Source of the DNA: Stutzerimonas stutzeri
GTDB lineage: Bacteria > Pseudomonadota > Gammaproteobacteria > Pseudomonadales > Pseudomonadaceae
Direction of reading: 5' to 3'
NCBI RefSeq assembly: GCF_018138085.1
Contig: NZ_CP073105.1
Coordinates: forward strand, 1,798,001-1,862,000
DNA length: 64,000 nucleotides
The notes beneath the pieces are model-generated. The model was not told the DNA's origin, made no database searches, and was given only the letters and a program-made list of their open reading frames with translations. The translations under genes and the position numbers were made by a program. Positions 1 to 64,000 of this stretch are shown here, piece by piece. The first letter of the stretch is position 1. The number at the start of each line of letters is the position of its first letter.

Positions 1-2
1 GG

Positions 3-110
3 CTGGCCGGGACGGTGATCGAGCATATGTGCGCGCTGATGGACGTGACGGCCCTTGCAGAGCTGATCGCCAGTGGTGCGACGCGCCATCTCAAGGGCGT
101 CCCGTCGTAA
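3..110 (+). CDS. CheW-domain protein, C-terminal fragment
   Basis: Only the last 35 codons are inside the window; the 5' part lies upstream. The frame starting at base 3 is open and stops with TAA at 108-110. The fragment contains GTVIEHMCALMDV and ends in GVPS. In Pseudomonas the gene just before this cheW, in the cheA-cheB-motCD-parA-cheW cluster, encodes a second CheW-domain protein whose C-terminus I recall looking like this. The family call therefore rests on position plus this short match. The gap to the next gene is about 86 bases, compatible with one chemotaxis operon. Confidence 0.55.
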   Translation: MAGTVIEHMCALMDVTALAELIASGATRHLKGVPS

Positions 111-196
111 ACGAACCGAACAATCAATGGGGCGCGCAGGCACTCCGAGTAACCGATAGAATCGACCGCCATTGCGGTACATGAAGAGGTGGGGCT

Positions 197-676
197 ATGA
201 AGATGACTTCCGCGCAGGGTTCCGATGATCCGGTTCTGCAATGGGTGACCTTTCGTCTGGACAACGAGACCTACGGCATCAACGTGATGCAGGTCCAGGA
301 AGTGTTGCGCTATACCGAAATTGCGCCGGTGCCAGGCGCGCCTAGCTATGTGCTGGGCATCATCAACCTGCGCGGCAATGTGGTCACCGTGATCGATACC
401 CGCCAGCGCTTCGGACTCGAGACGGCAGCGGTGTCTGACAATACCCGCATCGTCATCATCGAGGCGGACCGTCAGGTGGTTGGCATTCTGGTCGACAGCG
501 TTGCCGAGGTGGTTTACCTGCGCCAGTCCGAGATCGAAACCGCGCCCAACGTCGGTAACGACGAGTCGGCGAAGTTCATCCAGGGCGTATGCAACAAGAA
601 CAACGAGCTGCTGATTCTGGTCGAGCTGGACAAGATGATGAGCGAAGAAGAATGGGCGGAACTTGAGAGCATCTGA
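197..676 (+). CDS. cheW: Chemotaxis coupling protein CheW
   Basis: This 159-residue protein is a single CheW (SH3-like) domain, the usual full length. It couples methyl-accepting chemoreceptors to the kinase CheA at the cell pole. Typical features are WVTFRLDNETYGINV near residue 16, VQEVLRY, GIINLRGNVVTVIDTRQRFGL around residues 54-74, and a VGILVDSVAEVV strand later on. The ATG at 197 has AAGAGGTGGGG just upstream as ribosome binding site. The next gene follows after three bases, so the two are probably co-transcribed. The identification is strong; the number of other cheW paralogues cannot be seen here. Confidence 0.95.
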   Translation: MKMTSAQGSDDPVLQWVTFRLDNETYGINVMQVQEVLRYTEIAPVPGAPSYVLGIINLRGNVVTVIDTRQRFGLETAAVSDNTRIVIIEADRQVVGILVDSVAEVVYLRQSEIETAPNVGNDESAKFIQGVCNKNNELLILVELDKMMSEEEWAELESI

Positions 677-679
677 TAG

Positions 680-1093
680 ATGATCGCATCGCTGGTGGCG
701 GCAGTTGTCGCGCTTGCCCTTTGCTGCCTGGCTCTGCTGGGCGGCTGCATCTGGTTGTTTCGCCGCCAGCGGGACATGGCGCGAGCCCAGGCGCTCGAGA
801 ATGCGGCGCGTGACCAGCGTATCAAGGAGCTTGGCGCGCGGCTCGACAATTATCAGCAAAGCAGCATCAACATGGGCAAGACACTGCGCGAGCTGTCGCG
901 CACCGTTGCTCCGTTGCCGGAGAAGCTCAGTCAGCTCGAGCAGCGCGATCCGAATAACTACACCTTCTCCCAGGCCGCCAAACTGGTCGGCATGGGCGCT
1001 AGCGCTGACGATCTCGCGCAGTTCTGTGGTTTGTCCCAGTCGGAAGCGGAACTGATGCGCAAGCTGCATCAGACACGGCGTAACACGGACTGA
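680..1093 (+). CDS. DUF2802 family protein of the chemotaxis operon
   Basis: The protein has 137 residues. The N-terminus is one membrane segment (about residues 2-28, rich in A, L, V) ending in FRRQRDMARA. It is followed by a helical, charged region that looks able to form a coiled coil (about 30-85). The C-terminal part, AAKLVGMGASADDLAQFCGLSQSEAELM (shown here only to its key turn), resembles a small helix-turn-helix-like DUF2802 module. It sits three bases after cheW, as in other pseudomonads, so a role at the chemosensory array or pole is likely. Function is unknown; the call is on family and context only. Confidence 0.8.
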   Translation: MIASLVAAVVALALCCLALLGGCIWLFRRQRDMARAQALENAARDQRIKELGARLDNYQQSSINMGKTLRELSRTVAPLPEKLSQLEQRDPNNYTFSQAAKLVGMGASADDLAQFCGLSQSEAELMRKLHQTRRNTD

Positions 1094-1239
1094 CCCGCCT
1101 CCTGGCCATCGTTCCGCTGGCCGACGGACTCCCGCCGGTCATGCCGGAACACTGAACGATATGGGTATTGCTTCCTCCAATCTGGACAAGGCTTCGCCGT
1201 GTCCGGCGCAGGCCCATGCCCGGATGGGAGGAGGATGTG

Positions 1240-1680
1240 ATGCTACGCATTCTGATGGCGTGCCTGCTGGTGAGCCCGGTCTGGGTCAATGCGGCCGAAG
1301 CGCCACTCGAGATCGACGGCGCAATGACCATCAACGTGTACCAGGCCAGACAACTCCACGAGCTCGGCGCGGTGTTCATTGACGTGCGGCCGGGCCGCGA
1401 ATGGAGCTGGGGGCACGTCGATGGCGCGGTACACATGGACCTGGCGCGTGGGTTCTTCGGGTTATCGCAGGCCGACTGGCCGAGAAGCGTGCCGCTGGTG
1501 GTCTACTGCGACAGCGAGGTCTGTCCTGCCAGTGCCGAGGCGGTTCGTCTCGCCGTCGCGTGGGGTTACGAGCAGGTGTTCTACTTCCGTCAGGGGTACT
1601 TCGCCTGGGTATTGGCAGATTTTCCCCAGCAGAAAGGCCACTCCAGCGGCATCACCACGCTCAACGCACAGGCCCATTGA
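1240..1680 (+). CDS. Periplasmic single-domain rhodanese-like protein
   Basis: I start the protein at ATG 1240 (146 residues) because GGGAGGAGG lies five to six bases upstream and a clean signal peptide (MLRILMACLLVSPVWVNA, cut near AEA) then opens the protein. A longer upstream reading is arginine-rich and lacks a signal. The mature part is one rhodanese domain: FIDVRPGREWSWGHVDGAVHMD at about 46-67 and the active-site loop VVYCDSEVCPAS with Cys90 and Cys95. Export suggests handling of sulfur or persulfide in the periplasm. The second cysteine close to the catalytic one is less usual. The gene overlaps the next, convergent gene by 20 bases. The substrate is unknown. Confidence 0.8.
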   Translation: MLRILMACLLVSPVWVNAAEAPLEIDGAMTINVYQARQLHELGAVFIDVRPGREWSWGHVDGAVHMDLARGFFGLSQADWPRSVPLVVYCDSEVCPASAEAVRLAVAWGYEQVFYFRQGYFAWVLADFPQQKGHSSGITTLNAQAH

Positions 1681-1984
1681 GCCGCGGGATGAGCGGTGTG
1701 TCCGCTTGCCCGGTGAAGCCTGCGGGGCATTTGCCTTTGAGGTACCAGGCGAAGGCGATGATCTCCGCGATTGTGCGATACAGCGCCTCGGGGATGGCGT
1801 CGCCCAATTCCAGGCGCGCCAGCAACTTCACCAGTTCGGCATTCTCGTAGATCGGCACCTCGTGCTCGCGGGCGATCGCCAGTATCGCTTCGGCGAATTC
1901 ATCGTCGCCCTTGGCCGATAGCGTCGGTGCATTGGCGCCGTCGTAGGACAGCGCGATGGCCTGGCGCGGTGTGTCGAATGTCAT
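1661..1984 (-). CDS. FlhB C-terminal-domain-like protein
   Basis: The protein has 107 residues and aligns with the cytoplasmic end of FlhB/YscU/EscU: QAIALSYDGANAPTLSAKGDDEFAEAI, then AREHEVPIYENAELVKLL and a closing helix LYRTIAEIIAFAWYLKG. The membrane half of FlhB and the NPTH self-cleavage site are absent, and the sequence begins where the cleaved FlhB C-terminal fragment would begin. In the FlhB family this fragment binds FliK and switches export specificity. Its start codon overlaps the stop of the FliK-like gene (ATGA), so the two are translated together. A role in the flagellar hook switch is inference. Confidence 0.85.
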   Translation of the reverse strand: MTFDTPRQAIALSYDGANAPTLSAKGDDEFAEAILAIAREHEVPIYENAELVKLLARLELGDAIPEALYRTIAEIIAFAWYLKGKCPAGFTGQADTPLIPRLNGPVR

Positions 1985-3504
1985 GCGGTTTCATCCACGA
2001 AGCGTTGGTCGAGGGTGGTGCGCGGTCCCTGTGGCGGCATGCCCTGCCTGCAGGCCAGTTCGCCGACGTTCAATCCCGCAGTGAGCAGCCGCTGGCGCAG
2101 GTGCTCGAGCTCCGCTGAAATCAGCTCGGCCGTCGCGCTGCGTTCGGCCCATATCTGGCTCGACAGACTGCCCTGGAACAGTTGTGCTTGGACCTGCAAG
2201 GGTCCCAGGGGCGTGACATCGAAGGCCAGTTCGACTCTCCAGAGCGTGTCTGGCTTGTCTTTCGGCGACTGCGGCGGCGGTTCTTCGCGCTGAAACTTGA
2301 CCTGCAGCGGGACGATGTCTCGCTGGTCACGCATCGGGATCTCGATCTGCCACGTCGTGACCTGGACGCCCTCGGGATTGGTCTGGGTCTGAGCCAGGCT
2401 GGACAATTGATGGGTCTGGAGCCGAGATATCGCCGCGGCAGCGAGCTTCAGGATCAGTTCCAGGTCGGCTTCTTCCTCGGCGTTCGGCAACGATCGACTC
2501 GGCAACGGGAAGCTTTGCGCCAGGTAGCGTGCGTTCGACTGGCCAAGGGCCCCCAGCGCGTTGCGTGCAAACGCAGGCAGTGCCTGCCCCAGTGCGGCGC
2601 CGGCCTGTGCCGCGGTGAGTGGTCCGCTCGTCGGCAGCCCTGGTAGCTGAGCGATCAGGCGGAGCAGGGAGGCTTTCATATCGGCCGGCAACGCATCGGC
2701 CTGGCCGCTTAGCAAACCGGCTTCGAGAAACACCCCGCTGCGTGCCAACGCCTGGGCCAGCGTCTCGGTATCGGTGAGCGCCTGCATGCTCGGCACCAGA
2801 CCGAGCAGACGCTCGGCCGCGCCGCGTAGCGAGTCGGGCAATGCCGCACCGGTTCCGAGCGCGTTGAGCAATCCCTCGATCGAACCTTGCCGGCCGTGCT
2901 GCTCGGTCAGTTGCTGGCCCAGCACCAATTGATCGAGGCGGCCGCTCAGGGGCATGAAGGACAACGCCTGGTCGCCCTGGACACGTGCGGTAATCAGGCT
3001 GCCTGGTGCAAGGGGCAGGGCGGACTCGACGTTCAGCTTCTGCCCTGCAAGGGGCGAATTGAGCAGGCTGATGACGACCTTGAACAGGGGCTTTCCGTCC
3101 TGCTGCGTTTGCTGGCTGGCCGTCACTTTTCCTTGTATCACGGTGCCTATCGGAAGCTGGGCGAGATCAATGCTGCTTTGCGGCTGGCGACTGCCGGGTT
3201 GCAACGCGGCGATCAGGCGCATGTCGGAAACGGCGGTAACCAGCATGGCGGTGCCTGGGGCGGTCGCTTTAGGGCTGCTGGTCTCGACGGTTGCCTGACG
3301 CCCATTGTTCATGGTCAGGCGCAGCGTCAGCTGGAATGTTTGCAGCGCTTCCTTGATGCTGACCACCTCGGCGTCGGCACTTTCCCCGGCCGCGAGCAAG
3401 CCTTGCATCGGCTGCAGCAGTTTCAACACCATCTCGGTCGAGGTCGTCGCGGGACGGGGCGGGCCCGAGGGGGCGATTGCCTGAGTGCTCTTGATCTCGG
3501 TCAT
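1981..3504 (-). CDS. FliK-like hook-length control protein
   Basis: The 507-residue protein is rich in Gln, Leu, Ala and Ser, as are FliK molecular rulers. The C-terminal third (about 380-495) carries the recognisable FliK_C fold: a strand pair WQIEIPMRDQRDIVPLQVKF, LWRVELAFDVTPLGPLQVQAQL, then SSQIWAERSATAELI and a final helix LEHLRQRLLTAGLNVGEL. It is coupled to the FlhB-C-like gene by an overlapping stop and start. In other pseudomonads a FliK/FlhB-like pair also lies just upstream of, and divergent from, ccmA. It is separate from the main fliK locus, so it may be a second, accessory ruler. Confidence 0.8.
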   Translation of the reverse strand: MTEIKSTQAIAPSGPPRPATTSTEMVLKLLQPMQGLLAAGESADAEVVSIKEALQTFQLTLRLTMNNGRQATVETSSPKATAPGTAMLVTAVSDMRLIAALQPGSRQPQSSIDLAQLPIGTVIQGKVTASQQTQQDGKPLFKVVISLLNSPLAGQKLNVESALPLAPGSLITARVQGDQALSFMPLSGRLDQLVLGQQLTEQHGRQGSIEGLLNALGTGAALPDSLRGAAERLLGLVPSMQALTDTETLAQALARSGVFLEAGLLSGQADALPADMKASLLRLIAQLPGLPTSGPLTAAQAGAALGQALPAFARNALGALGQSNARYLAQSFPLPSRSLPNAEEEADLELILKLAAAAISRLQTHQLSSLAQTQTNPEGVQVTTWQIEIPMRDQRDIVPLQVKFQREEPPPQSPKDKPDTLWRVELAFDVTPLGPLQVQAQLFQGSLSSQIWAERSATAELISAELEHLRQRLLTAGLNVGELACRQGMPPQGPRTTLDQRFVDETA

Positions 3505-3543
3505 TATTACTTAAATGCTCTTACAACCTTTCGCCGTTGTGGC

Positions 3544-3572
3544 CTTTGGTGCGCGGGCTCGGCATGTATAAT
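3544..3572 (+). promoter_or_regulatory. Candidate sigma-70 promoter of the ccm operon
   Basis: A perfect TATAAT lies at 3567-3572 in the gap between the divergent FliK-like gene and ccmA. The -35 region 17 bases upstream (around 3544-3549, CTTTGG or TTTGGT) is poor. Transcription would begin near 3579, giving a leader of about 57 bases before the GTG of ccmA. No other good -10 was seen in this gap. Confidence 0.5.
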
Positions 3573-3636
3573 TCCGGCCGCCCGGCCTGCCATCGGTATA
3601 GCGGCTGGGCTCTCTCCATCTTGAGGTAGCCCTAGC

Positions 3637-4272
3637 GTGTCCAGTCCCTTTCTAGAAGCTGTGGCGCTGTCCTGCGAGCGGGACTGGCGTCTCCTGTTCG
3701 AGAGGTTAGACCTGCGGATAGCCGAAGGGGAAATGTTGCAGATCGCCGGCCCCAACGGCAGCGGCAAGACCAGCCTGCTGCGGCTGCTGTCCGGTCTGAT
3801 GCAGCCGACCGCCGGCGAGGTGCTGCTCAAGGGCCGGGCGCTGGAAAGCCAGCGCGGCGAACTGGCGCGCAACCTGTTGTGGATCGGCCATGCGGCGGGC
3901 ATCAAGGGGTTGCTCACTGCCGAGGAAAATCTCACCTGGCTGTGCGCCTTGCACCAGCCTGCGACGCGTGACGAGATCTGGCAAGCGTTGGCTGCGGTCG
4001 GGTTGCGCGGCTTCGAGGACGTGCCCTGTCATACGTTATCGGCCGGCCAGCAGCGACGTGTCGGGCTGGCCCGTCTGTATCTATCGCCGCCGCCGCTGTG
4101 GATTCTCGACGAGCCGTTCACCGCGCTGGACAAGAGCGGTGTGGCGCAGTTGGAGCGGCACCTGGCCGCGCACTGCGAAAGCGGAGGAATGGTCGTGCTG
4201 ACGACCCACCATTCGCTGGCCGAGAAACCGGCCGGCTTCCGCGAGATCGATTTGGGGCAGCGAGCCGCATGA
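3637..4272 (+). CDS. ccmA: Heme exporter ATP-binding protein CcmA
   Basis: This is the ABC ATPase of the CcmABCD heme-handling complex (System I cytochrome c maturation), which releases holo-CcmE from CcmC on the periplasmic side. It has 211 residues, usual for the family. Walker [10 protein letters not shown] is near residue 38, the signature LSAGQQRR near 135, Walker B LWILDEP near 153, and the H-loop TTHHS near the end. It starts at GTG 3637. Its stop overlaps the ccmB start (ATGA). It is the first gene of a nine-gene operon transcribed rightwards. Confidence 0.97.
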
Positions 4273-4940
4273 GTAATGTTTTCACGCTGTTGCTCGCGCG
4301 CGAGTCCCGTCTATTGTTCCGCCGTCCGGCCGAGCTGGCCAACCCTCTGGTGTTCTTCGCCATCGTCATCGCGCTGTTTCCGCTGGCGGTCGGTCCCGAA
4401 TCGCAATTGTTGCAGAGCATCTCGCCCGGCTTGATCTGGGTTGCCGCATTGTTGGCCGTGCTGCTCTCGCTGGATGGGCTGTTTCGGAGCGATTTCGAGG
4501 ATGGCTCGCTTGAGCAGTGGGTCGTTTCGCCGCACCCTCTGGCGCTTCTGGTGCTCGCCAAGGTGCTGGCACACTGGCTGTTTTCCGGTCTGGCGCTGGT
4601 GCTGCTGGCGCCGCTGCTGGGCCTGATGCTGGGCATGCCGGCCAGCGCGCTGCCGGTACTGCTGATGTCGCTGTTGCTCGGCACACCGATCCTGAGCCTG
4701 CTGGGCGCGGTCGGTGCGGCACTGACCGTCGGGCTCAAGCGAGGTGGGCTGCTGTTGGCGTTGCTGATCCTCCCACTCTATATACCGGTGCTGATACTCG
4801 GCAGCGGGGCGTTGCAGGCGGCACTGCAGGGGTTACCTGCTCTGGGCTACCTGTTGTGGCTGGCCAGCCTGACGGTGCTGGCGGTTACCCTGACACCCTT
4901 TGCCATAGCCGCCGGGCTGAAAATAAGCGTCGGCGAGTGA
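4269..4940 (+). CDS. ccmB: Heme exporter membrane protein CcmB
   Basis: The protein has 223 residues starting at the ATG that overlaps the ccmA stop; a longer upstream reading frame is only the ccmA region in another frame. It opens [23 protein letters not shown], followed by about six hydrophobic helices. The stretch [17 protein letters not shown], typical of CcmB, lies between helices 2 and 3. It is the membrane partner of CcmA. After it the operon opens a 151-base gap before ccmC, unlike the overlaps elsewhere in the cluster. Confidence 0.95.
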
Positions 4941-5091
4941 CCGACTGCACGATGTATCTTTCCGGGAGCGTAACCGATGCGCCGATTCGATGGGCGGCCA
5001 GTACAACGATGAATTTATTGATCGCGAATAAGAGGCGACTGTCCGGTTTCGGAGCAGTATCGGCCGGCGTGTTGGATGTGAGGCAGGCGCT

Positions 5092-5847
5092 ATGAACTGG
5101 ACATGGTTCCACAAACTGGGTTCGCCCAAATGGTTCTACGAGATCAGCAGCCGCTGGCTGCCGTGGCTGGCCTGGGCGGCGTTGCTGCTGATCGTCGCGG
5201 GGACGGTCTGGGGGCTGGCTTTCGCACCGCAGGACTACCAGCAGGGCAACAGCTTCCGGATCATCTATATCCACGTGCCCGCGGCGTTTCTGGCGCAATC
5301 GATCTACGTCATGCTGGCCGTGGCCGGCGTGGTCGGGCTGGTCTGGAAGATGAAGCTGGCCGACGTCGCACTGCAGCAGGCCGCCCCCATTGGTGCCTGG
5401 ATGACTTTCATCGCGCTGGTCACCGGTGCCGTATGGGGCAAGCCGACCTGGGGCGCCTGGTGGGTCTGGGATGCGCGCCTGACCTCGATGCTGATCCTGC
5501 TGTTTCTCTATTTCGGCGTGATCGCGCTGGGCCAGGCCATCAGCAACCGCGACAGCGCGGCAAAGGCCTGCGCCGTGCTGTCGATTGTCGGCGTGATCAA
5601 CATCCCGATCATCAAGTACTCGGTCGAATGGTGGAATACCCTGCACCAGCCGGCCACCTTCAGCGTCACGGAAAAGCCGGCGATGCCGGTAGAAATGTGG
5701 CTACCGCTGTTGGTCATGGTGATCGGGTTCTATTGCTTCTTCGCCGCTGTCCTGTTGATGCGCATGCGCCTGGAAGTGCTGCGCCGTGAATCTCGAAGCA
5801 GCTGGGTCAAGGCTGAAATCAAGGCGCTGGTGGGTCGGGCATCATGA
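5092..5847 (+). CDS. ccmC: Heme-presenting membrane protein CcmC
   Basis: CcmC binds heme at the outer face of the inner membrane and loads it on CcmE. The 251-residue protein has about six membrane helices. The tryptophan-rich WWD motif [13 protein letters not shown] is near residue 122, flanked by histidines: IYIHVPAAF before it and NTLHQPATF after it supply the heme ligands known for the family. It begins at ATG 5092, and its stop overlaps the ccmD start. Length and motif order match orthologues. Confidence 0.97.
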
Positions 5848-6020
5848 ATTTTTCGTCGTTTTCCGAGTTTGTCGCCATGGGTCACCATGGCCTCTACGTC
5901 TGGACGTCTTACGGCATCAGCCTGGCGGTCCTGATTCTCAACGTGGCGTTGCCGGTCCTGGCGCGTCGTCGTTACCTGCAAGACGAGGCGCGCCGTTTGC
6001 GCCGGGAGGAATTGAAGTGA
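5844..6020 (+). CDS. ccmD: Heme exporter small subunit CcmD
   Basis: This 58-residue protein starts at the ATG overlapping the ccmC stop (ATGA at 5844). It has the family pattern: [17 protein letters not shown], one membrane helix ([15 protein letters not shown]) and a basic tail with [17 protein letters not shown]. CcmD stabilises the CcmABC-CcmE adduct. The stop TGA at 6018-6020 overlaps the GTG start of ccmE. Confidence 0.95.
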
Positions 6021-6484
6021 ATCCTGTGCGCAAGAAGCGTCTGTACATCATCCTGGCCATCCTGGCGGGTGTCGGGATCGCCGTGGCGCTGGCCTTGTCC
6101 GCCCTGCAAGAAAACATCAACCTGTTCTACACGCCAACCCAGATCGCCACCGGTGAGGCGCCACAGGGCACCCGGATCCGTGCCGGTGGCATGGTCGAGG
6201 AGGGGTCGGTGCAGCGCAGCAGCGATTCGTTGACCGTGACCTTCCGCGTCACCGACTACGCGCAGACGGTCACCATCCGTTATCAGGGCATCCTCCCCGA
6301 CCTGTTCCGCGAGGGGCAGGGCATCGTCGCGCTCGGCCGCTTGAACGAAGAGGGCGTACTGGTGGCCGACGAAGTGCTGGCCAAGCATGACGAAAACTAC
6401 ATGCCGCCCGAGGTCAGCTCGGCGCTGGAAAAAAGCGGCAAGAGCAAACCCTACGGTGCTGGCATGCAGGAGGGTGCGAAATGA
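6017..6484 (+). CDS. ccmE: Periplasmic heme chaperone CcmE
   Basis: I use GTG 6017, which overlaps the ccmD stop and gives 155 residues; the upstream part of the open frame is ccmD in another frame. It has a short basic N-terminus (NPVRKKRLY), one membrane anchor, then an OB-fold domain. The heme-binding motif [13 protein letters not shown] places the covalent heme histidine at about residue 124 with the HxxxY tyrosine at 128. The C-terminus is flexible. CcmE carries heme from CcmC to CcmF/H. The stop overlaps the ccmF start. Confidence 0.97.
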
Positions 6485-8454
6485 TTCCTGAACTTGGTCA
6501 TCTGGCAATGATTCTGGCGCTGTGCCTGGCGGTGGTGCAGGGCACCCTGCCGTTGATCGGCGCCTGGCGCGGCGACCGGCAGTGGATGGGGTTGGCGCAG
6601 CCGGCGGCGTGGGGCCAGTTCTCCTTCCTGGCGTTTTCCTTCGCCTGCCTCACTTACGCATTCATGGTGGATGATTTCTCGGTCGCCTACGTCGCGCAGA
6701 ATTCCAACAGCGCATTGCCCTGGTATTACAAGTTCAGCGCGGTGTGGGGCGCCCATGAGGGCTCGCTGCTGCTGTGGGCATTCATCCTCTCGGGCTGGAC
6801 CTTCGCGGTGTCAATCTTCTCGCGGCAACTGCCCGAGGACATGCTCGCCCGGGTGTTGGGCGTGATGGGGCTGATCAGCATCGGTTTCCTGTTGTTCCTG
6901 ATCGTCACTTCCAACCCCTTCGATCGCCTCCTGCCGCAAGCGCCGATGGACGGCCGCGATCTCAATCCTCTGCTGCAGGACTTCGGGCTGGTGGTGCATC
7001 CACCGATGCTGTACATGGGCTATGTCGGATTCTCGGTGGCCTTCGCCTTCGCTATCGCCGCATTGCTCGGCGGTCGCCTGGATGCGGCCTGGGCTCGCTG
7101 GTCGCGCCCCTGGACACTGATTGCCTGGGCCTTCCTCGGCACGGGTATCGCGTTGGGCTCCTGGTGGGCCTACTACGAGCTCGGTTGGGGCGGCTGGTGG
7201 TTCTGGGATCCGGTCGAAAACGCCTCGTTCATGCCCTGGTTGGTGGGAACCGCGTTGATCCACTCGCTGGCGGTCACGGAAAAGCGTGGGGCGTTCAAGA
7301 GCTGGACGGTCCTGCTGGCGATTGCCGCGTTCTCGCTCAGCCTGCTGGGGACCTTCCTGGTTCGCTCCGGTGTGCTGACATCGGTCCATGCCTTTGCCAC
7401 CGATCCGGCGCGCGGGGTCTTCATCCTGGCCTTCCTGCTGGTGGTGATCGGCGGCTCGCTGACGCTCTTTGCGTTGCGTGCGCCGGTGGTCAAGAGCCAG
7501 ATCGGCTTCGGGCTGTGGTCACGCGAGACGCTGCTGCTGGTCAACAACCTGCTGCTGGTCGTCGCCACCTCGATGATTCTCCTGGGCACCTTGTATCCGC
7601 TGCTGCTCGATGCGCTGTCCAACAGCAAGCTCTCGGTGGGGCCTCCCTACTTCAACGCCATGTTCCTGCCGCTTGTCGGTGCGCTGCTGCTCGCCCTGGG
7701 CGTAGGCGTCCTGGCGCGCTGGAAGGATACGCCGGTGAAATGGCTGGTCGGCATGCTTACGCCGGTGCTGATTACCAGCGCCGTGCTCGGCGGACTGGGC
7801 TCGATGCTGTTCGCCGACTTCCACTGGGCCGTGCTGGCGGTGTGTCTGCTGGCGGCCTGGGTGGTCAGTGCGGGTGTTCGTGACCTGCTGGACAAGACAC
7901 GCCACAAAGGCCTGCTCAAGGGCATGCGCAGCTTGGCCCCGAGCTATTGGGGCATGCAGCTGGCGCACTTCGGCCTGGTCGTCTGCGCATTGGGCGTAGT
8001 ACTCACCAGCCAGCAGAGCGACGAGCGTGACCTGCGGTTGGCACCTGGTGAGTCGACGCAGCTAGGCGGTTACAGTTTTGTCTTCGATGGCGCCAAGCAT
8101 TTCGAAGGTCCGAATTTCACCTCGGACAAGGGCACCATTCGTGTCTTCGATGGCGATCGCCAGGTCGCCACGCTGCATCCGGAGAAGCGCCTCTATACCG
8201 TGCAGCAGATGCCGATGACCGAAGCGGGGATCGACGCCGGACTGTTTCGCGACCTCTACGTTGCCCTCGGCGAGCCGCTGGAAAATGGCGCCTGGGCGGT
8301 CAGGGTCCACGTCAAACCCTTCGTGCGCTGGATCTGGCTGGGTGCTTTGCTGATGTCGCTCGGCGGAGTCTGTTGCGTGAGCGACAAGCGTTATCGGGTG
8401 AAGGTCCGGACTCGAGTCCGTGATGCGCTCGGTATAGCCGAGCAAGGAGCCTGA
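6481..8454 (+). CDS. ccmF: Cytochrome c heme lyase subunit CcmF
   Basis: This large polytopic membrane protein has 657 residues, the usual length. It holds the WWD motif [17 protein letters not shown] near residue 237, with conserved periplasmic histidines around it ([30 protein letters not shown]). The late periplasmic loop (about 510-610, from [17 protein letters not shown] onward) precedes the last helix. With CcmH and CcmI it attaches heme to apocytochromes. The start overlaps the ccmE stop, and ccmG follows after one base. Confidence 0.97.
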
Positions 8455-8455
8455 T

Positions 8456-8986
8456 ATGAAACGACTGTTAATGTTGCTGCCGCTGGCGATCTTTCTGATA
8501 GTCGCCGTATTTCTCTACCGGGGGCTGTTCCTGGATCCGACCGAGCTGCCGTCGGCGCTGATCGGCAAGCCGCTGCCGTCCTTCTCGTTGCCCTCGGTGG
8601 AAGACTCACAACGGCTGATAACCGTCGAAGACATCAAGGGCAAGCCCGCGCTGGTCAACGTCTGGGCAACCTGGTGCGTGGCCTGCAAGGTCGAGCACCC
8701 GGTGCTCAACCAGCTGGCCAAGCAGGGCGTGACCATCTACGGCGTCAACTACAAGGATGACAACGCGGCGGCGCAGAAGTGGCTGCGCGAGTTCCACGAC
8801 CCCTATCAACTGAACATCAGTGATGCGCAGGGCAGCCTGGGCCTGGATCTGGGTGTGTATGGCGCGCCCGAAACCTTCATCGTCGACAAGCAGGGCATCA
8901 TCCGCCACAAGTACGTGGGAGTCATCGACGAACGCGTCTGGCGTGAGCAGCTTGCCGCCCTGTATCAGGAGCTGATGGAAGAATGA
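8456..8986 (+). CDS. ccmG: Thiol:disulfide oxidoreductase CcmG (DsbE)
   Basis: The 176-residue protein is a membrane-anchored periplasmic thioredoxin. It has an N-terminal signal-anchor (LLMLLPLAIFLIVAVFLY) and then the fold with NVWATWCVACKVEHP; the redox cysteines are Cys74 and Cys77. GAPETFIVD supplies the cis-proline loop. It keeps the CXXCH cysteines of apocytochromes reduced, probably through CcmH. Its stop overlaps the ccmH start. Confidence 0.96.
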   Translation: MKRLLMLLPLAIFLIVAVFLYRGLFLDPTELPSALIGKPLPSFSLPSVEDSQRLITVEDIKGKPALVNVWATWCVACKVEHPVLNQLAKQGVTIYGVNYKDDNAAAQKWLREFHDPYQLNISDAQGSLGLDLGVYGAPETFIVDKQGIIRHKYVGVIDERVWREQLAALYQELMEE

Positions 8987-9456
8987 AGCAGCTGATTCGC
9001 GGGATACTGCTGACGCTGTGCCTGGTGGGCAGCGTGCAGGCGGCGATCGACGCCTATGAATTCAATACCGACGCCGAGCGCGAGCGCTACCGCACGCTGG
9101 TGGAAGAACTGCGCTGCCCGAAATGCCAGAACCAGAACATCGCCGACTCCAACGCTCCCATCGCGACGGACCTGCGTCGCGAAATCTACCGCATGGTCGA
9201 AGCAGGGCAGAGCAACGAGCAGATCGTTGACTACCTCGTGGCTCGTTACGGTGACTTCGTGCGCTACAAGCCCCCGGTCAATGCCAAGACGATCGTGCTC
9301 TGGTATGGCCCCTACGCGCTGCTGGTGCTCGGCTTGTGCGTGCTCGCGTTCATCCTGGCGCGGCGCCGGAGAAGCGCCAGCGATTCATCGTCGAAGACCC
9401 TTTCAGAGGCCGAGCGCAAGCGCCTCGCCACGTTGCTGGATAGAAAACAACCATGA
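8983..9456 (+). CDS. ccmH: Cytochrome c maturation thiol reductase CcmH
   Basis: The protein has 157 residues: a cleavable signal ([15 protein letters not shown]), a three-helix domain carrying [10 protein letters not shown] with Cys45 and Cys48, and a C-terminal membrane helix ([22 protein letters not shown]). The LRCXXC motif is the family signature. It is the short, one-domain CcmH of pseudomonads; the TPR part is a separate gene, ccmI, which starts on the ccmH stop. Confidence 0.96.
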
Positions 9457-10670
9457 TCGATTTCTGGATAGGCGCGGGCCTGCTGTTGCTGGTCGCCCTG
9501 GCGTTCCTGCTGTTGCCGTTGATGCGAGGCCGTCATTCACAAGCCGAAGAGGATCGCACCGCACTCAACGTCGCACTCTACCAAGAGCGGCTCGCCGAGC
9601 TGGCTGGCCAGCACGCGGCCGGCACGCTCAGCGCGGAACAGTTCGAGGCGGGGCGGGCGGATGCTGCGCGCGAACTGTTGGACGATACCGAGGGTAGCGA
9701 TACCCATCGTCGCAACAACCTGGGCCGAGCCATTCCGCTGATCGCTGCGATCGTCATGCCGTTATTGGGCTACGGACTGTACCTGCACTGGGGGGCGAGC
9801 GATAAGTTGCAGCTGGCGCGGGAGTTCGCCGACCAACCTCAGTCCATGGAAGAGATGGTCGGGCGCCTGGAGCGGGCGGTGAAGGCTCAACCCGAATCCG
9901 CCGAGGCCTGGTATTTCCTGGCGCGCGCCTATATGCGCGAGGACCGTCCGGCCGACGCTGCGGCCGCCTACGAGCGGTTGATCAGCATCGCGGACCGTCA
10001 GCCGGACCTCCTTGGGCAATGGGCGCAGGCCCTGTATTTCGCCGAGAATCGCCAGTGGTCGCCGAAGATGCAGGCGTTGACCGACGAGGCCTTGCAGGGT
10101 GATCCGCATGAGGTCACCAGTCTCGGCTTGCTGGGTATTGCCGCCTTTGAAGAACAGCGCTTCGAGGAAGCGATAGGCTACTGGGAGCGGCTGGTGGCAA
10201 CCCTGCCCGTCGAAGACCCGTCGCGGGCCGCCATTCAGGGTGGTATCGCCAGGGCGCGTGAACAGCTTGGCGAGCCTGCGACGGCGAGCGTGGAGAAGCC
10301 GGCTGGCGAAGCGGCGGCGCCTGCGGATGCGGGATTGACCGTCGAAGTCCGACTGGATGCCGCGTTGGCCGACAAGGTGAGCCCCACCGACACGGTGTTC
10401 GTCTTTGCCCGTGCGCTGTCCGGCCCGCCGATGCCGCTTGCAGTCAAGCGGCTGACGGTGGCCGATCTGCCCGCGACCGTCAATTTGAGCGATGCCGATG
10501 CAATGACACCACAGCTTCGCTTGTCCAACTTCGAACAGGTCAAGCTGGTCGCCCGCATCTCGCGCGATGGCAACGCCACTCACGGCCAATGGCAGGGCAG
10601 CAGTGGCCCGCTGGCGCCGAGCGCGGAAGGCGTGGCCAAGCTGACCATCGATCAATCGGAGGCGCCCTGA
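9453..10670 (+). CDS. ccmI: Apocytochrome c chaperone CcmI (TPR protein)
   Basis: The 405-residue protein has two N-terminal membrane helices ([21 protein letters not shown] and a second near residue 95) with a leucine-zipper-like loop between them. A TPR block spans about 150-280 ([25 protein letters not shown] and [20 protein letters not shown]). A C-terminal beta-rich periplasmic domain (about 300-405) follows. CcmI captures the C-terminal helix of apocytochromes and delivers it to CcmF/H. It is the last recognisable ccm gene; the lipoprotein gene starts 23 bases later and may be co-transcribed. Confidence 0.95.
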
Positions 10671-10693
10671 TCGCAGGGCCCAGAGGCAGAACA

Positions 10694-11122
10694 ATGGCGA
10701 GCGATTCGTTTCCGTCAGCGGCTTTTCGGTTGTCCCGGCTAGCGAGCGTAACGGCGCTCGCCTTGCTGTTGGGAGCCTGCGCCGGCAATCCTTACCAGAC
10801 GTCCGAGCCCACTAATCGGCCGATCCCGCCGGCCCCGGTACCGCGTGAGCCGGCCGTCACACCGCCACCGGTGCGTACGCCGCCGGCGCCACGTCCACCG
10901 GCGACTCAGAAGAGCCATCCACGCTATGCGCCACCTCCTCATGCGGCTGCGCACTGGGACAATCGCTTGGGCGTCTATGTTGTTGAGGGGCGGGACCTGT
11001 TCTACCGGGAGCGCCTGTATTACCGCTGGGATGGCGATTGGTACTGCGCCGGGCGCCCGGACGGCCCCTGGGAGCCGGTCGCGCCGCCCAGCGTTCCGAC
11101 CGGATTGCGCGGGCTGCACTGA
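10694..11122 (+). CDS. Proline-rich lipoprotein of unknown function
   Basis: The 142-residue protein starts at ATG 10694; the open frame extends further upstream only inside ccmI. A signal peptide ends in a lipobox, ALALLLGAC, so the protein is probably lipid-anchored. Then follows a proline-rich stretch (about 45-85) that could span the periplasm. A compact C-terminal part holds AAHWDNRLGVYVVEG and YYRWDGDWYCAGRPDGPW. The tryptophan- and tyrosine-rich end resembles small surface-exposed modules of other lipoproteins, but I do not recognise a named family. Confidence 0.75.
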   Translation: MASDSFPSAAFRLSRLASVTALALLLGACAGNPYQTSEPTNRPIPPAPVPREPAVTPPPVRTPPAPRPPATQKSHPRYAPPPHAAAHWDNRLGVYVVEGRDLFYRERLYYRWDGDWYCAGRPDGPWEPVAPPSVPTGLRGLH

Positions 11123-11254
11123 TTCCGCCGAGCTGGCGACTACCGACCTTCGGCATTAAAGGCGCGTCGGTGGCTGCCGATAAGGGTTTCAGGTACAGCG
11201 AGCTAGCCAGCCGCGCAGGCGTAACCATCGTCATTCTTCACCCGGAGCGAGTCC

Positions 11255-11551
11255 ATGAGTGCAGCAGTCAAACGTCTTGAGGAAACCGGCAATGCGCTGC
11301 GTGATGCCTTGGCCCATCAAGACTGGACTGCCATCAGCGTTCTGGATCTGCAATGCCGACAGGTTGTCGAAGCCGCGGTGGCTGCATCTGCCGAGGACGC
11401 GCCGGCTATTCGCGAGGGCTTGCAGGAGCTGGTAGGGCTCTATCGTGAACTGGTCACAACCTGCCAGACCGAGCAGCAGCGGATTGCCGACGAGCTGCGA
11501 CAGCTCAATCAATCCCGGCAAGGCGCACAGGTATACAAGCTGTTCGGCTGA
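11255..11551 (+). CDS. fliT: FliT-like flagellar chaperone
   Basis: This 98-residue all-helical protein has an amphipathic pattern typical of FliT (MSAAVKRLEETGNALRDALA, a middle helix ending LVGLYRELVTTC, and QQRIADELRQLNQSRQG). FliT binds the filament cap protein FliD and other export clients. Family members are very divergent, so the call depends on size, helical pattern and its place just before fleQ, where pseudomonads carry fliS/fliT-type genes. Here fliC, fliD and fliS are not upstream; the lipoprotein and ccm genes are. Confidence 0.65.
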   Translation: MSAAVKRLEETGNALRDALAHQDWTAISVLDLQCRQVVEAAVAASAEDAPAIREGLQELVGLYRELVTTCQTEQQRIADELRQLNQSRQGAQVYKLFG

Positions 11552-11906
11552 GCGCTGGCTAGCCTTCCGATGCTGGCGCTATAAACAACAGCCTATCGCC
11601 AACCGCGGTGCAACTCTCGCAGCCGGAACTTTCGCCTCGGAACTCGAATTGCCCGTAACGTGGCTAATGGATTCGAAGACGTCCATGATCCGGGTGATCG
11701 ACTCCGGCAGACCGAGCGCGCTTGCAGTGCATTTTCCTGTTCTGCATCAATACTCAGCGACCTTCTCTATACTTTTGTCGTTGAATCACGTCATAAATTT
11801 GACTCGAGTCGTTTTTTTTAATTAACTACCGACTATCTGCCGACGATGTGGCCGTCTCTACGAGACGAGCGCAGGCTTCCTTTCAGCCTCTAGAGCTATA
11901 AACAAG
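11552..11906 (+). other. Intergenic region before fleQ
   Basis: There are 355 bases without a convincing gene. The last 150 bases are visibly AT-rich. They contain a possible -10 (TATACT at 11768-11773, no good -35), a FleQ-box-like palindrome at 11790-11803, a perfect GACTCGAGTC palindrome at 11801-11810, and a run of eight T. The fleQ promoter must lie here if it is not read from fliT. Confidence 0.5.
11790..11803 (+). promoter_or_regulatory. Candidate FleQ box upstream of fleQ
   Basis: GTCATAAATTTGAC has the inverted half-sites GTCA and TGAC separated by an AT-only hexamer. The published FleQ box is GTCaNTAAAttGAC; this site agrees at 12 of 14 positions by my alignment. It lies 104 bases before the fleQ start codon. 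If the TATACT at 11768 is the -10 element, the box sits just downstream of the transcription start, a position suited to repression. Binding is inferred, not shown. Confidence 0.45.
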
Positions 11907-13376
11907 ATGTGGCGTGAAACCAAGATTTTGTTGATAGATGACGACCATGACCGTCGCCGTGACTTGGCGGTCATTCTCAATTTTCTGAGCGAGGATCATC
12001 TGGCCTGCGCTAGCAACGAGTGGCAGGACGTAGTCGGTGCGCTGGAGTCGAGCCGCAGCGTGCTAGGCGTGATGCTTGGCGATGTGTCGGCCAAGGGCGG
12101 GGCGGTGGAGCTGCTCAAGCAGATCAGCAAGTGGGACGAGAACTTGCCGCTCATGCTGATCGGCGAACCCGTGCCGGCGGATTGGCCCGACGAGATCCGT
12201 CGCCGTGTGTTGACCAGCCTGGAGATGCCGCCGAGCTATAACAAGCTGCTCGATTCGCTCCACCGGGCCCAGGTCTACCGGGAAATGAACGACCAGGCCA
12301 AGGCGCGCGGGCGGCAACGCGAGCCCAATCTGTTTCGCAGCCTGGTAGGCACCAGCCGCGCTGTACAACATGTCCGGCAGATGATGCAGCAGGTCGCCGA
12401 CACCGAGGCGAGTGTACTGATCCTCGGTGAGTCGGGTACTGGCAAGGAAGTCGTCGCGCGCAATCTCCACTATCACTCCAAGCGCCGTGGCGGGCCGTTC
12501 GTTCCGGTCAACTGTGGAGCGATTCCTGCCGAGCTGTTGGAAAGCGAACTGTTCGGTCATGAGAAGGGGGCGTTCACCGGCGCTATCACCTCCCGGGCCG
12601 GTCGTTTCGAGCTAGCCGAAGGGGGCACGCTGTTCCTCGACGAAATTGGCGACATGCCGCTACCGATGCAGGTCAAGTTGCTGCGGGTGCTGCAGGAGCG
12701 CACATTCGAGCGCGTGGGCAGCAACCGAACGCAGAATGCCGATGTGCGCATCATCGCTGCGACCCACAAGGACCTGGAAAAGATGATCGTCGACGGGAGT
12801 TTCCGCGAGGATCTGTATTACCGCCTCAATGTCTTTCCGATCGAAATGGCGCCTCTGCGCGAGCGCATTGAAGACATTCCCTTGCTGATGAACGAGCTCA
12901 TATCGCGCATGGAACATGAAAAGCGCGGCTCGATTCGCTTCAACTCCGCGGCGATCATGTCGCTGTGCCGTCACGATTGGCCAGGTAATGTCCGTGAGCT
13001 GGCCAACCTGGTCGAGCGCATGGCGATCATGCACCCCTACGGGGTCATCGGCGTGATGGAGCTGCCGAAGAAATTCCGCCATGTCGACGACGACGACGAG
13101 CAGTACGCCATTGGCATGCACGACGAGATGGAAGAGCGCGCGGCAATCACTGCACCCATCGTTAGCGCGGATGCGCATGCGATGCTGCCCGCCGAGGGGC
13201 TCGATCTGAAAGATTATCTGGGCAATCTGGAACAAGGGCTTATCCAGCAGGCCCTTGACGATGCCAACGGCGTCGTTGCGCGCGCCGCCGAGCGCCTGCG
13301 CATCCGACGCACCACGCTGGTGGAGAAGATGCGAAAGTACGGCATGAACCGTCGCGACGACGATCTCGACGAGTAA
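11907..13376 (+). CDS. fleQ: Flagellar master regulator FleQ
   Basis: The 489-residue enhancer-binding protein activates sigma-54 flagellar promoters, represses biofilm genes and responds to c-di-GMP and FleN in Pseudomonas. It has a receiver-like N-terminal domain ([20 protein letters not shown]) without the usual phosphoacceptor surroundings, and an AAA+ core with Walker A GESGTGKE near residue 174. The sigma-54 contact loop is EKGAFTGAI, and the Walker B region is [14 protein letters not shown] Fis-type helix-turn-helix ([27 protein letters not shown]) closes the protein. It is followed by fleS and fleR. Confidence 0.96.
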
Positions 13377-13383
13377 GTACCCA

Positions 13384-13407
13384 CCACGCAGCCGATCGGC
13401 TGCGTGG
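13384..13407. repeat. 24-base perfect palindrome between fleQ and fleS
   Basis: The two arms are CCACGCAGCC and GGCTGCGTGG, around a central GATC, and the whole 24 bases are self-complementary. It starts eight bases after the fleQ stop. As RNA it would form a 10-bp GC-rich stem with a GATC loop, so it may end or stabilise the fleQ transcript. No U-run follows. As DNA it could be a dimeric protein site. Confidence 0.7.
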
Positions 13408-13427
13408 CTCCCTCGTGGAAAACCGCC

Positions 13428-13443
13428 AGGCATGATCCTTGCT
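13428..13443 (+). promoter_or_regulatory. Candidate sigma-54 promoter of fleSR
   Basis: AGGCATGATCCTTGCT keeps the GG-N10-GC spacing required by RpoN, with GG at 13429-13430 and GC at 13441-13442. FleQ with RpoN is known to drive fleSR in Pseudomonas aeruginosa, so a site here is expected. Transcription would start near 13453. The match to TGGCAC-N5-TTGC is good apart from the first base and the C at the end of the -24 block. Confidence 0.6.
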
Positions 13444-13481
13444 GGATGAGCTGCACCGACCATCTTTTGACGGATAGTGCA

Positions 13482-14678
13482 GTGACTTCAGCGTCCGCTT
13501 CATCAGCGTTGCCTCCGCCCCCTGGCGAATCGCCTGCCGAGCTTGAACAATCGATCGAGCTGATTGCGCGCGTATCCGGGCGCCTGGGTGAATCTCAACA
13601 GCTGTTACAGGCACGTGTCGCCGAGCTGAAAGGGCAGTTGGCCGAAACCAGCGCCAAGGAGCTGCAGGCGTTCGACGAAAAAGAGCGCCTGGCCAGACGC
13701 TTACAGAGCCTGTTGGATCTGCTGCCCGGTGGCGTCGTCGTCATCGACGGTCAGGGCGTGGTTCGTGAAGCTAACCCGGTAGCCTTGGAGCTCCTTGGCG
13801 CGCCGCTCGAAGGTACGCTTTGGCGCGAGGTGATCGCTCGCAGCTTCGCCCCACGCAGAGACGATGGTCACGAAATTTCGCTGAAGGACGGGCGACGCCT
13901 GTCCATCGCCACGCGCTCGCTCAATGGCGAGCCAGGCCAGCTGGTACTGCTGACGGATCTGACCGAGACCCGCCGGCTGCAGGAGCAGCTGGCACGTCAT
14001 GAGCGCTTGTCCGCGCTCGGTCGGATGGTGGCTTCGCTGGCCCACCAGATCCGCACACCGCTTTCCACTGCGCTGCTTTATGCCAGCCATCTGGAGCAGG
14101 GCGGGTTATCGGCTGAACACCAGCAACGCTTCGCCGGGCGGTTGAAGGACCGTCTGAACGAACTGGAGCATCAGGTCCGCGACATGCTCGTGTTTGCGCG
14201 CGGCGACCTGCCACTGGAGGATCGCCTGGCCCCTGCCGACTTGATGAACGCCCTGCATGCCGCGGCTGCCGTTCGGCTGGACGGCGTTGCGGTCCGTTGG
14301 CAGTGCGATGCCTGCGACGGTTCGCTGCTGTGCAACCGCGACACCTTGGTCGGGGCGTTGCTCAATCTGATCGAGAACGCCCTCCAGGCTGCGACCGACG
14401 CGCCTCGGCTGAAGGTACATCTGTATGCGCGGGCGTCATGGCTGTACGTCAGCGTCAGTGACAGCGGGGCTGGAATGGATGCCGCGACCCTGACGCGACT
14501 CGGTGAGCCGTTCTTCACGACCCGTGCGACCGGCACAGGGCTGGGCCTGGCTGTCGTCAAATCGGTGGCGCGTGCTCATTCGGGCGCGCTCAGCCTGCGC
14601 TCCAAGCCCGGCCGGGGCACCCGTGCCTTGTTGCAGCTGCCGCTGCTGCCGGCGGCTGTGCCGTCCATTTCGGAGTAG
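13482..14678 (+). CDS. fleS: Flagellar sensor histidine kinase FleS
   Basis: This cytoplasmic kinase phosphorylates FleR to turn on the class III flagellar genes. I choose GTG 13482 (398 residues) because an in-frame ATG at 13446 would lie upstream of the start expected from the sigma-54 site. The order is: N-terminal coiled coil (about 20-75), PAS domain (LLDLLPGGVVVIDGQGVVREANPVA), HisKA H-box LGRMVASLAHQIRTPLSTAL, N-box LLNLIENALQA, and G-box GTGLGLAVVKSV. There is no membrane segment. fleR follows after four bases. Confidence 0.93.
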   Translation: MTSASASSALPPPPGESPAELEQSIELIARVSGRLGESQQLLQARVAELKGQLAETSAKELQAFDEKERLARRLQSLLDLLPGGVVVIDGQGVVREANPVALELLGAPLEGTLWREVIARSFAPRRDDGHEISLKDGRRLSIATRSLNGEPGQLVLLTDLTETRRLQEQLARHERLSALGRMVASLAHQIRTPLSTALLYASHLEQGGLSAEHQQRFAGRLKDRLNELEHQVRDMLVFARGDLPLEDRLAPADLMNALHAAAAVRLDGVAVRWQCDACDGSLLCNRDTLVGALLNLIENALQAATDAPRLKVHLYARASWLYVSVSDSGAGMDAATLTRLGEPFFTTRATGTGLGLAVVKSVARAHSGALSLRSKPGRGTRALLQLPLLPAAVPSISE

Positions 14679-14682
14679 ATCC

Positions 14683-16083
14683 ATGACCGCAACGATTCTG
14701 TTGGTCGAAGACGACCGCGCTTTGCGAGAGGCTCTGGGCGACACGCTTGAGCTCGGCGGCTATCGCTACCTGGCGGTGGACAGCGCAGAAGCTGCACTGC
14801 TGGCGCTGAACAAACAAGACTTCGGCCTCGTCGTCAGCGACGTCAACATGCCGGGTATGGACGGCCATGCGCTGCAGGTACTGGTCCGCCAGCGTTATCC
14901 GCAGGTGCCTGTCTTGCTGATGACCGCATACGGCGCGGTGGAGCGGGCAGTAGAGGCAATGCGCCAGGGGGCGGTGGATTATCTGGTCAAGCCGTTCGAA
15001 CCGAAGGTCCTGCTCGAGTTGGTCGCCCGGCATGCTTGCGGGCAGCTTGGTGCAGCGGATGCCGAGGGGCCGGTGGCGGTCGAGCCGGCGAGCCGCCAGT
15101 TGCTCGCGCTGGCGGCGCGGGTCGCGCAGAGTGACTCGACCGTGCTGGTTTCCGGTGAATCAGGCACCGGTAAAGAGGTGCTGGCCCGCTACATCCACCA
15201 GCAATCCAGCCGCGCCAACAAACCATTCATCGCTATCAATTGCGCAGCGATCCCGGACAACATGCTCGAGGCGACGCTGTTCGGCCACGAGAAAGGCGCC
15301 TTCACCGGCGCCATCGCGATGCAGCCGGGTAAGTTCGAGCTGGCCGAAGGCGGGACGCTGCTGCTCGATGAAATATCCGAGATGCCATTGGCGCTGCAAG
15401 CCAAACTGCTGCGCGTGCTACAGGAGCGCGAGGTCGAGCGCGTCGGGGGACGCAAGCCGATAGCGCTGGATATTCGCATCCTTGCCACCACCAATCGAGA
15501 TCTGGCTGAGGAGGTGCGCAGCGGGCGCTTTCGAGAGGACCTCTTCTACCGCCTTTCGGTCTTTCCGCTTGCCTGGCCGCCGCTGCGTGAGCGACGGGCG
15601 GATATCGTGCCGCTTGCCGAGCGGCTGTTGCGCAATCATGCGGGCAAGATGCGCCAAACCGGCGTGCGCCTCAGTGACGAGGCGTGCCAGTGCCTCATCG
15701 AACATGCTTGGCCGGGCAACGTACGCGAGTTGGATAACGCCATTCAACGGGCGCTGATCCTGCAGCAAGGCGGCGCGATCATGCCAGCCGATCTTTGCCT
15801 GACCGCTGCGGTCGGCGCCACGCTCGGTAGCGTATCGAGCCCTGCGGTGCCGGTAGTCCGCTTGCCCATGTCGCCTCCTGCGCAGACCGAGGCGGCCGGC
15901 GCCCTTGGCGACGACCTTCGTCGCCGAGAGTTCGAACTGATCCTCGATACGCTGCGCAGCGAGCGCGGGCGGCGCAAGGAGACTGCCGATCGACTGGGCA
16001 TCAGCGCGCGCACCCTGCGTTACAAGCTGGCGCAGATGCGTGACGCTGGCGTAGACACCGAGTCGGCTCTGCGCCGGGCCTGA
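14683..16083 (+). CDS. fleR: Flagellar response regulator FleR
   Basis: The 466-residue sigma-54 activator starts at ATG 14683, four bases after fleS; the longer open frame upstream is fleS in another frame. The receiver domain has LLVEDD at residues 6-11 and the phosphoacceptor Asp53 in VVSDVNMPGMDG. The AAA+ domain holds [17 protein letters not shown] and GTLLLDEISEMP. The Fis-type helix-turn-helix is RKETADRLGISARTLRYKLAQM near the end. In most pseudomonads fliE follows; here the next gene is tpm, so the fli structural operons are elsewhere. Confidence 0.95.
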   Translation: MTATILLVEDDRALREALGDTLELGGYRYLAVDSAEAALLALNKQDFGLVVSDVNMPGMDGHALQVLVRQRYPQVPVLLMTAYGAVERAVEAMRQGAVDYLVKPFEPKVLLELVARHACGQLGAADAEGPVAVEPASRQLLALAARVAQSDSTVLVSGESGTGKEVLARYIHQQSSRANKPFIAINCAAIPDNMLEATLFGHEKGAFTGAIAMQPGKFELAEGGTLLLDEISEMPLALQAKLLRVLQEREVERVGGRKPIALDIRILATTNRDLAEEVRSGRFREDLFYRLSVFPLAWPPLRERRADIVPLAERLLRNHAGKMRQTGVRLSDEACQCLIEHAWPGNVRELDNAIQRALILQQGGAIMPADLCLTAAVGATLGSVSSPAVPVVRLPMSPPAQTEAAGALGDDLRRREFELILDTLRSERGRRKETADRLGISARTLRYKLAQMRDAGVDTESALRRA

Positions 16084-16144
16084 ATCGAGCGCTGCAACGC
16101 GGCTCTGATAAGCTACCGTCATCAGCGCTGACGAGGGTGTAGGT

Positions 16145-16813
16145 GTGGACGAAGGCTTCTGGCAACGACGTTGGGCACGCAACGAAATCGGTTTCCATCT
16201 GATCGAGGTCAACCCTTATCTACGCCGTCACTGGCCGGATCTGCGGCTGGCCGATGGCGTTCGGGTGCTGGTGCCGCTATGCGGCAAGAGTCTCGATATG
16301 GCGTGGCTGGCCCAACAAGGCCATGCGGTGCTTGGGGTGGAATTGAGCGAGGGCGCCGTGGAGGATTTCTTCCGTGAGCACGACCTCGGCGCCGAAGTCA
16401 GCGTGGAGGGCGACTTTCGGGTCTATCGTGCCGGGACGCTGGAGATCCGTTGTGGTGATTTCTTCGCGCTCAGCGCAGACGACGTTTCCGACTGCCAGGC
16501 GGTCTACGACCGCGCTGCGCTGATTGCGCTCCCGGAGACCATGCGTAGGCGCTATGTCGAGCACCTTGGGAACATCCTGCCGTCGAACTGCCGAGGCCTT
16601 CTGGTTACGTTGGATTACCCGCAGGAGCAGATGTCGGGTCCGCCCTTCGCCGTGAGCGATGCGGAGGTCCAGCAAGCGTTGGGTAGGCGTTGGCGAGTCG
16701 AGTTGCTGGAACGGGCGAACGTGCTCGACGAACGCAACTGGAAGTTTCTACAGCGTGGGCTGACGCGTTTGGAAGAGAGCTGCTATCGGCTTGAAGCGCA
16801 TCTAGCGCGCTAA
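16145..16813 (+). CDS. tpm: Thiopurine S-methyltransferase
   Basis: The 222-residue protein starts at GTG 16145 with GAGGGTG upstream. It is an SAM-dependent methyltransferase of the TPMT family, which in Pseudomonas methylates thiopurines and takes part in selenite and tellurite detoxification. Motifs include [18 protein letters not shown] at the start, [22 protein letters not shown] (SAM loop, about 40-60), [11 protein letters not shown] and [17 protein letters not shown]. The next gene, htpX, converges on it, an order familiar from other Pseudomonas genomes. Confidence 0.95.
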
Positions 16814-16886
16814 TGACGCCAGTGGGAAGCGTTGAGCGTTGACGGGCGCGGAGCAACGGCGCCCAGGACATCCCAAGTAAGACCTC

Positions 16887-16914
16887 AATAAAAAGGGCGG
16901 CTGATGCCGCCCTT
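16887..16914 (-). terminator. Rho-independent terminator after htpX
   Basis: The stem is AAGGGCGGC/GCCGCCCTT with a four-base loop (TGAT). Read on the minus strand it is followed by a T-rich run (16887-16894). It lies 16 bases past the htpX stop. On the plus strand only a weak T-run follows, so it may serve tpm less well. Confidence 0.8.
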
Positions 16915-16929
16915 GTCTCGATCCGTTGA

Positions 16930-17802
16930 TCAGCCGCGCTGACGCAGGGCTTCGATACGGTCTTCCAGCGACGGGTGGGTCATCAGCAACCCGGCCAGGC
17001 CGTTGCGCAGGGCGCCGTTGATGCTGAATGCCTTGAGGCTGTCGGGCATATCGACCGGAACGCCCTGTTCCGCCTGCAGGCGCTGAAGCGCCCCGATCAT
17101 GGCACGGGTACCCGCCAGCTGCGCACCGGCCTCGTCGGCGCGGAATTCGCGTTTACGCGAGAACCACATGACGATGATGCTGGCGAGGATGCCCAGCACC
17201 AGCTCGGCAAAGATGGTTGCGATGAAATAGCCAATGCCGTGGCCGTCCTCGTTCTTCAGGATGGCGCGGTCCACGAAGCTGCCGAAGATCCGCGCGAAGA
17301 ACATGACAAAGGTATTCACCACGCCTTGGATCAGGGCAAGCGTTACCATGTCGCCGTTGGACACGTGGCCGATTTCATGAGCGAGGACCGCCTTGACTTC
17401 ATCTGGCGAAAAACGCTCGAGCAAGCCCTGGCTGACCGCTACCAGTGCGTCGTTCTTGTTCCAGCCGGTCGCGAACGCGTTGGCTTCGTAGGCGGGGAAG
17501 ATACCAACTTCGGGCATCTTGATCCCGGCTTCGCGGGACAGCTGCTCGACCGTTTGCAGCAGCCACTGCTCATGGCGCGTGCGGGGCTGGCTGATAATCT
17601 CGGTCCGCGTGCTCATCTTCGCCATCCACTTGGAGATGAACAGCGAGACCAGCGCGCCGGCGAAGCCAAAGACGGCACAGAACGCCAGCAGGCTGCCGTA
17701 GTTCTGACCGGTGTAACGATCCACTCCGAGCAGCTTCAGGGTGATGCTGGCAACGACCAATACAGCCAGGTTAGTGGCCAGGAACAAGAAAATGCGCATC
17801 AT
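16930..17802 (-). CDS. htpX: Inner-membrane zinc metalloprotease HtpX
   Basis: The 290-residue protein starts at the first of two adjacent ATG codons ([14 protein letters not shown]), as in E. coli HtpX; a slightly longer reading would need a TTG start. It has two N-terminal membrane helices and then the zinc motif HEIGH in [17 protein letters not shown]. Two more hydrophobic segments follow, and the third zinc ligand is in FRADEAGA. HtpX degrades misfolded membrane proteins in parallel with FtsH. It is a separate unit, with its own terminator. Confidence 0.95.
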
Positions 17803-17917
17803 ATTTGCGGCAAACTCCAAGAGGAACAGTAAAGAACGATAGGCTATATAAGGTGCGGGTCGGCGCTATTCAACCGGGCGACTATTTCAAGCTATGTCGC
17901 CTGCCGTGTCGGCGCGC

Positions 17918-18361
17918 TCAGACGCGGCGGGGCGATGGCTGGCTCAAGAGGTGGCGTGTCAGCTGCGCGAGGCGCTCGCCATGCCCTTCGCGCAATGCCT
18001 GGCGTAGCTGATAGGCCAGGCTCGACCGTACGCGGCGCACGCTGGCGGGCAGGCTGTCGTGGTCGTTGGCGGGCTCGGAGAGGCTGCTGGTCAAGCGCAG
18101 AAAGGCCTTCTCGGTCAGCGTCGCCTGGTCGATGGCGAGAAACTGGATGGTGCTTTCGAAGCGCAGATAGCCCTCATCGGCCAGCCATATCAGCGCGCCC
18201 AGGCAGCTCTGGTGGCGTGTGCTGGGCAGGCCGAACTCGTCTGGCTCTTCATGGCCAATCAGATCGTCGACGTAAAGCGTGATCTTGCGCGGGAACGCCT
18301 GATAGAGCATCAGCAGGCCGGCGGCGGCGTCGTGGTAGAAGTCGTCGACCTGCAGATCCAT
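17918..18361 (-). CDS. Conserved hypothetical protein downstream of alaA
   Basis: The 147-residue soluble protein has no signal or membrane segment. Visible features are FYHDAAAGLLMLYQAFPRKITLYVDDLIG at the start, a CLGALIWLADEGYLRFES segment resembling a winged-helix second half, and a basic C-terminus. It lies six bases after the alaA stop on the same strand, so the two are probably co-transcribed. Homologues occupy this spot in other Pseudomonas. I cannot assign a function. Confidence 0.8.
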   Translation of the reverse strand: MDLQVDDFYHDAAAGLLMLYQAFPRKITLYVDDLIGHEEPDEFGLPSTRHQSCLGALIWLADEGYLRFESTIQFLAIDQATLTEKAFLRLTSSLSEPANDHDSLPASVRRVRSSLAYQLRQALREGHGERLAQLTRHLLSQPSPRRV

Positions 18362-18367
18362 CGATGC

Positions 18368-19579
18368 TTACTGGCTATAGGTCTTCAGGAAGCCGCCGAT
18401 GCGGCCGATCGCCTGCTCGAGGTCGTCGACGCGGGGCAGGGTGACGACCCGGAAGTGGTCCGGCCAGGGCCAGTTGAAGGCGGTGCCCTGGACGATCAGC
18501 AGCTTTTCCGACAGCAGCAGATCGAGCACGAACTTTTCGTCGTTGTGGATCGGGCAGACCTTGGGGTCGATCCGCGGGAAGGCATAGAGCGCACCCATCG
18601 GCTTGACGCAGCTGACCCCCGGGATGTCGTTGAGCAGTTCCCAGGTGCGGTTGCGTTGTTCGAGCAGCCGGCCCGGCGGCAGTACCAGGTCGTTGATACT
18701 CTGATAGCCGCCCAACGCGGTCTGGATCGCATGTTGTGACGGCACGTTGGCGCACAGCCGCATGTTGGCCAGGATGTCGATGCCTTCGATATAGCTTTGC
18801 GCCTTATGCTTCGGACCGGTGATCACCACCCAGCCGGAGCGGAAGCCGGCGACGCGGTATGACTTCGACAAACCATTGAAGGTCAGGCAGAGCACGTCTG
18901 GTGCCAGCGAGGCGGTGCAGACATGGACGGCGTCATCGTAGAGGATCTTGTCGTAGATCTCGTCGGAGAACAGCACCAGCTTGTGCTGGCGCGCCAGCTC
19001 GACCATGCCCTCGAGCACTTCGCGCGGGTACACGGCACCGGTCGGGTTGTTCGGGTTGATCAGCACCAGTGCCTTGGTGTTCGGCGTGATCTTGGCCTTG
19101 ATGTCGGCCAGGTCCGGCCACCAGTTGGCTTGCTCGTCGCACAGGTAATGCACCGGCTTGCCGCCAGCAAGGCTCACTGCGGCTGTCCACAACGGATAAT
19201 CCGGGGCGGGAATCAGCACTTCGTCGCCGTTGTTGAGCAGCGCCTGCATCGACATCACGATCAGCTCGGAGACGCCGTTGCCGAGGTAGATGTCCTCGAT
19301 GGTTACGCCGTCCACCTGCTTTTGCTGGTAGTACTGCATGATCGCCTTACGCGCGCTGAACAGGCCTTTCGAATCGCTGTAGCCCTGCGCGGTCGGCAGA
19401 TTGCGGATCACGTCCTGCAAGATTTCTTCAGGGGCTTCGAAACCGAACGGCGCCGGATTGCCGATGTTCAGCTTGAGGATGCGATGGCCTTCCTCTTCCA
19501 GGCGTTTGGCGTGCTTGAGCACTGGCCCACGGATGTCGTAGCAGACATTGGCGAGCTTGTTCGATTTGCTGACCTGCAT
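18368..19579 (-). CDS. alaA: Alanine-forming aminotransferase (AlaA type)
   Basis: This is a fold-type I PLP aminotransferase of 403 residues, most like AlaA, which makes alanine from pyruvate and glutamate. It shows NIGNPAPFGFEAPEEI near the start, YSDSKGLFSARKAI, NPNNPTGAVY (PLP ring contact), SDEIYDKILY and the PLP lysine in NGLSKSYRVAGFRSGW. FRVVTLPRVDDLEQAI holds the substrate arginine. The gene is read leftward and divergent from msrB. Confidence 0.92.
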   Translation of the reverse strand: MQVSKSNKLANVCYDIRGPVLKHAKRLEEEGHRILKLNIGNPAPFGFEAPEEILQDVIRNLPTAQGYSDSKGLFSARKAIMQYYQQKQVDGVTIEDIYLGNGVSELIVMSMQALLNNGDEVLIPAPDYPLWTAAVSLAGGKPVHYLCDEQANWWPDLADIKAKITPNTKALVLINPNNPTGAVYPREVLEGMVELARQHKLVLFSDEIYDKILYDDAVHVCTASLAPDVLCLTFNGLSKSYRVAGFRSGWVVITGPKHKAQSYIEGIDILANMRLCANVPSQHAIQTALGGYQSINDLVLPPGRLLEQRNRTWELLNDIPGVSCVKPMGALYAFPRIDPKVCPIHNDEKFVLDLLLSEKLLIVQGTAFNWPWPDHFRVVTLPRVDDLEQAIGRIGGFLKTYSQ

Positions 19580-19841
19580 GATCCTGAATGTCCCGAAGTG
19601 AAGACGCGCCCGGCTCTTGATGGCTGGCGTCGTTTGGCATGAACCCGGGCGCCTTGGCAGCCGGAAACCCCGCTGCCAGACTAGGCGTCTAAGAGCAACG
19701 CATCATACGTGCGGCCCGATCCTCGGAAAAGGTACAGATCCGCCTTATTTAAGAGCGCCTCTGTTTCCGCTTTCGCTCGCGGCCACGCCGGCCCGGCCCT
19801 CGGGTTGCGGCGAAACGGGACAGACCCTTAGGAGGTTACCG

Positions 19842-20240
19842 ATGGACAAGCTTGAAAAACCGCTCGAGGCCTGGCGTGAAGAACTTTCCGACGAGCAATT
19901 CCAGATCTGTCGACTCGGCGCGACCGAACGTCCGTTCACTGGTAAATACAACGAGACCAAGGCCCCGGGTATCTATCACTGCGCCTGCTGTGACGCGCCA
20001 TTGTTCGATTCGGACGCCAAGTTCGATTCCGGCTGCGGCTGGCCGAGCTACTTTCAGCCGGTCAGCGACACCGCCATCCGCAGCCTCGATGACTTCAGCC
20101 ACGGCATGCACCGTATCGAGGTCAAATGTGCTCGCTGCGATGCCCATCTGGGGCATGTCTTTCCGGACGGCCCGGCGCCCACCGGCCTGCGCTACTGCAT
20201 CAACTCGGTATCGCTCAATCACAAGCCGCGCGAGGCCTGA
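19842..20240 (+). CDS. msrB: Peptide-methionine (R)-S-oxide reductase MsrB
   Basis: The 132-residue protein starts at ATG 19842 behind a strong TTAGGAGG. It reduces the R epimer of methionine sulfoxide in proteins. Zinc-binding CXXC pairs are visible in [11 protein letters not shown] and [12 protein letters not shown]. The catalytic cysteine is in [12 protein letters not shown], and GWPSYFQPV is the substrate loop. The glutathione-peroxidase gene follows after 32 bases, so the pair probably forms an oxidative repair operon. Confidence 0.96.
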
Positions 20241-20272
20241 ACGGCCATCGCAACGCATCATCAGGTGCCGCC

Positions 20273-20755
20273 ATGCGCGATCCACTGCTTGAAATTCCCT
20301 GCACCACCATCGATGGGCAGCAGACGACGCTGGCCGATTTCAATGCCAAGGCGATGCTCGTGGTCAATACGGCCAGCAAGTGCGGTTTCACTCCTCAGTA
20401 CAAGGGGCTTGAAGCGCTTTGGACGCGCTACCGTAAGCAAGGGCTCGTGGTGCTGGGCTTTCCCTGCGACCAGTTCGGCCACCAGGAGCCGGGCGACGAG
20501 GAGCAGATCGCTGCCTTTTGCGAGCGCAACTTCGGCGTCAGCTTTCCGCTGTTCGCCAAGGTGCTGATCAATGGCGGCGACGCCCATCCCTTGTTCGCAG
20601 CCCTGAAAAAGCGTGCGCCGGGCTTGCTCGGCAGCAAGGCCATCAAGTGGAACTTCACCAAGTTTCTGATTGCCGATGAAGGCCGGACAGTGGAGCGCTT
20701 CTCCTCGCGTACGCCGCCGGAAGCGTTGGCGTCGCGCATCGAGGCGTGGCTGTGA
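20273..20755 (+). CDS. Glutathione/thioredoxin-dependent peroxidase (BtuE-like)
   Basis: This 160-residue GPx-family peroxidase uses cysteine. The active-site loop is NTASKCGFTPQYKGLE with the peroxidatic Cys37. The second motif, GFPCDQFGHQEPG, holds the glutamine and the likely resolving cysteine. KWNFTKFLI supplies the catalytic Trp-Asn pair. The start ATG 20273 lies 32 bases after msrB. Family knowledge suggests reduction of organic peroxides with thioredoxin. Confidence 0.93.
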   Translation: MRDPLLEIPCTTIDGQQTTLADFNAKAMLVVNTASKCGFTPQYKGLEALWTRYRKQGLVVLGFPCDQFGHQEPGDEEQIAAFCERNFGVSFPLFAKVLINGGDAHPLFAALKKRAPGLLGSKAIKWNFTKFLIADEGRTVERFSSRTPPEALASRIEAWL

Positions 20756-20824
20756 TTGCCCCGCTGTGCCGTGCCTGAGTGGCGCGGCAGCTTTTACTGC
20801 ATTTTTTTGTCTGGAGTCGCTTCA

Positions 20825-21703
20825 ATGGATGTCGAGCTGAAAGCTTTTTTGCAGCGTGCTGAGGCGCTGATGACGCGTCTGGAGCCGTTGCTGCCGGCGC
20901 CGAGAGCGCCGATCGACTGGGCCGCCAGTCTCGCCGCACGCTGGCACCGCGAAGGGCAGGGTGGTTATCTGCAGCCACTGAGCGTCTCGCTCGACCTGAA
21001 GCTGGCCGATCTGATCGGCATCGACCGCCAGCGGGAGCTGCTGTCCAGCAATACCCGCCAGTTCGTTTCAGGATTGCCCGCCAATCACGTCCTGCTCTGG
21101 GGCGCGCGTGGCACGGGCAAATCCTCGCTGATCCGCGCGCTCCTGGCCGAGCATGCTTCAGCGGGGCTGCGTCTGATCGAAATCGAGCGCGATCATCTGG
21201 CGGACCTGCCGAAGGTCGTCGATCAGCTTTCCGGGCAGCCGCAGTATTTCGTCGTGTTCTGCGACGACCTTTCGTTCGAGGCCGGCGAAGGCGATTACCG
21301 CGTGCTGAAAAGTGTTTTGGACGGTTCTCTGGAGCGCGCGCCAGAGAACGTGCTGCTGTACGCCACCTCTAATCGACGACATCTGGTGCCCGAGCGGCAG
21401 AGCGATAACGAAAACTGGCAGATGATCGATGGCGAACTGCACCCCAACGAGGCGGTGGAAGACAAGATTGCGCTGTCGGATCGCTTTGGCCTGTGGCTGT
21501 CGTTCTACCCCTTCAGTCAGGAGCATTACCTGAACGTGGTGCGGCATTGGGTCGGCTCGCTGGCCGAGCAGGCCGGGCTGAGCTGGAAGTGGGATGACGC
21601 GCTGGAGAAGGATGCGATTCGCTGGGCGACGGCTCGCGGCAATCGCAACGGCCGCTGCGCCTATCAATTTGCCCGGCAGTGGGTGGGCATTCATCTGCTC
21701 TGA
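20825..21703 (+). CDS. DUF815 family AAA-type ATPase
   Basis: The protein has 292 residues. An N-terminal helical part (1-85) precedes a P-loop domain: Walker A GARGTGKSSLIRALL near residue 95, Walker B-like YFVVFCDDLSF near 140, then LLYATSNRRHLVPE (sensor 1) and DRFGLWLSFYPF. DUF815 proteins are widely conserved in proteobacteria and their role is unknown. The ATG at 20825 lies 69 bases after gpx. The call is firm on fold and family, open on function. Confidence 0.9.
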   Translation: MDVELKAFLQRAEALMTRLEPLLPAPRAPIDWAASLAARWHREGQGGYLQPLSVSLDLKLADLIGIDRQRELLSSNTRQFVSGLPANHVLLWGARGTGKSSLIRALLAEHASAGLRLIEIERDHLADLPKVVDQLSGQPQYFVVFCDDLSFEAGEGDYRVLKSVLDGSLERAPENVLLYATSNRRHLVPERQSDNENWQMIDGELHPNEAVEDKIALSDRFGLWLSFYPFSQEHYLNVVRHWVGSLAEQAGLSWKWDDALEKDAIRWATARGNRNGRCAYQFARQWVGIHLL

Positions 21704-21899
21704 GGTGCGGCAGGTCAATTCCCTGGCGAAACTTGCGCTGCCGCCTTATTCGACCGCTATCGCACGTTTGCCGCGCTTCCGACAACAGAGGCGTGGCGTG
21801 GCTTTGAACGCTATGTAGGAGGCCTGACCTCGGGCCGAAGCTTTTGATCGTTTTGGCTTCAGGGCCAGGCTTCAAGCTCCTACCTGCCACGGCGAGCCC

Positions 21900-22583
21900 T
21901 CAGCTGGACTGGCTCGCTTGTTTACCCATTTCGATGAGTTTGGCAGTGGTCCGCTGTTCGCTGGGCAGCACACTTTGTACCGATGGCCGCTCTTTCATTC
22001 TCGCGAAGTGCGCAGCCAGTGCCGGCCAACGATCCGCGTCGAGCCGTTCGCCGCCGTGCTCCATGTTGATCAGTTGGCAGGTAAAGGTGATGTCGGCCAT
22101 CGACAACCGTTCGCCCACGAAGAACGGCTTCTCGCCGAGCTGGCGTTCCAGATAGTCGAAGTGAGGCGGAAGCTTCTGGGTCAGCGCACTCTGCACGCTC
22201 TCTTCGTTGCACGGATGGCCAGAACTCGGTTTCAGCACCCGGTTGCGGAAAATGCCGAACGTCGTCAGCGGGGCGAGTTCGTAGTCGGCGTATTTTTCCA
22301 GCCAGCGGATTTGCGCACGTTCCACTGGGTTGCTTCCATACAGCGGAGCACTCTGCGCGTAGGTCTCTTCAAGGTATTGGCAGATCACGCTCGAGTCGGC
22401 CAGGCAGAGCTCACCATCTTTCATGGCCGGAATGCGCCCCAGCGGATTGAGCTGCAGATACCACTCGGGAGGCGTGAAAGGCATGACGATCTCGAGTTGA
22501 TAGTCCAAGCCTTTTTCCAGCAGGCACAGGCGCACCTTGCGAACGAAGGGCGAGAGCGGGGCGCCGAATACAGTCAGTGACAT
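21900..22583 (-). CDS. Glutathione S-transferase family protein
   Basis: This 227-residue GST starts at MSLTVFGAPLSPFVRKVRL. The open frame runs 18 codons further upstream but without GST character. The N-terminal thioredoxin-like domain carries PLSPFVRKV (catalytic Ser region) and the cis-proline/Ser glutathione site IPAMKDGELCLADSSVI. The C-terminal helical domain includes FFVGERLSMADITFTCQL (N-cap box). The substrate is unknown. Confidence 0.9.
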   Translation of the reverse strand: MSLTVFGAPLSPFVRKVRLCLLEKGLDYQLEIVMPFTPPEWYLQLNPLGRIPAMKDGELCLADSSVICQYLEETYAQSAPLYGSNPVERAQIRWLEKYADYELAPLTTFGIFRNRVLKPSSGHPCNEESVQSALTQKLPPHFDYLERQLGEKPFFVGERLSMADITFTCQLINMEHGGERLDADRWPALAAHFARMKERPSVQSVLPSEQRTTAKLIEMGKQASQSS

Positions 22584-22706
22584 CGAGTTTCTCCACGCGG
22601 ACACGGTGACGGCGAAAAAAGACGGGGAGGCCAGCATCGATCACCCGCGCCATCGAGCGGCGGCCGTGCATGGTTCGATTACTGGTTCCGCAACGCCCGT
22701 CTCAGC

Positions 22707-23471
22707 CTAATAGATGTTGTTTTTCTTCCAGTCGTCTTCGCTTTCCATGCTTTTCAAACCTTCGGCCAGCTCGCTGGGCTCGTCAAGCTTGGGTTGCTGT
22801 TGCGTTTGCTCGAGCTTGTTGGCATGGGCGTAGTGCGCTTCGAGCGGCTTCAATAGGGCCTGGTAGTCGGCCGGGTTTGGCTGTTTGCGAATATGCTGAA
22901 TGCCGCGTTCGAAGGCGAGGCGCGCCTTGTGCGCACTGCCTTGTTGTAACGCCTGTTGACCTACGTTGGTGAAGTATTCGACATGCAGCATGACCATCAT
23001 GCGCTGAATCTGCTGCAACCAACGCTTGGCCGCCGGGGTGTCGAGCTGCTGTTGCTTGTTGGCCCAGACGATCTGCGCGTGCAGATCCTCGAGCAACAAA
23101 CGAACCTCCTTGGCCTGCGCCTCGGTGGTCACCTTGACCGGCGCATTCGGAACAGGGATGTCGTCGCCCTTCGCTACGGCGCTGCGCAGTGCATCGATTC
23201 GGGTACTGAGCGTCGCGTTCTTCTTGTCCAGCGGCAGCAGCTGTTCAGCCAGGTGCAATTCCAGGCGCGTCAGCAGCGACTTGAGCGGCGGCGTCATCAT
23301 CTGCCCTGGCATTTGGTCGGACAGATTGGCGCAACGGCGCATACGGTCGCTCAGTTCGGCGCGTAAGCGTGCCTTCTCCAGGTTGTTCTTCTCTACGATC
23401 TGGTTGATCACGCCAATCGCTATCAATACGAACAGGCCAGCAATGACCAATCCTGTTATCAGAACCGGGGA
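22707..23471 (-). CDS. Membrane-anchored hypothetical protein
   Basis: I start at a GTG (23469-23471) because GAGAGG lies about eight bases upstream and the protein then begins with a clean anchor SPVLITGLVIAGLFVLIAIGV. A longer reading to 23546 adds a region without character. The 254-residue product has one membrane helix followed by a long helical domain, with a coiled-coil look at about 25-130 and a pair of TPR-like helices near 190-230 (GQQALQQGSAHKARLAFERG). The function is unknown. It is transcribed away from the tRNA genes. Confidence 0.8.
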   Translation of the reverse strand, partial: SPVLITGLVIAGLFVLIAIGVINQIVEKNNLEKARLRAELSDRMRRCANLSDQMPGQMMTPPLKSLLTRLELHLAEQLLPLDKKNATLSTRIDALRSAVAKGDDIPVPNAPVKVTTEAQAKEVRLLLEDLHAQIVWANKQQQLDTPAAKRWLQQIQRMMVMLHVEYFTNVGQQALQQGSAHKARLAFERGIQHIRKQPNPADYQALLKPLEAHYAHANKLEQTQQQPKLDEPSELAEGLKSMESEDDWKKNNIY

Positions 23472-23587
23472 CACGGGGCGCACCTCTCTAACCGACGGTT
23501 TTGTGCCGAGTGTAGAGCGTTGGATGGCAAGCTGATAGCTCGACACTACCCACCGGATCGGCGCCGGAAAAAATTTTCACATGACGC

Positions 23588-23616
23588 TTGACGGCCCTGG
23601 GTAGGCTCCATAGAAT
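23588..23616 (+). promoter_or_regulatory. Promoter of the tRNA-Glu/tRNA-Gly operon
   Basis: TTGACG (23588-23593) and TAGAAT (23611-23616) are separated by 17 bases. A GC-rich discriminator (GCGCGCC) follows the -10, typical of stable-RNA promoters under stringent control. The expected start, near 23623, is about 66 bases before the tRNA-Glu. Confidence 0.75.
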
Positions 23617-23688
23617 GCGCGCCACTTGCAGCGAGAAGCACATCGCAGACGCTGGAAGCCGGAATGAAAGCTGAAGTTTCCGGGCAGC

Positions 23689-23764
23689 GTCCCCTTCGTC
23701 TAGTGGCCTAGGACACCGCCCTTTCACGGCGGTAACAGGGGTTCGAGTCCCCTAGGGGACGCCA
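23689..23764 (+). tRNA. tRNA-Glu (anticodon TTC)
   Basis: There are 76 bases with encoded CCA. The acceptor arms GTCCCCT and AGGGGAC pair fully, with G as discriminator. The anticodon loop CTTTCAC, closed by CCGCC/GGCGG, gives TTC. The T-loop GTTCGAGTCC is canonical. Confidence 0.98.
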
Positions 23765-23781
23765 TTATTGCGTCAAGTCAA

Positions 23782-23857
<76 letters not shown>

Positions 23858-23895
23858 AATTTGCTTCAAGCCTCATCGAAGGTGACGAAGCGCAG

Positions 23896-23921
23896 AAAAG
23901 CGACCCAAGGGTCGCTTTTTT
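23896..23921 (+). terminator. Terminator of the tRNA operon
   Basis: AAAAGCGACCC and GGGTCGCTTTTTT form an 11-bp stem with a two-base loop and a T-run, 38 bases after tRNA-Gly. Confidence 0.9.
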
Positions 23922-24222
23922 TGTTTCTGCGTTCTGGCCCCCCTGGCATTCGCCCTCTCTACTCATCCTGTGCTGGTGCGCGCCGCATGTTGCGAAGCGC
24001 AGGGCTGCTGGGCGCCCGCTTCGAATTCTCCCCGCCGTATCGCTGACTGCCGCTACGCGTGGCGCGCGCTGATGCGCAGCACGCGCCTGGTGTTTTTTAA
24101 CTTGTCATCCTGCGTCCCGACATGAAGCGCGGACGTGAGGTCATGACTCGCGGCATGCCGAAAGACCGAAACAAGCAGCGTCTCCATCAGCCGCCAGGCC
24201 TTTTACGTGCCGCTTGATAGTA
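23922..24222. other. Intergenic stretch without recognised content
   Basis: About 300 bases lie between the tRNA terminator and the sulfur-locus operator. No open frame here has a ribosome site and recognisable protein, and no tRNA or clear repeat was seen. Space beside tRNA genes is a common integration target, but I found no attachment repeat or integrase. Confidence 0.4.
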
Positions 24223-24242
24223 AATATATAGAATCATATATT
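24223..24242 (+). promoter_or_regulatory. Candidate BigR-type operator
   Basis: AATATAT and ATATATT form a perfect 7-bp inverted repeat with a six-base spacer, in an AT-rich island 28 bases before the repressor's start codon. BigR-family repressors bind AT-rich palindromes that cover their own promoter, so self-regulation is likely. Binding is inferred from position and symmetry. Confidence 0.6.
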
Positions 24243-24269
24243 GTAATTATCTTAACTGTAGGGCCGGTC

Positions 24270-24599
24270 ATGACTCCTGATCTTGATATTGATATTGATA
24301 TTGACCAGCTAAAAACGAAGGCGGCGTCCGCCTCGGCGCTGTTGAAGGCTCTCGCCAATCCTGACCGCCTGCTGCTGCTGTGCCAGCTGTCCCAAAGCGA
24401 ACGCAGCGTCAGCGAGCTCGAGCAGCTGCTGGGCATCCAGCAACCCACGCTGTCGCAACAGCTGGCTGTGTTGCGGCGCGAAGGGCTGGTGGCAACGCGC
24501 CGTGAAGGCAAGGTGATCCACTATCGGATCAGCAGCCCGGAGGCGTTGGCAGTGATCGAAACCTTGTACCGGCTGTTCTGCGAGGGGGACCAGCAATGA
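24270..24599 (+). CDS. ArsR-family thiol-persulfide repressor (BigR/SqrR-like)
   Basis: The 109-residue winged-helix repressor starts at ATG 24270. The core has ALANPDRLLLLCQL, SVSELEQLLGIQQPTLSQQLAVLRREGLV (recognition helix) and REGKVIHYRISSP (wing). The two cysteines, Cys38 and Cys104, lie where BigR and SqrR form a disulfide or polysulfide bridge in response to reactive sulfur species. The N-terminus carries an odd DIDIDID run from a GATATT repeat. The next gene overlaps its stop. The gene context (YeeE pair, SulP, persulfide dioxygenase) supports sulfur sensing over metal sensing. Confidence 0.85.
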   Translation: MTPDLDIDIDIDQLKTKAASASALLKALANPDRLLLLCQLSQSERSVSELEQLLGIQQPTLSQQLAVLRREGLVATRREGKVIHYRISSPEALAVIETLYRLFCEGDQQ

Positions 24600-25030
24600 C
24601 GATCGATTGGGTCCACTTCACGCCCTGGGCTGCGCTGGGTGGAGGGGTGTTGATTGGCGCCGCCGCCGGTTTGTTCGTGCTGCTCAATGGCCGTATAGCG
24701 GGCATCAGCGGCCTGCTTGCCAGCGTGCTGGACCCTGCAGCCGAAGGCCGAGGAGAGAAGCTGTTGTTTCTTTTCGGTTTGTTGATCGCGCCGCTCTTGT
24801 GGGGGCTTTTTGGCGCGCTGCCAGTAATGGCGTTCCAGTCTGGCTGGGTTGGGTTGCTGGTGGCCGGCCTGCTGGTCGGCATAGGCACGCGTTACGGGGC
24901 GGGTTGCACGAGCGGCCATGGCGTCTGCGGCATCGCGCGACTGTCGAGGCGCTCCGTCGTGGCGACCCTGGTGTTCATGGCCGCCGGTTTCGCCACTGTT
25001 TTTGTCCTCCGTCATCTGCTGGGAGGCTGA
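24596..25030 (+). CDS. YeeE/YedE-family membrane protein, half 1 (PmpA-like)
   Basis: The 144-residue protein has about four membrane helices. The family motif [10 protein letters not shown] lies near residue 102; cysteines in such motifs pass thiosulfate or persulfide sulfur through the YeeE channel. The ATG overlaps the repressor stop. The following gene encodes the second half, so the two probably assemble to form one YeeE-like transporter. Uptake or export of reduced sulfur is the best supported role. Confidence 0.88.
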
Positions 25031-25032
25031 CT

Positions 25033-25452
25033 ATGCGCAAGCTGACTTCATTCATGGCCGGCCTCTTGTTCGGCCTTGGTCTGCTGCTTTCCGGGATGGC
25101 TAACCCGGCGAAGGTGATCGGCTTTCTGGATATTGCGGGCGGCTGGGATCCGTCGCTGGCGCTGGTGATGCTCGGGGCGATTGGAGCGGCGCTGCTGCCC
25201 TTCGGCTGGGCTAAACGGCATGAGCGCTCGCTGCTCGATGCTCCGATGCAGTTGCCCAGCCGGCGCGAGCTCGACGGGCGATTGATCGGCGGCAGCCTGC
25301 TGTTTGGCATCGGCTGGGGCATTGCAGGCATTTGTCCGGGGCCGGCGATCGCGGTTTTGCTCAGCGGGCATTGGCAGATCGCCTTGTTCGTACTGGCCAT
25401 GCTGGCCGGCATGTTGCTGTTTTCTGCGCTGGAACGCCGGCGCGCTTGCTGA
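25033..25452 (+). CDS. YeeE/YedE-like membrane protein, half 2 (PmpB-like, DUF6691)
   Basis: This 139-residue membrane protein begins two bases after the previous stop. It opens with RKLTSFMAGLLFGLGLLLSGMANPAKVIGFLDI and later carries GIGWGIAGICPGPAI, the second conserved cysteine loop of the YeeE fold. It is read together with half 1 and the BigR-like repressor. Confidence 0.87.
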   Translation: MRKLTSFMAGLLFGLGLLLSGMANPAKVIGFLDIAGGWDPSLALVMLGAIGAALLPFGWAKRHERSLLDAPMQLPSRRELDGRLIGGSLLFGIGWGIAGICPGPAIAVLLSGHWQIALFVLAMLAGMLLFSALERRRAC

Positions 25453-25468
25453 CCGGGAGGTCATTGCT

Positions 25469-25669
25469 ATGAAAGCCAACGTCGGAACCATTGATCGGAC
25501 GCTGCGGATCGTTATCGGGCTCGCGCTTATCGGGTTGGCGCTTGCGGGAGTAATTGGCATGTGGGGTTGGGTCGGCGTGCTGCTAGTGGTCACGGGTGCC
25601 TTTCGCTTTTGTCCGGCCTACCGGCTGCTCGGAGTCGGGACCTGCAGGCGTTGCGATATCAAGTCCTGA
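25469..25669 (+). CDS. DUF2892 inner-membrane protein
   Basis: The protein has 66 residues. ANVGTIDRTLRIVIG is the DUF2892 signature, followed by two membrane helices and a C-terminal FCPAYRLLGVGTCRRCD with three cysteines. Such proteins recur beside rhodaneses and persulfide enzymes. The start ATG 25469 has GGGAGG upstream. It is the last gene of the repressor operon. Confidence 0.85.
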   Translation: MKANVGTIDRTLRIVIGLALIGLALAGVIGMWGWVGVLLVVTGAFRFCPAYRLLGVGTCRRCDIKS

Positions 25670-25705
25670 CCGGAGCCACTGACAGCGTGCCCGTTCGGGC
25701 AACAG

Positions 25706-25736
25706 AAGGCCGGCCAAAATGCAGGCCTTTTTTTTT
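25706..25736 (+). terminator. Terminator between convergent sulfur operons
   Basis: AAGGCC and GGCCTT arms bracket a short loop and are followed by nine T (25728-25736). It lies about 36 bases after the DUF2892 stop and just before the end of the SulP gene on the other strand. Confidence 0.65.
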
Positions 25737-25759
25737 ACGGACGGGCTTGTTCGACGAAC

Positions 25760-27550
25760 TCATGTGCGTGCTTCTTTTGCGTTCTCCTTCACGCGGCAAA
25801 GGTGATCGCGCTGCTGCTCGAGCGCGCTTCGGGTGGTCTGCGGATCCAGCGCGCGCAAGGCTTCGTACTGGCTGATGAAAACCTGTCCACCGAAGTGCTG
25901 CAGAAAGTCCGTGCGCCGCAGGCGGTCCATCACCGGTCCCTTGACCTCCGACAGGTGCAGTTGTACCCCGGCGATATGCAGGCGAGCGGTGATCGCTTGC
26001 AGGCTGTCCAGTGCACTGGCATCGATCAGGTTTACGCCCGGGCACATCAGTACCAGATGTTCGGCTTGGGGGTGGCGGCCGATCAGTTCGGCAATGCGAT
26101 CTTCCAGAAAGCGGGCGTTGGGGAAGTAAAGGCTCTCATCAACTCGCACCGACAGTACCTTTGGGCTTTGCACCACGGAGAAGCGTTCGATGTTGCGGAA
26201 ATGCTCGCTGCCCGGCAGTTGCCCGACCACCGCGACGTGAGGCTGGCTGGTGCGCCAGAGGAACAACAGCAATGATAGGCCGACTCCCATCAGGATGCCG
26301 CTTTCCACACCGACCGTGAGGACGCCGAGCATCGTCGCGGCCATGGCGACGGCGTCCTGCGGCGAATAGCGCCAGGTGCGCCGCAGCGCTGCCAGATCCA
26401 CCAGGCTGAGTACCGCCACGATGATGGTCGCGGCCAATACGGCGTGCGGAAGATTGTGGAACAGCGGGGTGAAGAACAGAACCGTGATTCCGATGCCGGC
26501 TGCGGTGAAAGCACCGGCCAAGGGCGTCTGAGCGCCGGCATCGAAATTGACCACGGAGCGAGCGAAGCCACCGGTTACCGGGAGCCCGCCGCTCATGGCT
26601 GCCGCAATATTGGCGCCGCCCAGGGCGACCAGCTCCTGATTCGGTTCGATGCGTTGACGGCGCTTGGCTGCGAGGGTCTGCGCCACCGACACGGATTCGA
26701 CGAAGCCCACCAGGCTGATGAGCACCGCCGCTGGCAGCAGTTCGATCACGAGCGCCAGATTCCACGAAGGCAGGCTTAGCGACGGCAAGCCCCGTGGCAC
26801 CTCACCAACGACTCGTACCCCGGCATCGGCGAGACGAAAGACGCTGACGGCCCCTATCGCCAGTAGCAAGGCGGCGGCAGGCCCGATTCTGCTTAAGGTG
26901 CCGGCAAGCCCCGGTCGCACACCCAGGCGCAGCAGCCACTTGGCCAGCCAGGTGCGCACCAGATAGAGGAAAAGCAAGCTCGCGGTGCCCACTAACAGCG
27001 TCGGCAGGTGCGCGTGCGGTAGGGCGTCGATCAATCCCGGGACGAGTGCGAGGGCATTCCCGCCGCCAACGGAGACGCCGAGGATGTGCTTGAGCTGGCC
27101 AAGGGCAATCAGAATGCCCGAGGCACTGATGAACCCGGAAATCACCGGGTGGCTGAGAAAATTGGCGAGAAAGCCCAGGCGCAGCACCGCCATCGTCAAC
27201 AGGATCGCGCCGGAGAGCATGGCCAGGAGCATCGCGGCGCCGGCATATTCGGCACTGCCTGACGCGAACAAGGGGCTCAGCGCCGCTGCCGTCATCAGCG
27301 ATACCACGGCGACCGGGCCGACTGCCAGGGTGCGGCTGGTGCCGAACAGGGTATAGGCGAGCAGCGGCAGGATACTGGCGTAAAGCCCCGTCACCGGCGA
27401 TAGGCCTGCAAGCATGGCGTAGGCGAGGCTTTGCGGAATCAGCATCAGGGTAACGATCGCTGCGGCCAGGCTGTCCTTGGCCGCAGCGCTGCGATCGTAC
27501 TCTTTCGCCCAAGTCAGGCAGGGCAGATAGCGCGCCAGTCGTGGCTTCAT
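25760..27550 (-). CDS. SulP-family anion transporter with STAS domain
   Basis: The protein has about 596 residues from ATG 27550, where GGGGAG precedes on the minus strand (a longer reading adds 13 residues). An N-terminal transport domain has SulP signatures (LMLIPQSLAYAMLAGLSPVTGLYASILP, VGPVAVVSLMTAAAL). A cytoplasmic STAS domain follows (about 440-560; LVLMCPGVNLIDASALDSLQ). Sulfate is the usual substrate of the family. The gene lies 63 bases after the persulfide-dioxygenase-like gene on the same strand, so a sulfur oxyanion released by that enzyme is a plausible cargo. Confidence 0.92.
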   Translation of the reverse strand: MKPRLARYLPCLTWAKEYDRSAAAKDSLAAAIVTLMLIPQSLAYAMLAGLSPVTGLYASILPLLAYTLFGTSRTLAVGPVAVVSLMTAAALSPLFASGSAEYAGAAMLLAMLSGAILLTMAVLRLGFLANFLSHPVISGFISASGILIALGQLKHILGVSVGGGNALALVPGLIDALPHAHLPTLLVGTASLLFLYLVRTWLAKWLLRLGVRPGLAGTLSRIGPAAALLLAIGAVSVFRLADAGVRVVGEVPRGLPSLSLPSWNLALVIELLPAAVLISLVGFVESVSVAQTLAAKRRQRIEPNQELVALGGANIAAAMSGGLPVTGGFARSVVNFDAGAQTPLAGAFTAAGIGITVLFFTPLFHNLPHAVLAATIIVAVLSLVDLAALRRTWRYSPQDAVAMAATMLGVLTVGVESGILMGVGLSLLLFLWRTSQPHVAVVGQLPGSEHFRNIERFSVVQSPKVLSVRVDESLYFPNARFLEDRIAELIGRHPQAEHLVLMCPGVNLIDASALDSLQAITARLHIAGVQLHLSEVKGPVMDRLRRTDFLQHFGGQVFISQYEALRALDPQTTRSALEQQRDHLCRVKENAKEART

Positions 27551-27613
27551 GGCTGTGCTCCCCAGAGGCATCGCTCGGATGCGGCTCAACGCCTGAGTGT
27601 GTTACGGCGGCTG

Positions 27614-28477
27614 TTACAGCACGTCGAGAGGGATCTTCAGGTAGCGTACGCCGTTGCTTTCGGGCGCCGGCAGCTCACCGCCACGTATGTTGATTTGCAC
27701 CGATGGCAGGATCAGCGCGGGCATCGCCAGGGTGGCATCGCGGGCAGTGCGCATTGCCACGAACTCGTCCTCGGTCACGCCTTCATGTATGTGCACGTTA
27801 TGCTCGCGCTCCGTGGCGACGGTCGTTTCATAGCGAAAGTCCTCGCGGCCAGGGGCCCTGTAGTCATGGCACATGAACATCCGCGTCTCGCCAGGCAACT
27901 GGAACAACTTTTGAACCGACCGGTAGAGCGTCCGCGCGTCGCCGCCGGGGAAGTCGCAGCGGGCGGTGCCGTAATCCGGCATGAACAGCGTATCTCCAAC
28001 GAACGCAGCGTCGCCGATCACGTAGGTCATGCAGGCGGGCGTGTGTCCCGGCGTATGCAATGCGCGCGCTTGGATAGCGCCGACCTGGAAGGCCTCGCCG
28101 TCTTGGAACAGGTGATCGAACTGGCGTCCGTCGGTGGCGAACCCGGCCCCTACATTGAACAGCTTGCCGAACGTCTCTTGCACCACCGTGATCCGGTCGC
28201 CGATCGCCAGGTGTCCGCCCAGGCGTTCTTTCAGGTATGGCGCGGCGCTCAGGTGATCCGCATGCACGTGGGTTTCGAGGAGCCACTGCACGTTCAGGCC
28301 GTGCTCATGCACGAATGCGATCAGCCGGTCGGCGGAGGCATGTGAGGTGCGTCCAGTGGCTGGATCGTAATCGAGCACCGAATCGACCAAAGCGCACTGG
28401 CGTGTATCTGGATCACTGACGACGTAGCTAAACGTGAAAGTTGCCGGATCGAAAAACGCGTCAACCTGGGCGTTCAT
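27614..28477 (-). CDS. Beta-lactamase-like hydrolase, persulfide-dioxygenase type (Blh/ETHE1-like)
   Basis: The 287-residue metallo-beta-lactamase-fold protein has the iron/zinc ligands LLETHVHADHLSAA (about 68-81), ALHTPGHTPA, VGDTLFMPDYGTARCDFPGG and MCHDY. The DYGTAR-CDFPGGDARTLYRS loop is typical of ETHE1/Blh persulfide dioxygenases, which oxidise glutathione persulfide to sulfite. In Xylella and Agrobacterium the blh gene is controlled by BigR, which fits the repressor on the opposite operon. The family call is strong; the reaction is inferred. Confidence 0.9.
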   Translation of the reverse strand: MNAQVDAFFDPATFTFSYVVSDPDTRQCALVDSVLDYDPATGRTSHASADRLIAFVHEHGLNVQWLLETHVHADHLSAAPYLKERLGGHLAIGDRITVVQETFGKLFNVGAGFATDGRQFDHLFQDGEAFQVGAIQARALHTPGHTPACMTYVIGDAAFVGDTLFMPDYGTARCDFPGGDARTLYRSVQKLFQLPGETRMFMCHDYRAPGREDFRYETTVATEREHNVHIHEGVTEDEFVAMRTARDATLAMPALILPSVQINIRGGELPAPESNGVRYLKIPLDVL

Positions 28478-28842
28478 CTCTGAGTTCCTCTCGGTTGATC
28501 GGAGGGATAGTTGCGGTAGATGATATTCCTGATTTTGGTTATATGGTTAGACGTTGTAGTTATAAGTCGGGTCAGCCATGAGCCGAGAGACCAGCCCAGC
28601 GCTGTCGCCTTCTAGCCCGGGCGAGGCGTCCATGAGTGCATCCAGCACGGTTTTGCCGGCGTTGAACTCCACGCTCCTGCATCAGCCGAGCGCTCAGTCA
28701 AACTCGGCGAGTGGCTTATGGTCATATCCTAAGACGCTCGAAGTGCCTTGACGGACTGATGTCCGCAAGTCGCCCGCAGCTCGATCGCTTGTACGCCTCC
28801 ATAGGTTGCGGCGGGCGATAACCATCATTCGGGGCATCACTC
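28478..28842. other. Intergenic region between blh-like and ZIP genes
   Basis: There are 365 bases. The left 90 bases are AT-rich and should hold the promoter of the blh-sulP operon. I saw ATAT-containing stretches there but no clean copy of the 24223 operator. The rest shows no gene, RNA or repeat I can support. Confidence 0.4.
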
Positions 28843-29772
28843 ATGGCAAGCACTCAAAGCGCCGCAGCGACGCTACGCGCGGCATGGATCGCGCACGCTC
28901 GGGCAAATCCCATCGTCACGCTTGGCCTGATAGGTACAGTGCTGGTGGTCGTATCGTTGTCGGTCGCGAGTGGCTATAACGCATTTCAGAACGGCAACGA
29001 GAGCAATGTCCGCTACGCCTTGCTCGGTGGTAGTGCGGGTTTCGTCGCCACGGCGTTGGGCGCGCTGATGGCGGTCGTGCTGAACAACATTTCCACGCGG
29101 ACCCAGGACAGCATGCTGGGCTTTGCGGCCGGCATGATGCTCGCGGCCAGTTCGTTCTCGCTGATTCTCCCGGGGCTGGCCGCGGCCCGTGAGTTGTTCG
29201 ACAGCGGCGTGCTGGCGGCATTGACCGTCGTGGCTGGGCTCGGAATCGGTGTGCTGCTGATGCTCGGGCTGGACTATTTCACGCCGCACGCGCACGAGAG
29301 TGCCGGCGCCTTTGGGCCGAACCACCAGCGCATGAGCCGGGTCTGGCTATTCGTGTTCGCCATCGTTCTGCACAACGTTCCGGAGGGCATGGCCATCGGC
29401 GTGAGTTTCGCCAACGGCGATCTGAACGTCGGTCTGCCGCTCACGACGGCAATTGCCATACAGGATATTCCCGAAGGGCTGGCCATCGCGTTGGCCTTGC
29501 GAACCACCGGGCTCTCCGCCTGGCGATCGATTGTGGTCGCTGCTGCGTCCGGCTTGATGGAGCCGCTCGGTGCTCTGGTCGGGCTGGGCATATCCAGCGG
29601 ACTGGCCGTTGCCTACCCGATCAGTCTCGGATTGGCCGCCGGCGCGATGATCTTCGTGGTTTCGCACGAGGTGATTCCCGAAACCCATCGCAACGGCCAC
29701 CAGACCCCCGCGACGGTCGGGTTGATGGGCGGTTTCGCGGTCATGATGTTTCTCGATACCGCGTTGGGTTAG
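28843..29772 (+). CDS. ZIP-family divalent metal transporter (GufA/ZupT-like)
   Basis: This 309-residue membrane protein has about eight helices. The binuclear metal centre is visible in helix IV as VLHNVPEGMAIGVSFANGD and in helix V as IAIQDIPEGLAIALALR. Late histidines lie in SHEVIPETHRNGHQTP. A short His-containing loop (FTPHAHES) lies between helices III and IV. ZIP proteins import zinc, iron or manganese. It appears to be a single-gene unit. Confidence 0.92.
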   Translation: MASTQSAAATLRAAWIAHARANPIVTLGLIGTVLVVVSLSVASGYNAFQNGNESNVRYALLGGSAGFVATALGALMAVVLNNISTRTQDSMLGFAAGMMLAASSFSLILPGLAAARELFDSGVLAALTVVAGLGIGVLLMLGLDYFTPHAHESAGAFGPNHQRMSRVWLFVFAIVLHNVPEGMAIGVSFANGDLNVGLPLTTAIAIQDIPEGLAIALALRTTGLSAWRSIVVAAASGLMEPLGALVGLGISSGLAVAYPISLGLAAGAMIFVVSHEVIPETHRNGHQTPATVGLMGGFAVMMFLDTALG

Positions 29773-29867
29773 GCGCCTTGCATCGGCTTGATGGTCGCGT
29801 GAATGAGTTGTTGCTCGCTCGCCAGGCCGTCACGCGTGGTGGCGACCTGGGTGAGAGCGATGGGTTG

Positions 29868-31311
<1,444 letters not shown>

Positions 31312-31339
31312 TTGTAAGTTAGGAATAAGCCGGTACAAT
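31312..31339 (+). promoter_or_regulatory. Candidate promoter of the SRP RNA
   Basis: TTGTAA (31312-31317) and TACAAT (31334-31339) are 16 bases apart. Transcription would start near 31346, leaving a short 5' leader that is removed from the mature RNA. Confidence 0.6.
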
Positions 31340-31371
31340 GGCGCCGCTCGCCGCCAGGCGGGTTTTGTTAT

Positions 31372-31485
31372 GGTGGGCCCTTCCGGTCCCCCCGCAACGA
31401 TCAGCCGTGAACCCGGTCAGGCCCGGAAGGGAGCAGCCGCAGCGGTGACATTGTGTGCCGGGGTGTGGCTGGTAGGGTTCACCTC
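31372..31485 (+). ncRNA. ffs: Signal recognition particle RNA (4.5S)
   Basis: The conserved apical domain is plain: GGTCAGGCCCGGAAGGGAGC and AGCAGCCGC, followed by the return strand GTGTGCCGGGGTGTGGCTGG. The ends GGTGGGCCC and GGGTTCACC pair. The size is about 114 bases, as in other gammaproteobacteria. It binds Ffh and targets nascent membrane proteins. The exact ends are estimated from pairing. Confidence 0.95.
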
Positions 31486-31642
31486 CATAACGTCTTACTA
31501 TCCCCCTTTTGTTTGTCGCCCTGGTGCCCTAGGCTCCGGCGAATAGTCGTGCCTGCCGTTCGCACGGCCATCACGCTTGTATTCCGTTGTCGCTGCGCGG
31601 CGAGAGCAGGGGGCGGGCGAAATCTTTCAGAGGAGCATTGGT

Positions 31643-32782
31643 TTGTCGGTCAGAGCGAGCTGGGACATCTTCTGCGTCGTTGTCGATAACTACGGCGACA
31701 TCGGTGTGACCTGGCGCCTGGCGCGGCAGCTGGTGGCCGAGCATAACCAGCGGGTGCGGCTGTGGGTGGACGATCTAGACACCTTCGCCCGGCTTTGCCC
31801 GGGTACCAGCGCCACGGCTGCTCAACAGTGGCATGAGGGCGTCGACGTGCGCCACTGGGCTCCGGACTGGCCGGGCGCTGAGCCGGCAGATGTGGTGATC
31901 GAAGCCTTCGCCTGCCAACTGCCTGCTGCCTATATCGAGGCGATGGCCCGTAGCGAACGCCGTATCCTCTGGCTCAACCTGGAATACCTCAGCGCCGAGG
32001 ATTGGGTGGTGGGCTGCCATGCGTTGCCTTCGATGCAGCCCGATGGCTTGCAGAAGTACTTTTTCTTTCCTGGCTTCGAGCAGGGCACAGGTGGCTTGAT
32101 TCGCGAAGGCGATCTGCTGGCGCGGCGCGAGGCCTTCCAGCGTGATCCGGCGATGCGCGAAGCCTTTTTGCAGGGCTTCGATCTAAGCGTGCCGCCGGGA
32201 GTGCGCACGCTCTCGCTGTTCGCTTACGAAAATCGCGCGGTCGCCGGCTGGCTCGACGCACTGGCCGCCGACTCGCAGCCGTCACTCCTGTTGGTGCCCG
32301 AAGGGCGTGTGCTCGGTGACGTGGCGAGCTGGCTGGGCCTGGATGCGCTCAGCGCAGGCGACCGCCATGCCCGTGGTGCGCTGCAGGTCGCGGTGCTGCC
32401 GTTCATGACGCAGAATCAGTACGACATGCTGCTATGGTGTTGTGACTTCAACGCGGTGCGCGGCGAGGAGTCGTTCATCCGTGCGCAATGGGCGGGTCGG
32501 CCACTGGTCTGGCACATTTATCCGCAGGAGCAGGACGCTCACTGGGACAAGCTCAACGCCTTCCTCGAGCTTTACCTGCACGACCTGGACCCCGCTCCAG
32601 CCGCTGCGTTGCGAGGGTTCTGGCACGCCTGGAACGCAGGGGAGGGGAGCGCCGCGGCCTGGTCCGCGTTGCTCGCGCACGAGGCTGAGCTGCGCGCGCA
32701 TGCCGAGCGCTGGACCCACAAGCAGGTCGCCAATGGCGATCTGGCTGGAAAGCTGGTGTTTTTTTACACAGATTGGCTATGA
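31643..32782 (+). CDS. earP: EF-P arginine rhamnosyltransferase EarP
   Basis: EarP transfers rhamnose from dTDP-L-rhamnose to an arginine of EF-P, which is needed to relieve ribosome stalling at polyproline. I start at TTG 31643: AGGAG lies seven bases upstream and the product (379 residues) then begins SVRASWDIFCVVVDNYGDIGV, as in P. aeruginosa. The N-terminal VVDNYGDIGVTWRLARQL loop with its catalytic aspartate is intact. The C-terminal dTDP-rhamnose site includes VRGEESFIRAQWAGRPLVWHIYPQ. efp follows after 43 bases. Confidence 0.95.
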   Translation: MSVRASWDIFCVVVDNYGDIGVTWRLARQLVAEHNQRVRLWVDDLDTFARLCPGTSATAAQQWHEGVDVRHWAPDWPGAEPADVVIEAFACQLPAAYIEAMARSERRILWLNLEYLSAEDWVVGCHALPSMQPDGLQKYFFFPGFEQGTGGLIREGDLLARREAFQRDPAMREAFLQGFDLSVPPGVRTLSLFAYENRAVAGWLDALAADSQPSLLLVPEGRVLGDVASWLGLDALSAGDRHARGALQVAVLPFMTQNQYDMLLWCCDFNAVRGEESFIRAQWAGRPLVWHIYPQEQDAHWDKLNAFLELYLHDLDPAPAAALRGFWHAWNAGEGSAAAWSALLAHEAELRAHAERWTHKQVANGDLAGKLVFFYTDWL

Positions 32783-32825
32783 TACGCGGCCTGTTTTTTG
32801 TCTCTAATTCCATTCGGATGTTCGT

Positions 32826-33392
32826 ATGAAAACCGCACAAGAGTTCCGTGCCGGCCAAGTGGCCGTTATCAACGGCGCACCCTGGGTCATCCAGAAAGCC
32901 GAGTTCAACAAGTCCGGTCGTAACAGTGCCGTCGTCAAGATGAAGCTGAAGAACCTGCTCAACGGTTCCGCTACCGAGACCGTGTACAAGGCCGATGACA
33001 AGCTGGAGCCGGTAATTCTCGAGCGCAAGGAAGTGACCTATTCCTACTTCGCCGACCCGCTCTACGTCTTCATGGACGAAGAGTTCAACCAGTACGAAAT
33101 CGAAAAAGAAGACCTCGAAGGCGTGATGACCTTCATCGAAGACGGCATGACCGATGTCTGCGAAGCCGTTTTCTACAACGACAAGGTGATTTCGGTTGAA
33201 CTGCCGACCACCATCGTTCGTGAAATCGTCTACACCGAGCCGTCCGTACGCGGCGACACCTCCGGCAAGGTCATGAAGACCGCCCGCCTGAAGAACGGTG
33301 CCGAGCTGCAGGTTTCCGCCTTCTGCGAAATCGGTGACTCGATCGAAATCGACACCCGTACCGGCGAGTACAAGTCCCGTATCAAGGCCTGA
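32826..33392 (+). CDS. efp: Translation elongation factor P
   Basis: The 188-residue, three-domain EF-P relieves stalled polyproline synthesis. The loop that reaches the peptidyl-transferase centre reads [11 protein letters not shown] with Arg32 at the tip. Arginine instead of lysine marks the rhamnosylated EF-P type and matches the neighbouring earP. Domain III ends with the conserved [14 protein letters not shown]. Confidence 0.98.
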
Positions 33393-33440
33393 TCCAGGCT
33401 ATCGCGGACACCCCGGCCCGATGCCGGGCGACTCGATGAC

Positions 33441-33467
33441 AAACCCCGCCCTGTGCGGGGTTTTGTT
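33441..33467 (+). terminator. Terminator of efp
   Basis: AAACCCCGC and GCGGGGTTT form a 9-bp stem with a five-base loop and a T-rich tail, 48 bases after the efp stop and directly before the repeat array. Confidence 0.9.
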
Positions 33468-33477
33468 TTCTGGACCT

Positions 33478-34376
33478 CAGTAAATTGCCGCGGGTCGCGG
33501 CTCCCACAATCGGTGGCTCGGTACGCGCTGTGGCTTTCTTGTAGGAGCCCCGACCGCGGAGCGAAGCTTTTGCTCCTGAGCGGGCCGCAAGCCCGCATTC
33601 GCCGCGGGTCGCGGCTCCCACACAAGGCGGCTCGGTGCGCGCTGTGGCCTTCTTGTAGGAGCCCCGCCCTCGGGGCGAAGCGTTTGCTTTTGAGCGGGCC
33701 GCAAGCCCGCATTCGCCGCGGGGTCGCGCCTCCTACAAAAGCGGCTCGGTACGCGGTGGCTTTCTTCGTAGGAACCCCGCCCGCGGGCGAAGGTTTGCAT
33801 TTGAGCGGGCCGCAAGCCCGCATTCGTCGCGGGTCGCGGCTCCCACAAAGGCGGCTCGGTGCGCGTTGTGGCGTTGTTTGTAGGAGCCCCGCCCTCGGGG
33901 CGAAGCTTTGCATTTGATCGGGCCGCAAGCCCGCATTCGCCGCGGGTCGCGGCTCCCACAAAAGGTGGCTCGGTGCGCGTTGTGGTGTTGTTTGTAGGAG
34001 CCCCGCCCTCGGGGCGAAGTGTTTGCTTTTGAGCGAGCCGCAAGCCCGCATTCGCCGCGGGTCGCGGCTCCCACAAAAGGTGGCTCGGTACGCGCTGTGG
34101 CGTTCTTGTAGGAGCCCCGCCCTCGGGGCGAAGCTTTTGCTTTTGCGCGGGACGCAAGCCTGCATTCGCCGCGGGTCGCGGCTCCCACAATCGGTGGCTC
34201 GGTACGCGCTGTGGCTTTCTTGTAGGAGCCCCGCCCTCGGGGCGAAGCTTTTGCTTTTGCGCGGGACGCAAGCCTGCATTCGCCGCGGGTCGCGGCTCCC
34301 ACAAAAAGCGGCTCGGTACGCGCTGTGGCGTTGTTTGTAGGAGCCCCGCCCTCGGGGCGAAGCGTTTGCTGTTAAG
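33478..34376. repeat. REP-type tandem array A, eight units of about 114 bases
   Basis: GTAGGAGCC-type (one GTAGGAACC) REP starts occur at 33541, 33654, 33768, 33880, 33994, 34108, 34222 and 34337, a period of 112-115. Each unit has a GTAG-headed palindrome (CCCCGCCCTCGGGGCGAAG), a second hairpin (GCGGGC-CGCAA-GCCCGC) and an opposite-facing element (CGCGGGTCGCGGCTCCCACA). Together they make a BIME-like pair. The array fills the space between the convergent efp and DASS genes. Open frames crossing it are repeat translations, not genes. Confidence 0.95.
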
Positions 34377-34397
34377 CGGTGAGCTCACGTTCGCTCC

Positions 34398-35846
34398 TCA
34401 GCCGCCCCAGATCCAGCCCACCAGCAGGTAGCAGAGCAGGGTGACCAGTACGACGCCAAACAGGTTCAGGGCAAAGCCGGCTTTGATCATGGCCTGGATC
34501 GGCAGTTGGCCGGTGCCGAACACGATGGCGTTCGGTGGCGTGGCCACTGGCATCATAAAGGCACAGCTGGCGGCGACGGCGGCCGGTATCGCGAGCATTT
34601 CGGGCGACATGCCCTGCGCGACAGCCAGTGCACCCAGCAAGGGTAGGAAGGCGGCTGCCGTTGCGGTGTTGGAGGTGATCTCCGTGAGAAAAATGATCAC
34701 CAGCGCAACCAGCCCTATCATCAATACCAGCGGCAGGGCCTCGAATACACCCAAGCCTTCAGCGATCCATTCGGCCAGGCCCGATGCACCAATGACGCCT
34801 GCCAGCGACAGCCCGCCACCGAACAGCAGTAACACGCCCCAGGGTGCCTTATTCGCCTGCTCCCAATCCATCAGGAAGACCCGTTCACGCAGATCCACCG
34901 GGATCAGGAACAATGCCAGGGCAGCGGCGATGGCAATACTGGTGTCATTGACGCCTTCCACGTAGTCGGCGAGCAGCGGCTGTAGAATCCACGCGGCAGC
35001 GGCCAGCATGAACACCGCCGCGACCAGCTTTTCCGCTCGGGACATGGGGCCCAGCGCGGCCATTTCGCTTTCCAGCAGGTTGCGGCTGTCACCGCCGGCG
35101 AGCTTGAAGCCGCCACGCGTCAACCACCACCAGATGAAGACCAGCATGCCGACACTCAGCGGAAGCCCCAGCAACATCCACTGGCCGAAACCGATCTGTA
35201 CGTCATAGTTGTCCCGCATGAACGCAGCCAGCAGCGCGTTCGGCGGTGTGCCGATCAGCGTGGCGATGCCGCCGACACTGGCGGCATAGGCGATTCCCAG
35301 GAGCAGGGCGATGGCGAAGCGCCCGCCTTCCTTTTCGTCGCTGCCGGCCACCAGCAGACCGATTACCGACAGGCCGATGGGCAGCATCATGATGCTGGTT
35401 GCCGTATTGCTGACCCACATGCTGATGAACGCCGTGGCGATCATGAAGCCGGCAATCTGCCGGCTGGGCTGGTTGCCCACGGCCAGTAGCGTCGCGAGGG
35501 CGATCCGCCGGTGCAGGTTCCAACGCTGCATGGCCAAGCCGAGCACGAAACCGCCGAAGAACAGGAAGATGGTCGGGTTGGCATAAGGCGCCGTGGCCTT
35601 GGCCAGGCTATCGATACCCAGCAGCGGAATCAGCAGGATCGGCAATAGCGAAGTTGCAGGGATGGGGATCGCCTCGGTGGACCACCAGATCGCCATCAAT
35701 CCGGCCAGTCCCACCGTCAGCCAGGCTTCGTTCGACAGGCCGCCCGGCGGGGAGGTCAGCAGGCAGGCAAGCAACAACAAGGGGCCGAGCGCCAGTCCAA
35801 TCCAGGCGGCCAGAACAGCGCCTTTGCTTTTAGACGATTCAGTCAT
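34398..35846 (-). CDS. DASS-family sodium:dicarboxylate/sulfate symporter
   Basis: The 482-residue inner-membrane transporter has about 11 helices. I use ATG 35846 with AAAGGA 12 bases upstream; a TTG nine bases earlier is possible. Family marks are the repeated clamshell signatures SNTATSIMMLPIGLSVI (about 148-165) and SNTATAAAFLPLLGALA (about 398-415), plus GTPPNALLAAF and TPPNAIVFGTG. SLC13/DASS proteins take up C4-dicarboxylates, citrate or sulfate with sodium. The specificity is not evident. Confidence 0.92.
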   Translation of the reverse strand: MTESSKSKGAVLAAWIGLALGPLLLLACLLTSPPGGLSNEAWLTVGLAGLMAIWWSTEAIPIPATSLLPILLIPLLGIDSLAKATAPYANPTIFLFFGGFVLGLAMQRWNLHRRIALATLLAVGNQPSRQIAGFMIATAFISMWVSNTATSIMMLPIGLSVIGLLVAGSDEKEGGRFAIALLLGIAYAASVGGIATLIGTPPNALLAAFMRDNYDVQIGFGQWMLLGLPLSVGMLVFIWWWLTRGGFKLAGGDSRNLLESEMAALGPMSRAEKLVAAVFMLAAAAWILQPLLADYVEGVNDTSIAIAAALALFLIPVDLRERVFLMDWEQANKAPWGVLLLFGGGLSLAGVIGASGLAEWIAEGLGVFEALPLVLMIGLVALVIIFLTEITSNTATAAAFLPLLGALAVAQGMSPEMLAIPAAVAASCAFMMPVATPPNAIVFGTGQLPIQAMIKAGFALNLFGVVLVTLLCYLLVGWIWGG

Positions 35847-36094
35847 GGCAGGCAAAATTCCTTTACGACAGCTAGCAAGGTGCCCAGGCCCGCGCCAGCG
35901 ACGTGCCCGGCTTCTAATACGCCGACCCGAGGCGGTGCTGTTCGTTCGATATGGCTATTCAGCGGACGTTGGAATAGCAGCGCCGTAGTGCGGCTAGCGG
36001 TCGAAGTGCCCTGGCAATTCACACAACCGTAAAGGTGAGCTTTTGCGCCCAAGGGCTCGTCTGCCGAGCCTTTGGGCGAGCGGGCGGACAAGCG

Positions 36095-38311
<2,217 letters not shown>

Positions 38312-38332
38312 GCGACATAATCCCGCTCGGAC

Positions 38333-38845
38333 CCGCTTTTGTGGGAGCCGCGCCCCGCGGCGAAAACAAACTCCCTGCCGGCGCAGAGCAAAAGATTCGC
38401 CCCGAGGTCGGGCCTCCCCAAAAAAGCAAAAGCTCACACCCATAGCCTGCACGGACCCGCTTTTGTGGGAGCCGCGCCCCCGCGGCGAAAGCAAACTCCC
38501 TGCCAGCGCAGAGCCAAAAGCTTCACTCCGAGGTCGGGCCTTCCATAAAGAAAACAAAAGCTCACAGCCATAGCCTGTACGGACCCGCCTCTTGTGGGAG
38601 CCGCGCCCCCGCGGCGAAAACAAAACTTCCTGCCAGCGCAGAGCCAAAAGCTACGCCCCGAGGTTGGGCCTCCCACAAAAACAAAAGCTCACAGCCATGG
38701 CCTGCACGGACCCGCTTCTCCCCCGCACGGACCCGCTTCTTGTGGGAGCCGCGCCCCCGCGGCGAAAGCAAACTCCCTGCCGGCGCAGAGCGAAAAGCTT
38801 CGCCCCGAGGTCGGGCCTCCCACAAAACAAAAGCTCACACCCATA
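38333..38845. repeat. REP-type tandem array B, four units of about 125-150 bases
   Basis: GTGGGAGCCGCGCC starts occur at 38341, 38465, 38594 and 38742. Each unit contains the palindrome GCCGCGCCCCCGCGGCGAA (one C shorter in the first copy), a middle part CTCCCTGCCGGCGCAGAGC, and an inverted partner CGAGGTCGGGCCTCCCACA. The last spacing is longer because CGCACGGACCCGCTTCT is doubled. The array lies between the spermidine-synthase-like gene and the deaD leader. Confidence 0.93.
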
Positions 38846-38923
38846 GCCTGCACGGACACACTCCCGCCGGCCCCGAACTTAACCTCCAAGACAAAATGCA
38901 CGCACAGCTTCACAGAATTCCGG

Positions 38924-38929
38924 TATAGT
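38924..38929 (+). promoter_or_regulatory. Candidate -10 element of the deaD-type helicase gene
   Basis: TATAGT lies just past repeat array B; no strong -35 is present at the right spacing. Use of this element would give a 5' leader of about 205 bases, long for this genome. Long leaders are known for cold-shock helicase genes such as E. coli deaD. Confidence 0.4.
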
Positions 38930-39109
38930 ACGCGCCGGCTGAAACCCAGCCTGCGTTCAGGTACTGCAACACACGAAGCGCTGCTTCGGCTGCTGTCCGC
39001 TTCTCGCGGCTGTCCTTGACGATTCATCATTCATTACGTTTTCGCAAACCCCGCCGACCAGGCTGCCAGGGTGACCTTCGGGTTTTGCATGGCATGCGCA
39101 GCTTCGGAA

Positions 39110-39145
39110 CATGGGTCTTTGCGGAGCATCAGGAAAAGACCCATG
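39110..39145 (+). promoter_or_regulatory. Start-codon hairpin in the deaD leader
   Basis: CATGGGTCTTT (39110-39120) and AAAGACCCATG (39135-39145) pair perfectly over 11 bp. The loop of 14 bases carries the AGGA ribosome site (39131-39134), and the 3' arm contains the ATG start codon. An 11-codon open frame starts in the 5' arm (ATG 39111) and stops at TGA 39144-39146, overlapping the helicase start. The structure could limit translation or couple it to the small frame. This is read from the sequence; function is inferred. Confidence 0.6.
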
Positions 39146-40804
39146 ACCCAGGAAATCGGCGGCTTTGCCGCACTCGGTATTCATCCCTCCGTACTCGCTG
39201 CAGTCATCGCAGTCGGCTACGAAGAGCCTTCGGCGATCCAGAGCCAGGCTATTCCGGTAATTCTCGGCGGCCACGACATGATCGGCCAGGCCCAGACCGG
39301 TACCGGCAAGACCGCAGCCTTCGCGCTGCCCATCCTTTCCAAAATCGACCCGGCCAAGCGCGAGCCGCAGGCGCTGATCCTCGCACCCACTCGCGAGCTG
39401 GCCCTGCAGGTCGCCACCGCATTCGAAACCTATTCCAAGCAGATGCCTGGCGTCGGTGTCGTCGCCGTCTACGGCGGTGCTCCGATGGGCCCGCAGCTCA
39501 AGGCCATCCGCCAGGGCGCGCAGATTATCGTTGCCACCCCTGGCCGTCTGGTCGATCACCTGAGCCGCAACAGCGCGCTGCTGTCGACCATCCAGTTCCT
39601 GGTGCTCGACGAAGCCGACGAAATGCTCAAGCTGGGCTTCATGGACGACCTCGAAGTGATCTTCGAAGCCATGCCGGAAAGCCGCCAGAGCGTACTGTTC
39701 TCCGCAACCCTGCCGCACTCCATTCGCGCCATCGCCGAGAAGCACCTGCGCGAGCCGCAGCACATCAAGGTAGCCACCAAAACGCAGACCGTTGCTCGTA
39801 TCGAGCAGGCGCACCTGATGGTCCACGCCGATCAGAAGATCCCCGCCGTGCTGCGTTTGCTCGAAGTCGAAGACTTCGATGCCCTGATCGCCTTCGTACG
39901 CACCAAGCAGGCCACCCTAGATCTGGCCGCCGCGTTGGAAGCCAAGGGCTACAAGGCCGCCGCACTGAACGGTGACATCGCACAGAACCAGCGCGAGCGC
40001 GTCATCGAATCGCTCAAGGATGGTCGCCTGGACATCGTCGTCGCCACCGACGTCGCCGCTCGCGGCCTCGACGTGGCGCGCATCACCCACGTATTCAACG
40101 TGGACATGCCCTACGATCCCGAGTCCTACGTGCACCGTATCGGCCGTACCGGTCGTGCCGGCCGGGAAGGCCGCGCGCTGCTGTTGGTTACCCCGCGTGA
40201 GCGCCGCATGCTGCAAGTCATCGAGCGCGTGACCAACCAGAAGGTCGCCGAGGCGCGTCTGCCGAACGCCCAGCAGGTTCTGGATGCACGCATCAAGAAG
40301 CTCACCAACAGCCTGTCGCCGCTGGTGGCTGATGCCGAAGCCAGCCACGGAGAGCTGCTCGACAAACTGGTTGCGGACATTGGCTGCACGCCGCGTGCCC
40401 TGGCTGCCGCTCTGTTGCGTAAAGCCACCAACGGTCAGGCGCTGACTCTCGCGGAAGTCGAGAAAGAGCAGCCGCTGGTCCCGACCAGTGGTCCACGCGA
40501 GCGCTCCGATCGCCCCGAGCGTAGTGGTGATCGCGAGCGTCGTGCGCCGATCCCTCTGGCCGAAGGCCGCGCACGCTGCCGTACCCCGCTGGGTGCACGT
40601 GATGGCATCGCTGCACGCAATCTGCTCGGCGCCATCCTCAACGAAGGCGGCCTGGCCCGCGAAGCGATCGGCCGCATCCAGGTGCGTGACAGCTTCAGCC
40701 TGGTCGAACTGCCGGAAGAGGGCCTTGAGCGCCTACTCGGCAAACTCAAGGACACCCGCGTCGGCGGCAAGCAGCTCAAGCTGCGTCGCTATCGCGAGGA
40801 TTGA
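39143..40804 (+). CDS. deaD: DEAD-box RNA helicase, DeaD/CsdA type
   Basis: The 553-residue helicase unwinds RNA during ribosome assembly and cold growth. It starts at MTQEIGGFAALGIHPSVLAAV. Motifs in order: Q motif GYEEPSAIQSQAIP, I AQTGTGKT, Ia PTRELALQV, II VLDEADEM, III SATLP, IV LIAFVRT, V ATDVAARGLDV, VI HRIGRTGRAG. The C-terminal part has a charged linker (RERSDRPERSGDRERR) and a DbpA-like RNA-binding domain, RTPLGARDGIAARNLLGAI to the end. Its leader carries a start-codon hairpin. Confidence 0.94.
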   Translation: MTQEIGGFAALGIHPSVLAAVIAVGYEEPSAIQSQAIPVILGGHDMIGQAQTGTGKTAAFALPILSKIDPAKREPQALILAPTRELALQVATAFETYSKQMPGVGVVAVYGGAPMGPQLKAIRQGAQIIVATPGRLVDHLSRNSALLSTIQFLVLDEADEMLKLGFMDDLEVIFEAMPESRQSVLFSATLPHSIRAIAEKHLREPQHIKVATKTQTVARIEQAHLMVHADQKIPAVLRLLEVEDFDALIAFVRTKQATLDLAAALEAKGYKAAALNGDIAQNQRERVIESLKDGRLDIVVATDVAARGLDVARITHVFNVDMPYDPESYVHRIGRTGRAGREGRALLLVTPRERRMLQVIERVTNQKVAEARLPNAQQVLDARIKKLTNSLSPLVADAEASHGELLDKLVADIGCTPRALAAALLRKATNGQALTLAEVEKEQPLVPTSGPRERSDRPERSGDRERRAPIPLAEGRARCRTPLGARDGIAARNLLGAILNEGGLAREAIGRIQVRDSFSLVELPEEGLERLLGKLKDTRVGGKQLKLRRYRED

Positions 40805-40822
40805 TCGTCCATAGGTGATCCG

Positions 40823-40853
40823 AAAGGGTGGGCTTGATAGCCCACCCTTTTTT
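40823..40853 (+). terminator. Terminator of deaD
   Basis: AAAGGGTGGGC and GCCCACCCTTT form an 11-bp stem with a six-base loop (TTGATA) and a T-run, 18 bases after the stop codon. Confidence 0.93.
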
Positions 40854-40861
40854 ATTTCCCC

Positions 40862-41332
40862 AAGTGCCATTCGCCCCGAGGTCGGGGCTCCCACAAACCA
40901 AATCCCGTCCAGGCCATGTAGGAGCCGCGCCCCCGCGGCGAATGCAGCTCGCAGGGCTGCCAAGCAAACCGAGCCCCACCTTCGCAAGCCCGACCCAACG
41001 GTTCCCGTGGGAGCCGCGCCCCCGCGGCGAATGCAGACCGCAGGGCTGCCAAGCAACCCCAGCCCCATCTTCGCAAGCCCCGACCCATCGGTTTCTGTGG
41101 GGGCCGCGCCCCCGCGGCGAATGCAGCCCACAGAGCTGCCAAGCAACCCCAGCCCCATCTTCGCAAGCCCCGACCCATCGGTTTCTGTGGGAGCCGCGCC
41201 CCCGCGGCGAATGCAGCCCGCAGGGTTGCCAAGCAAACCGAGCCCCACCTTCGCAAGCCCCGACCCATCGGTTCCCGTGGGAGCCGCGCCCCCGCGGCGA
41301 ATGCAGCCCGCAGGGCTGCCAACAACCTCAAC
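40862..41332. repeat. REP-type tandem array C, five units of 90 bases
   Basis: GTAGG/GTGGG starts occur at 40918, 41007, 41097, 41187 and 41277, an almost exact 90-base period. Each unit has the palindrome GCCGCGCCCCCGCGGCGAA, a second hairpin (GCAGCCC-GCA-GGGCTGC or a variant) and a conserved spacer (CATCTTCGCAAGCCCCGACCC or close). One opposite-facing element (TTCGCCCCGAGGTCGGGGC) opens the array at about 40870. It abuts the 3' end of the RAYT gene. Confidence 0.95.
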
Positions 41333-41773
41333 CTACAACCAAGCCGCATCCCAGTGCGGATAGTCGCCAATCCGTTCCACCAGCCCGGCCCTCAGCGGGT
41401 TCGCGACGATGTATCGCGCTACCGACTTCAGGTCCTCCTCACGCCGTAGCGCTCGGTCATGAAATCCGGCCTGCCAGATTGAACGCCCGATATGCCTCGC
41501 CGAGATCGATTTGACTCGCCCAACGAGCTGGGGCAGCGTGCCTTGCTCCAGCTGGACCAGCCAGTGAAGATGGTCAGGCATTACAACGAAAGCCCATGTC
41601 TTACTCGTGCCCCTTGCTTCGTCGGATTGCATGGTGCGAATCAGCGCTCGTGCCGCGGCCATGTCACGAAAAGCAGGCCGTCGATCCTGAGCGACAGTCG
41701 TGACCAGATAGACCTGACCCAGGACGGAGCAGCGGCCCTTACGAAGCCGGCTCGATGCGAAATAAGCGTCCAT
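41333..41773 (-). CDS. REP-associated tyrosine transposase (RAYT, Y1/HUH family)
   Basis: The 146-residue single-strand nuclease/transposase is of the IS200-like REP-associated type. The start ATG 41773 has AAGGAGAAAGAGC before it. The HUH metal site is the HLH in VVMPDHLHWLVQL (about residues 63-75). The catalytic tyrosine is likely in VARYIVANPLRAG (about 118-130), where RAYTs keep the Y-x-x-x-N-P-x-x-A-G pattern. VYLVTTVAQDRRPAF near residue 21 is also typical. RAYTs cut and join at REP palindromes; the flanking arrays C and D are its probable substrates. The full length suggests it is functional. Confidence 0.92.
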   Translation of the reverse strand: MDAYFASSRLRKGRCSVLGQVYLVTTVAQDRRPAFRDMAAARALIRTMQSDEARGTSKTWAFVVMPDHLHWLVQLEQGTLPQLVGRVKSISARHIGRSIWQAGFHDRALRREEDLKSVARYIVANPLRAGLVERIGDYPHWDAAWL

Positions 41774-41871
41774 GCTCTTTCTCCTTGTTCGTTTACCCCG
41801 CAGCTTAACGTTGATGCGTGTCGACGTTAGCGATCCGTTGCCCACCATCCGGCATCGGTCAATCGTGAAAA

Positions 41872-42195
41872 CGCTTCGCCCCGAGGTCGGGGCTCCCACA
41901 AACCAAACTCCGCCCCGTCCGCCTTGTGGGAGCCGCGACCCCGCGGCGAATGCAGCCCGCAGGGTTGCCCTGGTGGTTTCAGATCCACCTCCGCAAGCCC
42001 CGACCCACCGGTCTTTGTGGGAGCCGCGACCCTGCGGCGAATGCAGCTCGGCTGCCCTGTTGGTAGCAGACCCCGCCTTGGCAAGGCCCCAACCCGACCG
42101 GTATTTGAAGGAACCGCGCCCTCGCGGCGGATGCAGGCCACAGGCCTGCCGCTTCAAAAAGCTTCGGCCCGAGGTCGGGCCTCCCACAAAACAGC
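41872..42195. repeat. REP-type tandem array D, three units of about 91 bases
   Basis: Unit starts at 41926, 42017 and about 42108 give a period of 91, matching array C on the other side of the RAYT gene. It opens, like C, with the opposite-facing element CTTCGCCCCGAGGTCGGGGC (about 41875) and closes with another near 42163. The third unit is more diverged (GAAGGAACCGCGCCCTCGCGGCG). Confidence 0.92.
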
Positions 42196-42338
42196 CCTGC
42201 CGCACGAAACCTGGCAACCTCATGCTTCGCCGCTTCGAAAATCCTGACCCAAACGTCCAGGCTGTTCAAACCTTGAACAACATGCTACAAACGATCGCAA
42301 CCCAAATGATCTAGCCGCTTGAAAACGAAGGGAAAACC

Positions 42339-42623
42339 ATGACCAAGTCGGAGTTGATCGAGCGTATCGTCACCCAACAAGGGCTGCTTTCGTCCAAGGA
42401 TGTGGAGCTGGCAATCAAGACCATGCTCGAGCAAATGGCCCAAGCACTGGCGACCGGAGACCGCATCGAAATCCGCGGTTTCGGCAGTTTCTCTCTCCAT
42501 TACCGCGCCCCGCGCGTCGGCCGTAACCCCAAGACTGGCCAATCCGTTCCGCTCGACGGTAAGTTCGTCCCGCATTTCAAGCCGGGCAAAGAGCTGCGGG
42601 ATCGGGTAAACGAAGACGAGTAA
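42339..42623 (+). CDS. ihfB: Integration host factor subunit beta
   Basis: The 94-residue DNA-bending protein pairs with Ihf[16 protein letters not shown] begins it, [19 protein letters not shown] is the arm base, and [12 protein letters not shown] contains the proline that intercalates DNA. In pseudomonads ihfB (himD) marks the left border of the O-antigen locus, as here. rpsA, normally directly upstream, is not present; the RAYT and REP arrays are. Confidence 0.95.
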
Positions 42624-42778
42624 TCCGTTATCTAGGGTCATCCTCATACTGGCGGTGCGACGGATCAAAAGCTGTTAAAAATCATCAGCTCGCCTGAACT
42701 TGTGGTCTGCGATATGGACTAATCCCGGTTCGCTTATTTGCAATGAAGCGCGTCCATAACAAGGAATTGGGGAAAACC

Positions 42779-44050
42779 GTGCAGCACCAAACCTCTACAT
42801 CCGAAGAAATAGATCTGGTTGAGCTGTTTCGTGCGCTTTGGCGGCAGAAACTGCTCATCGTCGGTGTGACGCTCATCGTCACGCTTATCGCTGCAGCCTA
42901 TGCTTTCCTCGCAACGCCCTATTACGAAACCAAGACCTACCTACGGCCCGTCCCGCACAGCAGCCTCGATCAGCTCAACGAAACCGGCATCTATAAGCTC
43001 ACCCCCGAGGAAGCGATCAATCGGGTGGCAAGCGGACTTTCGTCCTACGACAACCGGCTGGAGTTCTTCCTGAATCATCAGGAGCTTTTCCAGAACATTC
43101 CCCAGCAAGGGGATTCGCCTGAACAGACCTTCGCTGAATTCAACGAAAAAGCATTCGAAATGCTATTCCCGGACCCGAAGCGTACCGATAACCGCAGCGC
43201 GTTCGTCGGCCTCAAGTTGACCTACCCGCAAGGAATGGAAGGCGCATCGGTCGTGAATGATTTCGTTACCTATGTGCTGGAGCTCGAGCGTCGCGAAATC
43301 GCCGATGACCTCGAAAGCCTGATCGGCAACCGCCTGGCCAGCCTGGAAATGAATATGGAGGCGCAGCGCGCGAGCTATAACGCCTCCAAGGAGGCGAAGA
43401 TCGCGACACTGCTAGAAGAAAGCGCACTTAAGCGCGCCCAGCTCAAAGATGAGCTTAAAGCTTTACGTGAAGAGCTGAAAACGCGCCGAACCAACCGTAT
43501 CCAGGAGCTGAGCGAGGCCATTTCGATCGCCGAGTCCTTGGGGATTCGCACACCCACGACGCCGTCGGCCATGGCCGAGACAACTCGCGGGGGCGCGCAG
43601 GTCATTCGGACTGAAGTCACCAACCAGGAAATGCCGTTGTATTTCATGGGGACCGAGGCGTTGATGGCGGAGCGGGATGCACTGGCCAATCGCAAATCTG
43701 ATGACTTTATCGAGCCTCGTATCGCTGACATCCAGTCCGAGCTGGCGATGCTGGAAAACAATCGTGAAGTCGAAATTCTCAAAGAGCGGGAAAGCGAAGA
43801 TCTCTACCTCACCAACTTGGCCGAGCTGCGAGAAGAGGCCGCTCGTTTGAAAGGGATCAAGCTCGATACCGAGCGGCTGCGACTGGTTCGGCTCGACCAG
43901 CCGGCGTTGCAGTCAACCAACCCTGTAAAGCCAAAGAAGGCGATGATCCTCGCTTTAGGCCTTGTACTGGGCGGAATGCTCGGCGTATTTATCGCGCTGA
44001 TTCGCAGCCTGGTAAACCGCAGCTCCGATCCTCAGCCGATTTACCGATAG
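42779..44050 (+). CDS. wzz: O-antigen chain-length determinant Wzz (first copy)
   Basis: This polysaccharide co-polymerase of about 424 residues sets O-antigen chain length in the inner membrane. I prefer GTG 42779 (GGGG eight to ten bases upstream, and alignment with the second copy); ATG 42743 would add 12 residues and has no clear ribosome site. Layout: EEIDLVELFRALWRQK, first membrane helix (LLIVGVTLIVTLIAAAYAFLA), periplasmic domain with a long coiled coil (about 180-380), and the proline-glycine second helix (PKKAMILALGLVLGGMLGVFIALIRSL). The second copy lies 825 bases downstream. Confidence 0.93.
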   Translation: MQHQTSTSEEIDLVELFRALWRQKLLIVGVTLIVTLIAAAYAFLATPYYETKTYLRPVPHSSLDQLNETGIYKLTPEEAINRVASGLSSYDNRLEFFLNHQELFQNIPQQGDSPEQTFAEFNEKAFEMLFPDPKRTDNRSAFVGLKLTYPQGMEGASVVNDFVTYVLELERREIADDLESLIGNRLASLEMNMEAQRASYNASKEAKIATLLEESALKRAQLKDELKALREELKTRRTNRIQELSEAISIAESLGIRTPTTPSAMAETTRGGAQVIRTEVTNQEMPLYFMGTEALMAERDALANRKSDDFIEPRIADIQSELAMLENNREVEILKERESEDLYLTNLAELREEAARLKGIKLDTERLRLVRLDQPALQSTNPVKPKKAMILALGLVLGGMLGVFIALIRSLVNRSSDPQPIYR

Positions 44051-44059
44051 TCAATTCCA

Positions 44060-44655
44060 ATCCCTGGGGCGCTCTTCTGTCGGGAGTGCGCCCCTGCGGC
44101 GAATGCAGGCCGCAGGCCTGCCGCTCCAAAAACTCGCCCCAACGCGGACCTCCTAAACATTCCAGCAGCCCGCACGAACCCGCCTTTATTGTAGGAGCCG
44201 CGCCCCCGCGGCGAACGCAGCCCGCAGGCCTGCCGCTCCTGAAACTCGCCCCAACGCGGGCCTCCCGCCCATGCCAACAGCCACACGACCCCGTTTTTTT
44301 GTAGGAGCCGCGCCCCCGCGGCGAACGCAGCCCGCAGGCCTGCCGCTCCAAAAACTCGCCCCAACGCGGGCCTCCCGCACATACCACAGCGCGCACGGCC
44401 CCGCCTTTTTTGTAGGAGCCGCGCCCCCGCGGCGAATGCAGGCCGCAGGCCTGCCGCTCCTAAAACTTCGCCCCTATGCGGGCTTCCCGCACATACCAAC
44501 AGCCCGCACGAACCCGCTTTCTGTAGGAGGCGCGCCCCCGCGGCGAATGCAGGCCGCAGGCCTGCCGCTCCTAAAACTTCGCTCCAATGCGGGCCTCCCG
44601 CACATACCAATAGCCCGCACGAACCCGCTTTCTGTAGGAGGCGCGCCCCACGCCG
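44060..44655. repeat. REP-type tandem array E, six units of about 111 bases
   Basis: Unit starts at 44079, 44191, 44301, 44412, 44523 and 44633 give a period of 110-112. Each carries GTAGGAGCCGCGCCCCCGCG (first and last copies diverged), a second hairpin (GCAGGCC-GCA-GGCCTGC or GCAGCCC-GCA-GGCCTGC), TGCCGCTCC, and an inverted stretch CGCCCCAACGCGGGCCTCCC. The array fills most of the gap between the two wzz genes. Confidence 0.94.
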
Positions 44656-44874
44656 AACGCAGCTTTCAAGAACAGCCAAATCTAGCAAGGGAGAACCGCC
44701 GGTCGGGTGTGGCATCTGGCAGCAGCTCTATAACGGTCGCTCCGCTTGTTTTTTGTGAGCTAGGTGGCAAAATAGCGGCCCGCAAAACGTAAGGGAACTT
44801 ACCTGCTTTTTCGCGGTCGCTGCCTCCCTGCGCTGCACCCTGCCGCGCTGCACACCGAAGAAACGGAATTCAAC

Positions 44875-46155
44875 GTGAACGCTGTCACTACGCCACAAGC
44901 TCTAACCCCGGTTGCCTCTGAAGAAATCGATCTGGTCCAGCTGGTCAGTGCGTTATGGAAGCAAAAGACGCTGATCATCGCCGTTACCGTCCTGGCTGGC
45001 GTGATAGGGCTCGCCTACGCCTTGTTCGCAACACGCTATTACACCGTGCAAAGCGTGCTGCGTCCGGCAGCGATCAAAGATCTCGATGAACTCAATCACC
45101 TGGGCGTCTATAAACTGTCACCCAAGCAAGCGTTGGCGCAGGTGGGAACAGAGCTGGATTCCTACGAAAATCGCTTGAGCTACTTTCGTGACAATCAACA
45201 ACTCTTCGCCGAGCTGGCCCAGCCCGGTCGCAGCCTCGAGCAAACCTTTGAAGCGTTCAATGACGAAGCCTTCAAACTGGTGCAGCCCGACCCCAAAAAG
45301 AATGAGGGCACCACACCCTTCGTCGGCATCCAGCTGACCTATCCGGAAGGCGTCAACGGCGTACAAGTGGTCAATGGTTTCGTTCAGTACTCGCTCGATA
45401 GCGTACGTACGCAGGTCGCCGCCGACCTCGATACCCTCATCGGCAACCGCCTAAGCCAGCTGGAAAAGAGCATGGCCGCCGCCCGGGCCAATTATGAGGC
45501 GAGCAAAGAAATCAAGATCGCTAAGCTCAGCGAGGCTGACGCGCTCAAGCGCGCCCAGTTGAACGATGAGCTCTCAGCCCTGCGGCAGCAATTGAAAACT
45601 CGCCGCGACAACCGCATCAATCAGCTTAACGAAGCAATCCGCATCGCCAGTTCGCTGGGTATCACCAAACCCACCACCCCGTCGTCGCTTGGCGCAGCCG
45701 AAATCACCAGTCAAGGCAGCGTCATTCGTACCGAGGTCAACAACCAGCAGATCCCGCTCTACTTCATGGGCAGCGATGCGCTGGAGGCGGAGCGTAAGGC
45801 ACTGCTTGCCCGGCGCTCCGACGACTTCACCGAGCCGCGCATTGCCCAGATTGCGCGCGAACTCAAACTGCTGGAGCACAACCGCCAGATCGAAGTGCTC
45901 AACAGCCGCGAAAACGAAGACCTGTTCCTCAAAGACCTCGCCGCCTGGCGCGAGGAGGCCGCTCGTTTGCGTGCCCTGCAATTCGATACCGAATCGCTCA
46001 AGCTGGTCTCCATCGACCAAGCTGCGGTTGAGCCGAGCCGACCAATCAAACCCAAGAAAGCCCTCATCGTAGCGCTCGCGCTAGTGCTTGGCGGCATGCT
46101 CGGTTTGTTCATCGCACTGGTGCGAAACCTGCGTCGTCCGGTCGTCCGGATCTGA
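44875..46155 (+). CDS. wzz: O-antigen chain-length determinant Wzz (second copy)
   Basis: The 426-residue paralogue of the preceding wzz starts at GTG 44875. It shares SEEIDLVQLVSALWKQK, the first helix (TLIIAVTVLAGVIGLAYALFA), YKLSPKQAL, a coiled-coil periplasmic domain, and the C-terminal PKKALIVALALVLGGMLGLFIALVR. The two proteins align along their whole length, so they arose by duplication. Two Wzz proteins often give two O-antigen length classes; whether that holds here is inference. Confidence 0.93.
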   Translation: MNAVTTPQALTPVASEEIDLVQLVSALWKQKTLIIAVTVLAGVIGLAYALFATRYYTVQSVLRPAAIKDLDELNHLGVYKLSPKQALAQVGTELDSYENRLSYFRDNQQLFAELAQPGRSLEQTFEAFNDEAFKLVQPDPKKNEGTTPFVGIQLTYPEGVNGVQVVNGFVQYSLDSVRTQVAADLDTLIGNRLSQLEKSMAAARANYEASKEIKIAKLSEADALKRAQLNDELSALRQQLKTRRDNRINQLNEAIRIASSLGITKPTTPSSLGAAEITSQGSVIRTEVNNQQIPLYFMGSDALEAERKALLARRSDDFTEPRIAQIARELKLLEHNRQIEVLNSRENEDLFLKDLAAWREEAARLRALQFDTESLKLVSIDQAAVEPSRPIKPKKALIVALALVLGGMLGLFIALVRNLRRPVVRI

Positions 46156-46286
46156 CCATCCATCCGTCGGAACGCTGCTGGCGACTCAGCAGCTCCGAAA
46201 CTCGTTAGAATCCCCGCTTTATTTTTTGCAGCGGGCGCGCGACTAGTTTGTCGCGCGCATTGGGTGACATTGTTAAAGGACTAACC

Positions 46287-48005
46287 ATGAGCTATCCACA
46301 AATAGAACATCACGGCGCTAAGGACGGCGTTACCGGCTCCTGTCACCAATTGCGCATGAATGCGACCACCAGCCTGCTGATCGACTGCGGGCTGTTCCAG
46401 GGCAACGACGCATCGATCCCTGGCAAACCGGGCTCGGATCGGCTAGCCATCGAATTCCCGCTGGATACCATCAAAGCGCTGGTCGTTACCCACGTGCACA
46501 TCGATCACGTTGGGCGCATTCCCTACCTGCTCGCAGCGGGCTTCGAAGGTCCCATTCTCTGCAGTGAACCCTCAGCGAAACTGCTGCCGATCGTGCTTGA
46601 GGATGCGTTTAAGCTCAGCTTTAGCCGTGATCACGCGCAGATCGAAAAATATATCCGCCTCGTCGAGCAACGGATCATCGCTTTGCCGTACCAGCACTGG
46701 TTCACCCTGGACGATAGCAACGGTCTGCTGGCCCGCATACGGCTACAGCGCGCCGGGCACATACTCGGCTCGGCCTATGTCGAAATCGACCTCAACTACC
46801 CGCAAACAGGGGAGGGCAAGCGCGTCGTCTTTTCCGGCGACCTCGGCGCACCGCATGCCCCCTTCCTGATGCCGCCCGAATCCCCAGAGCGCGCCGACAT
46901 CCTGGTGCTCGAAAGCACCTACGGCGACCGCCTCCACGAAGACCGCAGCACCCGCCGTCAGCGACTCGAAGCCGTTATCGAACAGGCCCTGGAAGACCAG
47001 GGCACCGTGCTGATCCCCGCGTTCAGCATCGGCCGCACCCAGGAACTGCTCTACGAGCTCGAAGACATCATTCAGAGCAAGCAAGGACCGGCCGCGGACC
47101 TGTTCCCTCTCCCCCCCGAGGAGAGGGCTAGGGTGAGGGGAGATGCCTGCGACGAAGCCCCGGCCACCTCCGATATGCCCCTTCTCCCCGCTGGGGAGAG
47201 GGCTGGGGTGAGGGGAGCGGCTAGCCCCGAAGCTCCGTCTGACTCCGACCAACCCCCTCTCCCCTCAGGGGAGAGGGTTGGGGTTAGGGGAAAGGCCCGC
47301 GACGTAGCCCTGGCCAGCTCCGATATGCCCCCTCTCCCCTCAGGGGAGAGGGCTGGGGTGAGGGGAACAGAGCCCAGCGCTAAGGCCAAGCCTCACACGG
47401 AACCCAACTGGCCCGAGCTCCCGATCATCCTCGATTCGCCGCTCGCGAGCCGCTTCACCGAGGCCTATCGAAACCTCAAGCCGTATTGGAACCAAGAGGC
47501 CCGCGAACGCATCCAATCCGGGCGCCGCCCGTTGGCCTTCGAACAACTGGTCACCATCGACAGCCACAGCGACCACCAAAGCGTCGTCAACCACCTTGCT
47601 CAGACTGCACGCCCAGCCATCGTCATTGCCGGTGGCGGCATGTGCAGCGGCGGTCGCATCGTCAATTACCTCAAAGCCATGCTCGGGGATAGACGGCATA
47701 ACGTTTTGTTTGTCGGCTACCAGGCCAAGGGCACGCCCGGGTATGAGATCCAAACCTACGGACCCAAGGGCGGCTATGTGTATCTGGACGGCGAACGCAT
47801 TGACGTGCGCGCAGGGATTGCCAGCATAGGTGGCTACTCGGCGCATGCGGATCAGAAGGGGTTGGTAGAATTTGTGACCGGGATGCAGGACTGGCCGGGG
47901 GAGATTCGGGTGGTGCATGGGGAGCAAACGTCCAAGCAGGCGTTAGGTGCTCAGTTGCGCAAGCAATACGACCGATTGAATCGTCCGCTAGAAATGGTGG
48001 GGTGA
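46287..48005 (+). CDS. Beta-CASP metallo-hydrolase (RNA-processing type) with repeat insertion
   Basis: The 572-residue protein starts at MSYPQIEHHGAKDGVTGSC behind AAAGGA. Metallo-beta-lactamase motifs: VTHVHIDHVGR (about 67-77), FSGDLGAPHAP, LESTYGDRLH. Beta-CASP motifs: LIPAFSIGRTQELLYELE, GGGMCSGGRIVNYL and GGYSAHADQKGL near the end. Such proteins act as RNA exo- or endonucleases. About 90 residues (roughly 272-362) are repeat-derived: four PLPSGERAGVRG-like units sit between IIQSKQGP and NWPELPIILDSPLASRF, which are contiguous or nearly so in relatives as I know the family. The frame stays open throughout. Confidence 0.88.
   Translation: MSYPQIEHHGAKDGVTGSCHQLRMNATTSLLIDCGLFQGNDASIPGKPGSDRLAIEFPLDTIKALVVTHVHIDHVGRIPYLLAAGFEGPILCSEPSAKLLPIVLEDAFKLSFSRDHAQIEKYIRLVEQRIIALPYQHWFTLDDSNGLLARIRLQRAGHILGSAYVEIDLNYPQTGEGKRVVFSGDLGAPHAPFLMPPESPERADILVLESTYGDRLHEDRSTRRQRLEAVIEQALEDQGTVLIPAFSIGRTQELLYELEDIIQSKQGPAADLFPLPPEERARVRGDACDEAPATSDMPLLPAGERAGVRGAASPEAPSDSDQPPLPSGERVGVRGKARDVALASSDMPPLPSGERAGVRGTEPSAKAKPHTEPNWPELPIILDSPLASRFTEAYRNLKPYWNQEARERIQSGRRPLAFEQLVTIDSHSDHQSVVNHLAQTARPAIVIAGGGMCSGGRIVNYLKAMLGDRRHNVLFVGYQAKGTPGYEIQTYGPKGGYVYLDGERIDVRAGIASIGGYSAHADQKGLVEFVTGMQDWPGEIRVVHGEQTSKQALGAQLRKQYDRLNRPLEMVG
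47105..47366. repeat. Four in-frame palindromic repeats inside the beta-CASP gene
   Basis: Near-identical elements start at about 47105, 47178, 47254 and 47328. Each has CCCTCTCCCC, a short turn, GGGGAGAGGG, then CTGGGGTGAGGGGA. The period is about 75 bases, exactly 25 codons, so the reading frame is kept. The spacers after copies 1 and 3 are also alike (GACGAAGCCC / GACGTAGCCC, then CTCCGATATG). Translation gives PLPSGERAGVRG-type blocks. This is a different repeat family from arrays A-E. Confidence 0.95.
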
Positions 48006-48060
48006 GTAATCCTTAGGCTTAGCGTTACCAGCTCTTACTTCAGAAATTGTATTTAGATGG

Positions 48061-49347
48061 ATGTTGCATATGCTCACCTTGCAAGAAGTAAAACTCGCCA
48101 TTATCGGGCTCGGCTATGTAGGCCTTCCGCTTGCCGTTGAGTTCGGTAAGTGTCGCTCTGTGGTGGGCTTCGATATTAATCACTCGCGTATCGATGCATT
48201 GAAGGCTGGCCATGACGCCACCCTGGAGGTCAGCGATGACGAGCTGAAAGAGGCGGCTCAGCTTGTCTACAGTGCCAGCCTCGACGATCTGAAAAGCTGC
48301 AACGTATTCATCGTTACCGTCCCTACGCCCATCGATGAACACAAACAGCCCGATCTCACACCGTTGATCAAGGCTTCCAAAACCATCGGTTCGGTTTTGA
48401 AAATAGGCGATATCGTCATATATGAGTCCACCGTCTACCCAGGCGCCACCGAGGAAGATTGCGTTCCCGTGCTCGAAATGGTTTCTGGCTTGAATTTCAA
48501 TGCGGACTTTTTTGCAGGCTATAGCCCTGAGCGCATCAACCCAGGAGACAAGGAACACCGTGTCACCACGATCAAGAAGGTCACCTCGGGCTCGACTCCG
48601 GCAGTGGCTGAACTGGTCGACGCCTTGTACCGGGAAATCATTATCGCCGGCACTCATAAAGCTAGCTGTATCAAAGTTGCCGAAGCGGCAAAGGTAATCG
48701 AGAACACCCAGCGTGACCTTAATATCGCCTTGATCAACGAGCTGGCAATCATCTTCAACCGGATGGGTATCGATACCGAAGCCGTGTTGCAGGCGGCTGG
48801 AACAAAATGGAATTTTCTACCTTTCCGGCCAGGGCTCGTCGGGGGCCATTGTATAGGCGTTGATCCCTACTACCTGACACATAAAGCGCAAAGCATCGGT
48901 TATCACCCTGAGATCATCCTTGCAGGCCGCCGGCTTAATGACGGTATGGGCGCCTACGTGGTTTCCCAGCTGGTCAAGGCCATGCTAAAGCGCCGCATCC
49001 ATGTAGATGGTGCCCGCGTGCTGGTGATGGGGCTGGCTTTTAAGGAGAACTGCCCCGACCTGCGTAATACGCGAGTGGTGGACATTATTAGTGAACTGGC
49101 GGAATACAACATTCAGGTCGATGTCTATGACCCATGGGTGTCAGCTATGGAAGCCCAGCACGAGTATGGAATTACGCCAATTACCGAGCCGGCCGTCAAT
49201 GCCTATGACGGTATTGTCCTGGCCGTGGCTCACAACGAATTCCGTATGCTTGGCGTTGAAGCTATCCGAAAGTACGGAAAGGCCGCGCATATTATTTACG
49301 ATTTAAAGTATCTTTTGCGTGCTGAGGAAGCAGATCTGCGCCTTTAG
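48061..49347 (+). CDS. UDP-N-acetylhexosamine 6-dehydrogenase (WbpO/TviB-like)
   Basis: The 428-residue NAD-dependent enzyme oxidises UDP-HexNAc to the uronic acid. The Rossmann loop [17 protein letters not shown] is near the N-terminus. [19 protein letters not shown], the substrate helix [20 protein letters not shown] and the catalytic cysteine in [17 protein letters not shown] follow. The C-terminal domain has [18 protein letters not shown]. Length and motifs fit TviB/WbpO best. With the next gene (a 4-epimerase) it should make UDP-GalNAcA. ATG 48070 (MLTLQEV) is an alternative start. Confidence 0.92.
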
Positions 49348-49411
49348 TTGAGTGCGGACCCTGTGCCGGAGCTTTCGGGGCTATCCCTTTCAATAGATTT
49401 ATGAGCACGTT

Positions 49412-50434
49412 ATGACTCGTTACGAAACCTTGTTGCAGGAACTTCCGAATAACCCTAGAACCTGGCTTATCACCGGGGTTGCGGGGTTTATTGGCTCAAA
49501 TTTGTTAGAAAAATTGCTTAAGCTCAATCAGCGCGTGGTTGGCTTGGATAACTTCTCAACTGGGCATCAACGGAATCTAGCTGAGGTTAGTGGTCTTGTG
49601 TCCCCAGGGCAGTGGGCCAATTTTAAGTTTATAGAAGGCGATATCCGTGTCTTGGATGACTGCCGTCAGGGCTGCGAGGGGATTGATTACGTTCTTCATC
49701 AAGCTGCGCTCGGGTCGGTGCCGCGTTCCATAAGCGATCCGATAACCACCAACGGTACCAACATTGATGGTTTCCTGAATATGTTGGTAGCGGCACGTGA
49801 CGCCGGCGTAAAAAGCTTCACATACGCCGCAAGCAGCTCTACATATGGTGATCATCCGGGGTTGCCTAAAGTTGAAGGTGTGATTGGAAAGCCATTGTCG
49901 CCCTACGCAGTAACGAAATATGTAAATGAACTTTACGCCACGGTGTTTGCAAGTACTTATGCGTTTAACACCGTTGGCTTGCGTTACTTCAACGTATTTG
50001 GAAAGCGTCAGGATCCCAGCGGCGCATATGCTGCGGTAATTCCAAAATGGACCGCTGCAATAATTCAAGGAAAATCCATAACGATAAATGGAGATGGCGA
50101 AACCAGTCGTGACTTTTGCTACGTAGACAATGCCGTGCAAGCTAACATATTGGCGGCGACGGGCAGCTCTCGCTCGAAGAATGAAGTTTATAATGTCGCA
50201 GTAGGGGATCGTACTTCGCTGAACCAGCTTATATGTTACTTAAATGATATTTTGGGCCGGAAAGGTTTTTCTCAAAAAGCTCAAGTGATGCACGGCGATT
50301 TTCGCACTGGAGATGTTCGCCACTCATTAGCTGATATTACTAAAGCGCAGCGTTTGCTAGGTTATGAGCCAAGCTGGAATGTCCGTGAAGGGCTAGAGGT
50401 GGCTTTGGATTGGTACATCGAGCAGTACCGATAA
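49412..50434 (+). CDS. UDP-N-acetylglucosamine 4-epimerase (WbpP/TviC-like)
   Basis: The 340-residue extended SDR has the NAD loop [17 protein letters not shown] near residue 20, FSTGHQRNL, the catalytic region [15 protein letters not shown] and the YAVTKYVNE motif (Tyr and Lys of YxxxK). [10 protein letters not shown] and [11 protein letters not shown] complete the family pattern. WbpP interconverts UDP-GlcNAc and UDP-GalNAc, or their uronic acids. The N-terminal 15 residues before the Rossmann fold are also typical of WbpP. It lies 64 bases after the dehydrogenase. Confidence 0.92.
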
Positions 50435-50436
50435 AT

Positions 50437-51603
50437 ATGTATCGACGTATAGCTGCGGTTTTTTTAGGCGACAGCTTTGCAAAAATAATTAATATAGGGA
50501 TTTCCCTATATCTAATAAGCTGGTTGTCGCTATCAGAATATGCATATTATACTATTGTTTTTACTTCCATTATGATGGGGTATCAAGCTGCCTGCGGAAT
50601 AATTGAGCGGCTATACATTACAGATTATGATAATTATAGAAATCATGAGATTTCAAGTGGTTTTATAATCTCTTTACCAATTGGATTTTTATTGCTTGTT
50701 TATGTTTTTGTGGTGTCAGATTTCGCTGCAGCGATTTTGTTTTTGGCTGGCTATGCAGGATACGTATGTTATCAAATACTAAGAATATCGGTTCAAAAGA
50801 AAGAGTTTTTTAAAAAATTCATTTTATTTGAGTTCTCGAGAACATTAATCTGGGCGTTGAGCACTGCGCTTTTAGTGGCAATTGGCGTGCGGACGGCAGA
50901 TTACTATCTGCTGGCGTTGATTGTCGCCGCATGGATCATGGTAGTTGGCAGCCGTGTTGCCAGCTCGTTTAGATATGCTCCGGCAAAACAGATATCTACA
51001 ATGCGCCAAGGCTTGACATATATTAGATCAAGCTCAGATGTCGTAATCTACTCACTGTTGACGGCGACTATGCCTTACTCTGCCGTTATCTTCGCGAGCT
51101 TGTTTAGTAGTAATGAAGCAGTCGCAACGTACGGTGCGGCAATGCGTTATCAGGCGATATTCTCAATGATTGTTTATTCTATAAATGTAGTGCTATTGCC
51201 TAGAATGGCTAGCGATAGTCAACACGCTCTGAGAGTGCTCGTGAGCGATGTTTATGGAAAACTTCCTTACTTGCTGGTCGCGGTTTTGATCGCGGTGGGT
51301 GGGATATGGGTGGCAATGCCCGCTGTTGGAGCACAGAAGTATCCTGGCGCTCAAATTGTTTTTTTGATATTTGTTGTGTGCTCAGTCTGTTCACTGCTAT
51401 CTGCGCCGGCTGCAACATATTTATTAGCATTAAAAAAATACCGAGAAATGCGAAATTGTATTTTTCTTGGAAGTTTAGGGGTGCTCGTTAGTCTGCCAAT
51501 TTTTCTATCTATTAGTAAGTTTTATGGCTCGGCATTGGCAAGTTGTTTTGGCTACATATGCTGCTGTATTGCCCTTCTTCATCATATGAAAAAAGCAAAG
51601 TGA
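50437..51603 (+). CDS. wzx: O-antigen flippase Wzx-like protein
   Basis: The 388-residue protein has about 12 hydrophobic segments and basic loops. It starts MYRRIAAVFLGDSFAKIINIGISLYLISWLS, close to the opening of polysaccharide-transport (MATE-like) proteins. It starts two bases after wbpP. Base composition changes abruptly here to AT-rich. Wzx would flip the undecaprenyl-linked O-unit. It is somewhat short for the family and divergent, so the name relies on topology plus context. Confidence 0.78.
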   Translation: MYRRIAAVFLGDSFAKIINIGISLYLISWLSLSEYAYYTIVFTSIMMGYQAACGIIERLYITDYDNYRNHEISSGFIISLPIGFLLLVYVFVVSDFAAAILFLAGYAGYVCYQILRISVQKKEFFKKFILFEFSRTLIWALSTALLVAIGVRTADYYLLALIVAAWIMVVGSRVASSFRYAPAKQISTMRQGLTYIRSSSDVVIYSLLTATMPYSAVIFASLFSSNEAVATYGAAMRYQAIFSMIVYSINVVLLPRMASDSQHALRVLVSDVYGKLPYLLVAVLIAVGGIWVAMPAVGAQKYPGAQIVFLIFVVCSVCSLLSAPAATYLLALKKYREMRNCIFLGSLGVLVSLPIFLSISKFYGSALASCFGYICCCIALLHHMKKAK

Positions 51604-52835
51604 AAATATTACTTATTACTTATTACTATGAGCCATATGTCGGCGCGCATGCTTATAGGTGGACCCAGATTGCGAAAGTTTGGGCTGCTGCTGGGCATGA
51701 CGTGGACGTAATCGCAGGTCGGACAGAAGATTGCACACGTGAGGTAAGAGAAGGCGTCAATATTGAACGTGTTGGAATAATCCGTCGGCAAAGTAATGAA
51801 AAACCAATTGTTAGCGAAAATCCTTTAAGGAAACAACGGATAGGCTTTGCAAAATTAATAGGGGAACTAAAAAAAATCTATAGGTTTTTCTTCTGGCCTG
51901 ATGGGTTATGGCATTGGTTGCCTTTTCTGCTGGTATCCCTATATAGACGGAGGAAGAATAACTATGATCTGGTTATAAGTTATTCACCGACTTTTTCTGC
52001 GCACATAGGAGGCCTTTTTTTTAAAAAAAATTCTAAAACTAGTGTTGCATGGATCGCGGACTACGGAGATCCTTTTTCTACATCCGAAACAATGCAGCCG
52101 AATAACTTTAAGCTTTACCGTAGGCTAAATAATTGGATAGAGTATTTGGTGATTTTTTCGGCTTCATATGTGACGGTAACAAATCAGAGTACTAGAAGTG
52201 AATATTTAAAACGCTTTGCAGTCGGTTTAAATAAAATTAAATGTGTTCCGCATGCCGTAGATATTAGTGATTTCTATTGCGAATCGCGAAATGTAAGTGG
52301 GCTAAAGAAATTTGTTTATGTAGGAGCTTTTCATAAAGGTATTCGAGAGCCTTACGAAATGCTCAGGTTTTTTGATGAGGTTTACAGGAAAAGTCGCGCG
52401 GATTTTGAGCTTCATATATATGGCCCGCTAAACTCTTGTACTATTGACTTCTCTCGCTATAGTAACATTTTTTACCACGGGGTCGTTGCGCGAGATAAAG
52501 CAATAGCTGTCATGAAAGAAGCTGATGTGCTCGTAAATGTTGAGAATGAAAATTGCTCTATGACTCCGAGTAAACTTGTAGAATATATTGCGACCGGTAA
52601 GCCTATAGTAAATTTTGCCGGAGCTGATGGATGCTCTGAATTGCTGCATAAGTATTATCGATCAGGCTATTTATTTGTTCTAAATGGTGCGGAAGATGTT
52701 GTGAAATTTTTTGAGTTTATAGAGTATGTTCATAGTAGTAATAGCCTGCATGATGTTCGAGAATTTTTATTGGATTACGACATAAACGTCATTTCCTCGG
52801 TGTTTTTATCGATGTGCAGTTCTCACAATGACTAA
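51600..52835 (+). CDS. Glycosyltransferase, GT4-like (O-antigen)
   Basis: The protein has about 411 residues from GTG 51600, which overlaps the wzx stop. The N-terminal domain begins KILLITYYYEPYVGAHAYRWTQIAK, typical of GT-B transferases, and has a WIADYGDPFS loop. The C-terminal domain includes FVYVGAFHKGIREPYEML, the donor region ADVLVNVENENCSMTPSKLVEYIATGKPIVNF, where E-x7-E is replaced by SKLVEYIATGKP as in many GT4 enzymes. The donor and linkage are unknown. The gene is AT-rich. Confidence 0.85.
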   Translation: MKILLITYYYEPYVGAHAYRWTQIAKVWAAAGHDVDVIAGRTEDCTREVREGVNIERVGIIRRQSNEKPIVSENPLRKQRIGFAKLIGELKKIYRFFFWPDGLWHWLPFLLVSLYRRRKNNYDLVISYSPTFSAHIGGLFFKKNSKTSVAWIADYGDPFSTSETMQPNNFKLYRRLNNWIEYLVIFSASYVTVTNQSTRSEYLKRFAVGLNKIKCVPHAVDISDFYCESRNVSGLKKFVYVGAFHKGIREPYEMLRFFDEVYRKSRADFELHIYGPLNSCTIDFSRYSNIFYHGVVARDKAIAVMKEADVLVNVENENCSMTPSKLVEYIATGKPIVNFAGADGCSELLHKYYRSGYLFVLNGAEDVVKFFEFIEYVHSSNSLHDVREFLLDYDINVISSVFLSMCSSHND

Positions 52836-53922
52836 AGGCGCTAACGAAATATTTGCGTTGAGGGTTATGTGCTTTGCATTGTCAGTCATAATTTTTCAAG
52901 CTGTTTTTTTAATTGATTTGAATTATTATTATAGTCTAGGTAGTTCATATATTAACATCCCGGACCATGAGTATTACGTTGGAGTGGTGGCCGGTGGTGA
53001 GTTGTTAAAAAGCCTTTCGTCTCTAAATAACTATTCAATCAGCGTGTTTTATTATTATGCGCATAAAGTTTTTGGTGTGGATCTTGTATTGATCTCCCTG
53101 GTAGTTAATTTTGTGGTCCTGATTGTTGCGTATGCAAAGATAGAAAGGATGTATTTTTCCATCTTGGGCAGATTCTTGCCGTTGATATATTGCTTCGCCC
53201 TGACTGCCGTGCTTCAGTTTTCGGTGTTGATAAATAAGGACAGCTTCAGTGTGCTCTTCTATGTGGTCTTGCTTTCTTTCCTTTTGACTCGAGCTAAATT
53301 TGATATCTTTTTAATATTAATACTTGCGCCTATGCGTATTCAGTATGTAGTGATACTAGTGCTTCTGTGTTTTCTTTCTGGAGTATCTAAAGAAAGTCGG
53401 CTTAAGGTTTTATTGAGAGTCATTTTATTGTATTTTATTTGTTCGACGGTTTCTCTTTTTTTAGAGCGTCATGGTATTTTGTTGTCTCATGATAACTATG
53501 CTGATGGTGGAGTTTCTCGTTGGATATCTATACTAAATGCTAATTATTTCATTGGGTCTTACGTGTTGAATTGGATTAAGCCAGTGCAATATATCTATGA
53601 CTTATATAGAGGGGCGCATTTTGATTGGTCAGTTATTGGTGCTTGGGTTTATCTATCAAGGCTTACTTTGTTCTTTTCAATAATTTTATTTGGATACTCG
53701 TTTTTTAAATTGGTATATATGCCATGGACCTATCGGCGGGACAGGGTGTCTTATTCTTTGTCAATTTTGATTTCAGCTTTTTTCTTGGTTTATATGATAT
53801 CCCCCGTAGTGCACTACAGGTATTTTTTGGGCATAGCGCCTGTTGTTTTGTTTTCTTTATTTTATTTAACAGAACAGCAAAAAAACTCGCCTAAGTTTGC
53901 TTTTTTTCAGGGGGTTTCGTGA
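52828..53922 (+). CDS. wzy: Putative O-antigen polymerase (Wzy-like)
   Basis: The 364-residue, very hydrophobic protein has about ten membrane segments and a larger periplasmic loop near residues 200-250 (ERHGILLSHDNYADGGVSRW). It overlaps the preceding glycosyltransferase by eight bases. Wzy proteins share almost no sequence, so the call rests on topology, on being the only other polytopic protein in a Wzx/Wzz-containing cluster, and on AT-rich composition. INKDSFSVLFYV and VVHYRYF are the most distinctive stretches. Confidence 0.65.
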   Translation: MTKGANEIFALRVMCFALSVIIFQAVFLIDLNYYYSLGSSYINIPDHEYYVGVVAGGELLKSLSSLNNYSISVFYYYAHKVFGVDLVLISLVVNFVVLIVAYAKIERMYFSILGRFLPLIYCFALTAVLQFSVLINKDSFSVLFYVVLLSFLLTRAKFDIFLILILAPMRIQYVVILVLLCFLSGVSKESRLKVLLRVILLYFICSTVSLFLERHGILLSHDNYADGGVSRWISILNANYFIGSYVLNWIKPVQYIYDLYRGAHFDWSVIGAWVYLSRLTLFFSIILFGYSFFKLVYMPWTYRRDRVSYSLSILISAFFLVYMISPVVHYRYFLGIAPVVLFSLFYLTEQQKNSPKFAFFQGVS

Positions 53923-55037
53923 AAATTGTTGTGAATGCTTTCTCTGCTAAGATTGGTGGTGGTAAAACATATCTACACAATCTTCTACAGAACTTGCCCC
54001 AAGAAGATCTGCAAGTCTATATATTTGGCTATGACGATTTAGAATCGCTTCAGGCTGAAAATGTTCGACGAGTGCGCACGAGGTTCCCTGTTTACAACCC
54101 GCTTCTAAGGTTGTTGTGGGAGTATTTTATATTGCCGCGGTGGCTTTCAAAATTGGACGCAGATATTTTGTTTTGCCCGGGCGGTCTGGTAAATACAAAA
54201 GCACCTAAAAATTGCCGGGTAGTTACCATGTTTCGAAACATGCTACCGTTTGATGATCAGGCACTGGCTATAGCTACGTCACCTTGGTTAAGGCTCAAAA
54301 ACTATCTGCTAAAAAAACGAATGCTTTCCAGTATGGCGTCAGCTGATCTGGTGATCTTTATTTCAGAGTACGCTCGTTGCGTGATTGAGAAGAAAATAAA
54401 GGTTAAGAATGCTGTTACCATCGCTCATGGAATTGGCGACCCTTTTTTTGTGGCGGATAAGTTTTTAGCGCGTCCGCCGCTTCCATTCGAGCAGAAGTAT
54501 ATTCTATATGTTTCGAGATTTGAATTCTATAAACGGCATCTTGAATTGGTTCAAGCATACGCACGTTTAAGTCAGGATTTGCGTGATGAGTATAAACTAC
54601 TGATGGTCGGCGGCGGCGATGGGTTAGTGGCCAAGAAGGTTGATGATTTCATAGTCGATAATAAATTGAGCAGGGATGTGTATGTTCTTGGAGAGTACAA
54701 GTACTCCGAGCTACCTGCTCTGTATAAAAATGCGAGCTTGTTCACTTTTGTGTCGGCTTGTGAGAACTGCCCGAATATTCTTCTGGAGGCCATGGGGGCT
54801 GGATTGCCGATTATTTCATCCAGTTACGATCCTATGCCGGAGTTTGGCGGAGACGCAGTTATGTATGCGTCTCCAGAGGATCCGGATCAATTGGCTTTAA
54901 GTATTGCAAGTGCTCTGTCTGATCCTCAAATGCTAGCCACACATTCAGATAAAGTCGCTATCAGGGCAAAATCTTTCAAGTGGTCTAAGACAGCTGAACT
55001 AACTTGGGCTTCGCTTTTCAAGGTTGGAAGGCCGTGA
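53919..55037 (+). CDS. Glycosyltransferase, GT4 family (O-antigen)
   Basis: This 372-residue GT-B protein starts at GTG 53919, overlapping the previous stop. KIVVNAFSAKIGGGKTYLHNLL is the glycine-rich acceptor loop. The C-terminal domain has YILYVSRFEFYKRHLELVQAY, VYVLGEYKYSELPALYKNASLF and SACENCPNILLEAMGAGLPIISS (the E-x7-E donor motif, as ENCPNILLE). Specificity is unknown. Confidence 0.88.
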   Translation: MKIVVNAFSAKIGGGKTYLHNLLQNLPQEDLQVYIFGYDDLESLQAENVRRVRTRFPVYNPLLRLLWEYFILPRWLSKLDADILFCPGGLVNTKAPKNCRVVTMFRNMLPFDDQALAIATSPWLRLKNYLLKKRMLSSMASADLVIFISEYARCVIEKKIKVKNAVTIAHGIGDPFFVADKFLARPPLPFEQKYILYVSRFEFYKRHLELVQAYARLSQDLRDEYKLLMVGGGDGLVAKKVDDFIVDNKLSRDVYVLGEYKYSELPALYKNASLFTFVSACENCPNILLEAMGAGLPIISSSYDPMPEFGGDAVMYASPEDPDQLALSIASALSDPQMLATHSDKVAIRAKSFKWSKTAELTWASLFKVGRP

Positions 55038-56284
55038 AAATATTGTTGGTGTCTCAATACTTCTGGCCTGAAACGTTCATAATCAATAGCCTTGCTAAAG
55101 TATTGGCTGATCAGGGACATCAGGTACACGTTTTTACCGGAAAGCCAAACTATCCTGAGGGAATAATATTTCCAGGATACAATTCGTCTGGCCTAGTAGA
55201 AGAGCTCTATGCGGGTCAGATACCAGTTTTTCGGATACCATTAAGACCTCGCGGGCGCGGCGCTAAAGGCCTGATTTTAAATTACTTCTCTTTTGTCGCT
55301 AATGGTCTCTGGTATTTTCCTAAGTTCTTACGTCAAAAAGATTCTAGCTACGACGCAATTCTCGTTTATGCGCCTTCGCCAATTCTTTCTGTGCTGCCTG
55401 CAATCTTATTAAGATGGAAAACTAAGGCTCATCTTGCCGTATGGGTCCAGGATCTTTGGCCTGAGACACTTAGCGCGACAGGCTTTGTGACTAATCGTGT
55501 TTTGTTATGGCTGGTTGGACGTGTCGTTAAGCTTATATATATGTTTAGCGATACGATTTTGATTCAGTCAAGAGCTTTCAAGTCTTTCGTTGCTCGATAC
55601 GCTGATTCAGATAAGATCATATACTACCCTAACTGTTACTCGCTGGGGTCGGAGGCTGCGAGCTGCCCCGAGGAAACAGTATCCGACGAATTCCTTGAAT
55701 TTATGGATCATAACTTTTGCGTTGTTTTCGCGGGTAATCTGGGTTCCGCTCAGTCATTAGATACTCTCGTCGCCGCAGCTGTGAAGTTGAAGGCCATTCC
55801 TGAGTGCAAGATTGTTGTCGTTGGTTCCGGTAGCAAATCTGCGTGGTTAGAGAAACAAAAAATAGATTTGACTCTGGATAATATGCTTTTGGTCGGCCGA
55901 TTTCCTTCATCTGAGATGCACAAGTTTTTTGCTCGCTCATCGGCACTGCTTGTCACATTAAGTAAGAGAGAGGTATTTAGTTTAACTGTACCCAGCAAAA
56001 TACAAGCATATCTCGCTGCAGGCCGCCCTATAGTCGCAGCTCTCGACGGTGAAGGCGCAAGAATTGTGGAAGAAGCAGGGGCGGGATTATGTTGTCCGTC
56101 TGAAGACGCCTCGGGCTTGGCTTGTTCCATTGAAAAGCTCTTTAATATGTCAGCCGAGAAACGAGATGAGATGGGACGGGCTGGGCTACGTTATTTTATT
56201 CAGAATTTTGAAATAAATAACCAAGCTAAAAGACTGGTCGAAATCATTACAGTGCGAATTGCGAGCAAAGAGGGGAGCCAATGA
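55034..56284 (+). CDS. Glycosyltransferase, WbuB-like (GT4)
   Basis: The 416-residue protein starts at GTG 55034, overlapping the previous stop; an upstream in-frame reading is the preceding gene. It begins KILLVSQYFWPETFIINSLAK and contains HVFTGKPNYPEG and WVQDLWPETL, both typical of WbuB, which adds L-FucNAc or L-QuiNAc. The donor site is SKIQAYLAAGRPIVAALDGEG. Its position directly before the UDP-L-6-deoxyHexNAc genes supports the same sugar donor here. Confidence 0.87.
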   Translation: MKILLVSQYFWPETFIINSLAKVLADQGHQVHVFTGKPNYPEGIIFPGYNSSGLVEELYAGQIPVFRIPLRPRGRGAKGLILNYFSFVANGLWYFPKFLRQKDSSYDAILVYAPSPILSVLPAILLRWKTKAHLAVWVQDLWPETLSATGFVTNRVLLWLVGRVVKLIYMFSDTILIQSRAFKSFVARYADSDKIIYYPNCYSLGSEAASCPEETVSDEFLEFMDHNFCVVFAGNLGSAQSLDTLVAAAVKLKAIPECKIVVVGSGSKSAWLEKQKIDLTLDNMLLVGRFPSSEMHKFFARSSALLVTLSKREVFSLTVPSKIQAYLAAGRPIVAALDGEGARIVEEAGAGLCCPSEDASGLACSIEKLFNMSAEKRDEMGRAGLRYFIQNFEINNQAKRLVEIITVRIASKEGSQ

Positions 56285-57138
56285 GGGTATTAATTTTGGG
56301 TGTTACGGGCATGTTGGGTAGTGCCCTGTTCAAGCATTTTTCAGCAGCGGCCGAGTTAGAGGTTTGGGGAACCCTTCGTAACGCTCGGGGAGTGCGGCAT
56401 TTTCATGAATCGATGCACCAGCGTCTGCTATGTGGTGTAGATGTCCTTGATCAGGACTCGCTGGTGTCGGTCCTCTCACGTGTACGTCCTGCGGTCGTTA
56501 TAAACTGCGTTGGCCTCATCAAGCAGCTCGCTGACGCTCAAGATCCGCTTTCTGCATTGCCCATAAACTCGATGCTACCTCATCGCTTGGCGTCCTTATG
56601 CGGCCTGCTCGAAGCCCGGCTTATCCACATCAGTACAGACTGCGTTTTTTCCGGCCGAAAGGGTATGTATGTGGAAAAGGATATATCCGACGCAGAGGAT
56701 CTGTATGGAAAGTCTAAATATATAGGTGAGGTTGGCGGTCTTAGAAATTCAATTACGTTGCGCACCTCTATTATTGGGCACGAACTTGACTCTCAGCTTT
56801 CGCTGATTGATTGGTTTTTGTCACAAACTGGCTCTGTAAAAGGCTACGCCAGAGCCGTCTTTTCCGGATTGCCGACCGTCGAGATAGCTCGGGTGATAAA
56901 AAGCTTTGTATTGCCGTGTCCAGAGCTCTATGGGGTCTACAATGTGTCCGCGGCGCCTATTGACAAGTTTTCGTTGTTGAAGCTTGTTGCTGATGTTTAC
57001 GGTCACTCAATTAATATTGTGGAAGATCGTTTGGTCTGTATAGATCGTTCATTGGATTCGACTCGCTTTAAGAATGCGACGGGCTATGTCCCTCCGTCAT
57101 GGCCTGAACTTATTAGGCTAATGCGCGATTGCCGGTAA
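56281..57138 (+). CDS. RmlD-type reductase of UDP-L-6-deoxyHexNAc synthesis (WbvR-like)
   Basis: This 285-residue SDR starts at an ATG overlapping the previous stop. RVLILGVTGMLGSALFKHF is the NAD(P) loop, VINCVGLIKQ follows, then HISTDCVFSGRKGMYVEKD and YGKSKYIGEV with the YxxxK pair. It resembles dTDP-4-dehydrorhamnose reductase. It lacks the C-terminal cupin-like extension of WbjC/FnlB (about 370 residues), so it fits WbvR of the L-QuiNAc pathway better than the L-FucNAc enzyme. Its neighbours are the two partner enzymes. Confidence 0.82.
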   Translation: MRVLILGVTGMLGSALFKHFSAAAELEVWGTLRNARGVRHFHESMHQRLLCGVDVLDQDSLVSVLSRVRPAVVINCVGLIKQLADAQDPLSALPINSMLPHRLASLCGLLEARLIHISTDCVFSGRKGMYVEKDISDAEDLYGKSKYIGEVGGLRNSITLRTSIIGHELDSQLSLIDWFLSQTGSVKGYARAVFSGLPTVEIARVIKSFVLPCPELYGVYNVSAAPIDKFSLLKLVADVYGHSINIVEDRLVCIDRSLDSTRFKNATGYVPPSWPELIRLMRDCR

Positions 57139-57158
57139 TTTGATAATAGAGGTTTATT

Positions 57159-58169
57159 ATGTTTGATAACAAAGTTTTAATGATTACCGGAGGTACCGGC
57201 TCGTTTGGTAATACGGTGCTAAAGCGTTTCCTCGATACTAATGTCAGAGAGATCCGGGTATTCAGCCGGGACGAGAAGAAGCAAGAAGATATGCGAATTG
57301 CCTTGGCCAATGACAAGGTCAAGTTTTATATAGGGGACGTGCGCGATTACGATAGTATTTCCCAAGCCCTGGTTGGTGTTGACTATATTTTTCATGCGGC
57401 GGCTTTGAAGCAGGTACCTTCCTGCGAGTTCTACCCTATGGAAGCGGTCCGCACCAATGTCATCGGTACGGAAAATGTGCTGAATGCGGCGAATGCTACT
57501 GGCGTCAAGCGCGTAGTTGTGCTCAGTACGGATAAAGCGGTTTATCCTATTAACGCCATGGGCATCTCTAAAGCCATGGCGGAAAAGCTAATGGTTGCTA
57601 AATCTCGGATGATTCCTGAGTCGGGCCCCGTTATTTGTGCTACTCGCTACGGTAACGTGATGGCTTCGCGTGGTTCAGTTATTCCCCTATTCATCAGTCA
57701 GCTCAAAAGTGGCGAGCCGCTGACCGTTACTGATCCGAACATGACTCGTTTTTTGATGTCGCTGGAAGACTCTGTCGATTTGGTTCTGCATGCGTTTGAG
57801 CATGCAGAGCAGGGTGACATTTTCGTGCAAAAGGCCCCCGCCTCTACAGTGGCGGACCTTGCGCAGGCGCTTAAGGATCTGTTTTACCGTGACAACCCGG
57901 TTAACGTTATTGGCACTCGGCATGGCGAAAAGCTGTATGAGTCGTTGATTTCCCGTGAGGAAATGGCAAAAGCCGAAGATATGGGTCGCTATTATAGAAT
58001 CCCTGCAGACAATCGTGACCTAAACTACAAGAAGTTTTTTGTCGAAGGTGAGCAGCATATTTCTGAGCTGGACGACTATACCTCGCACAATACCGATCGC
58101 CTTAGTATTCAGGGTATTAAAGACGTACTGCTTAAGCTGGATTACATTCAGGAGCAGCTCAATGCTTAA
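57159..58169 (+). CDS. UDP-GlcNAc 4,6-dehydratase/5-epimerase (WbjB/FnlA/CapE-like)
   Basis: This 336-residue SDR has the loop MITGGTGSFGNTVLKRF and FHAAALKQVPSCEFYPMEA. The catalytic stretch STDKAVYPINAMGISKAMAEK carries Met in place of the usual SDR tyrosine (MxxxK), which is diagnostic of this inverting dehydratase group. RYGNVMASRGSVIPLF is also conserved. It makes the UDP-4-keto-L-sugar from UDP-GlcNAc, for the RmlD-type reductase. wecB-like overlaps its end by eight bases. Confidence 0.92.
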   Translation: MFDNKVLMITGGTGSFGNTVLKRFLDTNVREIRVFSRDEKKQEDMRIALANDKVKFYIGDVRDYDSISQALVGVDYIFHAAALKQVPSCEFYPMEAVRTNVIGTENVLNAANATGVKRVVVLSTDKAVYPINAMGISKAMAEKLMVAKSRMIPESGPVICATRYGNVMASRGSVIPLFISQLKSGEPLTVTDPNMTRFLMSLEDSVDLVLHAFEHAEQGDIFVQKAPASTVADLAQALKDLFYRDNPVNVIGTRHGEKLYESLISREEMAKAEDMGRYYRIPADNRDLNYKKFFVEGEQHISELDDYTSHNTDRLSIQGIKDVLLKLDYIQEQLNA

Positions 58170-59289
58170 GGTGATGACGCTGGTCGGCACTCGTCCAGAG
58201 CTAATCAAAATGAGCCGCGTGATCGCAGAGTTGGATAAGCAGGTCCAGCATGTGCTTGTGCATTCGGGGCAGAACTATGATTTCGAACTGAATCAGGTCT
58301 TTTTCGACGATCTCGAGATTCGTAAGCCAGATCATTTCTTAGGGGCAGCTGGAGATACTGCGGCTAAGACTATTGCCGAAGTCATAGCCAAGGCAGACGA
58401 GTTGTTCGAGCTGGAAAAGCCGGATGCGCTCTTGCTCTATGGGGACACCAATACCTGCTTGGCAGTTATTGCAGCGAAGCGGCGGAAGATCCCTGTGTTC
58501 CACATGGAGGCGGGGAACCGGTGTTTCGATCAACGTGTACCGGAGGAGTTGAACCGCAAGGTCCTCGACCATCTGAGTGATATCAATATGGTACTGACGG
58601 AGCATGCGCGCCGGTATCTGCTCGCGGAGGGCATTCGTCCAGAGACCATCATCAAGACTGGCTCGCACATGGAGGAGGTGTTGGATTACTACATGCCGCG
58701 CATCCAGGCCTCCGATGTGCTGCAGCGAGAGGGTTTGAAGGAAGATGCTTTCTTTGTGGTCAGTACGCACCGCGAGGAAAATGTCGATACGCCCGAGAAT
58801 CTGTGCGATCTGCTAGGAACCCTTCGTGCGCTGGCCGATAAGTATCAGTATCCGATCATCGTTTCAACTCACCCTCGTACTCGTAAACGCCTGGAGGTGT
58901 TGGGCGAGTCGCTGGACCACCCTTTGATTCGCTTCGTCAAACCATTCGGTTTGCTGGATTACATCAAGCTGCAGATGTCTGCGTTCTGTGTATTGTCGGA
59001 CAGCGGCACCATCACCGAAGAGGCTTCATTGTTGAACCTGCCGGCCATCACCATCCGGAATGCGCATGAGCGACCTGAGGGCATGGATGAGGGAACCCTT
59101 GTTATGAGCGGCCTGAAAACAGATCGCGTGCTGGAGGCAGTACAAGTGGTGACGAGCCAGCATGAGCGGGGGACGCGTGTGATCCCCGTGGTTAAAGACT
59201 ACCAAGCGGGGCCGGTGTCGAAGCAGGTCGTCAGGGTGGTACTTAGCTACACCGATTACATTAACCGTACGGTCTGGTCAAAAGCCTGA
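58162..59289 (+). CDS. UDP-HexNAc 2-epimerase (WbjD/FnlC/WbvD-like)
   Basis: The 375-residue enzyme is of the WecB family. MTLVGTRPELIKMSRVI opens it, then SGQNYDFELNQVFFDDL, YGDTNTCLAVIAA, FHMEAGNRCFDQRVPEE (catalytic Asp/Glu) and VSTHREENVDTPENL. SDSGTITEEASLLNLPAITIR is the UDP site. It epimerises C2 to give UDP-L-FucNAc or UDP-L-QuiNAc. I use ATG 58162, overlapping the previous stop. Confidence 0.92.
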   Translation: MLKVMTLVGTRPELIKMSRVIAELDKQVQHVLVHSGQNYDFELNQVFFDDLEIRKPDHFLGAAGDTAAKTIAEVIAKADELFELEKPDALLLYGDTNTCLAVIAAKRRKIPVFHMEAGNRCFDQRVPEELNRKVLDHLSDINMVLTEHARRYLLAEGIRPETIIKTGSHMEEVLDYYMPRIQASDVLQREGLKEDAFFVVSTHREENVDTPENLCDLLGTLRALADKYQYPIIVSTHPRTRKRLEVLGESLDHPLIRFVKPFGLLDYIKLQMSAFCVLSDSGTITEEASLLNLPAITIRNAHERPEGMDEGTLVMSGLKTDRVLEAVQVVTSQHERGTRVIPVVKDYQAGPVSKQVVRVVLSYTDYINRTVWSKA

Positions 59290-59308
59290 GCAGTGTCGAG
59301 GTAGGGAA

Positions 59309-60268
59309 ATGCGCATTTTGTTGACTGGTGCTACCGGCTTTGTCGGCCGTGAGCTACTGGAAAGGATGGTCTCCCACATCGATCTGCAGCCAGTCGCAGT
59401 GGTGCGCAATTCCGCAGCAGCGCTCACCAAGGATGTGGCGACCTTCCGAGTCGCAGGGATCGAGGGAGATACAGACTGGCAGCCCGCGCTGGAGGGAGTC
59501 GATGCGGTTATCCACTGTGCAGCTCGGGTTCATGTCATGCACGATAGCTCTTCCGATCCGCTTGCTGAGTTTCGTAAGGTCAATGTGGACGGAACGCTGA
59601 ATCTCGCTCGGCAAGCAGCGCGTGCAGGGGTGCGACGTTTTATCTTCATCAGTTCAATTAAGGTGAACGGTGAGGGTACAGAGCTAGGTAAGCCATATTT
59701 TGCAGATTCTCATCCAGCCCCGCTTGATCCCTATGGCGTCTCCAAAATGGAAGCTGAGTATGGGTTACGTGATTTAGCCTCTGAAACAGGGATGGAACTC
59801 GTCATTATCCGCCCTGTCCTGGTTTACGGCCCAGGTGTCAAAGCGAACTTCCGCAGCATGATGAACTGGCTTCGCATGGGGGTGCCGTTACCGCTGGGGG
59901 CAATACATAACAAGCGGAGCCTGGTTTCGTTGGACAACCTTGTGGATTTGATCGTGACGTGTATCGATCACCCGGCTGCCGCTAGCCAGACCTTTCTTGT
60001 CAGTGACGGAGAGGATTTGTCCACGACTGAATTGCTACGGCGCATGAGCCTAGCTCTGGGTAAGCCGGCACGGCTGTTGCCGGTGCCAGCGGCATTGCTT
60101 GAAAGTGCTGCCGCAATGCTAGGGAAGAAAAACGTTGCACAAAGGCTTTGTGGCTCGTTGCAAGTGGATATTTCCAAGACGCGTGAGCTGTTGGGGTGGG
60201 CTCCGCCTGTCAGCGTAGACCAAGCGCTGCGCATGACCGCAGATCATTATTTGGCGCATAAAGGCTGA
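59309..60268 (+). CDS. wbpV: UDP-4-keto-6-deoxy-GlcNAc reductase WbpV-like
   Basis: The 319-residue extended SDR has ILLTGATGFVGRELLERMV, VIHCAARVHVMHD, FISSIKVNGEGT and DPYGVSKMEAEYGL (YxxxK). WbpV reduces the 4-keto product of WbpM to UDP-D-QuiNAc, or to D-FucNAc in related systems. Placement before wbpL and close to wbpM matches P. aeruginosa serotypes such as O6. GC content returns to the chromosomal level around this gene. Confidence 0.87.
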   Translation: MRILLTGATGFVGRELLERMVSHIDLQPVAVVRNSAAALTKDVATFRVAGIEGDTDWQPALEGVDAVIHCAARVHVMHDSSSDPLAEFRKVNVDGTLNLARQAARAGVRRFIFISSIKVNGEGTELGKPYFADSHPAPLDPYGVSKMEAEYGLRDLASETGMELVIIRPVLVYGPGVKANFRSMMNWLRMGVPLPLGAIHNKRSLVSLDNLVDLIVTCIDHPAAASQTFLVSDGEDLSTTELLRRMSLALGKPARLLPVPAALLESAAAMLGKKNVAQRLCGSLQVDISKTRELLGWAPPVSVDQALRMTADHYLAHKG

Positions 60269-60368
60269 ATTCTCGTTACCGAAGTACCATTTGACGTAGC
60301 GTGGATAGGCTCGCTTCTAGCTTGAGTCTCTAGAGGCATCTCCGGAAAGAAATTTTGAGGGATCGAAG

Positions 60369-61388
60369 TTGCTGATTTGGTTGCTGCCGATACTTATCGG
60401 TGTTTCATTTTGCCTAACGTGGGCACTGCGCCGTTACGCTCTTGCTAGCAGTATCATCGATGTCCCTAATGCTAGAAGCTCGCATTCCGTACCCACTCCC
60501 CGCGGTGGAGGCGTAGCCATTGTTTTAACGTTTTTGCTCGCGCTGCTGCTGCTCGAGACCGGCGATTTCATTGAATCACGATCGACGTGGGCGTTGCTCG
60601 GGGCTGGCGCCGGGATTGCCATCTTGGGTTTTTTGGATGATCACGGGCATATTGCAGCACGCTGGCGTTTGCTGGGGCACTTTGTTGCGGCTATCTGGGC
60701 ACTGTTTTGGCTGGGCGGCCTGCCTGCGTTGCCGATCTTTGGCATCACGATTGAACTGGGTTGGTTCGGCCACGCGTTGGCCGCTGTTTATTTGGTGTGG
60801 CTGCTTAACCTCTACAATTTTATGGATGGCATCGATGGCATTGCTAGTGTCGAAGCGATCTGTGTTTGCCTGGGAGGTGCTTTGCTGTACGGCCTCACCA
60901 GTGGCGTGAACTCGGAAACCGGCGTGCCTTTGTTGTTGGCGGCTGCCGTAGCCGGGTTTCTGTTCTGGAATTTCCCACCAGCGCGTATCTTCATGGGCGA
61001 TGCGGGTAGTGGATTTCTTGGCATTGTGCTCGGGATCCTCTCCTTACAGGCGGCCTGGGTAGCGCCAGAGCTTTTCTGGGCATGGTTGGTATTGCTCGGT
61101 GTATTCACCATGGATGCAACCTTTACCTTGTTGCGCCGTCTGCTACGCCGCGAGAGGGTCTACGAGGCGCACCGCAGTCATGCTTACCAATATGCTGCAC
61201 GCCACTTCGGCAGCCATTTGTCGGTGACGTTGGGCGTTCTCGCGATCAACGTACTTTGGTTGCTGCCTGTTGCTATCTGGGTCGCGATCGGCGACATGGA
61301 TGGAATGTCCGGACTGCTCATCGCTTATGCGCCATTGGCACTGCTTTCGTGGAAATATCATGCGGGCGAGCCGGAGGGGGCAGTATGA
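60369..61388 (+). CDS. wbpL: Initiating sugar-phosphate transferase WbpL
   Basis: This polyprenyl-phosphate HexNAc-1-P transferase (WecA/MraY family) has 339 residues and about ten membrane helices, and starts at TTG 60369 with GAGGG upstream. Family marks: SSHSVPTPRGGGVAIV (about 38-53), FLDDHGHIAARWRLL (Asp pair), YNFMDGIDGIASVEA and ARIFMGDAGSGFLG. RVYEAHRSHAYQ provides the histidine loop. It attaches the first sugar, D-QuiNAc or D-FucNAc, to undecaprenyl phosphate. The next gene overlaps its stop. Confidence 0.93.
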   Translation: MLIWLLPILIGVSFCLTWALRRYALASSIIDVPNARSSHSVPTPRGGGVAIVLTFLLALLLLETGDFIESRSTWALLGAGAGIAILGFLDDHGHIAARWRLLGHFVAAIWALFWLGGLPALPIFGITIELGWFGHALAAVYLVWLLNLYNFMDGIDGIASVEAICVCLGGALLYGLTSGVNSETGVPLLLAAAVAGFLFWNFPPARIFMGDAGSGFLGIVLGILSLQAAWVAPELFWAWLVLLGVFTMDATFTLLRRLLRRERVYEAHRSHAYQYAARHFGSHLSVTLGVLAINVLWLLPVAIWVAIGDMDGMSGLLIAYAPLALLSWKYHAGEPEGAV

Positions 61389-61966
61389 GTGAGCGAACAC
61401 TGTTGGTAGTCGGCGCCGGGGGCCATGGCAAGGCCGTTGCAGAGGCCGCATTGCTGAGCGGCAGTTGGCAACGAATCGTTTTTGCTGATGATCGATGGCC
61501 TGAGTTGAAAGAGTGGGCTGGCTGGCCCGTAGTTGCTAAGGGCGCGGACATTGTTCATCTTCGGGCATCGGTTCAGGGGGCCATTGCGGCCATAGGCAAC
61601 AACGGGCTGCGTAGCCGATTTGTTCAAGCTATTGATGCTGCTGGGCTTCCATTGGTATCAATCATTCACCCTCGGGCGTATGTCAGCGACAGCGCTTTGC
61701 TAGGCGCGGGGGTTGCCATTATGGCTTGTGCGATGGTTGGTACTGATGCGCGCCTTGGCAAAGCGGCTATCGTCAACGCTAGCGCAACGGTGGATCACGA
61801 TGCTGCTCTTGGTGATTTCGCTCACCTAGGCGTGGGCGTTCAGTTGGCAGGCGGAGTGCACATTGGCGCGCGTGCCTGGCTGCAGGCCGGGTGCTGCGCT
61901 GGCTATGGCGTCAAGGTTGCCGATGATGCTGTGCTGGCTCCCGGTGCCGTTTTACAGGCCATCTAA
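61385..61966 (+). CDS. PglD/NeuD-family acetyltransferase
   Basis: This 193-residue protein has an N-terminal PglD-type Rossmann-like domain (TLLVVGAGGHGKAVAEAALLSG) and a left-handed hexapeptide repeat domain (about 100-190; GAGVAIMACAMVGTDARLGKAAIVN, ASATVDHDAALGDFAHLG). The catalytic histidine is probably that in TVDHDA. PglD relatives N-acetylate UDP-4-amino-sugars, but no sugar aminotransferase is visible in the window. It overlaps wbpL (ATGA). Confidence 0.88.
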   Translation: MSERTLLVVGAGGHGKAVAEAALLSGSWQRIVFADDRWPELKEWAGWPVVAKGADIVHLRASVQGAIAAIGNNGLRSRFVQAIDAAGLPLVSIIHPRAYVSDSALLGAGVAIMACAMVGTDARLGKAAIVNASATVDHDAALGDFAHLGVGVQLAGGVHIGARAWLQAGCCAGYGVKVADDAVLAPGAVLQAI

Positions 61967-62052
61967 AGGTACTTGAGTTAACCGTTCTACTTCTCGAAAT
62001 CGCTGAGGCTCCTCGATATTCGAGATAGCCCACTCAGGAATGAGGAATTGGT

Positions 62053-64000
62053 GTGTTGAGGTTGGCTGAGAAATTAAGGGCTCGGTTGGTGTGCTTGCCT
62101 AGGCAGCAAAAGCGTCTGATTCAGGTTTCCGCGGATGTATTGTTGGTATGGCTAGCACTGTGGCTGGCTTTCCTCATTCGTCTAGGTAACGCGAGTTTTG
62201 TAGACCCTCTGGGCGGTCATGCTTGGCTATTCGTCATTACACCACTGCTGTCGATACCGTTCTTTATCCGGTTCGGCATGTACCGTGCAGTGATGCGTTA
62301 CTTCGGTAATGATGCATTGATGGCAATCGCCAAGGCCGTGACGCTTTCGGCGTTGCTGCTTTCGCTGGCGGTGTATTGGCGCAGTGACGCACCCAAGGTC
62401 ATTCCACGCTCCATGGTGTTCAACTATTGGTGGCTTAGCCTGGTGTTGATCGGCGGGTTGCGCCTGGTGATGCGCCAGTACTTTATGGGTGACTGGTTTT
62501 CTCCGGATTCGCTCACCAAGTTCAAAGGGCGTGACGCGGGGTTGCCTAAGGTCGCCGTCTACGGGGCCGGTGCTGCCGGTAACCAGTTGGTCGCGGCGTT
62601 GCGTTTGGGGCGGGGCATGAGGCCGGTCGCGTTTATTGATGACGACCCTAATCTCTATAACCGGAGCATTGCTGGGCTGCGGGTATATTCACCCAAGCAT
62701 ATCCAGCAGATGATCGACGAGACGGGGTGTAACGAGATTCTGCTGGCGATTCCTTCGGCCTCGCGGGCGCGCCGTCGCGAGGTATTGGAAACGCTGGAAC
62801 CCTATCCGCTGCACGTACGCAGCGTTCCGGGTTTCATGGATCTGGCCAGTGGGCGGGTAAAGGTCGAGGACATCCAGGAAGTGGACATCGCCGACCTGCT
62901 CGGGCGCGATGCCGTGCCGCCGCAGCAGGCGCTGTTCGAGCAATGCATTCGCGGCAAGGTGGTCATGGTGACCGGCGCGGGCGGCTCGATCGGTTCGGAG
63001 CTGTGCCGGCAGATCATTTCCAACAAGCCCAAGGCGCTGCTCCTGTTCGAGCACAGCGAGTTCAATCTCTACAGCATTCACATCGAGCTGGAGCGGGCGA
63101 TAGAGCGCGCTTCGTTGCCGATCAAGCTCGTGCCGATTCTGGGGTCCATTCGCAATCCGGATCGTCTGTTGGATGTGATGCGTACCTGGCAGGTGGAGAC
63201 GATCTACCACGCGGCGGCCTATAAGCATGTGCCGATGGTGGAGCACAACGTCGCCGAAGGCGTTTTGAACAACGTGCTGGGCACGATGAACACGGCCCAG
63301 GCCGCTGTGCAGGCAGGTGTGGCCAACTTCGTGCTGATCTCCACCGACAAGGCGGTGCGGCCCACCAACGTGATGGGTAGTACCAAGCGCGTCGCGGAGA
63401 TGATCCTACAGGCGCTGAGCCGCGAGACGGCGCCGGTGCTGTTCAATGCGGACGGGGCGGTGCATCACGTCAATAAGACGCGCTTCACCATGGTCCGTTT
63501 CGGCAATGTGCTGGGCTCTTCGGGGTCGGTGATTCCCCGGTTCTATCAGCAGATCCGCAGCGGTGGTCCGGTGACGGTGACCCACCCGAAGATCACACGC
63601 TATTTCATGACCATTCCCGAGGCGGCGCAGTTGGTGATCCAGGCCGGCTCTATGGGGCAGGGTGGCGATGTGTTCGTGCTGGACATGGGCAAACCGGTGA
63701 AGATCGCTGAACTGGCGGAGAAGCTGATTCACCTGTCTGGCTTGAGCGTGCGCTCGGAGAAGTGCCCGCACGGGGATATCGCGGTGGAATTCACCGGCTT
63801 GCGGCCCGGCGAGAAACTGTATGAAGAGCTACTGATCGGCGACAACGTCAGCCCCACCGAGCACCCGATGATCATGCGCGCCGACGAGGAGTACTTCACT
63901 TGGGACGTGCTGCGCGGTGTACTGGCAAAGCTGCTCAAGGCGGTGGAGCAGGATGATTACCCGCAGGTTCGAGTACTGCTGCGTGAGGTGGTGAGCGGTT
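62053..64000 (+). CDS. wbpM: UDP-GlcNAc 4,6-dehydratase WbpM (3' end cut by window)
   Basis: It starts at GTG 62053 with TGAGGA six bases upstream and stays open to the last base, covering about 649 residues; the end is outside. Four membrane helices (LLVWLALWLAFLIRLGN first) precede a CoA-binding-like domain (VAVYGAGAAGNQLVAALRLG) and the dehydratase domain (MVTGAGGSIGSELCRQII). ISTDKAVRPTNVMGSTKRVAEM carries the MxxxK active site of the large WbpM/PglF group. It makes UDP-4-keto-6-deoxy-GlcNAc for WbpV and marks the right border of the O-antigen locus. Confidence 0.96.
   Translation, partial: MLRLAEKLRARLVCLPRQQKRLIQVSADVLLVWLALWLAFLIRLGNASFVDPLGGHAWLFVITPLLSIPFFIRFGMYRAVMRYFGNDALMAIAKAVTLSALLLSLAVYWRSDAPKVIPRSMVFNYWWLSLVLIGGLRLVMRQYFMGDWFSPDSLTKFKGRDAGLPKVAVYGAGAAGNQLVAALRLGRGMRPVAFIDDDPNLYNRSIAGLRVYSPKHIQQMIDETGCNEILLAIPSASRARRREVLETLEPYPLHVRSVPGFMDLASGRVKVEDIQEVDIADLLGRDAVPPQQALFEQCIRGKVVMVTGAGGSIGSELCRQIISNKPKALLLFEHSEFNLYSIHIELERAIERASLPIKLVPILGSIRNPDRLLDVMRTWQVETIYHAAAYKHVPMVEHNVAEGVLNNVLGTMNTAQAAVQAGVANFVLISTDKAVRPTNVMGSTKRVAEMILQALSRETAPVLFNADGAVHHVNKTRFTMVRFGNVLGSSGSVIPRFYQQIRSGGPVTVTHPKITRYFMTIPEAAQLVIQAGSMGQGGDVFVLDMGKPVKIAELAEKLIHLSGLSVRSEKCPHGDIAVEFTGLRPGEKLYEELLIGDNVSPTEHPMIMRADEEYFTWDVLRGVLAKLLKAVEQDDYPQVRVLLREVVSG

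What the first reader, a model, noticed from the sequence alone, without database searches (positions are those of the whole stretch)
47099..47370. Palindromic repeat array invades and extends a beta-CASP nuclease gene in frame
Four copies of a GGGGAGAGGG-type palindrome, exactly 25 codons apart, lie inside an otherwise intact metallo-beta-lactamase/beta-CASP gene. They add about 90 residues of PLPSGERAGVRG-like sequence between IIQSKQGP and NWPELPII without breaking the frame. Motifs before and after the insert are complete. Intergenic repeats that become protein sequence are rare and recall Rickettsia palindromic elements. The period being a multiple of three, and the similar spacers, suggest expansion by whole units under selection to keep the frame.
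Basis: partly seen in the sequence, partly recalled or inferred. Interest (0 to 1): 0.8.

Follow-up and report, generated by a model that had tools for sequence, protein, structure and literature searches.

The report
Mobile DNA repeats lengthen nuclease loop
In Stutzerimonas-like bacteria, short palindromic DNA repeats that normally sit between genes have settled inside one loop of a gene for a probable RNA-cutting enzyme, where they are read as protein and change the enzyme's length in repeat-sized steps.

Summary
Four palindromes 75 nt apart (47105-47366) lie in frame in an intact 572-aa MBL/beta-CASP/RMMBL gene (46287-48005). The element matches the 36-nt G/C-rich intrastrand triplex motif (TM; Holder 2015), reported as always intergenic in E. 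coli MG1655. This genome has 35 palindrome matches against 0 for the reversed control. The insert fills a short loop between a beta-CASP helix and strand and is predicted disordered, while the core is modelled well. Of 40 group-A orthologues in the genus, 22 have TM in this loop, 12 an unrelated GTAG REP, 3 both, 9 neither; 38 of 40 linkers are multiples of three. Two pairs of near-identical proteins differ by exactly 25 and 50 residues. Paralogues B and C show no repeats there. Three genomes of another genus have TM in the same loop, and lhr helicase carries its own in-frame arrays. Best reading: repeat insertion, then gain and loss of units, filtered by selection on frame in a tolerant loop. 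In-frame REPs are a known phenomenon (Di Nocera 2013); the triplex element, the repeatedly occupied loop and the unit steps are the new parts.

The parts
46287..48005 (+). MBL-fold/beta-CASP/RMMBL (CPSF73/TTHA0252-like) gene, probable ribonuclease, 572 aa
   Evidence: Pfam hits over cut-off on both sides of the insert; best PDB relative TTHA0252 by sequence and by fold
47064..47417 (+). Linker (354 nt, 118 codons) between the helix ending ELLYELE and the strand LPIILDSPLA
   Evidence: tblastn anchors; AlphaFold2 model: helix 248-266, strand 380-383, pLDDT under 50 over residues 269-277 and 279-370
47105..47140 (+). TM copy 1 (36 nt)
   Evidence: 9 of 10 triads
47180..47215 (+). TM copy 2
   Evidence: 9 of 10 triads
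47255..47290 (+). TM copy 3
   Evidence: 9 of 10 triads
47330..47365 (+). TM copy 4
   Evidence: 10 of 10 triads
41333..41776 (-). REP-associated tyrosine transposase (RAYT; start codon chosen by me), between GTAG/GTGG-type REP arrays; candidate mover of GTAG REPs, not shown to move TM
   Evidence: NF047646, 143 bits against a cut-off of 80; PF01797

Best explanation
The insert is a short array of TM elements, G/C-rich palindromes with a third tract that could fold into an intrastrand DNA triplex. One landed in a loop of the beta-CASP domain. The 75-nt unit (36-nt TM plus 39-nt spacer) was then duplicated and deleted by slippage or recombination between repeats, giving 1, 2, 3 or 4 units (48, 69-74, 98-99 or 119-124 linker residues in the nearest 20 proteins). 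Selection on the protein core removes most frame breaks, while the loop tolerates very different disordered sequences and lengths. Shown by computation: identity of the element, in-frame state, variation among orthologues, unit classes, purifying selection on the core, predicted disorder of the insert, absence of the repeats from paralogues B and C. Inferred: surface exposure of the loop (not computed), slippage or recombination and any part of the triplex in it, expression of the long protein, near-neutrality of the insert, and how TM arrived.
For: Element: matches the TM sequences listed in PMC4666352; triad geometry kept. Recurrence: of 40 group-A loci 22 have TM, 12 a GTAG REP, 3 both, 9 neither. 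Frame: 38 of 40 linkers are multiples of 3; the two others (G012, G032) contain a repeat and stops. Unit steps: P0002 and P0010, identical cores, differ by 25 aa; P0009 and P0019, 99.8% core identity, by 50 aa. Controls: 17 clade-B loci keep 75-102 nt without repeats; 120 hits of paralogue C are 464-491 aa with 0 of 120 repeat peptides, against 488-618 aa and 117 of 120 in the 120 listed group-A hits, the window protein included. Selection: core pN/pS 0.08-0.31, linker 0.14-1.26 in 12 pairs that I chose. Structure: core mostly over 70 pLDDT, insert under 50; top fold match TTHA0252. Another genus (g12): 3 of 4 loci looked at have TM in the loop, 0 of 200 codon shuffles as good in each. Generality: 30 of 30 lhr linkers taken are multiples of 3, 27-768 nt.
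Against: No expression or biochemical data. All 27 TM copies in the 40 group-A linkers are on the plus strand and 26 start in one codon phase; all 14 GTAG copies are on the plus strand and 13 share a phase, although 4 of 6 TM frames and 5 of 6 GTAG frames of the consensus are open. The g12 copies also share strand and starting phase. So few insertions with much inheritance, loss or exchange, or selection on frame, are as possible as many independent insertions; parsimony gives 9 changes for each family on a partly unresolved tree. Many length differences between close proteins are not multiples of 25. The linker has fewer synonymous changes than the core in several pairs, unexplained. Loop content and genome copy number are not significantly linked in phylogenetically independent pairs. 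At least seven genus genomes have a broken group-A gene (G006, G008, G011, G012, G030, G032, G048), so it is dispensable in places.
Confidence: 0.78

Rival explanations
1. The insert is selected at the protein level: a disordered linker whose length or sequence tunes RNA binding, partner binding or domain motion.
For: Two unrelated repeat families occupy the same loop in one genus and TM in a second; one strand and nearly one phase is used throughout; the linker is rich in P, A, S and G.
Against: Linker pN/pS is above the core's in 11 of 12 pairs and equal in one; 9 of 40 group-A loci have neither repeat, paralogues none; net charge is slightly acidic (14 K+R, 19 D+E), which does not suggest RNA binding.
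Confidence: 0.15
2. The repeats are kept for their nucleic-acid structure: hairpins or triplexes in the gene or mRNA control its expression, perhaps as a target of the nuclease itself.
For: Triads intact in the four copies; RNA of the insert folds better than shuffles, z -3.3, 0 of 200 as good; low synonymous divergence of the linker in some pairs.
Against: Any recent TM copy folds well, so the z-score is expected; orthologues with decayed copies (G034, G050, G046) or none exist.
Confidence: 0.08
3. Assembly artefact or mis-called frame.
For: Tandem repeats are prone to assembly errors; some of the compared proteins come from metagenomes.
Against: Similar architecture in many assemblies and species; the window lies on a 4.98-Mb contig; frame open with Pfam domains on both sides.
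Confidence: 0.02
4. A dedicated in-gene mobile element akin to Rickettsia palindromic elements.
For: Same outcome: in-frame palindromes in proteins.
Against: The sequence is TM, and 11 of 13 clusters in this genome lie outside recognisable genes.
Confidence: 0.02

Closest known systems
G/C-rich intrastrand triplex motif TM / TMECO (Holder et al. 2015, PMC4666352)
   Same: Same three-tract sequence CCCTC[TG]CCCC-nnn-GGGGAGAGGG-nnn-GGGTGAGGGG (Table 1 seen); TM sites are reported as rearranged among strains (abstract)
   Different: Reported as always intergenic in E. coli MG1655 (section 18); here in frame inside genes and in tandem
Intragenic GTAG and CGTC REPs (Di Nocera et al. 2013, PMC3733652)
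   Same: REPs inside genes, many in nucleic-acid enzymes; singles, dimers and groups, in two species clusters encoding 43-82 residues; one same-site case (Xanthomonas recB); flexible linkers or loops proposed as tolerant (passages)
   Different: Here one loop holds two unrelated families across a genus, with unit classes among close relatives; TM shows neither tag
Rickettsia palindromic elements
   Same: Palindromes found in frame in likely functional proteins (as described in PMC3733652)
   Different: Other bacteria; the repeat here matches TM; RPE sequences themselves were not compared
REPINs and RAYTs
   Same: GTAG-type REP arrays and a RAYT lie nearby; inverted TM pairs occur in lhr linkers
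   Different: No TM site lies next to either Y1_Tnp gene of this genome

Membership tests
Intrastrand triplex motif TM | Pyrimidine tract, complementary purine tract and antiparallel purine third tract with 3-nt loops | tested here: met
   9, 9, 9 and 10 of 10 triads in the four copies; compare PMC4666352 Table 1
Intrastrand triplex motif TM | Forms a triplex in vitro or in vivo | not testable with these tools
   Studied by others for E. coli TM (abstract); not for these copies
Intrastrand triplex motif TM | Many copies per genome, above chance | tested here: met
   35 palindrome sites against 0 in the control; nearly all rows carry the third tract on one strand
Intrastrand triplex motif TM | Intergenic location, as in E. 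coli MG1655 | tested here: not met
   In frame in this gene and in lhr; 11 of 13 clusters fit it
GTAG-tagged REP mobilised by RAYT | GTAG tag at one end of the palindrome | tested here: not met
   No GTAG next to the four TM copies (sequence); the second family found in relatives begins with GTAG
GTAG-tagged REP mobilised by RAYT | Flanks a RAYT gene | tested here: not met
   Two Y1_Tnp genes; nearest full TM sites are kilobases away; in L130 only one palindrome-like site with 4 mismatches and one with 5
Rickettsia palindromic element | RPE consensus sequence | not tested
   No RPE consensus was compared
CPSF73/TTHA0252-type beta-CASP ribonuclease | MBL, Beta-Casp and RMMBL domains with conserved metal-site motifs | tested here: met
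   Pfam; H69, H71, D73, H74, H158, D185 and H520 invariant over 63 A and C sequences (their role is recalled); fold match
CPSF73/TTHA0252-type beta-CASP ribonuclease | RNA cleavage activity | not testable with these tools
   No assay

The most novel reading that the evidence does not exclude
A triplex-forming DNA motif has been recruited into a gene as a built-in length-switching device: its instability adds or removes 25-residue units of a disordered loop and so tunes a ribonuclease, and lhr helicase uses the same trick.
Probability: 0.12. Interest if true: 0.85.

Novelty: new variant of a known kind. Interest (0 to 1): 0.57.

Why it matters
It shows how non-coding mobile repeats become protein sequence, with a natural series of 0 to 4 units among relatives that lets the cost or benefit be measured. 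It offers an in-gene readout of the instability attributed to triplex motifs, and it explains PLPSGERAGVRG-like and VGASSLAN-like stretches inside real enzymes.

Tried and rejected
A first AlphaFold2 job on 49 close orthologues gave a poor model (mean pLDDT 40.4); it was discarded and replaced by one on 63 A and C sequences (74.8). Long ORFs over other arrays (L133, L144, L149, L182, L194) had no Pfam match over its cut-off and were not counted as genes; in L098 and L200 the only domains lie after the repeat, and they were not counted either. The eight further stretches with tandem TM (L204-L211), among them the period-108 array of G047, gave no ORF with 90 residues on both sides. The Rickettsia idea was dropped once the sequence matched TM. 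A scan of named genomes gave only 2 loci.

The lhr short/long comparison (42 nt in G005, G021, G010, G054; 264 nt in G047, G036, G033) cannot be polarised: TGAGGG occurs at both ends, so deletion is as possible as insertion, and that tree is weak (2 of 27 inner branches starred).

Corrected on re-checking: the TM copy of the broken G012 linker starts in the usual phase and loses the frame within or after the repeat; it is not an insertion in another frame. The g12 copies share strand and starting phase with the genus and change frame after the hairpin, so independent origin there is not shown; confidence was lowered from 0.80 to 0.78 for this.

Dropped before counts: group-A loci without a measurable linker (G044 at a contig end, G048 with a deletion), one A-like second copy (L061, G005) left out of the 40, fragments L078 and L079, and 2 of 120 proteins whose linker was not parsed.

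Full report
What is there. The four palindromes at 47105, 47180, 47255 and 47330 are real, 75 nt apart and in one codon phase. They lie in a 572-aa gene with Lactamase_B, Beta-Casp and RMMBL matches. The genus name Stutzerimonas is inferred from names given to hits; the window's genome itself is unnamed. The closest solved relative is TTHA0252 (phmmer; Foldseek, top row its S378Q mutant entry, E 4.8e-34). In the alignment to TTHA0252 query residues 258 and 375 fall next to chain residues 235 and 242, so the insert stands where that protein has about six residues. An AlphaFold2 model from 63 A and C sequences (mean pLDDT 74.8, pTM 0.75) puts it between helix 248-266 and strand 380-383, with pLDDT under 50 for residues 269-277 and 279-370 (and 40-50). 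Surface exposure was not computed.

What the element is. Each unit is CCCTCTCCCC-nnn-GGGGAGAGGG-nnn-GGGTGAGGGG or close to it. The third tract can pair antiparallel with the purine tract; 9, 9, 9 and 10 of 10 triads are intact. It matches the G/C-rich triplex motif that Holder et al. [quoted passage not shown] They write that in E. coli MG1655 it is always intergenic. In this genome 35 palindrome sites are found at up to 2 mismatches, 0 with the reversed control.

Intergenic or genic. The 35 sites form 13 clusters. Two are inside genes with domains on both sides: this gene and lhr. The other 11 were judged by ORFs and Pfam only, without a gene caller; one of them (L098) lies in an open frame upstream of a META domain and was taken as upstream of the gene. 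In four relatives with 142 matches, 30 were given loci. Of those 30, 9 lie inside genes, 6 gene copies in all: lhr in G047, G038 and G036, beta-CASP in G036 (these by position), a VgrG-like gene in G036 and a urea-carboxylase-like gene in G001, with Pfam domains on both sides. The listed loci are the best matches, so this is not a rate. A second, GTGG/GTAG-type REP has 66 matches in the own genome: 44 lie in the 19 stretches fetched, where no ORF over a repeat had a domain over cut-off; 21 in the window and 1 elsewhere were not tested that way.

Orthologues. Fifty-eight loci with measurable linkers come from the genus search of 56 genomes; in eight genomes the best match is only at E about 1e-43 to 1e-44, the level of paralogue C. 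The tree holds a clade B of 17 loci (support 100). Of 40 group-A loci, 22 have TM (up to 8 of 29 mismatches), 12 a GTAG REP (up to 5 of 22), 3 both, 9 neither (the same numbers with a second TM pattern). The mildest TM cases, G034 and G012, have 8 and 6 mismatches, with 0 of 100 codon shuffles as good. All 27 TM copies are on the plus strand, 26 of them in one starting phase (the other is the decayed copy of G050); all 14 GTAG copies are on the plus strand, 13 in one phase, the other in the broken G032. Two linkers are not multiples of three and contain stops: G012 (113 nt) and G032 (100 nt). Some proteins read an added TM-like stretch in another frame (PPAGEGRGEG in P0031, P0068, P0114). Group-A linkers with neither repeat run from 57 to 192 nt.

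Unit steps. Among the 20 best hits linker lengths group at 48, 69-74, 98-99 and 119-124 residues with 1, 2, 3 and 4 repeat peptides (one of two peptide patterns counts 2 instead of 3 in P0012). P0002 and P0010 have identical cores and differ by 25 residues; P0009 and P0019 have 99.8% core identity and differ by 50. Of 7 pairs at 99% core identity or more, 4 differ in linker length (25, 50, 42, 20). At 97% or more, 112 of 127 pairs differ, mostly not by multiples of 25, since other lineages carry mixed repeats. Paralogue C, 120 listed hits, is 464-491 aa with 0 of 120 such peptides; the 120 listed group-A hits are 488-618 aa with a peptide in 117 and both families in 59. Six paralogue C loci read in full have a short loop.

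Selection. In 12 group-A pairs that I chose (they share genomes, and one has no repeat) core pN/pS is 0.08-0.31 and linker 0.14-1.26. The B linker, without repeats, is relaxed too: 0.26-0.90 in 5 pairs. So the core is maintained while the loop is loose with or without repeats. In several pairs the linker has fewer synonymous changes than the core, which I cannot explain. At least seven genus genomes have a broken group-A gene (G006, G008, G011, G012, G030, G032, G048).

Loop content and genome content. Genomes with TM in the loop have more TM palindromes (median 23 against 3, p 0.006), likewise for the GTAG REP (54.5 against 6, p 0.008). The counts include the loop copies, TM counts of 1-2 are at the level of the control, and independent-pair tests are not significant (median p 0.375 for both). 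G046 and G050 have no TM palindrome at 2 mismatches yet keep a decayed TM in the loop (3 and 5 of 29 mismatches), which I read as fossils.

Beyond the genus. Of 22 loci from other genera of the family, 3 have TM in the loop, all of genus g12 (G176, G184, G169), with 4, 3 and 3 mismatches and 0 of 200 shuffles as good; the fourth g12 locus (G134) has none (84 of 200). They share strand and starting phase with the genus and change frame after the hairpin. Of the other 19 loci, G134 among them, one linker is broken (G215) and none has either repeat. Loci were partly chosen for long open frames, so this is no rate.

lhr. The gene at G000:C1:1227651-1232702 has a 768-nt linker with four direct TM copies at 183-nt steps plus one inverted, between WH_Lhr and DEAD_assoc domains. 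In the 30 best-scoring of 56 genomes the linker runs from 27 to 768 nt, all multiples of three; 9 have TM, 14 a GTAG REP, 2 both, 9 neither.

Mechanism. How TM arrived is unexplained. The genome has two Y1_Tnp genes; the one in the window, 4.5 kb from the gene, is a RAYT (NF047646) between GTAG/GTGG arrays; the other has its own REP on both sides and was not scanned against NCBIfam. No full TM site adjoins either. Gain and loss of units by slippage or recombination is inferred from the 25- and 50-residue differences; any role of the triplex is inferred from Holder et al.

What is known. Di Nocera et al. 2013 (PMC3733652, abstract and passages seen) describe in-frame REPs in many genes, often DNA repair genes, with one same-site case, so the kind is known. 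Judged by title and abstract start, searches on intragenic REP, REPIN and RAYT, Rickettsia and palindromic repeats, the repeat's letters, triplex motif and coding, beta-CASP with REP and Stutzerimonas REP listed no paper on this loop; only open-licence PMC papers are held.

Noticed in passing
window 41333-41776 (-), arrays 40917-41327 and 41929-42150: A REP-associated tyrosine transposase sits between two arrays of GTAG/GTGG-type REPs; further arrays at 33487-34379, 38328-38716 and 44088-44649.
   Followed up: partly
L092:1252-6306 (own genome C1:1227651-1232702): lhr helicase carries about 240 residues of TM-derived in-frame insert with 183-nt units; its linker varies in repeat content and length among the 30 genomes looked at.
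   Followed up: yes
L198 (G001), L191 (G036): In-frame TM pairs between domains of a urea-carboxylase-like and a VgrG-like protein.
   Followed up: partly
L130 (own genome C1:98058-101369): A second Y1_Tnp gene with its own REP family (GTAGGAGCGGTCTCGACCGCGA-like) on both sides.
   Followed up: no
L078 (G035), L079 (G011): An extra detached stretch similar to the C-terminal part of the beta-CASP gene lies a few kilobases from the main gene.
   Followed up: no
beta-CASP linkers, pairs G024-G041 and G020-G033: Synonymous divergence in the linker is far below that of the core (0.06 against 0.40; 0.05 against 0.35).
   Followed up: no
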